A stretch of 64,000 nucleotides of DNA. Source: Brachynemurus nebulosus (taxonomy: Eukaryota > Arthropoda > Insecta > Neuroptera > Myrmeleontidae). Under the pieces are notes generated by a model, which was given only the letters and a program-made list of their open reading frames with translations, ran no database searches and was not told the origin of the DNA. This document shows positions 1 to 64,000 of this stretch, piece after piece (the first letter of the stretch is position 1; the number at the start of each line of letters is the position of its first letter). The position numbers and the translations under genes are program-made. The DNA is taken from assembly GCA_035578155.1 (NCBI GenBank), contig JAPWDM010000001.1, forward strand, positions 86,731,150 through 86,795,149, written 5' to 3'.

Positions 1-176
1 CTACTTTCAATTTTGACATGAAATTTTCAATATATATATTCTTCGCACATTTATAGACCCTTTTATGAAAGAAAATAAAATCTAAAAAAAAATATTTTTA
101 ACTCACTAAAGTACCTTAAGAGGTTTAAGATCAAAAAACTCTTGTACGTGTAGTTATGTTTTACGCTCCCAACATG

Positions 177-182
<6 letters not shown>

Positions 183-253
<71 letters not shown>
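183..253. repeat. (TA)n microsatellite
   Basis: Uninterrupted alternating TA of about 71 bases. It is the first of roughly fifteen long (TA)n tracts in the window. The 182 bases before it are AT-rich and show nothing recognisable. Confidence 0.97.
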
Positions 254-255
<2 letters not shown>

Positions 256-747
256 TAGTTTAGCATGTTGAGTGTACAACACACTAAATTTTTAGGGAAA
301 TCAGAGGTGCGTGTCATAATCTACACGATAGACGAAAAAATGTTTATCTATTTAATCAATAAAAACAGAGCTGGGCTAAAATCCAACCTCACGTCCCCGT
401 TCGTGTCCGGCGGGCAACTGTTAGCTTTGGCTAGCAGGCTAACGAGGCTCTGGTTTCTTTTCGACGAGGTCGAACTTCGTAGGATCGACAGAGGTTTCCA
501 CCGTATGTGAGAAATACCATCGTCTGCTAGATGCTTGTTATTCTCGCCCTGATGTCTGGCTGTAGCGTCGAATGTATTTAGTATCCATATGTGTGTGAAT
601 ACTGAAATCGTGACTCGAATTCGGAGGAGTCGAAAAAGTGATATCGTCTGTGATTTGTGGAATTCTCGTCTGTGATAGCCTCGTATCTGTGTTTTTATTT
701 TATCTTTTTACTCTGCATCCACTGATTGGTGCACACCGGTGATGCAT
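254..747. other. GC-richer unassigned segment
   Basis: This stretch is clearly less AT-rich than the rest of the window and contains many CpG-bearing words such as TCGACGAGG and GTCCGGCGGG. An 81-codon open frame at 265-510 (plus) has no recognised motif, no good start context and no splice support. The composition could reflect an old retroelement LTR or UTR, or host exonic DNA, but no terminal repeat, primer-binding site or domain was seen. Function unknown. Confidence 0.4.
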
Positions 748-1195
748 TTCTGTGATACAGAGCCGTGTCTTGTTCTCATCATATCGATGGGTAGGAGCGC
801 GGCCCTCGACGCACTGGTTCTCCTGTGTGAGCGACGTCTGTCTGAACGGTTCGAGCATGCTCACCTAGTAAGCAGAAACGTCGGTCGTTCCTCACATGGA
901 TGCGTTCTATGGGGTCGATGTGGCTGCTTCCGCCCCCTCGGTGTGATGGGAATAAAATGGTAATTTCTGTGATACTCCGTGGGACTGTTCTGTTCTCTGT
1001 AGCCTCGACTCGGACGAATATGGCCTAGTCAAGTACCGGTCTCCCGTGTAAGTTGAACCCCGACGTCTGACTGAACGGTTATAAGTTATTCACTTAGTAA
1101 GCAGACGTCATTTGTTCCTTACACGGACGAGTTTCTATGAGTTGATGAAGCCGTTTCGGAATTGTCGGGAGTATGGAAAGCAGCATCCTGCCACG
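748..1195. repeat. Degenerate ~230-bp tandem duplication
   Basis: Two diverged copies of one unit lie head to tail. Copy 1 is about 748-970 and copy 2 about 971-1195. Shared landmarks in order are GTGATAC, CTTGTTCTC/CTGTTCTCT, TCTCC(T/C)GTGT, GACGTCTG(T/A)CTGAACGGTT, CTTAGTAAGCAGA and GTTCCT(C/T)ACA. The frame at 739-963 lies in copy 1 but is not conserved in copy 2, so it is not called a gene. The origin is unknown; the base composition matches the GC-richer DNA upstream. Confidence 0.7.
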
Positions 1196-1508
1196 GGACA
1201 GTTATTTGTTTTTATAAGCTGTGGTAGCTATATAACCAGAGCTGTGATATTTCTTGTTTTGTCTTTTTTAACTAAGTCTTGCGTTGTTGCTTTTTTTTTA
1301 ACCATTCGTGTCTTTGTGTACGTCCCTTTTAACTTTGTTATGCCACCAGAGGCTCTTGACACCCCTGGTGTTATTGTTTTAATATGTTTTTACACTTTCA
1401 GAAAAAATGCACTTAGTCAGCTGGTCTGACTGGTGTTTGTTATTTTTTTTTTAAACGTATATTTATTAGGTCACTGGGTGACTTTAGCCCACCAGTGACA
1501 CTCGTGTT

Positions 1509-1511
<3 letters not shown>
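1196..1511. other. Unassigned; contains one hairpin
   Basis: No supported gene. The frame at 1112-1429 is hydrophobic but composed mostly of T-rich codons and has no family signature. A short inverted repeat, GTCACTGG ... CCAGTGAC, sits at about 1470-1501 just before the next (TA)n tract. Confidence 0.4.

Positions 1512-1577
<66 letters not shown>
1512..1577. repeat. (TA)n microsatellite
   Basis: Pure alternating TA for about 66 bases, followed within 45 bases by a TA-targeting mariner derivative. Confidence 0.97.
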
Positions 1578-1583
<6 letters not shown>

Positions 1584-1623
1584 AAGAAAATGATGAATAA
1601 AAAAAAAAAAATATTTAAGTATA

Positions 1624-2155
1624 GGGGGACCGGAAAGTAATGTCGTTTCTGTGCATGTCGTTATTTGATTGTAATTTGTCGGCTCATTGTGTATCTCAAA
1701 GGGGTGCCTAAGTTATTTTAAGGTTATTGTGACTTATTCATTGCTAAATAGTACAATATCAAACTTTTTTTTTTAGGGTGAAATGGCCAGCCAAATACCA
1801 GAAGAGCATATCCGGCATTGTATGCTTTTTGTGTTTCGCAAGCGTAGTAACGCAACAGTTGCAACCAAAAACATTTCCGACGTTCCTCCAAATGTATTAA
1901 ACGTTCGTAAATGTCAAAGATGGTTTTCCAAGTTTAGATCGGGTAATTTTGATCTTTCTAACTCCTATCTATCAGGATATATTTTTCTCAAAAACCAGTA
2001 GATTTTTATCAGTCCGGGATTGAAAATTTGTACACTCGATGGCTAAAGGTTATTGATAACGAGGGCGATTATATTATTGATTAGAAATAAAGACCTATTA
2101 AAAATTTATTACTTTGAATTTAATGTAAGAAAACGACATTACTTTCCGGTCCCCC
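1624..2155 (+). mobile_element. Mariner element, internally deleted
   Basis: A 532-bp element bounded by perfect 25-bp terminal inverted repeats starting GGGGGACCGGAAAGTAATGT. TA dinucleotides at 1622-1623 and 2156-2157 are the target duplication expected for mariner/Tc1. The interior holds the first ~67 codons and last ~28 codons of a mariner transposase joined by a deletion, so it cannot encode an active enzyme. The intact ends mean it could in principle be moved by a full-length relative elsewhere in the genome. Confidence 0.93.
1783..2087 (+). pseudogene. Mariner transposase, ends only
   Basis: The plus-strand frame starting MASQIPEEHIRHCMLF is the helix-turn-helix N-terminus of mariner transposase, with the family words SNATVATKNI and KCQRWFSKFRSGNFDL. 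It runs to about residue 65, then the whole DD(34)D catalytic core is missing. From 2001 a different frame reads DFYQSGIENLYTRW and then LKVIDNEGDYIID, the standard mariner C-terminus with its own stop. Loss of roughly 250 residues plus a frame change at the junction makes this a pseudogene. Confidence 0.92.
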
Positions 2156-2164
2156 TAATATATA

Positions 2165-2512
2165 TAATCGCGGAATTGCTCTGCATCGCTGGGTGTTTTT
2201 TAAATATTCAGCGTTGCAAAGATACAATACCCACTTGAGGCAGGGCACCTCGTTGGTTTCGGCGTTATACGCTGTGCCCGATCCTCATAAAGTATTTCCC
2301 TAGACCCTGGGATGGCAGGGTCTGCTTGTTGGTTTGTCCTTTTATTGTATGCGTTTGTCCTTTGTCTATTGCATTTATGTGTTCCTGTCTTTACGTGTTT
2401 TTTATTTCTCTCGTGTTTGGCGGCGCATGCCCTTCGATGGCGATGCCGCCGGGTGCTGCTGACTGCGCCATCCACCGGCAGCAGTACCCCAATTTTAACC
2501 AAAAAAAAAAAT
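2165..2512. other. GC-richer block ending in an A-run
   Basis: About 340 bases with higher GC content, ending in CCCAATTTTAACC followed by a run of ten A. The shape, a compact GC-rich body with a 3' A-run, would fit a short retroposon read on the plus strand. I could not find flanking target-site duplications, tRNA-like boxes or a second copy in the window. It lies within the intron predicted downstream of the exon at 2540-2800. Confidence 0.35.
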
Positions 2513-2539
2513 AATAACAGATAACAACAATAAACATAC

Positions 2540-2800
2540 CTTCCTATTTTTGAACAAACGGTGGAACCACTCAAAACGATTGGTTGTTTGTTACTTTTAG
2601 GATCAAAAAACTTTTCATAATCTTTTCCGATGTCATTGTTAATTTGATTTTTTTCCGTAACATACCCAAATACATTTGAAACAAATCTGCTCCTACTGCT
2701 TGATTTAATTAATTGTATTATAATTATCCCAAAGGTAAAAAATGCAAGTACCAAGATTACACAAAAACTTCTTAAGCTGTAGTTCTTATCTGCAGGCATA
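2540..2800 (-). CDS. Candidate exon of type II membrane protein
   Basis: On the minus strand an ATG at 2799 opens 86 codons. Residues ~12-30 (CVILVLAFFTFGIIIIQLI) form one hydrophobic span after a short basic N-terminus, followed by SSSRSR; this is a signal-anchor pattern placing the C-terminal part in the secretory lumen. The exon is well framed: a T-rich tract ending TTTTTTTACAG stops one base before the ATG, and the coding run ends AAG|GTATGT at 2540/2539, a consensus donor, leaving phase 2. Reading past the donor runs into low-quality sequence, as expected for an intron. The start would therefore lie in a second exon after a 5'-UTR intron. Golgi glycosyltransferases commonly begin this way, but no catalytic domain is present, so the product is not named. 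Following exons were not found in the window. Confidence 0.55.
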
Positions 2801-3465
2801 CTGTAAAAAAACAGAAAAAGAAAATGATTACAAAAATAAAATGTTTTTAACTTTCAAAAATATCCAAATTTTAACATAATAACCAAATCAATTTATCTTA
2901 AATTAGTTTTTGTAAATTTTTTCCTGTTTGTCTATTTCAAATCAAACCTTTTATTGTAGCTCTTATATACATATTTATAACAGATTTTTCAGTCCTCCAG
3001 TAACTTCAAAATTTTCTTTATGTTTTAATTTACTAGACATTTCTTTAATATTTAAAATTTTCATTTTTTTTGTTAATAATAAAATTCATTTGTTCGCAGG
3101 ATCACACTACGTATTTCAAATTGATAAACTAGTTTAATAAAGTTTTTATAAAAGTTTTAAAAATTTTTCGTTCATAACCCCAATTTTCATCATGAAATTT
3201 TTCATCACTCCAAGTATTAACTATTAAGTACAGATGATCCTAAACATATAAATGGATAGTTAATTTTTTTCTGTTGATTAATTTGTTAAAATTAAATTTT
3301 CACATAGCTCTCTAAAAAAGAGCGATATCCCCAATTTAAACTTTTGCTCTATCTCTTATCGTTTTTGAGATAATTGAATACAAGTAACTTATTTTTCAAT
3401 GTTCTAAAACACATCCAAAGTTTATCAAAATCGATAGGTCTAGTCTCAGTTGGTAGCAAAGAATC
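2801..3465. other. AT-rich, nothing recognised
   Basis: The sequence just upstream of the 2540-2800 exon on the minus strand; probably its 5' intron. No repeat end, open frame of note or structured motif was seen. Confidence 0.5.
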
Positions 3466-3773
3466 CCCTAGAGCACAAAATATTGCTGGAATGTTGCCAA
3501 GTTGCAGATAATTACCAATGTTGCAGGAATATTGCCTGAATATTACTAACTTGAGCATAATTGCCAATATTACAGGAATATTGCAGTAATATTTTTTTGT
3601 AATATTGCATTTGTAACATTGTTTCAATGTTATTGTCATGTTACAAAAAATATATGTATAAGAGCTGTTCAAAATTTTGGAATATGTAGTATATTATAGA
3701 AATGAAGGCAAATAAATAGATGAAATAAAACGGTACAACTATTGTTATTATACCCAAAAGACATATCATCAGT

Positions 3774-3913
3774 GATCAGTTCAAAGGTAAAACCATTACA
3801 TAAGTACAGTTTCCAGAGCAAACGATTCTAGTCACTAAGTGAATTGAACTTAGTGACTAGAATCGTTTTCCCTGAAAACTGTACTTAATAAATTTTACCT
3901 TTGAACTGACGAT
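3774..3913. mobile_element. Palindromic MITE, copy 1
   Basis: A near-perfect hairpin of about 140 bases. Ends read GATCAGTTCAAAGGTAAAA and, inverted, ATCGTCAGTTCAAAGGTAAA. Arms contain AAGTACAGTTT and CGATTCTAGTCACTAAGT and meet at a short loop. It matches the copy 800 bases downstream, with more mismatches at its left end. Confidence 0.85.
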
Positions 3914-4580
3914 TAATTCATTTAATTTTATTTATGAAGGAAGGAGTTATACAAGATAAATATTTTTACATATTTTTGTTATATGTATTAATAACATATA
4001 ATCCCGTTCGACATCAATGTCGTAATGCTAAGTTGTTCCTGATGAATATGTATTTTCATTATAGGTTAGAAAATGCTTTGATTAGTTTGACTGATCAATT
4101 AATAACGTATGGACTTATGGATTAACTTATACGTCTTATACTATATTTTGTTATTATTAATATTTATTAGTGTTATTATATATTAGTATTATGTGTTTCA
4201 CCAAACAATTTGAAGTGTATTAATTTATAATAATAAAAAATCAACTAAACTGTACTTGTATTAACAATTTTATTTACAATTAACCTCAAATTTCTAACAC
4301 TTAATGTTAATGATGTTAATTTTATAAAATTTATTAATGATAATACATATTATTTTCATCCATGTAAATATTAGGTTGGCTAATTATTTTTTAGTCCCGA
4401 AAAAGATTTATAAAATTAAATTTGGAGTAAAAAAATTATTAGCTAACCTAATCAGTAATATCAAAGGTTGATTCGAATTTCGGACAAGATAGAAACAAGT
4501 ACTAAACTTTCCAATTTTATTGGTAAAAGTTAGTATCGTTTTTATTATTAACTATAAAATAAATAAATATCTATTATATA

Positions 4581-4719
4581 TCGTCAGTTCAAAGGTAAAA
4601 CTCATTAAGTACAGTTTTCAGAGAAAACGATTCAATTCAAACTAAGTTCAATTCACTTAGTGACTAGAATCGTTTTCTCTGAAAACTGTACTTAATGCGT
4701 TTTACCTTTGAACTGACGA
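4581..4719. mobile_element. Palindromic MITE, copy 2
   Basis: A 139-bp hairpin flanked by TA on each side (4579-4580 and 4720-4721), with ends TCGTCAGTTCAAAGGTAAAA and its complement. The TA duplication suggests a Tc1/mariner-type or similar transposase. Its presence twice in one host element implies local insertion or duplication. Confidence 0.87.
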
Positions 4720-4928
4720 TATGTAATTTAAAAAAAAGTATTATTGCAATATTGCAAGGCCAATATTTTCTCAATGTTGCGGTGCAATATTCCTTCAATC
4801 TTGCTAGCAATATAACAGGGCGATTCTAGGAATATTGCTGGAATACTGCAGGAATATTGCCTGCAATATTTCAAAATTTCCAAATAATATTGCTGCAATA
4901 TTGCAGCAATATTTCGTGCTCTATGGGA

Positions 4929-5814
4929 TATATCAGAAAGAACGCAACTGTCTCTTTTCTGTAATCACCAGTGTGCATTTTTGGGCACGTTAGGCTACTT
5001 AGTAGTCATTCGTTCGGTAGCAGTCGATGAGTGTAAATTAATTGTTGTGATTGTATAGTTATATTGCCACCGTCATATCACGGGACCTTCAATAGCATGT
5101 GCCCTTAACAAAACTGTTCAACAACTGCGATAAGAATTCAAGGATAACTTGTTTTTAACTTTTCCGTTTACCTTTTTGTAACGGAAGTCATGTTTTTTGA
5201 TTTATGATATTTTGTGAGACCTTTCCATACTGATGAAAACACTGGTAATGAGCCTTGATCGCACACGCTTGCTTTTTTTAAGGGTGAGAGGAAGGCGTCC
5301 TCATATTTTATAGCTAAACAAGCGCACTAAGGCGCCTCCAACACCGAGTGTCACTAGAGTTCCTTTTATTTAAATCCTTAATTTAGCCTTACTTGGTCCA
5401 ATTTTGCGAAATATTTTTAGACATACATTTACTAATTCAAAGGTGTAGATTTCAAAGATCTATGTCTCATTTTGGTCCAAGGTCGTGTTTTGTGTGTTTT
5501 TGTAGGTCATTTAGAAATTTTTACAAACATCTTCTTCTAAACACCGTATTTTGGAGAGCTGTATGCACTGTCTTATGGAGCTCTTAGAACTCTACATGCA
5601 TATATATAATACTTATGCACTTGGGGGGGAGAAAAGTGGAAAATCAGGAAAAGTCCAAAATTGAACATTTTGGTACGACTCAAAAACGCAAAGCTACCTT
5701 GACTTAATCCGTCAATTCCCAGTGTTACCTCCAGATGACAGTGATTTGTGATTTTTTTTTACAGACAATATAACAAATTTTAAAAATAAATGTGCTACGA
5801 CTAAAATGTTAATA
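4929..5814. other. Unassigned, no gene supported
   Basis: Mixed composition with a few GC-rich words around 5280-5345. The frame at 5393-5587 has no family signature. No clear repeat boundary other than the flanking foldback elements. Confidence 0.4.
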
Positions 5815-7685
5815 CTTACAAGGAAATGCACCCAGAGTGAAATTCTGGATTTTGATGAAACTTCGCTGGTGTGTAGAATAGGCAAAAGTAAGGGACCCGT
5901 ATTTTTTTTATCGGCCATCTTCCACGTTTACGGGGTAAAACCAGCCCCTAAAGTTGGGGGTTCAAATCGTATTTCTTATAATATCTCGAAAACTATAAGA
6001 GATAGAGTAAAACTTTAAATTGACGAAATGTTACTCTTTTATGCGTTATGCCTTATGCGTTACTACGTTATGCGAGATATTACTGTAATATGAAAATAGG
6101 AGGATTTAGATAAAACTGGAGAACTTTATATGAATGAACAGACACTGAATTGTTGTATTCGTATTGAGGAGAATGAATTTGTATTTTGAATAAAAACACA
6201 AACTGATTTTTCCAAACTATTTATTTCTGTCAATTTTGCCCCTGAAACAGTTTTCTCCAGCATACAATATTAATTTTCAAATTATAACTGAAAAGTTGAA
6301 AATCATATTCAGTAAGGCAAAATTATGGGGAAATGTTACTCTTTGAAAGACCTATTCACCTGTATAGGTTAAACCAGGGCCGGGTTCATAAGAGGGGCTG
6401 GAGGGATGAAAATGGGGGTAGATTTTCTTGTACAGCCTGAATGGTTCAATATATCAAATTTTTGCCATAATAAATAGAAAGAACACCAAAAATTAGGGGA
6501 TACGTGTTTTTGAGTTTTTTCGAAATATTTGTGGTATCCAAACCATATAAGGAAGAAAAAAATAGGGTAGATTATATTGTATTATTATTGACTGCAAGTA
6601 CGTTTTAAATTTTTTTATTATTATGTTGATTTTCATCATTAAGATGTAAATTTTTACTTTCCGATAATGATTCATATATTTTTCAGTACTAACTTAATTG
6701 GTAATTTAGCCATGTGTACATTTGGTTACTCATATTCGATATTTTTTATACCTATTTCTGCAAAAGTTAAAGTTCTCTGGTGTGATTGTGTTAAGGAATG
6801 CTCGACAAGAAGCAATAATCTCCTTCGCTCACTGTTCAGGTGCTTTGTAATAAATTTTGCGATTTGGGAAATGGGGTTGACACCTATAAAACATACAAAA
6901 AGAATAAGAAAAATGGTTTAAATATTGAGAAAGAAATAAACCGCGTTTAGTTGGTTAGAAACGAATTTGTAAGAAGATAAACGCTGTTTTTGAACAGAAT
7001 GTTATTGTTTCTTGTTGAACATTCATTAACACTTGCAGACCAAAGAACTTTTGTAGAAATAGGTATAAAAAATATCGAATATGAGTAACCAAATATACAC
7101 ATGGCTAAATTACCAATTAAGTAAGTACTGAAAAATACATAAATCATTATCGAAAAGTAAAAATTTACACTTTCGTTGTGAAAATAAATATAAAAACAAA
7201 AAAATTTAGAACGTATTTGCAATCAAGAATAATGCAATATAATCTACCCTATTTTTTCTTCCTTATTTGGCTTGGATACCACACATATTTCGAAAAAACG
7301 CAAAAACACGTATGCCCTAATTTTTGGTGCTCTTTCTATTTATGATGGCAAAAATTTGATACATTGAACCATTCAGGCTGTGCAAGACAATTTACCCCCG
7401 TTTTCACCCCTCCAGCCCCTCTTATGAACCCGCCCATGGTTTAACCTATACAGGTGAATAGAACTATCAAAGAGTAACATTTCGTCAATTTAAAGTTTTC
7501 CTCTATCTCTTATAGTTTTCGAGATATCTTAAGAAATACGATTTGAACCTCCAACTTTAGGGGCTGGTCCGCAAACGTGGAAGATGGCCGATAAAAAAAT
7601 ACGGGCCCCTTACTTTTCTTTGTTCTACACACCAATGAAGTTTCATCAAAATCCCGAATTTCACTCTGGGTGCATCTCCTTGTTA
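5815..7685. mobile_element. Foldback element, ~1.9 kb
   Basis: Left arm from TACAAGGAAATGCACCCAGA and right arm ending in its complement TCTGGGTGCATCTCCTTGT. The arms stay alignable inward for hundreds of bases, including GGCCATCTTCCACGTTTACG (left) against CAAACGTGGAAGATGGCC (right), and AGAGGGGCTGGAGGG against CCTCCAGCCCCTCT. They meet near 6900-6960. The left arm has an extra 290-bp segment at 6040-6329. Open frames at 5712-5918, 5806-6018, 6493-6921 and 6947-7222 are arm sequence and not genes. No transposase. Confidence 0.88.
6040..6329. repeat. Insertion in one foldback arm, 15-bp TSD
   Basis: The 15-base word GAAATGTTACTCTTT occurs at 6025-6039 and again at 6330-6344, directly flanking this segment. 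The right arm of the foldback (about 7455-7490, inverted) has one copy and no insert, so it serves as an internal empty site. One edge carries degenerate TTATGCG-like repeats. A 15-bp duplication suggests retroposition. No homology to a known family was recognised. Confidence 0.8.
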
Positions 7686-8065
7686 GTAGTATTCATGGTT
7701 TTACATAGTTTGGCAACACTAAAGTTATGTTAACGGTCAAATTAATTCTGTTGTTTCAAACGAATTTCTCTTTTATTGCGCGTAAGTGTATCTTATGGTA
7801 TTTTCGTTGTTATAAAAATATCTAAAGAGTAGGTACTCTTATTATTGTTATAACAAATTATTATTTAAGAACTAAGCTTATAATGAAACTGATTTTTTGC
7901 CGGTAATTTCATACCATTTTACTCACATCAGTTAATATTACAAATAACGCCCAGTATGATCTATAAGTGACACGCCATTAAAAAAAAACCAAAGGGTATT
8001 AAATGTAATTGTATACCAAAGGGTATACAAAATGAAAATTATGATTCATATTAATCATAGAACTC
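7686..8065. other. AT-rich, nothing recognised
   Basis: No open frame, hairpin or repeat end found apart from the borders of the neighbouring elements. Confidence 0.45.
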
Positions 8066-8621
8066 GAACGCCGTCTAACAAATTGTAAGTTACATGTAAG
8101 TTGATTCAATTGACTCAAATTTTTTATAACTCGAGTTACAATGTCACTTAAGTTAAAATTACTAGAGCTGCAGTTCTCTTAAGTCAAACTTTTCTGACTC
8201 AAGTTTTGTGTTATTATCTTTAAGACACGTCGATAAGAAATGTTTTGGTATTTCGATAAGATGATTTTTACATGTAATTTAAAAGTCGCAGCTGTAGCGT
8301 ACTCAAGGTTTGAAGATGTTAAAGCTGAATTAAATTCTACAATTTTTTTGAGTAACAATATTTCAAGAGTTAAATTTCGTTTTCATATCACGCAAACTTT
8401 ACAAACTTTATAAAATTTTCTCAAAGGACTGCCGTTATTTGATTTCAGTACGTTTGACATTTTTTTTTTTATTAATATAAATCAAGATAAAAAAATTTAT
8501 ATAATAAATTTAAAGTAAAAAAAAAATACCCCGGTTGCAGCATCCTGCATAACATAGCGAATTTCCATTTACAAAAGTACGTTTTTCTCGGAAACTAGTT
8601 GATATAGAGTAATTGTAAATA

Positions 8622-8819
8622 AAAAAACCTTCTTTATGTGAATTTTCCGCCTCATTCCGCCAAATCTTTTTCACGAAAAATGTCCAAAACACCGTAAAAG
8701 TTTTCACGAAACATCTTATTTTTAAGAAATTTCGTGAAAACGTTTACGGTGTTTTGGACATTTTTCGTGAAAAAGATTTGGCGGAATGAGGCGGAAAATT
8801 CACATAAAGAAGGTTTTTA
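8622..8819. repeat. Near-perfect hairpin, ~90-bp arms
   Basis: Bases 8622-8712 and 8729-8819 are inverted copies with one clear mismatch (GTAAAAG against GTAAACG) around a 16-base loop. The arm includes TTCCGCCTCATTCCGCCAAA. A transcript from either strand would form a long dsRNA hairpin. It lies at the left border of a family A copy. Confidence 0.92.
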
Positions 8820-9245
8820 GCGAATTTCCAAAACTGGAAATTCAGCTTTTACGCCAGGTGTCATGATGCGACCTAAGCCCGGGACCATATCAGAAATATG
8901 TTTTGAGGTCCCTAGAATACGAAAATGATATTCACTAAAATTTATATATATATATATATATATATGTATCCGCGCGATAACTCTCGAACGAAACGTTTAA
9001 TGCTTATGAAATTTTGTGTGCGAATTCGATTTTCCAAATCGTTGGATGAGTTCGTTAGCCAGACACGTCGGATGCCCAGAAGTAGGTTTTCCGGGCGTTT
9101 TTTGTCAACAAAATGAGTTTTTTGCCAGAATTAAGCAATTTTTCAAATTTTTTTTTACACCAAGCCATAGTAAAAGGTAAAATGCATAAAAAATGTTTTT
9201 ATACCGTTGCTCTAAATTATTTACTTTTCGAGAAAAACTAGGAAA
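8815..9245 (+). mobile_element. Family A repeat, copy 1
   Basis: Begins TTTTTAGCGAATTTCC. Conserved blocks follow: GCCCGGGACCATATCAGAAA, GAGGTCCCTAGAA, CACTAAAATTTA, then a short (TA)n (8941-8966), CGCGCGATAACTCTCGAACG, GAGTTCGTTAGCCAGACACG, TCGGATGCC, and a TTTTTTTACACCA block. It has no coding capacity. The same ordered blocks occur at 13808-14286 (minus), 30707-33110 and 34797-37070 (plus), with a partial copy near 19890-20010. Confidence 0.85.
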
Positions 9246-11185
9246 TATGTCGTTCTCCATTTCACTCACACTCGCATTCTTTTTTTTTCTGTCTCATTTT
9301 TTGCGAGCTAAATTCGAAAAAAACCGCTTTATAAGTAGCGTGTCATGATTTTTTTAATCCAATTTAACGATTCGGCTATATTCTATTTCTCTGTCAGTTA
9401 AATGTTTTTATAATGTATCTCTGTTCCATTTTTTTTGACAAAAAAAACTCCCAACGATATCTGTTATGTGATACGATCAGAATTTAGATTATATTTACAC
9501 CTTCCTAAAATTAATAAGAGTTTGCTTCAATCGTATAAAAATTACGTTAAATCATATTCAAACAATAATATTTTTACGTAATTTTCTATCCAATTGACAA
9601 TACAGTTATGATTAGAATTGTATAATCAGAGTATTCTAGTATTAAATAATTTTGCACATTCAATTTTTTTTTTTTTAACAAAGAAAAATTTTTTTAAATT
9701 TTGACACATTCTTTTATGAAATTTCGATTAAGAAATATTAAAAAATTTTAAAGTGAATCATTTAAAAAGAGTTAAAAATAAATTAAAAAGGAAACATTTC
9801 TCTATTTAACATATTTTTAAAGAAAATTTTACAGTTTACTTACAGTTTTTTGAAAAAATGTAATAACATTTTTACATACAATAAAGATTATATTTGAACG
9901 GTAGGAAATCCACAAATTTTTTTTTATTTCTTTAATTAATTATTAAATTTGGTTTTAGAAGAAAATCTTCGTCTAATTCGCTCCAAGCCGAAAGTATGGC
10001 CACTAATAAGGACATTCCACTGTTAAAATAAATGGAAAATATATTGAAATTTATTTAATGAAAGCCATTCATACACATTTTTAAAATATCCTTTTGAATT
10101 ATATAACAAATAAAATCTGTGTAAAAAAATCTAATTGACGTGTTTTTTCTCAATTTTCTAATATTAAGTAAGGCTCGTTAGTTAGGGAGTGATTGTGTCA
10201 AAATTTTAATATAAAATATGGTAATTTTAACCCTCTTTAAAAGAACATTTCGATTTTAACAATAAAAAAATTTTAAAAAGTGTTTTCGTTTTTCCCGGAT
10301 TACCAAAAACTTTTCATAGGCATATCTGTGACTAAAGTTGCCTGCCTTTCTTAAGAAAATAAAGTATTTTTAAAATTTTGTGCAAAAAAATAAAACACAA
10401 TTAACGAAAAAAAAGTACGCGTTCCCATATTTTTAAGATTTTGTAGTACAAGAAAATCCTTATAAATTCATCATATCTGTTATTGCATTTACTAGCTTTT
10501 ACGCAATTTAATAAACAGTATCATTTTGATTTTTTAAACTCATTTAAGACATTTATTGTTAGTGAGACATATTTGAATTATTTTCCTAACTAATAAATTA
10601 AATTCTGTAGACTGATGTTTTTGTAGATAAAAAAAATTCTAGGTAACGTCTGTATTAGACAAAAGTCTGAAAATGGACGTAGAATCTCACTGTTATTAAT
10701 TATTATGTCTTAGTCTTTTGAAAAATTATTTTTTGAACTAAAATAAGAATAGGAGGAATATAAACTTAGGGGTAAACGACAGGGGTATATAAACTTTATT
10801 TTAGATTCTACGTTTATTTTTACAGAAAATCATCAAGACCTATTATTTCTTTTTTGAATGTATAAATACAAAAAGTTCGAAATTATTTTATATTAGAATT
10901 TCAATTTTGGTCGACCCTACGGGTTGTCCCCATTTACTCTTTTCTCGTCTCTTTTGACCCCAATTTTTCATAGAGAAGAAATTATAGGATTTTTGTTAAT
11001 TTTTCAAAAACCACCGATATTTTTAAATTTTTTTGGATACTGCTGATAAAGTGACCATCTTCGCGTAAATTTTTAATATATTAAAGATTAGGTACTCATA
11101 AAATAAATACAAAAAAATACGGTGTGAAGTCTGAATGCGTACCTATTCATCCTTATCTACGGTAGCACATTTTTTATTGACATAA
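9246..11185. other. AT-rich, nothing recognised
   Basis: Nearly 2 kb of strongly AT-rich sequence with many homopolymer runs. No open frame of note, no inverted repeat pair and no transposon terminus was found. Confidence 0.5.
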
Positions 11186-11965
11186 ATATTAGAAACGCAG
11201 GAAAAGAGACCAGGAATCAACATAGAAGTGGATTATGGTACGATATATTTTCTGAAAAAAGTGCTTAGGACCAAAGTTATAGAGTTCAAAGTGATGCACT
11301 TGATGATGACTTTGAAGTTGACCTTGAGGTCAATTTCCAAAGTCATTTGAAAATCATTTAATATTTTTCAAAAGGAGTAGTTTACTTTTCATCCCTAAAT
11401 GGTTCAAAGTATATTCGAACGAATTTCACATGCAAGATAGAAAATAAGTGATCAAGAAGTAATTTTGAAAAATACTTGCTCAATCGCAATCGGAAAAATA
11501 ATAGTTAATCATATGTTCAATTGAATTCCTAATATGATAACTATAGAGTAGCAACAAAAATTTTAAAAAATTTTGAAAATTTCTAATATAACATAAAGTT
11601 AATGTTTAACTTACAATTGGAGTGATATTAAATCTTTTCTTAACTTTACTTCTAAAATTACTTACAAAAATGTTTTCTTCTAATTTTTTCTATAAATTTG
11701 CGCCTATTTTTCCATTTCGTCAGGTTTTTATTTTTTTTATTTTAGAAAAATAACGCAACAAATCAATTTTGAACATAGATTGAGTCAATACATGAAATTA
11801 CTGCTTATAGGTACAGGATATGGTCAAAGTTCGGCAATGGCTAATCATTTTCAACTGACCTTGAAAATCGATTTCAGGGTCACTATCAAATGCATCGCTT
11901 TAAATTCTACAAATTTGGTACTCAGCCCTTTTTTCAGAAAATATGTCGTTTCAAAAATATTTAGC
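11186..11965. repeat. Inverted-repeat (foldback) segment
   Basis: The left arm contains TATATTTTCTGAAAAAAGTG and GTGATGCACTTGATGATGAC; the right arm contains CCCTTTTTTCAGAAAATATG and the inverted equivalent of GCGATGCATTTGATAGTGAC. Arms are ~160 bp and about 80% alike around a ~450-bp centre, so this is an older foldback. The frame 11780-12013 lies on the right arm and is not a gene. Confidence 0.7.
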
Positions 11966-12289
11966 TATAACTGTTTTCATCTACAGAGGTTGAATGGTGT
12001 TTTCTACCCCTAAAAAGCGTATTTAGCCGAAATAAAAAAAACATGTATTTAATATTTTTCGCTGTTTAATAAGTATGTTAAGTTTCATTCAAATTGGCGA
12101 GTATTAGTTGCGTAGTGTTATTTGTCAGAATGTTTTGCCGATCTAGTTTTTTCAATATTTCTTTGCTCGTTTTCGGAATTTGTATTTTAATTTCTACGGA
12201 CAAATAACTCATTCTTTTCTTCGATTTGAGTAACTTTTATTTGCTGATGTTGACCATTAATTGATCGAAACATATCAAATATTTTTCAA

Positions 12290-12720
12290 TGATTTTTTTA
12301 GCGAATGTCGAAAATTTTGAAAATTTTTTCACCGTTAGTAAGTTAAAGTATTTGAATTCATTAAGTAATTAAATGATGTCCACAAGAACCTTACGGACTA
12401 CCATAAGTTATATGAGATCCCTAGGACCCGTTTTTTACTGTTAGGATGAATAAAGGTTATGTTGTTTGATTTCCGCCAGGGTTTACTGTTCCCATTATTG
12501 TAAAAAATAAACTAACCGACCGATTTTGAAAATTTTTTCACTGTTAGAGAACTAAATTATTTTAGATGGATACAACTATGCTGCACAAAGTCCGTTCGGG
12601 TTCTTGGGTCCCAAAAATATCAAAACTAATTACCCAGCCGATTTTAAAAAATCTTTTACTCTTAGAAAGCTAAACTATTTTAAATAGGTACAGTTCTTAG
12701 ATGAGATCCGCCAGTCCCCA
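12290..12720. repeat. Degenerate ~130-bp tandem repeat
   Basis: Three diverged units share the words GAAAATTTTTTCAC(T/C)GTTAG, CTAAA(T/C)TATTTTA and a TCC/TCCG-containing block. The tail runs straight into the cleaner ~100-bp array that follows. Confidence 0.6.
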
Positions 12721-12726
12721 AAATTT

Positions 12727-13070
12727 GGAAATTCGCTATGTTATGCAGATGCTGCGACAGGGGTATTTTTATTTACAATTACTCTATATCAACTAGTTTC
12801 CGAGAAAAACGTACTTTTGTAAATGGAAATTCGCTATGTTATGCAGGATGCTGCGACAGGGGTATTTTTATTTTATTTACAATTACTCTATATCAACTAG
12901 TTTCCGAGAAAAACGTACTTTTGTAAATGGAAATTCGCTATGTTATGCAGGATGCTGCGACAGGGGTATTTTTTATTTACAATTACTCTATATCAGCTAG
13001 TTTCTGAGAAAAACGTACTTTTGTAAATGGAAATTCGCTATGTTATGCAGGATGCTGCAACCGGGGTATT
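12727..13070. repeat. ~100-bp tandem array, 3.4 units
   Basis: Units start GGAAATTCGCTATGTTATGC at 12727, 12825, 12929 and 13029, giving periods of 98, 104 and 100. Each contains ATGCTGC, GGGGTATTTT, TTACAATTACTCTATATC and CTAGTTTCCGAGAAAAACGT. One inverted copy is at 8521-8620, and the same sequence forms the right end of family A, so this is family A's terminus amplified in tandem. Length differences come mainly from T-run changes. The 12738-12926 frame is not a gene. Confidence 0.93.
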
Positions 13071-13362
13071 TTAATTAATTTATAATTGTTCTAAAAATTG
13101 AACAATAATGTTAAGTTAGCAATGATAAAAAAATAGAGATGTATTTTGAAGACGATATATAAAGACGATTATTATAAAAGATGTATTTTTCAAGACGAAT
13201 ATTTTAAAAGACGTATTACTCAGACGATTATTTAGAAGATTAATTTGAAAGCGATTGGACATAATTACTCAATATATTGGATTTGTTAATGTGCCTTTGT
13301 CAGAATATTAAATTAAAGAATTTATTCCATTAAAAGAAAAACTAAATTATTGTAAATATTTC

Positions 13363-13365
<3 letters not shown>

Positions 13366-13436
<71 letters not shown>

Positions 13437-13451
13437 ATAGGGATCTAGGAC

Positions 13452-13501
<50 letters not shown>
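13366..13501. repeat. Two (TA)n tracts split by a short unique word
   Basis: (TA)n at 13366-13434 and 13456-13501 are separated by GGATAGGGATCTAGGACAGGG. The preceding 13071-13365 and following 13502-13800 are AT-rich and show nothing recognisable. Confidence 0.95.
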
Positions 13502-13503
<2 letters not shown>

Positions 13504-13807
13504 CAACGTTTTCAAGAAATTTCTTAAAAATCAGGTATTTCGTTCTTGAGTTATCGTACCCTCTTTTAAAATAGTTGCTGTACCTCTGTACTCTTACTTC
13601 GTCTTACAACAACATTATATATGTATCATAATTATGTGATCGTATGGGTATAGGATATTGACGTTATGACGTTATGCATATATACACTATATCCTCTTTG
13701 ACTACACGTAGTGTGTCGAATATGTGCTTAGAATGTGAGTAACTTAAGACTTTAAGGTTACATCACTTAAGATTACATCGCTAGGATCACATTCTAAGTC
13801 ACATAGT

Positions 13808-14076
13808 TTTTCTCGGAAACTAATTGACATAGAAAAAAAGTTTTAAGACCTTTTTTATGTAATTTTTTCTTCTCTTCTAAATGGTGTAAAAAAATTTCGC
13901 AAAAATTTTTGAATAAGTGGAAATTTTAGCAAAAAACTAATTTTTCGCAAGAACAAAAACCATGTTCCCGGCATCCGACGCGTCTGGTTAACGAACTCAT
14001 CCAACGGTTTGGGACTTCCAATACTTTCACCAAATTTCGTAATCCTAGGACATTCCGTTCGAGAGTTATCGTGCGG

Positions 14077-14152
<76 letters not shown>

Positions 14153-14286
14153 TTTAGCGAATATTATTTTCGGTTTCTAGGGACCTCAAAACAAATTTCT
14201 GCCAGGGTCCCGGACTCAGGTCGCGTTGTGACAGTGGCTGTAATAGCTCAATTCCATTCTGGAAATTCGCTAAAAACATTTTGCAT
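13808..14286 (-). mobile_element. Family A repeat, minus copy
   Basis: Reads as family A on the minus strand: starts TTTTTAGCGAATTTCC at the 14286 side, then TCCCGGAC, (TA)n at 14081-14149, CGATAACTCTCGAACGGAAT, GAGTTCGTTAACCAGACGCG, GGATGCCGGGAACATGG and TTTTTTACACCATTTAGA. It pairs in inverted orientation with the copy at 8815-9245. Frames over it (13855-14082, 14009-14293) are repeat-derived. Confidence 0.87.
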
Positions 14287-15014
14287 TTTGTAATCCATTT
14301 TAAATAGCTATTTTCCATTTTCTATTTTAAATATGTTTAGCAAAACCATCTTCCATTATGTATTTTAAATTCATTTTTGGAAACTGTTTTTCATTTTCTA
14401 TTTTAAGTGGTTTCTATGAACCATTTTTCCCAGCCCTGAATATCAGACGTACTGAAATTAAATAAAGGTAGTCTTTTGAGAAAATTTTGTAAAATTTTCA
14501 TGATTCGAAAACGAAACTTAACTCTTCAAATATTGTTACTTAAAAATATTGTAAAATTTTATTCGGCCTTGACATATTCAAATCTTGACTACGCTACGAC
14601 TGCAGCTTCTAATAAAATGATGAAAATCATTTACTTGAAATACAAAAATATTTATTATCGACGTGTCTTAAAGATAGTAGTACACAACTTGAGTCAGAAA
14701 AGTTTGACTTAAGAGAACGGCAACTCTAGTAACAAATTTAACTCAAGTGACATTGCAACTCGAGTTATAAAAAAATTAAGTCAATTAGATCAACTTACAT
14801 TTAACTTACAATTTGTTAGACTTCAAGTCGTTCAATTCAATACTTGTAAATTTGAGTATACATGCATTTTCATTTTAAATGTAAAATGGATTCAAATTTC
14901 CATTTTAAATACAAAATGGAAAATGGTTTGACCGAACTTATTTAAAATAGAAAATGCAAAATGCCATTTTGTATTTTAAATAAATATTTAAAATAAAATC
15001 ATTTTAAATAGTTC
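14287..15014. repeat. Two hAT-like MITE right ends flanking an arm
   Basis: Both 14287-14438 and 14850-15014 are made of the words CATTTTGTATTTTAAAT and CCATTTT and both stop at TTCCCAGCCCTG, the complement of a hAT-like terminus CAGGGCTGGGAA. They are direct repeats. Between them lies the right outer arm of the 6.8-kb inverted structure. No intact left terminus was found. Confidence 0.6.
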
Positions 15015-15799
15015 CCAGCCCTGGTAATAATTAATCTGACATGAGAAAATTCTTGTCTTTTTAACAGCCATTTCCTCGACCATCTTAATATTCGATTTTT
15101 TCGTTTGTTTTTTATTACAATGCAAACACCATGGAGTGCCCAAAGAAGCGCTTCCGTCATCCTCCATGACAAACGTCGCGACACTGAAATTTGACTGATA
15201 AGTTGAATACATGTGAACACGCTAATTTCTGTTCGTTTTGTCGAACGACTTGCATGAACCAAATTTATCTCGATATAATGAATGTAAAATACGCTGCCAA
15301 CGGAGTGTGGCACACAGCTTCCTCGAGCTCGTGAAAACTTTAAAACAGTATTCTACCAAAGTACCAAATATGGTCGGTACCAAATGTTGTGATCATTCCA
15401 TTCTTCTACTACAAATTTAGTTTGTTTATGGTCGTTTTAAAAAAAAAAAAAATATAATAAAAATGTTTTTTAAAAAAATATTGTAAATGGAAGTTAAATA
15501 TAATTAAAATTTAAATAATATATAACTTTGAAGGTAATAATGGTCTATTTATTATCTAAAAATGTGTAGGTACCGAAGATAAAAAAAAAGTATACAATAC
15601 TTTATTAATTCAGTGTAGTAAATTTATGTTATTTTTTTTTACATGAGATTAAATCATCTTCTTCATCTTCTGATTCAGATCCTAAGTTAATAATAAAGGG
15701 ATTAATGTCTCTTGCATCGATACCTACTTCCTTTTTCCACCAGTCCTATACTACAATAGTAAAATAGAAAAGGGCTAAGAAAAGGAAACACCCCCGCCC
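15015..15799. other. Unassigned, low-complexity AT-rich
   Basis: Short open frames at 14988-15420 lack motifs and splice support. An imperfect CTTCTTCATCTTCTGATTC stretch sits near 15657. No gene supported. Confidence 0.4.
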
Positions 15800-16168
15800 A
15801 GAGAACAAAGAGAACGAACATTGCTATGTCTATACTAGGGAAACGAGCGTAATCACAAAGGATAGAAAATATCCCACCAATATGTTATATATGTGCACGC
15901 GGAGTTGTGTGTGTTAGTCCGTTGGATGATGTGTGTATTGGTGTCTTGCATACATACATATATAATATGTACGTGGTGGTGGAACGTATGATGTACGTAT
16001 ACCACGTACATATACCGTGTTAATACGAGAGGTAACAATATAACAACAATTGAAACATACCCATTGAGTGGTGGCGAATGAATGAGGACTAAGCAGCCTA
16101 AGATGCACATAAAAGCACATAAGTGATTGCAGAAAAGAGACAGATGTATTCGTTCTATTTGTTCTGTG
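15800..16168. mobile_element. hAT-type MITE, 369 bp
   Basis: Ends are CAGAGAACAAAGAGAACGAA and, inverted, CACAGAACAAATAGAACGAA. Flanking 8-mers CCCCCGCC (15792-15799) and CCCCCGCT (16169-16176) agree at 7 of 8 positions, the length expected for hAT. The interior is GT/AC-rich with many TACGT words; frames at 15853-16120 are not genes. Confidence 0.72.
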
Positions 16169-17290
16169 CCCCCGCTTTAATTATTCTTTGCAATAATAAT
16201 AAATTTACGTAAAAATAAATTCAAACATGCCCTTTTAAACATTTTTATTACACAAACATATAAAACATTTATATTAAAAAACGAAAATTCTAATTTTTTT
16301 TATTACACCTTGGACCTTTTGTATCAGTGTAATTAGTGGTATGCATCCGGTCCATTTAATTTTCTAAACCAAACTTACTAAATTTTTTATTAACTTATAT
16401 TTTGATAAAATATGGTACAGTTAATGTAAAAGTAAATTATGTAAGATAAAAGTAAATACATATAAATCTTTCTTCGGATAATATGGTCACCATTTACTAT
16501 GATTAAAAGTCAATTCCTCATTTGAATATAACTAAATTGAAATGCGTTCGTTATTTAAACGAATGTAAACAAAATATTTACTTTCAAATAGTTACTATCG
16601 ATTTAGCTTTTTTAATTTGAAGTGTTTTATCAGGTATGATTTTGTGCTATCGGAGCTTGGACTATAATGAACAAATAGTTTGTTTCTCATGATATTAATG
16701 ATGCTTACGTTTAATATAAAGATTAAACCTGACTTGTTATTGAACTTTTTTAGTTTCTTTGACAATTATATAATATTATTATTATATGACGACACTGACG
16801 ACATACAGACAGACAGGCAGACGGACAGACGGACAGGCAGACGGTCGGACGGACAGCCCAAATCAAAATTGTTCAGGAAGCTCTGAAACGTAAAATGTGC
16901 GTACAAAATTTTATTTTGGACGCAAAAAATATTTTATTTTTAAAAAATGACCACAATGTTCCGCTACTTTAGTAGTCTCGGAAGCAAAACTTATAGAACA
17001 TATGAAATAACGAAAAATATTGCATAGATAATTAAATTTTGATTAATTACTTACGTTCTGAGAATAGGTGAGGGAAAATTTCGTAACAATCAGATCAATT
17101 TCAAAAAACTAATTTTATTTTGATTCATTCACTAGTTGACAGTACATAAATTACGTTTCTATGGAAGTGAAATTATTTACATAAATAATTTTGAAAATTA
17201 TAGAGTTATAGACCAATTACCAAGTCGATATTTAGTAGAGAATTTACAAAAAATGCCCATCTAATTTTTAGTCGAATTTTTCCTTGAAAA
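16169..17290. other. AT-rich with a GACA/GACG microsatellite
   Basis: No gene. At about 16796-16858 lies a (GACAGACG)n-type array, followed by a segment (ATTGTTCAGGAAGCTCTGAA) resembling the sequence after a shorter GACAGA array at 54730-54830 (AATTGCTCAGGAAACTTTAA). The two loci are therefore related copies of a repeat linked to a microsatellite. Confidence 0.6.
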
Positions 17291-17433
17291 AATTAGACTT
17301 ATACAGTCTATACGACAAGAACGGTGAGAGGCGAGAGTAGGGGCGCTATCCGTTTTCGGACCCGTAGAACATGAATATGTAGAAAAAAAAATGTCAAGCA
17401 TGATGAAAGAAAGAAAATGACAATGTAGAACAC

Positions 17434-17515
<82 letters not shown>

Positions 17516-19850
17516 CCGCCACCTTTTAATTTGTGTAGGGCCCCCCTATGGAAGTTAAGAGATGAAATTTGGTAAATGGGGCTCATTTTCGAGACACCTC
17601 ATACTATCAAAGTGGGGTCAAATTTTGGGAAAATTTTTGATCCGACCCAACTTTTAAGGGGGTGGTGGGGGGCGGAAAAGCAATAGAACTTTTCCAAACC
17701 GGTTGGAAATAATGTTTCGGTCAATTATCTACAACATATCCAAAATTCAGCTTCCTAGGATGATTTGGTGGGAGTAGAGGGGGGAAAAACGATTTTCGCT
17801 GGATCTAACAGGCCCCCAGCCCCCCAGAATTAACGTAGAGGGTTGAAATTTGGTGTGTTGATAAAGTTCATACCTAGGTTGTGCTCTTTGGAGGTTTTAA
17901 TATTTTACCCCCACCCCCCTCATTTTTAAGCTACAATTTCATGCATTTTCGACGTTTTCGAAGTTTGTACCACTCGCACAGGTCACCCAAATAAACCTAG
18001 ATGGCTGAAATTTTGTATTCGGATTGAGTTAGTATCAAGGGGGTGCCTTTTGGGAGTCTCGACTTTCAAACCCTACCGCCACCATTTTTATACCCAAGAG
18101 AACATGATTTTTCTTGTTTTTTAACAGTTTCGTTCGGGTCAAAATCTCCCCAAATAAACCTAGAGGGCTGAAATTTTGTGTACGGGTTAAGCTAATAGCC
18201 AGACACTGTTTTTGGGGGGTTTCAACTTTTAACCCTTACCCCCACGATTTTTACGCCAATATTTCCTTAATTTTTTTGCTTGTTTTCTAACACGTCTAGA
18301 GACTCTCTAAGGAAACCTAGAGGGCTGAAATTTTGTACGTGTATTCAGTTAGTATCCAGCTAGTACCTTTTAGGGAGTCCACATTGCTTTTCCCCCCACT
18401 TCTTCCATTTTTACATCGGAATTGAATGCTATTGTTAAATGTGTTTTAAATGCATTACTTTTATTCTAAATACAAGTAGGCGAATAGTAATTTTAAAAAA
18501 TTAAAAAAAAAAACGCCGTGAGCAGCGGGGCCCCATCACGGTAGTCGAATTTTCCCCTTCATCTTCGGTATTGAATGTTTACAAGCGAAATGTGATTGAA
18601 AGTCTACAACCGAATTGTCATTTTGTTGGTTTCAAAACTGGTCATGAGTGTTCGGCTGATCGAGGCTTTAAAAAAAGGTTTTAAGTATTTAAGGGCTGTA
18701 TCTCAGTAAATTTCAATTTTGTGCCGAAAACAGGTAGCAGAACAAAAACCAACACAATTCGTACGAGGGCATTCCTGCCCATGTTTATCCGCTAATTGCC
18801 TTTATGTTTTAGTTTTAAATATTAAAAAAGGACCTTAAATAGTAAACTGGAAGGCCTTTATAAAGATATTTTTTCTTTCAAAAAAAAAATAAATAAATAA
18901 ATAAAAAATAAAAAAAATAAAAAATAAAAAATTATTTCTTCGGTATTGAGTGTCTACAAGCGAAATATAATTGAAAGTCCACAAGCGATTTGTAATTTTG
19001 GTGGTTTAAAAACTGATAATGAGTGTCCGGCTTTATAAAAAGATTTTAAGTTTTTAAGGGCTGAATCTCAGTAAATTTCAATTTTGTGCCAATAGAAGTT
19101 AACAGGGAAAAAGCCAACACAATTCGTACGAGGGCATTTCTATCCATGCTTATCCGCCAATTGCCTTTGTGTTTTACTTTTAAATATTAAAAAAGGAACT
19201 TAAATAGTAAACTGGAAGGCTTTTATGAAGATATTTTTTCTTTCCAAAAAAATCCAAAATTTCTATTTTATAAATAATAAAAATCCAAAATTCCTAAATA
19301 ATAATTAAATAAATAAATAAACAGTGACTTTAATAACATTTGCAAATTACTTAATATGTATGTATTTCATTTGTTAAAAAATTGTATTCACTTTTTTTAA
19401 ATTTTTTAAAATTTAAAAACATTATTTAAAACCGGTTTGGAAAAGTTTTATTGCTTTTCCGCCCCCCACCACCCCCTTAAAGGTCGGGTCCGAAAAAAAA
19501 TTTGCCCAAAATTTGACCCCACTTTGATAGTATTGTTGTGCATCGGAATAAGCCCCACTTACAAAGCATGAAATTGTAGCTTAAAAGTGAGGCGGGTGGG
19601 GCTAAAATATTAAAACCTTCAAAAACCACAACCTAGGTATGAACTCTATCAACACACCAAATTTCAACCCTCTACGTTAATTCTGGAGGGCTGGAGGCGT
19701 GTTAAATCCAGCGAAAATCGTTTTTTCTCCCCTACTGCCTCCAAATAATCCTAGGAAACTGAATTTTGGATATGTTGTAGATAATTGACCGAAACATTAT
19801 TTCCAACCGGTTTGGAAAATTTTTATTGCCTAGTTCATCGCATGGCCCTT
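17291..19850. mobile_element. Family B foldback element, copy 1
   Basis: After (TA)n at 17436-17513 the arm reads TTCCCGCCACCTTTTAATTT, then five degenerate modules of ~150-170 bp, each containing (AGAGG)GCTGAAATTTTGT and a C-rich TACCCCCAC(C) block. The centre holds CGCCGTGAGCAGCGGGG. From 19430 the first module returns inverted (CCGCCCCCCACCACCCCCTT, then ATTTGACCCCACTTTGATAG). The same modules occur at 55700-57172 and 58060-59395. No coding capacity. Confidence 0.82.
18535..19250. repeat. Direct duplication of ~300 bp within family B
   Basis: The block beginning TTCGGTATTGAATGTTTACA and ending AATAGTAAACTGGAAGGC is repeated from TTCGGTATTGAGTGTCTACA onward (about 18555-18870 and 18937-19222). 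The second copy has lost a few bases near CCGGCTTTATAAA. AT-rich simple sequence separates the copies. Confidence 0.85.
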
Positions 19851-19879
19851 TCCCAGGTACTATTGCTAAAAAGTGCCAC

Positions 19880-21103
<1,224 letters not shown>

Positions 21104-21166
<63 letters not shown>

Positions 21167-21169
21167 ATA

Positions 21170-21254
<85 letters not shown>

Positions 21255-21257
21255 TAT
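21104..21257. repeat. (TA)n tract between two MITEs
   Basis: Interrupted (TA)n with TATGATATAATATATTA variants. It is shared as target DNA by the pogo-like MITEs on either side. Confidence 0.95.
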
Positions 21258-21258
21258 A

Positions 21259-22987
21259 CAGTGTAAACTCCATATAAGGAAATTGAAGGGACCGTGTATT
21301 TTATTACGTTATAAAGAGTTTTCGTTATATGAAGAGTAAAGGAAAACAATAGAATTTTACGAATACAACTTACGAATTTAGTAAGTGGTTTTAATTTTGA
21401 CTGAATTAAATGACACTTTTTCGTCAATACACAAACTCTTTCTTTTACTCGCCATGTTTACAGTTAAAAAGTTTGAAAGCAACTAAGAAAATGACAACGT
21501 AAAGACAGCAATAAGACAATAGTACGGAAGTACAGTAGGCAAAAACATGTGCTAGGCAGTTACAACAAACAAATAAGCGGATTTCTAAGAATCCCTTTGT
21601 GCGTACGAAATATTTACGACTGTGTATCACTATTTTGTTTGAAAGTCAGTGAAACAGAATTTTTTTTTTGGTTTAAATAATGACGTATTTTTCGCTATTG
21701 AGAGTGGCTGTTACGTTATAGAGTGTGTCAATATACGGATGATAATGTAAACCCATGGAAGAAGGAGAGGTATATAATATTGTAAAGGAAGGAGCATTTC
21801 CCAAAATACTGATCAACATATTATGAATATTAAACGTGCGTATTATGAATGACGTCATTTTGTAAATATACAGTAACGGTTTTAATTTAATTAAAACATT
21901 GCCATTGCTTTTAAAACAATATATTTAGTATATTTTTTTATAATTGTGATTTCTATATAAAAACATAAACAATTAATTAATTATTTTTAATATCTGTTCT
22001 ATTTAATTCAATAATCAACTCCTTAAGAATGCTGTTCGACTATTTTATCAGTTAATTTTTCGAATTCTTAATTGTCTACTAAATTATTGTATTTTTTAAC
22101 GGTGCTTAAAGAATATTATAAATTACCATAAACTGAAAACAAAAATTGCTCAAATTAATCGATTATTGACAATTTATAACAATTTTTGTAAAAAGATTAC
22201 GTTTTGGTTTATAATTTTCCATCACTAATAAGACATATCTTTTTGATAAAAGTAGACAGAAACATAAATAAAATTATACAGTTATTAAATTATCATTTTA
22301 TTAATAAATAAATAAATACAAACAAGATACATAATCTTGAAGTTAAATTTTTATATGCTCATTAATTTTACATATAAGACGCTACTGAAATGAAGGGTCA
22401 ATCTAACCTATATTTTAATTTTTACATAATTTTATTTTTTACAATATTTTTAAAATTTTTGTCGTTATTATCACATATTTTAACTAAAAAACGAATTCCT
22501 TATTTACGTAGAATGATTCCTTTTTCGATATTTCCTTTACTTTGTGTAATGTCAAAATTGATATTTTTCCGCTTATTATAAACCTGTTTTTTTAAATGAA
22601 AAATGTAGAAAAATTAACAAATTTTAGCTAGAAATGGTTGCATTTATTGATCAATACAATATTTACTTACCCAAATATTATATTTACGGTGTATTACGTT
22701 TACTAATTTTATTTTAAATTTAATTTTTTGTAGGACTGGATGTTTAGTGCTTATTTGCACGTGTTATAGTGTATATTTACTCTTTTGTTTTTTATTTTTT
22801 GTGGTGCATTCAAAAGAATCTACGTATTCATTCTAACATATCATATTAAACTATATCTTGTCCCTCTCTTAAGAAATAGTCTCCATCCATATTCTTCTAT
22901 ATCAATGTGTAAACCAAACAAACCTTAGCAATTTCTACGTTTTAAGGAGTTTTTCGTTAAATAGAAGTTCGCTATATAGAGTTTACA

Positions 22988-22990
<3 letters not shown>
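21259..22990. mobile_element. Pogo-like non-autonomous element, 1.73 kb
   Basis: Ends CAGTGTAAACTCCATATAAG and, inverted, CAGTGTAAACTCTATATAGC; subterminal blocks GAGTTTTCGTTATAT and TTTTTCGTTAAATAGAAG also pair. TA flanks both ends. The interior is AT-rich with short frames only (21445-21630, 21673-21858, 22390-22581), none with a transposase motif. Confidence 0.83.

Positions 22991-23080
<90 letters not shown>
22991..23080. repeat. (TA)n tract
   Basis: Alternating TA of ~90 bases separating the pogo-like element from the next palindrome. Confidence 0.95.
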
Positions 23081-23083
<3 letters not shown>

Positions 23084-24832
23084 CTACTACAAACAATTAA
23101 GGGAGCAAAAAAAAATTGTTAATTTTTTAGTGATTTTTGAAGGACTGTTCGCACGTGAAAAATGGTCGTATCGAGATGTTTAAAAAAGTATTTTGAAGCT
23201 CCAAGATTCTAGTTTTCAGATCTTTCGTCTAAAAATTTTTAGGAGTGGCAGTTATCGAACAATTATAAGGAATAACACAAAAAAAGTTTTTGCAAATTTT
23301 TTGATCTTTTTTCTTTTGGTCTAAGGACTTGAAATCTTTTTTTACAGTAAAACCATGGTATTGACTTGATAGCCTGGTTATTCAGCTTCAGTTTCCTTTT
23401 TTCAATTTTTCTCTACGTTGAATTGTTCCGGAGATATCCAACTTTGAATGTAAAAATATCATTTTTGCTTTAACCATCGATATCTCAGTAACCAGTGATC
23501 GTACAGAAAATTTAAGGGCAGTTTTGAAATATGGAATAAATTTCCTACAAGGCTATGCCGCGTACTTTAGGAAAAAAAATTTTTTCATCCTTAATTTTAA
23601 TCTGAAAAATGTGAAAAAAGGGACTTTTTTCCTGGTTGCGAAAAATCGTCGGCATCCCTACGAATATTGATGGTGAGTCTAATGTTTGTACGAATTTTTA
23701 TACCTCAATGTACCCTCAATAACCTTGTAAATCGGCAGATCGATCTATCGAATGGTTTTCCTTAACCGTTTGTTCAAATTTTCAGATTTAAAAAATAAAG
23801 GAGCAAAATTGAATGAACAAAATTGAATGAAAAATTCAATATTTTTTTTTTTCAAATTTTTCCAGTTGGGCATCTTTCATCCATTAAAATTTAAAAATTA
23901 AGAAAAAAATTATTTTTTAAAATTTTTTTCAAAATTTAAAAGATCTTTTTTCAAATTTTTTTTTTAAAATTTAATTTTAATTTTTTATTTTTTTGAAATT
24001 TTGAAAAATTTTTTTTTCTTAATTTTCAAATTTAATGGATAAAAGATGCTTAACTGTGGAAAAATTTGAAAAAAAAAATTGAATTTTTCATTCAATTTTG
24101 TTCATTCAATTTTGCTCCTTTATTTTTTAATTCTGAAATTTTGAACAAACGGTTTAAAAAACGATTCGATAAATTGATCTGTCGATTTACAGGGTTATTG
24201 AGGGTACATTGAGGTATAAAAATTCGTACAAACATTAGACTCCCCATCAATATTCGCAGCGATGCCGACGATTTTTCGCAACAAGAAAAAAGTCCCTTTT
24301 TTCACATTTTTCAGATTAAAATTAAGGATGAAAAAAAAATTTTTCCTAGAGTACGCGGCATAGCCTTGTAGGAAATTTATTCCATATTCCAAAACTGCCC
24401 TTCAATTTTCTGTCTGATCACTGGTTACTGAGATATCGATGGTTAAAGCAAAAAGGATCCTTTTTCATTCAAAGTTGGATACCTCCGGAACAAATCAACG
24501 TAGAGAAAAATTTCAAAAAGGAATTTGAAGCTGAATAAACAGGCTATTATGTCAATGCCATGGTTTTACTGTAAAAAAAATTTTGAAGCCCGTAGACCAA
24601 AAAAAAAGATCAAAAAATTTGCAAAAACTTTTTTTTGTATTATTCCTTATAATTGCTCGATAACTGTCACTCCTAAAAATTTTTGGACGAAAGATCTGAA
24701 AACTAGAATCTTGGGGCTTCAAAATGCTTTTTTTAACATCTCGATACGACCATTTTCCACTTAAATACAGCCCTTCAAAAATCACTAAAAAATAAACAAT
24801 TTTTTTTGCTCCCTTAATTGTTTGTAGTAGTA
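23081..24832. mobile_element. Complete palindrome element, 1.75 kb
   Basis: Bases 23081 and 24832 begin inverted copies (ATACTACTACAAACAATTAA) that continue all the way to a centre near 23956, so the element is essentially two ~870-bp arms without a spacer. Matching words include CGTATCGAGATG / CATCTCGATACG and AATTTCCTACAAGGCTATGC / GCATAGCCTTGTAGGAAATT. Arms differ by scattered substitutions and short indels, so they are not a trivial sequencing fold-back. Frames at 24195-24392 and 24525-24785 are arm sequence. Inserted in (TA)n. Confidence 0.9.
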
Positions 24833-25152
24833 TATATTATATTATATATACCGGGTGTTTCAAACAACTAAGAACATAGAAATTTTAACATAGGGAAAAT
24901 TTGTTATGATGGGATGTTTTATTTTATTATTATTAAATATTTAGCAAAACTTTAAATAATATCGCGTCAAAATAATGTTCAAAAGTAATTAAAAGACCAA
25001 AGCAGTAAATTTGTTGAGGTAACTATAAATAAATCTTAATCTAATGTTAAAATATTTATTAACAAATAATACTGCTTAGTAGAAAATTGGACAGCTGTTG
25101 TTTTGTTTTCAAATTTATTTTTTTGCAATTACAGAAAATTTTAATAACTACA
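24833..25152. other. AT-rich; possible single transposon terminus
   Basis: ACCGGGTGTTTCAAACAACT at about 24850 has the look of a transposon terminus next to TA repeats, but no matching inverted end was found. Nothing else recognised. Confidence 0.3.
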
Positions 25153-25751
25153 CACACCGGCATAATTAGCGGAACATAAAAAAAATATAAAAAAATATAA
25201 AATCCTATTTATTAAACAAAGTTGGCTGTTTTTTTTTTCCATTTTCACTTAAAATAATATTGAAGTAATGAATCAATTGACTTTTCATAGAATTGTTCTT
25301 ATTCATTATTGATGCAAATCTTTTTAAGACGTCTGTCACTTTCGAACTCAAATGCCGTTTCTTCTCAATGTAGTCGAGTTTCAGACTGTCGTAATTAAAG
25401 AATAGCAAAGATTGCCTCAGGAGACTATAGATAACATCATTCTGAGTATAGTAAGACGAATGGAAGCTTTGACAAGAGCACGGGAGAAACCACGCGGTAT
25501 TAAAACGCTGTGTTTCATTTTCTATTTGTTAAATAATCTTTAACTTAAATGATTCTTAGACGACATAAGATTCCAAAAAGTTGGCATTTCATATGGTTAA
25601 TTGCTTTCGCTAACAAAAATAAAGGTATATCAACTTGTGAACATGTAATTTTAAGTGAATAATTAAATAAGACTAATAGTTTCTTAAAATTAAATGGTTT
25701 GTTTGATTTTTAGAGATATTTTGTATGTTCCGCTAATTATGCCGGTGTGTG
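25153..25751 (+). mobile_element. Tc1-like deletion derivative, copy 1
   Basis: 599 bp with ends CACACACCGGCATAATTAGC and complement, flanked by TA (25151-25152, 25752-25753). At 25412 the plus strand reads LPQETIDNIILSIVRRMEAL, the C-terminal signature of Tc1-like transposases (IPQETIDNLI...RR-A pattern known for the family). The catalytic core is absent. A 67-codon minus-strand frame (25205-25408) is conserved in the second copy only because both share ancestry. Confidence 0.87.
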
Positions 25752-25753
25752 TA

Positions 25754-26279
25754 TAATACCTGCTGATATACTATGGATACTTGTTTACCCTTTGAGACAC
25801 AAACAAAATAAAGTGTGGTACAAACGGGTATAAACGAAGTACAAACGATATGTATTATTTATTTTTGAATTTTCCATGAACCAGTCAAATTGGTTGAATG
25901 TATTAGTTGACATTGTTAACAATACTCAACTAAGGATCGATCTATTATTGCTATTTGCGATCAGATTATTAAAATTTCTAACGTTTCTTTTTTTTCCTAA
26001 TTCTCTTTTCTCTTTCAGATACTTAGGGTGCGTCTTTTATCTTCTTCACAAACTTCCTCTTAACAAAGAGTATTCTTAACTTAAATGTTACTATTAGCAA
26101 AAAGTATGTCTTTTATGTACTCTTAATGTTACTATTAAATTAATAGGAAGCCTATCATTTTGAGTTGGATTTTGACTATAGATATATTACACGGTTTACA
26201 ATTTGGGTATTTTAAATCGTTTCCATAATCAAACATTTTGTGTAACCATCGAGTTCATAGATATATACAACACAGAAGA
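25754..26279. other. Unassigned
   Basis: Low-complexity AT-rich DNA; the frame 25876-26079 shows no family motif. TCTTAACTTAAATGTTACTATTA-like words repeat loosely around 26075-26145. Confidence 0.35.
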
Positions 26280-26287
26280 GTACTTAC

Positions 26288-26839
26288 TAGGGTTTCCGAT
26301 CTCTGGCCAAAAAATCGATCTTGTGGATCGATTCGAATCGTCAAACCAAAAATCGATGCAGGAGAAAATCGGCTTACAAAAGTTCGATCTGACGAAAATC
26401 GATTCAATTTTTGTACTTGCAGAAAATAAAAGATATATAAAAGTTTTAATGAAGTTTCTTATTGGGTCATCACAAATCAGTTTTTAATTTTCTTTGAAGA
26501 TGAACTGCTGAATTTAACATGAATAAAATGGTTTCCACTTTGCGCTAAAAGTGTCACATAATTCCAAAATTTGACTCAATTTTCTATAAATGAATCATAA
26601 AAGTGGTAAAATTATTTGACAACATAAATAGTTAAAATATATTTTACAATAATTTTGAAAAAATATCATTTTTTTACTAAAAATATCCTAATTTAAATTC
26701 GAAAAGATCGATCTCCGATCCCGTAAATTTTTCACGATCTCTGTATCGATTTACTCTCCAAAGAATCGATTCGAAAAATCGAAGATCGCCTCTCCAAAAA
26801 TCGATTTTTGATAAAATCGAATCGAGATCGGAAACCCTA
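26288..26839. mobile_element. hAT-type MITE with perfect 8-bp TSD
   Basis: 552 bp bounded by TAGGGTTTCCGATCTC and inverted TAGGGTTTCCGATCTCGATT, flanked by identical GTACTTAC at 26280-26287 and 26840-26847. Eight-base duplication indicates hAT-type insertion. Subterminal regions are packed with self-complementary ATCGATTCGAATCG-like words. The frames 26203-26487 and 26238-26429 run across the left end and are not genes. Confidence 0.93.
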
Positions 26840-26847
26840 GTACTTAC

Positions 26848-27304
26848 TTGTTTGCCAAAAACAAGATTAGCTTTCCTTATGAAAAAGCAAAGTAAGTTTT
26901 ATGCAACCATTTCTTTACATATTCTTCACATATAATGGCGAGAGCGTTAATTTATGATTTTTTGGCTCGTTTATTTTAAGTACAATGAGAATACAGCTCT
27001 CTTTCGTTTATACAATATTTGCAACTCTATGTACAACTCTATGGTTTTAGCAATACGTTTGTACAACTCTATGGTTTTAGCAATATGTAACCTATGTAAC
27101 AATTCGAAGTCTTACGAAGATTATCGAAGATCAGCAGCACAACATGTCAAAAATTAATTTCTCACTCTAATTGAACAAAAATATCCTATTGCTAACTACT
27201 TACCAGGTACTTCAACTAATTGTTCAATTGTCTTCCTGTTAACTTAAATTTAAGACATAGTACCAAGTTAAAAGACAACAAAATAATATAACAAGGAGAT
27301 AGGA
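26848..27304. other. Unassigned
   Basis: Contains a 2-copy direct repeat of GTACAACTCTATGGTTTTAG at about 27031 and 27061. Otherwise nothing recognised. Confidence 0.4.
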
Positions 27305-27362
27305 CAGGGGTCGGCAACCTGCGGCTCTTTAGTTTCATACGCAAATATTATTTATTTTATCG

Positions 27363-27401
<39 letters not shown>

Positions 27402-28536
27402 ATTAAAAATTTGTTCTGAATCGATTAACGAGAATTAGGCACCGATTCTATTTGTGAATTTGCTGACAGATTTGCGCAATTCAAAACCAACAAAACCACT
27501 CTAGCATTCATAGTAAATCCTCTCAACACAAATAATAACGAAATCCACATTGAGCCATTTGGAATTGATACTGGATGTCTGGAAATGCAATTGATCGATT
27601 TAAAAGTAAAGTTTTGTGGAGTAGAAAATTTACAGAGTTGAAAAACAAGTTGGAAGAGTTGGAGGTCCAGAAATGTATGTACGTAACGCAACAAAAGTGG
27701 AAAGCTTTAAAAGAAATGCCGCGAGTTGAGGCACTTATATTTAACGCATGGAATAGTCTTCCAGATTGCTACAGTGAGGTGAAGAAGTTGGTATTTGGAG
27801 TGCTGACTATCTTCGGATCGACATATTCGTGCGACCAAGCGTTCTCTTATATGAATATAATTAAAAGTAAAGTAAGAAGCTAACTAACAAGTGAAAATTT
27901 AGAGTCGTGTTTGAAACTTAAAACAACAAGTTATAAGCCAAATTTATCCAAACTTTCTGAAACCATGCAAAGCCAACGCTCCTATTGAATTTTTTTACTC
28001 AAATGTATGTTATTGTTTTTTTTATTTTAAGATCAAGTTAGATTGTTTAGTAAAGTTTGAATTTTCTACTTGAATAACCATAAATCGCTCCCATTGACTT
28101 TGTTTGCTCAATTGTTTGTTATTGAAGTACAAGTTAGTGTTGTAAGTAAATGTTTAATTGTTTTAATATTTTACTTAAATAATAAGTAATTATATCCTGT
28201 TTCAAATACAATTGATCATGGGTCAAAGTTAAAAAATTAAATAATCTTTATATTCAAAACAAATCAATCTTGTACTCTTTTCTAAAAACAAACTGCAATT
28301 TTAAAATTTACGTAAGTGCAATAATGAAAGAGATAAAGCCAAGAAAACGGAAATTATTTAAATTTATACGTGATGAAGTCTACTTATAAATAGATTAGTT
28401 TTTTTTATTAAAAAACTTTATTTATGCGAGTACTATTTATTGCTGGCAAGAAAAACCTTTGTGGCTCTTTAAAAGCTTTGAAATTTTGTAAATTGTAATT
28501 TCTGACTCTTCCCACTCAAAAGGTTGCCGACCCCTG
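27305..28536 (+). mobile_element. hAT element, internally deleted
   Basis: Ends CAGGGGTCGGCAACCTGCGG and complement GGTTGCCGACCCCTG. Flanking octamers AGATAGGA and AGACAGAA match at 6 of 8, so the duplication has aged. A 38-base A-run follows the left end (27363-27400). It carries the C-terminal part of a hAT transposase on the plus strand. Confidence 0.9.
27450..27990 (+). pseudogene. hAT transposase C-terminal remnant
   Basis: Plus-strand peptide segments FADRFAQFKTNKTTLAFIV, then after a frameshift near 27600 KSKVLWSRKFTELKNKLEEL, continue to SLPDCYSEVKKLVFGVLTIF and GSTYSCDQAFSYMNIIKSK. The last is the hAT C-terminal dimerisation region, which contributes the third catalytic acidic residue and aids oligomer formation. 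An in-frame TAA at 27881 interrupts it; the same frame resumes as LTSENLESCLKLKTTSYKPN and ends near 27987. Similar proteins belong to the ZBED/GTF2IRD2-like hAT group. N-terminal DNA-binding and first catalytic regions are gone. Confidence 0.9.
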
Positions 28537-29689
28537 AGACAGAAGCAACTTTAAGACCAAGAAACAGTTTAGGAAGAACATAAAATACGCAGCCTAAATG
28601 ACTTAAAAGGAACTTCATCCTACTCTCAAGGGTGATCGTGAATTATTTACGCAAACTAATTCCGCCCGGAGGTCTCCGGTTGTATCTTTTTGCAAAAATG
28701 TACAACCAAATATATTTGAAACTGAATTCTGTCAACACTTATATATTTGACTAACATATTGTAAATATACGTCTACATTTATACATATATATTTTGACAG
28801 CTAATCAACTTTGTATGAAATTGTTGACATCGTAAGACGTGGTGTATGAGCTAACAAAGTTTCACTTGACGTCTTACAAAGAAAACAACTCTAACAAAGG
28901 AGAAATCAATATCTATTTTGTTTTATTAATAAAAAAAGACAAACGGCAGATAATGTTGGACTTGAGTAAATTTAAACTAGTTTATCGTAGTTATGAACGT
29001 ATGTAATTGTATTATTTTAGAAATAGGGTAGATATTTTACTTTATATTCCTTTTTATACATAAGTTATATATGTGGTACCGAACATGGCATGCATTTGTA
29101 TTGAAATATTACTATGTTCTACCAACTAAAATTTTTCCATAAAAATATATGTTATAGAGTACTAAGAGACAAATTATTGAACAAAAAATGGTGGGTGTCG
29201 CTAATGCCTAAGTGCCAAAAAAAAATTTTCTTAAATTTAAAAATTTAAAAAAATTAGTATAATAAAGGGATATAACGTTAATTTTTTTTTTATTACTTCG
29301 CCTAAGGTGGGTACACAATATATATTAAACTCAAGTAAATCGGCTCAGTAATTTCGTCAAAAAAAATTTTTTTTGAAAATTTTTGTCTGTTTGTGTATTC
29401 ATAAATTATTAGCCTTGGAGGGTTGAAATTTGGCAGGAATGTATCTGGGGCTAAGAAGTATTATTTCCTATAAAAACAATCAATTTTGCGTCAAGGGCCG
29501 TTTTCCCTATCTTACCCGGCTATGCCCTTTATGATTTATTTTTCTGCACAATACTTTAATTAAAAACCTTGAAGCTGATAATAAACTGAAAGCTGTTAAT
29601 CACTTCAGTCACCCTTTACATATTTGTATTTTTTTAAAGGAATGGATATTTGCTGCCCCGTTTCCGGATTGACATAATCCTTTATTTTT
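28537..29689. other. AT-rich with a dispersed-repeat fragment
   Basis: A block at about 29300-29530 (CTTGGAGGGTTGAAATTTGG, GCAGGAATGTATCTGGGGCT, TTACCCGGCTATGCCC) resembles tails of dispersed insect repeats, and shares style with 47036-49635. A GTAAGACGT ... ACGTCTTAC inverted pair lies at ~28832-28878. No gene. Confidence 0.4.
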
Positions 29690-30700
29690 TTCCGATTCTT
29701 CTTCAGGATCATCAGAAGATGATGTACGAGTTCAACGAACGTGCATTAAAAATTACATTGAAAATACCGTTCATCGGTGCAATGAGACGGAATTCGTAAG
29801 TCACTTTAGGCTTCGACGAAATACAGTGTATCAGTTAATCGGCTAGTTAATTTAGGTAATGTGTATATAAATTTTGACTATATGTTAATATACGTATATT
29901 TTCAGGGCGATTTGAACACACCGAGTTTTTTAAAAATTTACCACTTTTTGCGGAAGGCATCACACATGAACGAGCACTGTTAATGGCGTTATGGTACCTT
30001 TCTAATACTGAAGCATTTCGTCAAGTTGCTGACAGATTCAACGTGGCACAAAGTACTTTTCACAGAATTTTGATATGTTCGTTAAATTTTTTAAAGTGAA
30101 GGATATATTAAATGGCCTACAACAGATGAGGAAAAAGCAGAAATTAGCAGAAAATTTGCAACAATTCAAAACATACATGGAATCATAGGTACAATAGACG
30201 GGTGTCATATCAGAATAAGAAGACCAGCGAGGCACGAAGAAGATTACTTAAACAGGAAAAGACACCATAGCGTTATTTTGCAAGCAGTTGCAACCGCTGA
30301 TAGAATCTTCACGGACATTTATGTTGGTGAGCCTGGATCAATGAATGATGCCCGAGTATTGCGCCGATCACCTTTATATGAAAAAGATAATAATCTAGAA
30401 TTTTTTGGTAGGTAATTTTTAATAAGAGATTCAGCGTACCCAAAGCGTCGATGGCTCCTATCCCCTTTCCGGGATAATGGTCATCTTACAGAGGGACAAC
30501 GACGTTTTAATTATGTACATTCTTCAACTCGCGCTGTAGTGGAGCAAGCATTTGGTCTTTTAAAAGCAAAATTCAGACGACTGATTAGATTTACAAGATG
30601 ATCAGTTACAAGACAACAAATCATATGATGAAGAAAGTCGTGAAGCTAGTAATGACAATGATTTAATAAATCAGGGAATGGCTCAAATTTTTGTATAAAT
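29690..30700 (+). pseudogene. PIF/Harbinger transposase remnant
   Basis: Plus-strand segments match a DDE_Tnp_4 (HARBI1-like) transposase in order: GRFEHTEFFKNLPLFAEGIT, ALLMALWYLSNTEAFRQVAD, then HGIIGTIDGCHIRIRRPARH (first catalytic Asp in IDG), DYLNRKRHHSVILQAV, YVGEPGSMNDARVLRRSPLY (second Asp in NDAR), DSAYPKRRWLLSPFRDNGHL, RRFNYVHSSTRAVVEQAFGL (catalytic Glu in VEQAFG), and a tail ending NQGMAQIFV. Breaks: stops/frameshifts near 29848, 30100, 30413 and 30600, and a deletion before the tail. A splice-like acceptor GATTCTTCTTCAG precedes the N-terminal acidic segment. It would have cut and pasted Harbinger DNA together with a Myb/SANT partner; a broken Myb/SANT gene occurs at 51751-52605 but need not belong to it. 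Termini not located. Confidence 0.9.
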
Positions 30701-30828
30701 TCCGTTTTAGCGAATTTCCAAAACACAAAATACGCTATTACAGTAGGTGTCACGGTAGAACCTGAGTCCGGGACTATGGCAGAAATTTGTTTTGAGGTCC
30801 CTAGAATACGAAAATAATATTGACTAAA

Positions 30829-32638
<1,810 letters not shown>

Positions 32639-33110
32639 TTACGTATTTATGTATTTATGTATCAAAGCGATAGCGTTCGAACAAAAGCTTCTACTTTTAT
32701 GAAATTTGGTGAAAACATTGGAAGCCCAAAAATCTTGGATGAGTTCGTCAGCCAGACACGTCGGATACCAGGAACATGGTTTTTTGAGCATTTTTCGTGA
32801 AAATTTAAGTTTTTGGCAAAAATTTGCTACAATTTAAAAGTATTTGCCTTATTTTTTTACACCATTGGAAAGGGGAGAAAAAATCACATAAAAAAGGTTT
32901 TTGACCCATTGTTCTATATGAACTAGTTTTTGAGAAAAACTAATTTTAAAAATTTTTATAAGTTTTATGCTAAAATTTCCCCAAGTTCAAAAGTTTTTAC
33001 GGTTTTTTTTTACATCATCAAAAACACGAGAAAACTCACATAAGGAAGGTTTTTGAACCATTATTCTACGTCCACTAGTTTCCGAGAAATTAATTTTTAT
33101 AAATGAAAAC

Positions 33111-34796
33111 GGGTCAGAAGATTTTTACTACGTTTATAAATATTATAAGAACTTAGGTAGATACTTACATATACAAGAAATTATGTACTTATGAAAGGGA
33201 GTACTTAACAATATTATACAAAATATTTTTACGACGGAAAAAATTGTTCCCATATTGAAAAACATTCATAGGAAATTTATTTAATTTAAAATTACTTATT
33301 TAAGTAGGTATATCATTGCATTACTATATAAATAAGCAAACTATTTCAAAATCGATTACTTTTTTTTACAACGTAGTGTATTTTTATACATTGTATGTAT
33401 CGTTCAATACTACCTGAGTGAGAGATATAACAACTAATAGGGGGAGTTTAGACATAATTACTCTATATCCATCTTTATTGTAAAAGTATTTTATCTTCTT
33501 AATATAATAAAATATGTATATCTCTTACTAAAAATACATCTTTCCTTTTTGTTGGACTTTGATACCTCAAAAACTCTGCAACTAGTTATAAGTATGTCAT
33601 TCAATAGGTTATCTCATACATAGCTTCTATAGCGTATACATACATAATATTATGTATACCGGCTGTCCCGGTCGGATGTATACATACGATTTACATGTTA
33701 ATTGATAACCTTGGATTTCCATAAGGAAAAAGTTATGTCAAAAGAATGCTTTGGATAAACGTATTTATATTCTTGGAAATTTTCTTTTATAAAATAATTT
33801 TTTTCTAGCAAATTATCTGTACTATTTCTTCAACAGAGTATTCTTTCCGTATTTTTATTATTTTAATATTTATTTCCAAAAAAAATAAAAGATATCTTTT
33901 GAATTTACAAATACCTCTGTGGCAGCATCCTGCATAAAATAGCGAGTTTTCGTTTACAAAAATTATTTTATCTCGAACACCCCCTCACATGGAATAATGA
34001 TCCTACAACGTACTCTACGTACTCTTGTAATAGTATCAGGGGTGAAAGAAGGGTGGTAGCTATGACTGAGATTATAGTTAAAAATATTTTAGTTAAAAAG
34101 TTATAGATTTCGGGACGCGATTAAATGACTCAAAAGTTACTCGGATCAATTTGGGTCAAATAAAGTTACAATAAAAAATCTATATTCCAACAATGAAAGA
34201 TAAAAATAATACATATTCTTATAATCTAATAATATTACATATGCAAGCCGATTCGGGTGTGGTTGGAAGACTACCGAAAGTTATGTGAAAATACCCAAAA
34301 ATATCTTAAACAATTATTAATTCGAATTTAGTAAAAATATACCGAATCGGGTTGCATATGTCGATCAAATATTAAGAAAGGAAGTGCATATTACCTCTTC
34401 CTGAGGGATTCACAACACTACACAAAAATGACTTTACATTTTAAAAGTACTTTATAACATTACATTACGGAATCTAAATACCGAATTGCATTATGAAATC
34501 TAATTACGGAATCACACTATGAAATCTAATTACCGAATGAATTCATATCGACTCGTTCTTGGGCCTCAAGCCACGCTCGCTCGGGTACTCCCCTTACCTC
34601 GCGCATTAATCGTTCGATTTCATATTTTGGTGTTTTGCTGATTTAGCGATTAATTCAAAGAAACCATTATTCTACTCTTAAATAGTTGTTCTTCTAGATT
34701 AACCTTTACAGTTGTGTTCAACAATAAGTTTACAATATGTTACTATATCGTTAGGAAGTGGGTACAGTAGCGGGCATTATATTACACTCTATGTGT
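33111..34796. other. Unassigned AT-rich DNA
   Basis: At 33915-33975 a diverged piece of the family A terminal unit occurs (GCAGCATCCTGCATAAAATA). Around 34465-34540 three loose repeats of AT(A)CCGAATTGCATTATGAAATCT type occur. No gene recognised. Confidence 0.4.
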
Positions 34797-37070
<2,274 letters not shown>

Positions 37071-37526
37071 TTTTTTTTTCTTTTTTCTATTTTCCCTTCT
37101 TAATAATGAAAAAATGAATAGTAAAACTGAAAAACATTAATTTATTGCTTATGGAGTAAAACGTAACATTGATAATATGTATTGTAATTTTGTATTATAG
37201 GTGATTTTTATAACATTCGAATTATTGTGTAAAATATTTGTAGATTTTTTTAAAATTCATTTTTGAAAATTAAACGTTGGCCTGAAATTTAAATAATTAG
37301 TTTTTATTAAAATATTTATTACAAAATTATAATTTGTACAGAGTAATCAATGAAGAAACTAAGGAAGTAAATAAGAAAAAAAATTAATTTTTAAATTTTT
37401 TTATTTTTACAATAAATAAGTAATTACCTTAAAAAACATTTTTTGTATTTCTTTTTTAATTAATTCATATTAAATAATAATTGACCAGAACTGAATTAAA
37501 CAATAAATAAATTAAATAAAAAATAA
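37071..37526. other. AT-rich, nothing recognised
   Basis: Homopolymer-rich sequence between the family A copy and the left target duplication of the 14-kb insertion. Confidence 0.5.
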
Positions 37527-39782
37527 ACTCATACCAGTGGTGGTTATTCCAGGTATGGTGGGTAGGCGCCGCCTACCCCAGCTATTTCTAAAAAACTGAA
37601 ATAAATTCAAAACAAGAAGGTAACATTGTTTACAAAATGATTTAAATACACAATTTCAATAAGATTTACTTTGATAATATTGCACATTAGTAGAATAGCT
37701 AGGAGAGTTCTATGACACAGTAAAACCCCAATTTTCCGGACTACTTTTTTGACGATGTTAAGAACCGTGTAGTTTGGGGTCCTACTGTACCTAGAGTATG
37801 AATTGATCTCTGACCCGGCACGTACCAAGTACATGTATTTAAAATTTGTTGTTGACATTTGACCCCACACGCGCTCATACTGTTGGCCTTGAAACTCCAA
37901 AGACCTGAGTCATCACCAGCAACCAAATTAATTTATGTTAACCCATTATGCGCCATCACAATTTACTTATAACAATTTGGTTTTGTGTTAACCCATTACC
38001 CGCCAGCACTGACGTAGTTTTTGAATACAAACCTAACGCATGCGCAGACAGAATTTAAGTACACGACGCATGCGCAGACTGAATTTTAGGTTACAATTTG
38101 ATAGATGGGGTACACTACCGCGTCAAAAATGTGGGATTACCCTAACCCACGGGGTGGCCCCAAACTTTTGACATCGTACTGTACTTAAATTTTTGGTACA
38201 CTACCGTGTCAAAAGTGTGGACCCCCTGACCAAAAAGGTATCCGATCACTTTTTGAAGCGTACTGTGCTTATTACGTGCCAATCTGGGCCTCACTTAATT
38301 GCGTCATCTTAAACGAAAATTGGGAGGCCGCTAAATTTTGTGGGGGCACTGTACCAAGCGCTAGATTTTAAAATCAGACTCCGGGGTCCAGATTTCTGAC
38401 CGCTACTCTACTGTAAATCGAGTGTCTACTGTACTTTTCAACAAGTTTAAGCCTGTTTTCAGCAAAGTCAGCACTTTTTTAATTTGTTTATTTATATGTT
38501 TTAATTTAAAAAAATGTTTATTTAAGATTTTGATGACTCAGCAATTTCTTTGTTTGATTTCAAATACGAAATAGTTTTCTTGGAATTTTTAATTTATGGC
38601 CTGATTGTTGAATTATAATTATAATATGATTCATACAAGCGGGGATTTTTGTTATATTTGTTTATTTATATAATAATTTTGAATCATGTAATAATTTTAA
38701 AATTGTTTATTTAAGATTTTGCTGAGTCATCAGTTTCTTTGTTAGATTTTGAATACGAAATGAATTTCTCGGAATTTTAAATTTATGGCTTAACATTTGC
38801 GTTGTAAAAATTCTGGTCATCGTAAACGAAAATTAAGAGGCCGCTAAATTTTGTGGGGGTACTGTACCAAGCGCTAGGCACAAAACTAACTTCAGTCTCC
38901 AGGGTCCATCCAGACTCCAGATTTCTGACCGCTACTGTACTGCCGGAAATTTGGGTGTCAATTGTACTGCATAATATTTTTATATATAATTAACCTTGAA
39001 AAACATTAGTTTTAGAATTTTATCAGCTTAAAATAAGTTTGTTTTAGCTGAATGTTTATTTTAGCAGACCTTGAAAGCACATTGTAAAACATCATTTAAG
39101 AATTTTAGTATAACACAGAACTATTTACCGCATAATTTATAAATCAAATGAAAATTATATTAATACCTACACACCTGTATATTATGTATAAACCCTGTAT
39201 ATTAATAATAATATGTAGTATTCTATTTCTAATTTACGATTAGACGGAATCTAATTATAAAATAATTTATAAATATTGCAAAAATTTGTTTAATCAGCAA
39301 AATCAATGTATATCATTTTAATACTGATACATATTTATATTTATATTACGGTATAATAGTATTGTATTTATTCATATTTTAAACAGAATAAAAGTTCAAT
39401 TTTCGGTTTTAAATTACTATAAACACGTTGCTTAATATAAAAATGATAACAGCATTTAGTTTTGCTAAATTTCTATAGATTAGTATCTATATTAGAGAAT
39501 TCACATGTAAAATCATGTATATAACGGGAGTATATTTAATATTTTTAATGAATGTTTTCTTATACAGTGTGTATCATGAAATATGCTTTTCAATTAGAAT
39601 AATAAATTTCATAAGATTTTTGTCAATACTTTTATAGGTTAACGAAAGTAACTTCTTGCTTTAAAAAATAGGGGAATTTAGGGTAATAATTAAATAAAAC
39701 GCACATAATTTTTTTTTTTAATTTTATTTATAGAATATGTATACAGAAATTAAATTGCTTAAATCTATATATTACATAAAAT

Positions 39783-40267
39783 CTACTTTTTTTCCATATA
39801 AAAATTTTTTAAAAGAATACAATTTTCTAAAGAACAAATTTTGTCAGAATGAAGCATACAACGTCTTGAATAATATTCATCTCGCAGATTGGAAATCTTC
39901 GGTACATCGAATATTTCCTCCAAATTCAAAATCCACGGCTGGTTTTCGGTACCATCAAACAAATTTGAAATCCATTTCTTCTTTTCACCGCCCTTGAAAT
40001 TTCTTTAATATAGGTTTCAATATGGAATGAAGTTTTTTGTACGGAATAAATCCATATGACCAAGGTATCCCATGCCAATTTCGGCAAAGCCAACGTGCAG
40101 CAACCCGTTCATATTTCTTCGGCAACTCGTTGAAATCAAACGGTGCGTCGAATATAAGATGTAATATTTCATCCGAATTTTTCGCAACGATACCAACTTC
40201 TTTAAAATAAAATTGGTTGTTAGCTCCTTGATAGCCTTGTATGTCAAGAAACGCCGTTTTTTATCGC
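39783..40267 (-). pseudogene. Left-arm copy of nuclease-like ORF
   Basis: Inverted counterpart of 43440-43924 with the same reading frames and the same frame break. The minus strand reads QGYQGANNQFYFKEVGIV, RNWHGIPWSYGFIPYKKL, then after the break KKKWISNLFDGTENQPWILN. See the right-arm entry for interpretation. Plus-strand frame 39737-39997 is a shadow. Confidence 0.6.
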
Positions 40268-40416
40268 CGCCGTAGAACTGAATTTACTCACACAATCCAC
40301 AACTTTATATAAAATAATTAAAATTGGTGAGGATAGTTAATTTGTGAGATGTATCCGAAAAAGGATACTAATAGCTATTACTAGTTGACCATTAAATTAC
40401 AAACTGTTAATAATAT

Positions 40417-40773
40417 TTAGCACATTGGTGCGTACCATGTTCTTTTCACTTTAAGACCTAGTGATTTAAGGAATGCTAAATTTTCGGGTGAAATGTGTTG
40501 TCGCTTAAAAGTTTTACGTTTAATGATCTTAGGTTTCGAAAGTCCTTTGCTAGGTTGTTTAGCGGTGGACTGCTCTGAATTGTAAATTATCATGGTTCGA
40601 AATGCAATTGTTTTATCACGAATTTGTTTCTTCAGCGAAAGTGATGTTAACTCTTTAACAACCACCGGTAAATTGACACAATTTTGTGTAAGTTTAACTA
40701 TTTTATACCCTTTAACCATGATAATGTGTGTGAGCCCTTTAACCATGATAAGGTGTATGAGCTCTTTAACCAT
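40417..40773 (-). CDS. Left-arm ORF118, unknown protein
   Basis: 118 codons, identical in translation to the right-arm ORF at 42934-43290, described there. It ends TGC TAA after RTWYAPMC. Its 5' end abuts the 21-bp minisatellite. Confidence 0.55.
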   Translation of the reverse strand: MVKELIHLIMVKGLTHIIMVKGYKIVKLTQNCVNLPVVVKELTSLSLKKQIRDKTIAFRTMIIYNSEQSTAKQPSKGLSKPKIIKRKTFKRQHISPENLAFLKSLGLKVKRTWYAPMC

Positions 40774-40783
40774 GATAAGGTGT

Positions 40784-41940
40784 ATGAGTCACTCCGGGGG
40801 CAAAATAAGTCACTCCGGGGGCAAAATAAGTCACTCCGGGAGCAAAATGAGTCACTCCGGGAGCAAAATGAGTCACTCCGGGAGCAAGATGAGTAACTCC
40901 GTGAGCAAAATGAGTCACTCCGGGGGAAAAATGAGTCATTCTGGGAGCAAAATGAGTCACTCCGGGAGCAAAGTTAGTCACTCCAGGAGCGAAATGAGTC
41001 ACCCCGGGAGCAAAATGAGTCACTCCGGGAGCAAAATGAGTCACTCCGGGAGCGAAATGAGTAACTCCGGGAGCAAAATGAGTCACTCCGGGAGCAAAGA
41101 GGTTCACTCCGGGAGCAAATTGAGTCACTTCTGGAGCAAAATGAGTCACTCGTCGGAGTCAAATGAGTCGCTCCGGGAGCAAAATGAGTCACTCCGGGAG
41201 CGAAATGAGTAACTCCGGGAGCAAAATGAGTCACTCCGGCAGCAAAATGAGTCACCACGGGAGGAAAATGAGTCACTCCGGGAGCAAAACGAGTCACTCC
41301 GGGGGCAAAATAAGTCACTCCGGGGGCAAAATGAGTCACTCCAGGAGCAAAATGAGTCACTCCGGGAGCAAAATGAGTCACTCCGGGAACAAGATGAGTA
41401 TGTCCGGGAGCAAAATGAGTCACTCCGTGGGCAAAATGAGTCACTCCGGGGGAAAAATGAGTCACTCTGGGAGCAAAATGAGTCACTCCGGGGGCAAAAT
41501 GAGTCATCCGGGGAGCAAAATGAGTCACTCCGGGAGCAAAATGAGTCACCCCGGGAGCAAAATTAGTCACTCCGGGAGCGAAATGAGTAACTCCGGGAGC
41601 AAAATGAGTCACTCCGGGAGCAAAATTAGTCACTACGGGGGCAAAATGAGTCACTTTGGGAGAAAAAGGAATCACTCGTTGGAGTCAAATGAGTCGCTCC
41701 GGAAGCAAAATGAGACACTCCGGGAGCAAAATGAGTCACTCCGGGAGCACAGTGAGTCACTCCGGGAGCAAAATGAGTCACCCCGGGAGCAAAATGAGTC
41801 ACTCCGGGAGCAAAATGAGTCACTCGTTGGAGTCAAATGAGTCGCTCCGGGAGGAAAATGAGTCACTCCGGGAGCGAAATGAGTAACTCCGGGAGCAAAA
41901 TGAGTCACTCGTTGGAGTCAAATGAGTCGCTCGGTGAAGC
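40784..41940. repeat. 21-bp AP-1-site minisatellite, ~55 units
   Basis: Units start TGAGTCACTCC and continue GGGAGCAAAA, for 21 bases each, repeated about 55 times with point variants. The AP-1/TRE consensus TGAGTCA occurs in nearly every unit. Because 21 bases is seven codons, several frames stay open and give heptapeptide repeats (HSGSKMS, ESLREQN, and on the other strand THFAPGV); these are artefacts of periodicity. A second-order repeat with GTTGGAGTCAAATGAGTCGC recurs near the array ends and middle. Confidence 0.97.
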
Positions 41941-42030
41941 AAATGAGCTAAGTATATATAAGTAGAGAAGCAATAAATCTTTGAACAGTTATTCATTTAC
42001 TAGCGAATGCTTCAGACCTCCCGCTGAATG

Positions 42031-42177
42031 ATGTATAATTGTGATTTTTGTGGTAAAGCATTTACGCGAAAGTCTAATCTTTCTAGACACTTAAATGCTC
42101 AACAACTAACTAAACTTTTAGTTAGTTGTGAAGAGGAGGTTGTTTCATTGCAGTTGTTATTAATTGGTGTTAAGTGA
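42031..42177 (+). CDS. Palindrome-spacer ORF with C2H2-like finger
   Basis: A 48-codon frame, ATG to TGA, in the only non-repeated part of the palindrome. It starts MYNCDFCGKAFTRKSNLSRH: Cys-X2-Cys, the Phe and Leu core positions, and the first His of a classical C2H2 finger are present. The second His is missing (HLNAQQ follows), so the finger is either degraded or completed by splicing. A T-rich acceptor-like TCTTTCTCGTTTTCAG lies downstream at ~42208-42223. It shares strand and order with the right-arm ORFs, so all three may have been one gene before the inverted duplication. A DNA-binding role is inference. Confidence 0.5.
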   Translation: MYNCDFCGKAFTRKSNLSRHLNAQQLTKLLVSCEEEVVSLQLLLIGVK

Positions 42178-42264
42178 TGTACTTGCTTACTTTCAGTAGA
42201 CTAACTATCTTTCTCGTTTTCAGATTGACGACGGTTTTATTGCTTCTCTACTTATATATACTTA

Positions 42265-42922
42265 GCTCATTTGCTTCACCGAGCGACTCATTTGACTCCA
42301 ACGAGTGACTCATTTTGCTCCCGGAGTTACTCATTTCGCTCCCGGAGTGACTAATTTTGCTCCCGGAGTGACTCATTTTGCTCCCGGAGTGACTCGTTTT
42401 GCTCCCGGAGTGACTCATTTTCCTCCCGTGGTGACTCATTTTGCTGCCGGAGTGACTCATTTTGCTCCCGGAGTTACTCATTTCGCTCCCGGAGTGACTC
42501 ATTTTGCTCCCGGAGCGACTCATTTGACTCCGACGAGTGACTCATTTTGCTCCAGAAGTGACTCAATTTGCTCCCGGAGTGAACCTCTTTGCTCCCGGAG
42601 TGACTCATTTTGCTCCCGGAGTTACTCATTTCGCTCCCGGAGTGACTCATTTTGCTCCCGGAGTGACTCATTTTGCTCCCGGAGTGACTCATTTTGCTCC
42701 CGGGGTGACTCATTTCGCTCCTGGAGTGACTAACTTTGCTCCCGGAGTGACTCATTTTGCTCCCAGAGTGACTCATTTTTCCCCCGGAGTGACTCATTTT
42801 GCTCACGGAGTTACTCATCTTGCTCCCGGAGTGACTCATTTTGCTCCCGGAGTGACTCATTTTGCTCCCGGAGTGACTTATTTTGCCCCCGGAGTGACTT
42901 ATTTTGCCCCCGGAGTGACTCA
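42265..42922. repeat. 21-bp AP-1-site minisatellite, ~31 units
   Basis: Inverted partner of the left-arm array, reading TGACTCATTTTGCTCCCG on the plus strand, with about 31 units. The same variant units occur in the same order near the outer edge, but ~24 units present in the left arm are absent here, a clean multiple of the period. Confidence 0.97.
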
Positions 42923-42933
42923 TACACCTTATC

Positions 42934-43290
42934 ATGGTTAAAGAGCTCATACACCTTATCATGGTTAAAGGGCTCACACACATTATCATGGTTAAAGGGT
43001 ATAAAATAGTTAAACTTACACAAAATTGTGTCAATTTGCCGGTGGTTGTCAAAGAGTTAACATCACTTTCGCTGAAGAAACAAATTCGTGATAAAACAAT
43101 TGCATTTCGAACCATGATAATTTACAATTCAGAGCAGTCCACCGCTAAACAACCTAGCAAAGGACTTTCGAAACCTAAGATCATTAAACGTAAAACTTTT
43201 AAGCGACAACACATTTCACCCGAAAATTTAGCATTCCTTAAATCACTAGGTCTTAAAGTGAAAAGAACATGGTACGCACCAATGTGCTAA
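42934..43290 (+). CDS. Right-arm ORF118, unknown protein
   Basis: 118 codons starting MVKELIHLIMVKGLTHIIMV, where the first 27 residues are three copies of a 27-base unit (ATGGTTAAAG...). The unique part is basic and Lys-rich, with SKPKIIKRKTFKRQHISPEN then LAFLKSLGLKVKR near the C-terminus. I do not recognise a named family. From memory only, a terminal (F/L)L-SLG(L/F)K(V/L) motif after a C2H2-finger N-terminus is seen in uncharacterised arthropod proteins, which would agree with the finger at 42031. The 118-residue translation is unchanged between arms; a spliced, longer product is possible. Confidence 0.55.
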   Translation: MVKELIHLIMVKGLTHIIMVKGYKIVKLTQNCVNLPVVVKELTSLSLKKQIRDKTIAFRTMIIYNSEQSTAKQPSKGLSKPKIIKRKTFKRQHISPENLAFLKSLGLKVKRTWYAPMC

Positions 43291-43439
43291 ATATTATTAA
43301 CAGTTTGTAATTTAATGGTCAACTAGTAATAGCTATTAGTATCCTTTTTCGGATACATCTCACAAATTAACTATCCTCACCAATTTTAATTATTTTATAT
43401 AAAGTTGTGGATTGTGTGAGTAAATTCAGTTCTACGGCG

Positions 43440-43924
43440 GCGATAAAAAACGGCGTTTCTTGACATACAAGGCTATCAAGGAGCTAACAACCAATTTTAT
43501 TTTAAAGAAGTTGGTATCGTTGCGAAAAATTCGGATGAAATATTACATCTTATATTCGACGCACCGTTTGATTTCAACGAGTTGCCGAAGAAATATGAAC
43601 GGGTTGCTGCACGTTGGCTTTGCCGAAATTGGCATGGGATACCTTGGTCATATGGATTTATTCCGTACAAAAAACTTCATTCCATATTGAAACCTATATT
43701 AAAGAAATTTCAAGGGCGGTGAAAAGAAGAAATGGATTTCAAATTTGTTTGATGGTACCGAAAACCAGCCGTGGATTTTGAATTTGGAGGAAATATTCGA
43801 TGTACCGAAGATTACCAATCTGCGAGATGAATATTATTCAAGACGTTGTATGCTTCATTCTGACAAAATTTGTTCTTTAGAAAATTGTATTCTTTTAAAA
43901 AATTTTTATATGGAAAAAAAGTAG
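43440..43924 (+). pseudogene. Right-arm nuclease-like ORF, frame-broken
   Basis: One frame reads QGYQGANNQFYFKEVGIV, NSDEILHLIFDAPFDFNELP, YERVAARWLCRNWHGIPWSY, GFIPYKKLHSILKPILKKF and stops at TGA ~43721. One base over, the +1 frame continues GGEKKKWISNLFDGTENQPW, ILNLEEIFDVPKITNLRDEY and MLHSDKICSLENCILLKNFY to TAG at 43924. The continuity of sense suggests one protein of ~160 residues with a frameshift near 43715. The pattern (QG(Y/F)... F-KE(V/L)-IV; N-HG(I/L)-W--G-IPY; KG-EK-W) resembles DnaQ/RNase H-fold-like hypothetical proteins in arthropods; this is recollection, not a search result. The break is identical in both arms, so it predates their last homogenisation. Start uncertain. Confidence 0.55.
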
Positions 43925-43929
43925 ATTTT

Positions 43930-45870
43930 ATGTAATATATAGATTTAAGCAATTTAATTTCTGTATACATATTCTATAAATAAAATTAAAAAAAAAAATT
44001 ATGTGCGTTTTATTTAATTATTACCCTAAATTCCCCTATTTTTTAAAGCAAGAAGTTACTTTCGTTAACCTATAAAAGTATTGACAAAAATCTTATGAAA
44101 TTTATTATTCTAATTGAAAAGCATATTTCATGATACACACTGTATAAGAAAACATTCATTAAAAATATTAAATATACTCCCGTTATATACATGATTTTAC
44201 ATGTGAATTCTCTAATATAGATACTAATCTATAGAAATTTAGCAAAACTAAATGCTGTTATCATTTTTATATTAAGCAACGTGTTTATAGTAATTTAAAA
44301 CCGAAAATTGAACTTTTATTCTGTTTAAAATATGAATAAATACAATACTATTATACCGTAATATAAATATAAATATGTATCAGTATTAAAATGATATACA
44401 TTGATTTTGCTGATTAAACAAATTTTTGCAATATTTACCAATTATTTTATAATTAGATTCCGTCTAATCGTAAATTAGAAATAGAATACTACATATTATT
44501 ATTAATATACAGGGTTTATACATAATATACAGGTGTGTAGGTATTAATATAATTTTCATTTGATTTATAAATTATGCGGTAAATAGTTCTGTGTTATACT
44601 AAAATTCTTAAATGATGTTTTACAATGTGCTTTCAAGGTCTGCTAAAATAAACATTCAGCTAAAACAAACTTATTTTAAGCTGATAAAATTCTATAACTA
44701 ATGTTTTTCAAGGTTAATTATATATAAAAATATTATGCAGTACAATTGACACCCAAATTTCCGGCAGTACAGTAGCGGTCAGAAATCTGGAGTCTGGATG
44801 GACCCTGGAGACTGAAGTTAGTTTTGCGCCTAGCGCTTGGTACAGTACCCCCACAAAATTTAGCGGCCTCTTAATTTTCGTTTACGATGACCAGAATTTT
44901 TACAACGCAAATGTTAAGCCATAAATTTAAAATTCCGAGAAATTCATTTCGTATTCAAAATCTAACAAAGAAACTGATGACTCAGCAAAATCTTAAATAA
45001 ACAATTTTAAAATTATTACATGATTCAAAATTATTATATAAATAAACAAATATAACAAAAATCCCCGCTTGTATGAATCATACTATAATTATAATTCAAC
45101 AATCAGGCCATAAATTAAAAATTCCAAGAAAACTATTTCGTATTTGAAATCAAACAAAGAAATTGCTGAGTCATCAAAATCTTAAATAAACATTTTTTTA
45201 AATTAAAACATATAAATAAACAAATTAAAAAAGTGCTGACTTTGCTGAAAACAGGCTTAAACTTGTTGAAAAGTACAGTAGACACTCGATTTACAGTAGA
45301 GTAGCGGTCAGAAATCTGGACCCCGGAGTCTGATTTTGAAATCTAGCGCTTGGTACAGTGCCCCCACAAAATTTAGCGGCCTCCCAATTTTCGTTTAAGA
45401 TGACGCAATTAAGTGAGGCCCAGATTTGCACGTAATAAGCAGAGTACGCTTCAAAAAGTGATCGGATACCTTTTTGGTCAGGGGGGTCCACACTTTTGAC
45501 ATGGTAGTGTATCAAAAATTTAAGTACAGTACGGTGTCAAAAGTTTGGGGCCACCCCGTGGGTTAGGGTAATCCCACATTTTTGACGTGATAGTGTACCT
45601 TTCGTTTAAGATGACTCAATTAAGTGAGATTAAAGGCTAAGGCTTGCATGTACACACAAAAAATAAGTACAGTGCGCTTCAAAAAGTGTACGGATACCTT
45701 TTTGGTCAGGGGGGCCCGCACTTTTGACACGGTAGTGTACCAAAAATTTAAGTACAGTACGGTGTCAGAAGTTTGGGGCCACCCCCGAGTCAGGGTATCC
45801 CCACATTTTTGACGCGGTAGTGTACCCCATCTATCAAATTGTAACCTAAAATTCAGTCTGCGCATGCGTC
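43930..45870. repeat. Outer arm with internal repeats (mirror 37.9-39.8 kb)
   Basis: Non-coding arm sequence. A unit TAGCGGTCAGAAATCTGG... TACAGT(A/G)CCCCCACAAAATTTAG ...CGGCCTC occurs at ~44770-44890 and ~45300-45400. A second unit with ACTTTTGACA(T/C)GGTAGTGTA and GTTTGGGGCCACCCC occurs twice at 45420-45600 and 45605-45835, but once in the left arm (38100-38270). Many TACAGTA words recur. The left arm has the same content at 37930-39780 on the other strand. Frames at 45291-45515 and 45620-45865 are not genes. Confidence 0.75.
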
Positions 45871-46009
45871 GTGTACTTTAAATTCAGTCTGCGCATGCGT
45901 TAGGTTTGTATTCAAAAACTACGTCAGTGCTGGCGGGTAATGGGTTAACACAAAACCAAATTGTTATAAGTAAATTGTGATGGCGCATAATGGGTTAACA
46001 TAAATTAAT

Positions 46010-46247
46010 TTGGTTGCTGGTGATGACTCAGGTCTTTGGAGTTTCAAGGCCAACAGTATGGGCGCGTGTGGGGTCAAATGTCAACAACAAATTTTAAATA
46101 CATGTACTTGGTACGTGCCGGGTCAGAGATCAATTCATACTCTAGGTACAGTAGGACCCCAAACTACACGGTTCTTAACATCGTCAAAAAAGTAGTCCGG
46201 AAAATTGGGGTTTTACTGTGTCATAGAACTGTCCTAGCTATTCTACT
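46010..46247. repeat. Terminal segment of the palindrome arm
   Basis: Pairs with 37689-37926. Contains GTAGGACCCCAAACTACACG and AATTGGGGTTTTACTGTG. Two overlapping frames (46010-46195 and 46036-46440; 37607-37926 in the left arm) are conserved only because the arms are copies; the second leaves the palindrome and enters unrelated DNA, so no gene is called. Confidence 0.6.
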
Positions 46248-46253
46248 CACATT

Positions 46254-47035
46254 ATTACATATATTGCATATTAGAATATACATAATTATAAAATGCATAA
46301 ATATTGTAATATTGTCCGTAGAACGTACATATACCCATTATATACACGATATACACTATAGCATATCTATAGCCACTTTATCCAGCTATACATACAACAT
46401 ATTATTCCACATGCATAGGTACCATACCTACCACAGGTAGGCTCTCTGACCACAGCGTATCCGTGTGTACTGAACCTGTATATATGTATATATTATGTAG
46501 CTGTATTAGTTGTTTATAAACCCTGTTGGTACTTTCACAGAGTAGGCGATTTTTTCGGTGACTACCGTACATACGATTACAGCCGAACTAATCAAAACTT
46601 AGTTTGTGTTCTAGTCATATCAGGTTTTAGGGTTTTTAGCATGCTTCTCGTATACCTCTTGGTTGCTGTTCCGTTGTGGTTTGATTGTTATTTTATTATT
46701 AACTGTCTTTTTTTTAAAATGACATACTACAATAAAGTATTAAAAAACATTTTTTTTAAGGAATATTGAGGAAAATAATTTTTTTGAGTAGGTATATTGA
46801 AGATAATTTAACTTATGCATATTTAATCCCATAAAAATATTATCGGTTTTTTACTTTTGCTGTAAAAAAAAAAGTTAGAACCGATATTTTATATTTTTTT
46901 TTTTAAATAAATTTGTGTTTTCTACAATTCTAATTTGTTACCTAAAGTAATTTAACTCGAAGAACTGTCAATTAGCAAAAATACGACAGCGAAGCAGAAA
47001 TATTTTTGACAATAAATATTTTTATATTATATAAA
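46254..47035. other. AT-rich; nothing recognised
   Basis: Sequence inside the hAT-bounded insertion but outside the palindrome. Contains several TATATACAC-type stretches and no gene. Confidence 0.45.
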
Positions 47036-49635
47036 CACTAGCTGTGACCCGTGGTTTCACCGACGTAAAATTATCTTAACTATTGGTCAAATGATCAATT
47101 TTAAATTAGATATTCGGAAATAATACCTGGCTCCGCTCGTCAAACGATTCTAAAGTAGCAATCTGCATATTTCAATAGCATGGCTAAATTCCGCACCCTT
47201 ATGTAGCTAGATACCCGTATCAATAGATAGTTTTAGGAGTATTTCCATTTTAAGCCTTGCTTGGGGCACCAAGATAGCAGGGGACAATTTTAATGTCACA
47301 ATTAATTTGGGGCTTATTTGATGGCCTTGACGGGCAATTCTGACCTCGAGGTTCATTCAAATTTGATATTCTAAAATTCTGAGCATAATTCTCGCCTAAT
47401 AACCCTAAATTAACCGTATTCATATTTCCATAGCATATTTAATTTTCATAAAATATTTTCAAAATCCAACCGTTTAATCTTAATTCTATTAGATAGTGCT
47501 GGGGGTTAATTTTGATGTCACTTTACATTTAAATTAAATATTCTAATTTTCTTTATAAAATCAGTTTCTTCTAGTGTTTCGCTCCGTTCGTCCAATGATC
47601 TTAAAATAGATATATATATGCATATAGCTGAGACCCGCGGTTTCACTTGCATAAAATTATCTGAATTATAGGTAAAATTTATATAGGTCAATTCAATCAT
47701 ATATTACAAAATTCTGTGCAAAATCAATTATTTATAGCACTTGACCCTGCTCGCCCAATGACTCTAAAATGACTATCTTCATATTTTATTAGCATGGCTA
47801 ATTTCCGCACCGTAAGAACTTAGTATAGTTACTATACCAACAGTCTTAGAATTGCTCCTATTTTAGGCCCTTTAAGGCACCAAGGCCCCAGGAAATCATT
47901 TTAACGTCAGTTTCATCTTTCACAGAGATCTCAACAGTACTTGAGTAAAAATTGTCAAATTTCTTCAGTTTTTTAATTCGCTCTCTGTTTGATGTAACTG
48001 ACGGACAATGTGACCACACGTCTATTTAAATTTGATATTTTGAAATTTTGTACAAAATCAGTTCCTTATGTGCTTCGCTTCGCTCGCTCGACGACACAAA
48101 AATATTATTCATATTTTCAAGTCATATTCATATTTTTATAGTACGTCTAATTTTCATAAAATTTTATCAAAATGAGTCAAGTGGTTTAATTAGAGTATAG
48201 AGTTGTTTAATTCGATAGCGCTGGATGATTCATTCCAACTTCACCTTAATTTCAAATCAAATATTCTGAATTGGCTATATTCATATTTCAATAACATGTC
48301 TAATTTCCATACCTTGAGATCTTATCGTAGGTAGTTAGATATGCATAGTGACAATTTCAAGAGAACTGTAATTTGTGAGACATTTTGAGATCCCAGGGTC
48401 TGGAGAATATTTCACAATTCACATTAATTTATTTCGGAATCTCTGTAATATTTGAGAAAAATTTGGATAAGATCCGTTTGGTCGTTTATTTGGAGGGTTT
48501 TTTGGGTCCGCAAAGCTCACGGGGGGTTTTATCCTCATGTCGTTTTTCAAAAACTCAGTACTATTTGAGAAAAATTTTGTCAAGATTCGTTCAACCATTT
48601 ATTTTGAGTTTCTTTGGAGAGCCAAAAATTTGGTAACGATACGTCCAGTTGCTTACTTTAGGCTTTCTTGGGGGTTCTCAGGTCCTACAGGATAACTTCA
48701 ACTTTGATCGTCTTTTTTTTTGGATTCTTATACCAATTTTACCTATAGTTTTGTTATATCATTTTTTTGATACTTGCTACCGTTTTCTCGAAACTACTGA
48801 AGACAGATAAGTAAAGTCCATATTTCATTTTTAATATCAGGATGACCGAGCCCGGCCCGATGGAAATTTCATCTTTATGGAATTTGCTGAGGAGAGCAGA
48901 CACACATGCCAATTGATGATAACTGGAGAGTCCAGTTGTCTATTTTCTTTAAAGGATACAAATAGTTTGAAATTTTTTAACCTAAGATTCCCAAATATTT
49001 TACTAATTTATCATAGGAGATGAAGGTTTAAAAATAATAATTCTACATTCTTCCGTAGAATAAACTGTTTCTTTATTTTCTCTTTTTTCCAAAAATTTTT
49101 CGGTATCTTTTATAGAGAAAATAAAGAAACAATTTATTCTACGGAAGAATGTTGAATTATTATTTTTAATCCTTCATCTTCTATGATAAATTAGTAAAAT
49201 ATTTGGTTACAAAATTTCAGATTATTACAATATCCCAATAAAACCATATTGGATACAAATAGTATTTTGCACAGTAAATAAGTAATTTCATAGTAGTCAC
49301 AGGTAAAAATATTATTGATAGTATCTCTAGGAATATTTATTAATACTTATATACAAAAATCTCAAATTACAATTACTTAGCAACTATCTAAAATTTTTAT
49401 GATTTTTTGATAAATTGGCCACAGACTGCTGTATTACAGTAATAAAAAATTAATATATTACGGTTTTTCGTAAATTTCGACGGTTAGACAAAAAATTTTG
49501 CAAAACCCGTTCTTAGCGAGCGCCTACGACCCAATAGGGACCTACATGCCAAATTTCAAGTTTGTAGCTATTGTAGTTTTGGAGATTTCTATATAGATGA
49601 GTGAGTGAATGAGTGGTATTTCTCTTTTATATAAT
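47036..49635. mobile_element. Old dispersed repeat(s), CTAGCTGTGACCCG type
   Basis: Begins ACTAGCTGTGACCCGTGGTT, with a second start-like block ATAGCTGAGACCCGCGGTTT at 47625. Blocks CTCCGCTCGTCAAACGATTC, ATAGCATGGCTAA(A/T)TTCCG and GCTTCGCTCGCTCG recur loosely three to four times between 47130 and 48120. The right end ATGAGTGAGTGAATGAGTGG followed by TTTATATAATAGATA resembles tails common in arthropod dispersed repeats. Class uncertain; no intact frame. Confidence 0.55.
48991..49206. repeat. 216-bp hairpin, ~92-bp arms
   Basis: Arms from CCAAATATTTTACTAATTTA to the complement TAAATTAGTAAAATATTTGG pair with about five mismatches around a ~30-base loop. It contains TTCTTCCGTAGAATAAA. It could be a small palindromic MITE or a dsRNA source. 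Confidence 0.9.
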
Positions 49636-50490
49636 AGATAAATTTATTACAACAAATACAAATCTCTCGTGTAATATTAAGTGAAAAAATATGATTTTTT
49701 CGAGTAATAGATCATTGCTAATTTATCCTTATTTTAAGGGTTGATAATTCAGAAAAAGCATTTGTACATCATTTTTAATAAAGTTCTTTTGATAAATATT
49801 CTAGGTTAAAATGTTGTTTGATATCAAAAAAGCTTTTCTCTTGTCTATTCTCTGTGAACAAAATTGTATGGGCAACTGCTAGGTGCGAAAATTTTCCCAA
49901 TGTTGCCAAAAAACATGAATAGAGTCATGCTCATATGCAAGCATGTATTTCATTGAATGTATTTGGTTTTGTAATAATTGATGCAGTAAAGAAAATATAT
50001 ATTTCTTCAAAGCATAACAAAAAATCACTAAGGGTCTCATAAAACGCTTAACTGATGCTGTATATTTTTTGGTTATGCAAGATCTTGTATTTCGTTGACA
50101 TAACGAATTCTCAGAATTATCAAATTCAGGAATTTACATACCATTTGTAAATTTACTATTTTGATATGATGAAAAATTAAACTTTCATTTAGTTTACTGC
50201 ATTTACCTTACTTGTTTGATAATGGTCATTTAGAAAACGCACATTCGTTTTCTAGGAACATTCTAAGAATACGATGAAAGATGAAAGATGAAAGCAGTTT
50301 AAGTTAATTTATATTGAACAAAGCTTTCCTGAAATATTACAGTTAAAATCTAACGTGCTCAGTAAAATTAATTTTTTTTTTATTTCTTAATTATTCGTTT
50401 ATTAATTTATTTAAAATTTCTACATGCAGTTAGTCCTTTTTATCCATCTTTGTGTTCAATGTATTTTCGCAGAAAAGTGTAAATTTAGAG
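49636..50490. other. AT-rich; nothing recognised
   Basis: No frame, repeat end or hairpin. Contains GATGAAAGATGAAAGATGAAAG near 50274, a short 8-bp tandem. Confidence 0.45.
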
Positions 50491-51321
50491 CAGGGGTGGC
50501 CAACCCAAATGATCTTGCGGGCCACTTTGGAAGCGCATCATAACTCCACGGGCCGCATATAAAATTATGTGTTCCCATAATACACACACCGGCATAATTA
50601 GCGGAACATAAAAAAAAATAAAAAAAAATATAAAATCCTATTTATTAAACAAAGTTGGCTGCTTTTTTTTTTTTTTTTTTCATTTTCACTTAAAATAATA
50701 TTGAAGTAATGAATCAATTGACTTTTCATAGAATTGTTCTTATTCATTATTGATGCAAATCTTTTTAAGAGGTCTGTCACTTTCGAAGTCAAATACCGTT
50801 TCTTCTCAATGTAGTCGAGCTTCAGGCTTTCGTAATTAAAGAAGGGCAAAGATTGCCTCAGGAGACTATAGATAACATCATTCTGAGTATAGTAAGACGA
50901 ATGGAAGCTTTGACAAGAGCACGGGAGAAACCACGCGGTATTAAAACGCTGTGTTTCATTTTCTATTTGTTAAGTAATCTTTGACTTAAATGATTCTTAG
51001 ACAACATAAGATTCCAAAAAGTTGGCATTTCATATGTTTAATTGCTTTCGCTAACAAAAATAAAGGTATATCAACTTGTGAACATGTAATTTTAAGTGAA
51101 TAATTAAATAAGACTAATAGTTTCTTAAAATTAAATGGTTTGTTTGATTTTTAGAGATATTTTGTATGTTCCGCTAATTATGCCGGCGTGTGTATATTAC
51201 GTATTATTTTATTTTATTTTTTTTTTTTGATACATTGGTTTTCACTACCATGGTCTTTATAAAATAAATATATTTTGTATAAGTGTGATGAATCTCGCGG
51301 CCCGCGGGTTGGCCACTCCTG
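50491..51321. mobile_element. hAT MITE with perfect 8-bp TSD
   Basis: Ends CAGGGGTGGCCAACCCAAAT and, inverted, CAGGAGTGGCCAACCCGCGG. Identical ATTTAGAG octamers at 50483-50490 and 51322-51329. Without the nested Tc1 derivative the MITE is ~220 bp. Confidence 0.93.
50583..51192 (+). mobile_element. Tc1-like deletion derivative, copy 2
   Basis: 610 bp, ends CACACACCGGCATAATTAGC and complement (one change), TA flanks. Same internal structure as 25153-25751, including the C-terminal transposase remnant at ~50862 (LPQETIDNIILSIVRRMEAL). The two copies differ by scattered substitutions and a longer T-run here. Nested in the hAT MITE, so younger than it. Confidence 0.9.
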
Positions 51322-51750
51322 ATTTAGAGTATGAATTATTTACGTACAATACTTTACGATATTTTTTAGTAAAATAGTATTTGTTAGTATGAGACTTTAC
51401 GATATTTATTAAAAATTAGAAAATATCATTCCGCTTTCTCTTTAGTACTTCTTTACACACTAAGTGTGGTTTATCTTTTCTGAAAGCCCATACCCAGTCT
51501 TAAAGCTCACGAGCCGCCACTGACTCATACCCATTATAACTAATTACTGTTAAGGAAAATCTGGGAGACACTGAGCAACGTTATTAAAATTAAAAATATG
51601 ATAACATTTTTTTTTCCAAAAGTATAAACGAAATATTAACACGTATTAAATACATGTTAATTAATTTTAAGTTTACAAAATTAACAAAAATTTTAATATT
51701 TTTTTAATAAACTTAAACTTTGTATTTTTTTTTTTAATAAATGATGTCAT

Positions 51751-52605
51751 TTTCAATTCTTTTTAATGTTATTCTTTTTTCGATCTTTATTAAATTCTTG
51801 AAATTTATAATTTAAATATTTTTCAATTAATGTATTTTTTTGCCTTTCAGTATTAATTAATTCTTTTGCGTACGCTTTTTTTAAAGCAATTTTTTCACGT
51901 TCAATTTCTAGTCTTTCTTTCATTAATTTTATTTTTTCATTACCTATATGTTTTTTTATTAGTATTGTCACTGTTATGTCTTTTCACTTTTTTTTAATAT
52001 TTCCCTTTACTTCATTATTATTTACATTTGCCGTATTTTTACCATTTTCACTACATAAATTTTTCCTCTTTAATGTGCTTAAAGTAAATCCAAACGAATT
52101 TGTAGGCTTATCGCCTAAAATTGCATCTATTTCTTCATAAAAATGAAATTTGTTGGGTTGACGTCCCGTCTTATCTTTACACTCTTTATAACTTTTCAAC
52201 AATTTGTTCCATTTTGCCATGCAAATGGCTTTTGTAACATTATAACCATGACTGAATAAGTCGTTTTCAATATTGTCCCAAAAATGCTTTCTACGTAAAG
52301 GGTGATGTAACTCATCTATGTGAGAACCGTAACTACTGATGAGTAGTTTTGTATCATTATACTGCCAATTATATTTTTTTCTGTTTGTCGAAAATTTTCA
52401 GACGTGGAAGGCTGAGCATCAGTATCTCTCACATGTTGATCTAACGTCAAACAATTAATCGAAGAATTTTCTATTTCAAAACTCCTATTAAAAATTGCAT
52501 CTATACTTTCATTCACTTCGTCAACTTCACCAGAAACTATGGTGTCTCCACTGACTGATATTACAGTATCATTTTCATCACTATTTGATGTAGTGTATTC
52601 TTGAT
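51751..52605 (-). pseudogene. Myb/SANT-like DNA-binding protein, broken
   Basis: On the minus strand an acceptor TACAATGAATTTCAG precedes coding at 52605: acidic QEYTTSNSDENDTVISVSGD, then DQHVRDTDAQPSTSEN. After a frameshift in an A-run near 52380 comes the trihelix/Myb-SANT-like domain: YNWQYNDTKLLISSYGSHID, RRKHFWDNIENDLFSHGYN, MAKWNKLLKSYKECKDKTGR and FHFYEEIDAILGDKPT. A TGA at 51984 interrupts the frame, which then resumes with a coiled-coil-like KLMKERLEIEREKIALKKAY ... KYLNYKFQEFNK. Such proteins occur as Harbinger ORF1 partners and as host or other element proteins. The upstream exon(s) are outside or unrecognised. Two lesions suggest a pseudogene; assembly errors in homopolymers are possible for one. 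Confidence 0.8.
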
Positions 52606-54537
52606 CTGAAATTCATTGTAATTAATTTTGTGTACGCTTATTTTAATTAAGGTTACATTTACAATTATTAAATCGAACCCCCAAAGTTTCGCCCCGTATC
52701 AATATTCAAGTAATAATTTTGACTAAAAGAGGCGATAAGTTAGAAAATTTTATTTTCTTGTAAAAATTATTCGACCGGTTTCAACGCCTAGTTAGCGTCA
52801 TCATCAGAAAAGACGTATCTATGGTTTAACAGACCGAAAACATCAATCAAACACATCAAAATATCCAATTTCCGAGAGTTTATACACTCAAAATTATAGA
52901 GAAGAGTCTGTTTATATTTGAAGAAGATGATTTTTAAGCAAACAAAATAAAACAAAAAACATTTTTCTTACGGCATAACTGATGAATCCATATTGAAAAA
53001 CAAATTTGATGTAATTTATAGTATGATTATTTAAACAACAGAAAATTCATTGTTGAGGAAAATGTGAGGAAAAATTTTTTAGGAATTTTTAATATTTTTG
53101 TTTAAATGAAGAATAAATCAGGTCATAAAATGGATTTTTTCACTATGTTGAAATGTATCGTATTGAATTTTGATTTTATTTGTTTGAATTTTTGAATATA
53201 TTTAAAACAAAGGAAGTATCATCGTTATGGAAAATATGGACAATTTTGAACAAAAGGAAGGAATTTATGAAAAATTCCGAAATTAAACTGAAGAAAACAA
53301 TTTTATATCACAAATATACCAATACAAATGCACTTTATTTTACAATTAAATGGTTAATTTTTAGAATTTTTAAATTTTTAAGTGTTTTTTCTTTTTTTTT
53401 TTAATTTACACTAGCTGACTTGTAAAATTGTCAATTATGTTTTAAATTTTAGTTTTTAGTTTTTAGTTTTAGTTGATATTTTATTAAAAATTCATTATTT
53501 TATTTATTAGGTTTTGGCTGAATTTAGAAAAACCATTAACAGAATAAATTTATACGGCAAAACAGTACATTTTGTGTGCTAATTATCTTTAACATTTTTG
53601 AAATAAGAGTTTGTTAGAAGAGAGAAAAACAAATATTAAATTGTTATGCGCAATTTTGAGTTAATACATTATTACTTGAATATTATGTTTACAAGCTACT
53701 TATAGTAAGATACGTACTTTCTTGAATTCTTTTTTCATGTATTTTTGGAGCATAATATGGAAACAATAAGTTTTTCTCAGGATGAAAATAATAATGAACA
53801 ACTAATTCATTTGATATTTTTAAGAAATACCTATTAAATGAAAAGTTTAAACCATTTATCAAATATCTCACCATATATCTCACTTTCATTTAATTAAGCT
53901 TTTATTTACTAAAATGCGTTTCAATACATACTTCAGTAGTGCACGCGCAAAAAAATTAAATACCTACAACAAGCCTACAATGTAGTCTATGTATGTAAGG
54001 TGTGTAACGTATATGTACACATTTACAACCACAACGTTAATATAATTTAAATTTTTAGAGCGGTTTATTAGTGCACATGCGCAAATGCACTGGAATTTTT
54101 TATACCACAAATCGAATACGGCCCTGATCTTATGTGCAGTCATCTAGGGCTTAATTTCTAAAAATTTATGTGTGGATACGCATATTCAGGGGCGGCGAAA
54201 ATTTTGCTCAAAAAATCAAAAAATACATTTGGGGAACAAAAAACAAAAACAAAAATTGGCGTAGTTTCCGTATATGCTACTCAAATTTTAAAATACCTAA
54301 ATCGTATTCACCGAATTTCAAAATCTACCCCAATTTTACATTAACAGCCTCTCCAATAAGTTCAACTTTGGATTTATACACATCAATCAAATGGTTTAGA
54401 AATAAAGTATTTTATTAGTTGAAAGTTTTTCTCCGCCTACTATAGTTTCGAATAATCAAGTTTTGAAGGACGATTTTCACCACAAATTGATACAGCGCCC
54501 ATAAAAATAAATTGATGACCATTATTTTCCCTTGTAC
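52606..54537. other. AT-rich; no gene supported
   Basis: Frames at 53180-53404, 53689-53889 and 54170-54418 lack motifs and have AT-driven composition. A hammerhead-like motif lies at 52778-52807 (minus). CAGGGGCGGCGAAAATTTTG near 54188 resembles a hAT terminus with no partner. Confidence 0.4.
52778..52807 (-). other. Hammerhead-like core motif (candidate)
   Basis: Minus strand reads CTGATGA, TGACGCTAACTAGGCGTT, GAAAC. The flanking conserved boxes of hammerhead ribozymes (CUGANGA and GAAA) are present, with ACGC/GCGT able to form stem II. The left over-run GAAACCGGTCG is a word often found in arthropod dispersed repeats, some of them Penelope-like. Stems I and III and the cleavage triplet could not be convincingly drawn, so activity is doubtful. 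Confidence 0.25.
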
Positions 54538-54718
<181 letters not shown>

Positions 54719-55068
54719 GGTTACCTTGACAGGGCAGACCGACAGACAGGATAGAACAAAAATTGCTCAGGAAACTTTAAAATCTAAAACATAAAACGCA
54801 AGTGGAAAATTTGATTTTGAAGGAAAGAAACTTTTCACCTCCCAAAGTAATTTACAATGTAAATAAAATTAGTATGGACTTTGAAACTTTAAAAATATTG
54901 ACTGAAAATTGAACAATTAATAAAAATATTGTAACTTGATGAATATACATATCTAAATGGCAGAAATGGTCATATATATGTAGATGTACACATAATTGAC
55001 ATAATTATGTTAACAGATTACATAGAAATATATAAGTAACTACTGAAAGGTTTTGGTTATTCTGCCGA

Positions 55069-55116
55069 ATACACGACAAAACGTACCAGCGACAAAACGT
55101 ACTAGCGTCAAAACGT
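55069..55116. repeat. 16-bp tandem repeat, 3 units
   Basis: CGACAAAACGTACCAG, CGACAAAACGTACTAG and CGTCAAAACGTACCA follow one another; a detached copy GATAAAACGTACTA lies at 55166. No function inferred. Surrounding 54760-55400 holds nothing else recognisable. Confidence 0.85.
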
Positions 55117-55399
55117 ACCACTTGGGTCAATATTTACCTGTGAATTTTATTGTTTATTAGCACCCCGATAAAACGTACTATTTGATATTTTTTTAGACAT
55201 GAAAAGTATCCTTATAGAAGATATTTTATCATGTACATGACACGAAATCGTCTTCGTCAGTATAAAATTATATATATGTGCAAGAAAAAAACCATTTTAA
55301 ATATATGGCAAAAATTTACAGAAATGGAGAAATAGCGTTAAATTTTATATATAATATATAATAATATATAATTTTATATATAATTATGTCAAATATATG

Positions 55400-55404
<5 letters not shown>

Positions 55405-55486
<82 letters not shown>
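55405..55486. repeat. (TA)n microsatellite
   Basis: TA tract followed by a doubled GATGTA(CA)TATATATA ... CACAATCTAT unit at 55486-55540. Confidence 0.93.
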
Positions 55487-55488
<2 letters not shown>

Positions 55489-55540
55489 TGTACATATATA
55501 TACACAATCTATATGATGTATATATATATACACAATCTAT

Positions 55541-55675
55541 CTTCCCTTTTCTTTTAGGCTTTTAATTTCCTTTTTTCTTTTTTAGGTACTTAATTCTGTT
55601 TCTCTTAGGTATATAATCCATTTTCTTTTGTCGTTTTTAGGTTCTTAATATCTTATCTTTTTTAGGTACGTAATT
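55541..55675 (+). repeat. Tandem T-tract/TTAGGT motifs
   Basis: Five degenerate ~23-32-bp units, each a T/C-rich tract then TTTAGG(T/C) and a (T/A)(A/C)(T/C)TTAAT-like tail. AG positions are 55557, 55585, 55608, 55640 and 55665. Four of five read ...TTAG|GT, combining an acceptor and a donor dinucleotide. Confidence 0.7.
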
Positions 55676-55699
55676 AATAATTTTTTATTGCAGCAAAAA

Positions 55700-57172
55700 A
55701 AAAAAAAAAAAAAACGCCGTGAATAGCGGGATCCCATCACGGAAGTCGAATTTTTCCCTTCTTCTTCAACATTGAATGTCTTCAAGCGAAATGTGATTGA
55801 AAGTCTACAAGCGATTTGTCATTTTGGTGGTTTCAAAACTGATTATGAGTGTCCGGCTGATCGGGGCTTTAGACAAAGGTTTTAAGTTTTTATGGGCTGA
55901 ATCTCAGTAAATTTCAATTTTATGCCGGTAGAAGTTAGCAGGAAAAAGCGAACACAATCGTTCGAAGGCATTCCTATCTATGCTTATCCGCCATTTGCCT
56001 TTATTTTTAAATATTAGCACCTTAAAGGACCTTAAATAGTGAACTGGAAGGCCCTTATGAAGATATTTTTTCTTTCCAAAAAAATCCAAAATTTCTGTTT
56101 TATAAATAAAATAAAAAAATCACATCAATAACATTTTTTAAATTACTTATTTATTATATGTATTGCATTTGTGATACCTGAATTTAATTCATTTGTATTA
56201 GTATTTAATTCATTTGTTTCTTTAAATTTATTATAACAACTTTATTATTAGGAAATAAATCACATTTAACAACATATAATAACGAAATTGAATTCCGATG
56301 TAAAAATGGGAAAAGTGGGGGGGGGGAATGTAACGCGGAATCCCTAAAGAGCACACTATCGATATTAACTGAATACAGATACAAAATTTTGGCCCTCTAG
56401 GTTGACTAGGCGTGTTAGAATAAAAGCCAAAAAATCAAGGAAATATTGACGTAAAAATCTTGGGGGTAAGGGTTAAAAGTTGAAACCTTCAAAAAGCAGT
56501 GGTCGGCTATTAACTTAACCTATGCACAAAATTTCAACCTCTAGGTTTATTTGGCGAGATTTTGACGCCAACAAAACTGATAAAAACAAGAAAAATCATG
56601 TTTTTTTAGTATAAAAAGGTTGGGGGTAAAAGTTGAGACCCCCAAAAGGCACACCTTGATACTAACTCAATCTGAATAGAAAATTTCAGCCCTCTAGGTT
56701 TATTTGGGTGACCTGTGCGAGTGTGCAAAAACTTCGAAAACGTCAAAAAAGCATGAAATTGTAGCTTCAAAACGGTGGGGGGCTGAATATAAAAACTTCC
56801 GAAAAGCACACCTTAGGTACGAACTCTATCAACGTACCAAATCTCAACCCACTACGTTAACTCTGAGGGACTGTGGCCGTGTTAGATCCAGCTAAAATAC
56901 TTTTTCCCCTCTAATCCCTTCAAATCATTCTAGGAAGCTGAGTTCTGGATATGTTGAAAACAACTGGCCGGAACATTATTTTCAACCAGTTTGGAAAAGT
57001 TTTATTGTTTTGTCGGCCCTACCACCCTCTTGAAAGTTGGGTTGGACCCAAATTTTGCTCAAAATTTGACCTCACTTTGATAGTATTGTTATGCATCGGA
57101 ATGAGCCCCACTTACCAAATTTCAGTTTATTCCGTCCACGGGGGGGACCCTACACATGTCAAAAGGTAGCGG
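55700..57172 (-). mobile_element. Family B arm (minus orientation)
   Basis: Starts with an A-run then CGCCGTGAATAGCGGGATCC. It passes through the GAATGTCTTCAAGCGAAATG and TATGAAGATATTTTTTCTTT blocks, then the C-rich/GGCTGAAATTTTGT modules inverted (57000-57140: GTTTTATTGTTTTGTCGG, ATTTGACCTCACTTTGATAG), ending TGTCAAAAGGTAGCGGGATA at a (TA)n. It is the mirror of 58060-59395. Frames in it are not genes. Confidence 0.83.
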
Positions 57173-57185
57173 GATAGGGAAAGGT

Positions 57186-57194
57186 ATGTGTATA

Positions 57195-57271
<77 letters not shown>

Positions 57272-57449
57272 TATAATATATATAGTATATAATATATATA
57301 TATATATATATATGTATATAATTCACGGCGCTTTTTAGTCGAAATTTTCAACTGAGTTTCGTGTTCGGACCCTTAGAACACGGTTCTGAAGAAAAAGTCT
57401 AATATATATAGTATATACATATACATATATATATATATATACATATATT

Positions 57450-57490
<41 letters not shown>
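57186..57490. repeat. (TA)n cluster with family B flank
   Basis: Interrupted TA tracts at 57186-57325 and 57400-57490 separated by GTGTTCGGACCCTTAGAACA, a block also found before the (TA)n at 17436. This places a (TA)n on the same side of family B in both loci. 57491-58055 is AT-rich with nothing recognised. Confidence 0.9.
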
Positions 57491-57491
<1 letters not shown>

Positions 57492-58059
57492 CTAATTTTT
57501 TTTTAAATAATAAAAACTCAGATTATATAAAAAATATTTATTTTATTTTAAATACTTTTAATTGTTACACATTTTAACAACTTATTGTTGCAAATAAAAA
57601 ACTTGAATTTCATCTAAATTACTTGAAATTTAAAATGGACTTTACTTTTTTGAGTCAAGTTACATTAGCATAACGCCACATTGTATTAACCAATCAGAAA
57701 ATTTTACGTTTAATTTAAATAAGAAACATTATACAATCATTAGTGCCTCAAAAAAAATATGTTATCAACATTTTTATTTCAATGTTATATAAAGATTGCG
57801 AGCTGCGTTCAAATATAATTTATATATTATATTACTTAGAAACAATAATCATAATTCATAATCATATCGTCATCAGTCATCATATAGTTATTCGAACTTA
57901 ATACATAATCATAATCATAATAAAATAAATGTAACAATATTTTATGTCGTCAGCAAATCAATATACATATGTATATCTAAATGCTTGATTATGATTAGCA
58001 AAGAATAGAAGTTATTTTAAAATACGTATTAACGTATTAAATATTATTAATATTACTAT

Positions 58060-59395
58060 GATCTGGGTACAGTTGAACCCCTCACAGTGCGACAAAACGA
58101 TAAAACTTCCAAACTGGTTGGAAATAATGTTTCGGTCATTATCTACAACAAATCCAAAATTCAGCTACCTATGGCGATTTGGAGGAAGTAGAGGGGAACA
58201 AAGTATTTCGGCTGGATCTAACATGCCCACAGCCTCCCAGAATTAATCTAGAGGGGTTGAAATTTGGATGTTGATAGACTTCGTATCTAGGATGTGCTTT
58301 TTGAAGGTTTTAATATTTTACCCCCACCCACTCCATTTTTAAGCCACAATTTTATGCTTTTCTGACGTTTTCCAGGCTTGTACCACTCGTACAGGTCACC
58401 CAAATAAACCTGGAGGGCTGAAATTTTTTATTTGGATTGAGTTAGTATCCAGGGGGTTGCTTTCTGCGGGGTCTCAACTTTTAACCTTTACCCCCACCAT
58501 TTTTATACAAAAAAAAAAAATGATTTTTTCTTGTTTCTTAGCAGTTTTGTTCGGGTCAAAATCTCCCCAAATGAAACTAGAGGGCTGAAATTTTGTGTAT
58601 AGTTTAAGTTAATAGCCAGTCATTTTTTTTGGAGGTTTCAACTTTTAACCCTTACCCCTACGATTTTTACGCCGATATTTCCTTGGTTTTTTGTTTTTTT
58701 CTCCAACACGCCCAGAGACTCTCTGAGTAAACATAGAGGGCTGAAATTTTGTACCTGTATTCAGTTAATATCGAGGGTGTGCTCTTTAGGAATTCCACAT
58801 TACCTTGCACCCACTTTTCCCATTTTTACATCGGAATTCAATTGCGTTGTTATATGTTGTTAAATGTGATTTATTTTCATAATAATACTGTAGGCATAAT
58901 AAATTTAAAGAAACAAATGAATTAAATACTATGATTTATCACAAATGCAATACATATAATATGTAAGTAATTTAAAAAATGTTATTGATGTAATTTTTTA
59001 TTTTATTTATAAAATAGAAATTTTGGGTTTTTTTGGAAAGAAAAACTGTCCTCAAAATATATTTCCAGTTCACTGTTTAAGGTCCTTTTTTAATATTTGA
59101 AAATAAAACAGAGAGGCTATTGGCGGGATAAGCATGGGTAGAAATCCCCCCAAACGAATTGAGCCGGTTTTTTTTCAGTGTAACTTTTATCGACGTAAAA
59201 TTGAAATTTACTGAGATTCAGCCCTTAAAAACTTGAACCCTTTTTTTAAAGCCCCGATCAGTCGAACACTTATCATTAGTTTTAAAACCACCAAAATGGC
59301 AACTCGCCTTTAGCATTTCAATCACATTTAGATATCTTGAAAATACCGAAGATGTAATAGGGCCCCACTGCTCACGGCGTTTTCTATTACATTAA
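58060..59395 (+). mobile_element. Family B arm (plus orientation)
   Basis: Modules run forward: TTGGAAATAATGTTTCGGTC, GGGTTGAAATTTGG, GAGGGCTGAAATTTT (three times), ACATCGGAATTCAATTGCG, then inverted AAGTCTTTCAGTTC-type blocks and GCCCCACTGCTCACGGCGTT at the end. With 55700-57172 it forms a ~3.7-kb inverted pair. The first module is truncated at the left. Confidence 0.83.
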
Positions 59396-59545
59396 GCCGT
59401 GGGAAATTATTTGGCACCCTATTTTCGCACGGTGTGGGCAATTGTTAATTTTTACATATAGTTAGCTGTGTGCAAAATGTTACTTTTAAAAGTAGGGGTA
59501 GAAAAAATAAGTTATATCACATATCCTTTTTGGGTCCATATATAA

Positions 59546-61219
59546 CAGGGCTGGCCACTAACTTTACCTTTGGGAGCCGCAAACCCATGAAGCCGATTCG
59601 GAGCGAGCCAAGCCATTCTGAGATTGATGGTTCACACAATAAATACACTTTTTACATTTTTATGAAACTAAGAATATTTATGACATGAGAATGAAAAATT
59701 TATGTAATATGTAAACATACTTTGTTTTAGTTAGTACATGCACCTAGGTACCTAAAACTTAATTTTGAGATGTACTTTTTCTTGTGTTCATTTTGGCCGC
59801 GAGCTGTTTGAAATCTGGCTTATAAGTGGTAAGAGCAGTTCGCACGAGTTCAGTTAAGTGTTAATCAATTAGTTCAGATCGATACTTGGATTTAATAAGC
59901 TTCATTGTTGAATACAAAGACTCATAGGCATAAGTAGTTCCAAAAATTGAAATAAGTCTCTTAGCACATTCTTTTGCTAATGGATATTTCTCTGCTGGAA
60001 CATTTTTTCAAAATCAACAGTGGAACCGCCAATTTTTTTCAGTCCTTTTAACGCTTCGTCTTCTTGCAGTTCAAGTATTTCTAACTCTGTTGCTGCTATA
60101 CATATACTTTGTTATTGGATATGAAAGGGGACAGCCGTCACTTATAACAGCAACAGCAAAAGGGTTGTCTAGGAAGGAAAAAGAAGTTTTCAGTTTTCTC
60201 AAATCAGTGAATCTGTCATTGATTTCTTCAGCAAGACCGATCAATTTACACAAATAACCTTTTGTTTCAATCTGGACGTCATCGTCAATAAGGCTTTCAG
60301 AAGTTTTCTTTAAAATTTGAAATGAGCGAACGTTTTGGTTTCAAGATCTCTCTAAAAAAGCCTCAATTTGTTATGAAAGCTAAATACACTGTATGCTAAA
60401 TCATAAATAAGCTTTTCCCTACCTTGTAGTCACATGTTCAGCTGCTGCAAATACTGAACATCATCTCTAAAAAAACTTAAATCTAACAACCACTGTAGGT
60501 CACCAAGTTCAAAGAAACATTTTCCCTTTTCTTGCATAAATTGTTTAATAGGTTCAAGCAACTGAAAAAATCTGCCAAGAATACTAAGATACATCATCAG
60601 GAAGGTCGTCATTATCCAGCTCTTCTATGAAGGATTTGAATTGTCTGTGTGTTTTAGCACTTGAACGAATGTAGTTTACAATTTTAAAAACTACTTGCAT
60701 AACTTGTGGGTATTGGAAATATTTTGCTGCTAGGTGTTCTCTGTAAATGATACAATGTACATGTACAAAAGGAGCGTATGATTTGTCAGCATTTAAAAGC
60801 CCAATAAAACCTTGTTTGTTCCTTGTCATTGACGGTGCACCGTCAGTAGCAATGCTGCCGATATTCTCGATAGGCACTAAATTTTTTTTTTAAAACATCA
60901 ACTAGGACTTCTTTAATGTCATAACCACAAGTAGTATCCTTCAATGTAAGTAGGTCTAAGAGCTTTTCCATGATTTCAAAGATTATTGATACATATCTCA
61001 CAAATATTGCTAACTGTGGTTTATCTTTAATATCGGTAGACTCATCCAAGGCTAGGCTCGTTAAAAAAGATCGTTATTTGATTTTTTGCGAGAAATTTTA
61101 GATTTTTTTCTTGTTTCAAATAGACCTATCAAAACAAATTTTCGAGAAGCATTAAAGAGCCGCACAAGATCGACTCGCGAGCCGCAAGCGGCTCGCGAGC
61201 CACGTTATGGCCACCCCTG
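59546..61219 (-). mobile_element. hAT element with perfect 8-bp TSD
   Basis: Ends CAGGGCTGGCCACTAACTTT and, inverted, CAGGGGTGGCCATAACGTGG, flanked by ATATATAA at 59538-59545 and 61220-61227. Subterminal GCGAGCCGCAAGCGGCTCGC is self-complementary. The body is a decayed transposase on the minus strand. The perfect duplication contrasts with the many coding lesions. Confidence 0.94.
59755..61070 (-). pseudogene. hAT transposase, multiply broken
   Basis: Minus-strand segments in N-to-C order: MDESTDIKDKPQLAIFVRYV (first catalytic Asp region), NIGSIATDGAPSMTRNKQGF (second Asp region), HVHCIIYREHLAAKYF, THRQFKSFIEELDNDDLPDD, FMQEKGKCFFELGDLQWLLD, SFLDNPFAVAV, DEALKGLKKIGGSTVDFEKM and the dimerisation region FGTTYAYESLYSTMKLIKSK, ending TYKPDFKQLAAKMN. 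It has frameshifts near 60860, 60600 and 60270, a stop within ELID*HLTELV, and lacks the BED zinc finger. It belongs with the ZBED5/GTF2IRD2-like hAT transposases. Not functional. Confidence 0.92.
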
Positions 61220-61911
61220 ATATATAAAATGTGCATATAATACACAGGACTTTTTATTAATTTAATTATACCTAAACATCTGGCCCGATGAAAGTGTATA
61301 TCATAAAAAAAATTTCGGGGACAAAACTGTCATTTTATCAGGTACATTTTAGGTGCAATAAACTTAATTACGGTCTTTCCAGACGAAATTGTTTATGGGC
61401 CAGTTGCCTTTGTCGGACTCTTTCAAACAATTTTATTGCACTCATTTGTCCCAATAAAAATTAAAATATAGGTACCTAATAGTAATAAATTCATGTTTGA
61501 ATAGACGTTGTAATTTTTGTTTATAGGTATATAACGTCGGAAGGCTTTGTCATTTTTGTTCAAACTGATTCATCAATATTTTGCTACAGACAAGTTAGGG
61601 TAGACCGGAGCAAGTTTGGTACAGGGGTAAATTGACACAATCCTTATAGCTCACAAACCGTTGATCGGAGCACAGCATTTGTCAGGCCAAATAACTTAGT
61701 GAGACTGCCATTTGCAAGTACGTCAGTTTGCAACCAGTACTATTAGTAACAAACAACGTAGACCAGAATTTGTGATTTTTTTTTTGCAATGAGTAAATTT
61801 TTACAACACTGTGTTAGTGTGAATAGTAATTATACTATTAGATCTTTACAGTTCATAATGGATTTTCTTGTAAGGCCGTTCTTTTACGGTTATTTTAAGA
61901 TAGTTTGTTAA
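61220..61911. other. Unassigned; possible transposon 5' region
   Basis: AGGGTAGACCGGAGCAAGTT at ~61604 has the look of a pogo-type element terminus, and would agree with coding fragments downstream, but a matching end was not found. Confidence 0.3.
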
Positions 61912-62240
61912 ATGTTAATCTCATTAAAACAATTTATAGGGTATATTTTGTTAAAAATGTGCCGAAGGGGCAGGTTTACACAAGGACAAGGCACATGGGG
62001 TATGTTTACACATTCTTTAAATCATGTTTTATTTGTTGATTTATCAACGCTTTCTTCCGAATGTGTTCCGTCTACTTCTGCAGCACTTTCGACTTCTTTT
62101 GCATACTGACCAATCGGTTTCTATACATTCCTCAAAAATACTAATTAAACTAGGTCAACGTCTTTCTAAAAAAAAATCACGTGAACAACCCCTTAAAATA
62201 AAATATAATAAAAAGAGAAAGCACGTTTCTTGAAAACAGT
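61912..62240 (+). pseudogene. Possible pogo-like transposase fragment
   Basis: Overlapping plus frames read PSTSAALSTSFAY and, one frame over, KILIKLGQRLSKKKSREQPL followed by KIKYNKKRKHVS. Ser/Pro-rich then Lys-rich sequence with a KILxx tail is typical of the segment after the DDE core in pogo/Tigger proteins, but the match is weak. Part of it (62127-62275) recurs inverted at 62850-62960. Confidence 0.3.
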
Positions 62241-62960
62241 ACCTGAACTAATAGTGCGTACTTCATCTCCTTTTTTAAGTTACTAATGTATATTTCTTAT
62301 GAAAACGTGTACCAATAAATTTTATGACCTAGTCCACAGGGGTGCGATATTATGTACAAAATATTCAATAATATTTAAAATTTAGTTTGTTTTAATGTTA
62401 GTTTGTTATTAATCATTTTTAAATTTTAGTATTAATATAATTTTTTTATCTTTTGTATATAATTTTTAATTTCTATACATATTTTAATATAGTATTATTA
62501 GTACCTTATTAATAATTTTTCTGTTTATATCAATATTTATAAAAATTTGCAAGCTGTAGTGTATATATAAATTTTTTTTTAACAATATGCTTGCAAGGTC
62601 AAAGAGAACGGCAATAACAGAAGCTGAAATAGTAATAATAGTTAATTTTTGTAAGTTTTATAAATTATAGAATTTCACCACTTTTGTATATTTTTCTAAA
62701 TTTTATAAATTATAAAATAAATAAATTATAAACCACACAAACGTTCACTAATAAAATCAAAAATATATAAATGAAAATTAATTACATATAATAGTATTCA
62801 TATAATACACAGTAGCATACATAATGCAATTCAAAAATAAGAATATTTTTCCGTAGTACGCACTCGAGTATACAAGGTTCAGTTTTCATTTCCAAAAACA
62901 TGTATGAAACGAGTGATTCGTTGACCTAGTTTAACTAGTATTTTTGAGGATACTATAGTT
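62127..62960. repeat. Inverted repeat pair, ~33-110 bp arms
   Basis: TCCTCAAAAATACTAATTAA ...CTAGGTCAACG at 62127-62160 pairs with the inverted sequence at 62925-62960 at 32 of 33 positions; weaker pairing extends through GTGCGTACT. The AT-rich interior holds nothing recognised. Confidence 0.7.
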
Positions 62961-63059
62961 CTACACGTGTGTCATATCTATCTAGCCTTCTGGGTAACCC
63001 ATCGCTGAAACATCTGGTATTAGGTTTTTTTCAACACCAAAAGATGTGTGACTATTTAA

Positions 63060-63420
63060 GAAAGCAGATTCAAGAAAAAGAACTGGTAAAAACAGGAAGA
63101 AACGATAAAGAAAGATATTTTCAAGAATAAGGAAAAAACGGAACTAAAAAATTGTTTTGCTCTGAAAAGATAAAAACACAAAAAAGTAAAAATTACAAAA
63201 CCAAAAGATGACGGTTCATGTGAATCGAATAATGAAAATGACAATGAGAACTGTGCTTGTATATACTGCTTGAAACGAATCAGAAATTCGAAACCTGGTG
63301 CATATTGGACACAACGCATATAGTGTAAGAGATAGATACATGATAACTGTAGGTTTATCGAAACTGATTCAATTTTCCTTGTATGCGTGAACTGTGAAAG
63401 CAATTTTGAATGTGAGTAGT
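63060..63420 (+). pseudogene. Pogo-like transposase C-terminus, broken
   Basis: Plus-strand frame reads KPKDDGSCESNNENDNENC, ACIYCLKRIRNSKPGAYWTQ, then a stop, then CKR, a stop, IHDNC and finally FLVCVNCESNFEC. The spacing C-X2-C ... W ... C ... HDNC ... C-X2-C is that of the PHD-like zinc-binding tail found on many insect pogo/jerky transposases. The second stop falls where a Trp is normal. A 130-codon minus-strand frame (63056-63448) is the antisense shadow. Confidence 0.6.
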
Positions 63421-63539
63421 AAGGATTGGACAGTTCTGAGCCCACCATCCCACCATCCGACTTTTTGAGTGACCTCGGATGGTGGTAAAACTACCGAGGC
63501 GGTTCTAGAAGCCTCCGGCGGTGGGTGGAGCAAAATTTG

Positions 63540-63662
63540 GTCTCCAACCTAACGATATCTAGTGAAATTTTTTCTAACCTAACAGAACCCAACGGAACTT
63601 GATCTCACCTAACAGAACCCAACAAAATTTTGTCTAACCTAACAAAATTTTTTTAACCTAAG
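63540..63662. repeat. ~30-bp repeat with CTAACCTAAC words
   Basis: TCTAACCTAACAGAACCCAA, TCTCACCTAACAGAACCCAA, TCTAACCTAACAAAATTTTT and TTAACCTAAG follow at ~20-30 bp steps. The CCTAA word equals the insect telomeric TTAGG repeat read on the other strand, but the array is degenerate and internal. Confidence 0.75.
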
Positions 63663-63680
63663 AATTAAAAAATTCCGTAA

Positions 63681-63895
63681 CAGATGGCGCAGCCACCTTC
63701 CTGTAAATTCAGTACAAGATGTCGCTGCTCGTCTGGATACTAGCGATCCCTGTGCGTAAGTTTGAGAAATTGTCAATAGATGGTGCTGAAAATCCTTTTG
63801 GATAGTTAAACTAGCCATTTAAAGATGGCGTTGCTAACTGAGCTACCGTGAACTCTGTACCTAGATTCAAAATTCCACGAAAAGATGGCGTTGCT
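63681..63895 (+). promoter_or_regulatory. Cluster of five AGATGGCG-type motifs
   Basis: CAGATGGCGCAGC (63681), AAGATGTCGCTGC (63716), TAGATGGTGCTGA (63777), AAGATGGCGTTGC (63822) and AAGATGGCGTTGC (63882) share orientation. The core resembles YY1 (AAGATGGCG) and the right half of CTCF sites (AGATGGCGC). No spacing rule is obvious. Could also be repeat-derived. Confidence 0.35.
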
Positions 63896-64000
63896 TTCAT
63901 AAGTTTATCATATTTTTATCTGAAAACAGGTTTAAACTGTTAGCTGACGTCATTAACAGGAATGCTGGTATTAACAGCGAAGATTTCTGTCTAATATGCA

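Follow-up and report, generated by a model that had tools for sequence, protein, structure and literature searches.

What is the long palindrome in the genome of Brachynemurus nebulosus (contig JAPWDM010000001.1), and how did it come to lie between two copies of the same hexamer? The locus was analysed within the window, the 64 000-nt stretch of DNA in which it is contained. The palindrome is very probably a mobile element, the inverted repeats of which form nearly all of its length. We give about even odds to a foldback transposon of the non-autonomous kind, which either formed or was homogenised recently and most likely uses an integrase of the Polinton/Maverick type.

Overall architecture of the palindrome

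The element occupies positions 37689–46247 (8559 bp), exactly the extent given by an earlier sequence-only reading. Starting from the left border, the hexamer CACATT (37683–37688, + strand) is followed directly by the left arm (37689–41977, + strand, 4289 bp), with the terminus AGTAGAATAGCTAGG. The strand continues as a middle domain or spacer of 258 bp (41978–42235, + strand), which as a whole is non-palindromic, then as the right arm (42236–46247, + strand, 4012 bp), and passes into the second copy of CACATT (46248–46253, + strand). The inverted arms of 4.0–4.3 kb that had been described are thus real. By direct reading the termini are AG..CT.

CACATT adjoins both outer borders. When lengths from 2 to 12 were compared the flanks matched at 6 only, and the direct repeats are exact as had been claimed. 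Two 6-mers drawn at random from the window outside 37001–47000 are identical with a frequency of 0.0012. A search of the window with the initial 15 bases of the terminus, allowing up to three mismatches, gives these two ends only. The base-exact borders with their 6-bp duplication, together with the near-identity of the arms, support the foldback reading, and the structure is that of a foldback element: inverted repeats comprise most of its length, tandem repeats lie inside them and a middle domain separates them.

One copy of the element is known (within the 64-kb window), which counts against the foldback reading and would be expected of an ordinary, non-mobile inverted segmental duplication. 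However, such a duplication would have to carry an exact 6-bp repeat at the extreme ends of both arms and termini that are mirrored down to the last base, and we regard it as very improbable.

Comparison of the two arms

In a BLAST comparison of the arms their inner portions are 98.6% alike over 3297 columns, and their outer portions 93.4% alike over 649 columns, the latter figure being lowered by gaps. Global alignment reveals 17 substitutions, located between left positions 37689 and 40783, or 50 if the tandem array is counted; without the arrays the 17 substitutions are spread over ~3,095 sites. A block of 227 bp is present in one arm only.

Long mirror sequences are a familiar type of artefact, and a strand that was read back on itself, in assembly or as a read chimera, might generate such a palindrome. 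Against this are the 17 substitutions outside the arrays, the presence of a unique 258-bp spacer and the flanking duplication. The arrays have ~55 copies in one arm and ~31 in the other; an assembly fold is disfavoured because of these unequal lengths and because the 227-bp block is confined to one arm. We consider an artefact very improbable.

Tandem arrays and subterminal repeats

Both arms contain tandem arrays and subterminal repeats, on which, as on the zinc finger of the spacer, the earlier reading was silent. The left array (40784–41947, + strand) comprises ~55 copies of the 21-bp unit ATGAGTCACTCCGGGAGCAAA, with 35 exact matches to the AP-1-like heptamer TGAGTCA. The right array (42266–42923, − strand) comprises ~31 copies, of which 19 contain the exact heptamer when read on the − strand, making 54 sites in the two arrays together. 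A 27-bp repeat is present in three tandem copies at 40708–40788 (+ strand), with its mirror copy at 42919–42999.

In each of the two arrays the mean conservation of the TGAGTCA positions is 0.94 vs 0.90 for the remainder of the unit, a slight difference that is not significant (p = 0.09 left and 0.22 right). An AP-1 function for the array is not supported. Outside the array the left arm has three TGAGTCA sites where 0.18 are expected, a number reached in 1 of 1000 shuffles; the right arm has four outside its array, at least three of which are mirror copies and hence not independent. The heptamer used in these counts was itself chosen after the unit had been seen.

The left arm has a single subterminal unit (38109–38320, + strand), with the motif GGTACACTACCGYGTCAAAA at 38109 and 38195. 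The right arm has two such units in tandem (45389–45826, − strand) that are 82% alike. Seven occurrences of the motif were found in the window with up to three mismatches, all within the element, where 0.01 is expected. The start of the left unit resembles right unit 1 and its continuation mostly resembles right unit 2, with some sites agreeing with unit 1 again. This is the pattern that a deletion between direct repeats might leave, if not cleanly. Viral contigs contain no exact DNA match to patterns taken from the subterminal repeat, the array and the terminus, and genome contigs none to one subterminal pattern; these collections are mainly of viruses and prokaryotes, so absence from them says little about eukaryotes.

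Open reading frames of the arms

An open frame of 123 codons (42919–43290, + strand; left-arm copy 40417–40788, − strand) has neither a homologue nor a confident fold. Further out, two overlapping open frames at 43447–43722 and 43703–43924 lie in different frames (together 43447–43924, + strand), and are the same in both arms, the left-arm copies occupying two frames at 39783–40260 (− strand). The pattern AATAAA is matched shortly downstream (43979–43984, + strand), where it may have a role.

Two conserved coding segments had been proposed in each arm. The open frames are present, but the likeness between the arms is that of non-coding DNA: 3 of 850 sites differ within the frames vs 14 of 2245 outside them (p = 0.59), and coding conservation was rejected as evidence. 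Against 1000 shuffles the longest frame is unremarkable in length (P = 0.17 and 0.15), but the three longest + strand frames taken together are unusually long (0.002, and 0 of 1000). The frames of the arms have no Pfam match at E 1 and a single weak match in PHROGs (E 0.12). Among solved structures the frame 43447–43722 has no match and 43703–43924 a single one at chance level (E 0.61). A protein search found no homologue of 43447–43722 among candidates of similar length, nor when longer candidates were allowed, and none of the 123-codon frame among candidates of similar length. In viral contigs 6 stretches of protein fit the pattern of frame 43447–43722 and 37 that of the 123-codon frame, with no confirmed relative in either case. 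Alignment-free folding of the two longest frames gave mean pLDDT values of 54 and 37, too low to warrant a fold search.

The spacer

The spacer contains a 48-codon open frame (42031–42174, + strand) with one C2H2 zinc finger, matching Pfam zf-C2H2 with E 2.8e-7 and 31.1 bits vs a cut-off of 25.2; inside the scan of a 1422-residue frame the same domain scores 23.7 bits, under the cut-off. This predicted zinc finger is the sole supported domain of the element. All other Pfam hits in 41978–46247 are below the cut-off and lie in frames of the 21-bp array. Flanking the spacer, and facing it, is a match to a TATA-like box, TATATATAAG (41953–41962, + strand), which may be functional; the right arm has its mirror copy at the inner end.

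A small hairpin with a 12-bp stem and a 4-base loop (42102–42129) is centred 9 bases from the centre of the palindrome. The entire spacer folds no better than shuffled sequences (z = −1.12, 25 of 200 equally good), and a special fold of the whole is not supported.

Relationship to Polinton/Maverick elements

The sequence-only reading had suggested a Polinton-derived foldback. This is supported in part, by the extent of the inverted repeats and the exact 6-bp duplication, but no Polinton gene was found. A six-frame Pfam scan of the spacer and right arm (41978–46247) revealed no polymerase, integrase, ATPase or capsid domain, in agreement with the absence of polymerase, integrase and capsid genes noted earlier; the protein-primed polymerase B and retroviral-like integrase of Polintons were likewise not found in this region. 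A non-autonomous Polinton derivative would also be without both.

In PMC8097293 vertebrate Mavericks are described as generating 6-bp duplications, with ends of (AGT)2//(ACT)2, or (AG)3 and its mirror; intact elements are 12.7–24.6 kb long with inverted repeats of 46–1447 bp. The element shares the 6-bp duplication and long inverted repeats, and its terminus AGTAG(A) may be compared with (AGT)2, but it differs from these vertebrate elements in its length (8.6 kb) and in its longer arms (4.0–4.3 kb). AGTAGA agrees with (AGT)2 in five of six letters, a match that was noticed post hoc and to a vertebrate motif that may not be that of insect Polintons. AGTAG has a frequency of 0.0007 per base in the remainder of the window. 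The match to (AGT)2//(ACT)2 appears to support a Polinton somewhat better than the observation that the element begins AG. The 6-bp duplication alone is not specific to Polintons because it is common to IS3EU and GingerRoot. The proposed link depends solely on the ends, that is the duplication and the AGTAGA terminus. A Polinton derivation is our leading guess and not a finding.

Comparison with other foldback elements and superfamilies

FB of Drosophila melanogaster is another foldback element, and the duplications made by Galileo are 7 bp in length. The present element might be a foldback of some other superfamily (Mutator-like, P/Galileo-like, IS3EU/GingerRoot or undescribed) with its transposase supplied in trans, a reading to which we give appreciable weight, if rather less than an even chance. 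PMC4079207 states that most foldback elements are thought to be members of Mutator, with exceptions, and that the long inverted repeats of Tetris, like those of Galileo, contain tandem repeats. Tetris of Drosophila virilis is arranged as external flanking, tandem-repeat, inner and middle domains (PMC4079207), the same order as here. It likewise has long inverted repeats, tandem repeats that vary in copy number, a small middle domain and no transposase. However, in the same source its duplications are 8–10 bp, whereas the only length found here is 6 bp, and its arms reach 1,735 bp compared with 4.0–4.3 kb. The present element also differs in having a zinc-finger frame in its middle, and the two are likened by anatomy, not by sequence.

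Galileo is placed in the P superfamily and has long, internally repetitive, Foldback-like inverted repeats. Further background was taken from PMC10045372, PMC2836005, PMC6431247 and PMC8969392. IS3EU and GingerRoot share the 6-bp duplication, but IS3EU ends in TA..TA and GingerRoot mostly in TA..TA and occasionally in TG..CA, in contrast to the AG..CT found here, and the present element is without a transposase. Nor does it have the TGT ends and 4-bp duplications of Ginger1 and Ginger2, or the 5-bp duplications of TDD-4/5. In these accounts the combination of 6 bp with AGTAG ends fits none of Tetris, IS3EU, GingerRoot, Ginger1 and Ginger2.

A possible origin of the palindrome

In the favoured foldback reading the mirrored arms would serve as recognition ends, where the terminal AGTAGA.. 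and the subterminal repeats would bind an integrase or transposase. The enzyme would come in trans from another element, inserting the palindrome as a unit and thereby creating the 6-bp duplication; it would most likely be an integrase of Polinton/Maverick type, by which the element was perhaps mobilised. Both arms probably derive from a single end of a longer parent, which was linked to a mirror image of itself through recombination or through self-primed (snap-back) copying. Later, each arm would have undergone its own changes in the length of the 21-bp array and of one subterminal block.

Genomes that are replicated by protein priming typically begin with a short repeated motif. The start of the end in AG-T, AG-A would fit a special form of the foldback reading, in which a Polinton-like parent underwent protein-primed replication, the new strand folded back close to the hairpin at the centre and served as its own template, and the resulting one-end palindrome was integrated. 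The near-perfect arms, the short unique loop and the position of the 12-bp-stem hairpin are consistent with this. However, the folding of the whole spacer lends it no support, there is no parent sequence by which the junctions could be assigned, and no such form of Polinton appears in titles and abstracts among the matches listed. We consider this route unlikely. Still more speculatively, and with a lower probability, the integrated snap-back palindrome could be a defective Polinton-like genome, having a central promoter between the arrays with their 54 TGAGTCA sites, that parasitises a full relative for its replication and insertion.

If the Polinton-like character of the ends is true, virus-like self-replicating elements would also leave palindromic defective forms that are still able to integrate. 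Long palindromes, with their hairpin RNAs and inversion breakpoints, may enter genomes in this way, a possibility that is open to testing.

Nothing in the window reached the gathering scores of Rfam. Tc1 and Myb-like frames are located in the neighbourhood of the element.

Structure of the palindromic element

The palindrome extends from 37689 to 46247 (8559 bp), exactly where the sequence-only reading had placed it. It comprises a left arm of 4289 bp (37689-41977), a spacer of 258 bp (41978-42235) and a right arm of 4012 bp (42236-46247). The CACATT duplication claimed in that reading for the borders is exact at both ends. The borders match at a length of 6 only, with no match at any other length from 2 to 12, and the chance agreement of two random 6-mers of the window (taken outside 37001-47000) is 0.0012.

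Starting at the terminus and proceeding inward, each arm begins with an outer part containing subterminal repeats, continues as DNA carrying open frames, and then passes through 27-bp repeats (three copies per arm) and a 21-bp tandem array into a short inner part, where a TATA-like box is found by pattern match. The subterminal repeats are based upon GGTACACTACCGYGTCAAAA, for which there are seven sites in the window (allowing up to three mismatches; 0.01 expected), all of them within the element. Further dispersed repeats are also located in the outer arm parts. The right arm has two subterminal units in tandem (45389-45826) that are 82% alike, while the left arm has one (38109-38320). The left unit starts as right unit 1 and then proceeds mostly as unit 2, even if some of its sites match unit 1 again, and one unit was therefore most likely lost from the left arm by recombination between direct repeats.

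The 21-bp array comprises ~55 copies in the left arm (40784-41947) and ~31 in the right (42266-42923). The unit contains TGAGTCA, an AP-1-like site; as the units were cut for counting, the exact motif is present in 35 of 54 on the left and 19 of 31 on the right. Conservation at the motif does not significantly exceed that of the remaining positions in the 21-bp unit. Exact TGAGTCA totals 54 in the two arrays, compared with nine TGASTCA sites in the 55,441 bases outside the element. The AP-1-like sites are a candidate driver of a predicted central promoter. The TATA-like boxes of both arms would start the predicted transcripts, and since they face inward each transcript would traverse the spacer and exit through the opposite arm.

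The spacer contains a small hairpin (42102-42129); its centre and the centre of the palindrome are 9 bases apart. A 48-codon frame in the spacer encodes one C2H2 zinc finger, scoring 31.1 bits against a Pfam cut-off of 25.2, while scanned within a 1422-residue frame the finger in this spacer scores 23.7 bits, under the cut-off.

Comparison of the arms

Global alignment of the arms gives 17 substitutions (~0.55%) over left positions 37689-40783, and 50 when the tandem arrays are counted, within which the alignment is uncertain. Nine of the 17 lie within 750 bp of the arm's outer end, against eight in the other 2345 bp (Fisher p = 0.0098). However, five of these nine belong to the stretch of subterminal repeats, whose units can come to differ through exchange with one another. 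Both arms could derive from a single end of a longer parent element that was copied back on itself, which would account for long near-identical arms with a short unique loop. Alternatively, the arms might have grown by recombination.

Two coding segments per arm had been described as conserved. They are present as open frames, located in the right arm at 42919-43290 (123 codons) and as an overlapping pair at 43447-43924, with copies in the left arm, but the two arms resemble each other no more closely there than in the neighbouring DNA (differences at 3 of 850 sites versus 14 of 2245; p = 0.59). In the two stretches tested with 1000 shuffles the longest frame is ordinary in length (P = 0.17 and 0.15), while the summed length of the three longest + strand frames is unusual (P = 0.002 and 0/1000). 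Outside the frames, in the arm stretch 44000-46247, neither measure is unusual (0.43 and 0.28). G+C at the first codon position is elevated in two of the three frames. The open frames may be gene remnants. If the pair at 43447-43924 is one gene, its frame is interrupted identically in both arms, and the break therefore probably predates their last homogenisation. No relatives were found for the three frames in Pfam or PHROGs, for the overlapping pair in solved structures, or for the 123-codon frame and the first of the pair in protein searches and viral contigs. Exact DNA patterns of the subterminal repeat, the array and the terminus found no match in viral contigs, and a single pattern of the subterminal repeat was likewise unmatched among genome contigs. 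Because the protein and contig collections consist largely of viruses, prokaryotes and predicted proteins, the lack of a match in them weighs little.

Relationship to known elements

The element had been read as a possible Polinton-derived foldback, and of this the foldback layout and the 6-bp duplication stand. The account of Tetris (PMC4079207) divides this Drosophila virilis foldback into external flanking, tandem-repeat, inner and middle domains, a layout that the element shares. Tetris-type foldbacks, with duplications of 8-10 bp, do not fit the 6 bp seen here. IS3EU/GingerRoot elements have a fitting 6-bp duplication, but their ends are TA..TA or occasionally TG..CA; Ginger, with a duplication of 4 or 5 bp and TGT ends, does not fit.

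The element agrees with Polinton/Maverick elements in the length of the duplication (PMC8097293). Its terminus, AGTAGA, has five of the six letters of (AGT)2, the end motif reported as commonest in vertebrate Mavericks (PMC8097293). A six-frame Pfam scan of the spacer and right arm, limited to these because the left arm is nearly identical, found no Polinton gene, with no polymerase, integrase or capsid domain among its hits. Membership of Polinton/Maverick is therefore not claimed. Our leading interpretation is that a Polinton-type integrase mobilises the element. The enzyme would be supplied from elsewhere, recognise the two near-identical ends and insert the element.

Other repeats and frames in the window

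The window also contains a Tc1/mariner-type transposase frame on the minus strand (31182-32252; 356 codons with no stop; Pfam DDE_3, E 6.6e-20 and HTH_Tnp_Tc3_2, E 9.6e-17), and a Myb/SANT-like DNA-binding frame on the same strand (51984-52397; Myb_DNA-bind_4, E 1.8e-16). A smaller second palindrome of 1.8 kb (23063-24850) is 89.6% matched to its own mirror and has TA repeats at its borders. Two 1.2-kb repeats (55789-57015 and 58090-59329) form an inverted pair and are 80% alike; additional, incomplete copies lie at 17436-18500. Finally, a MITE-like element of 0.6 kb is present in two copies (25144-25759 and 50577-51200) that are 95.8% alike and have mirrored ends with CCGGCATAATTAGCGGAACAT.
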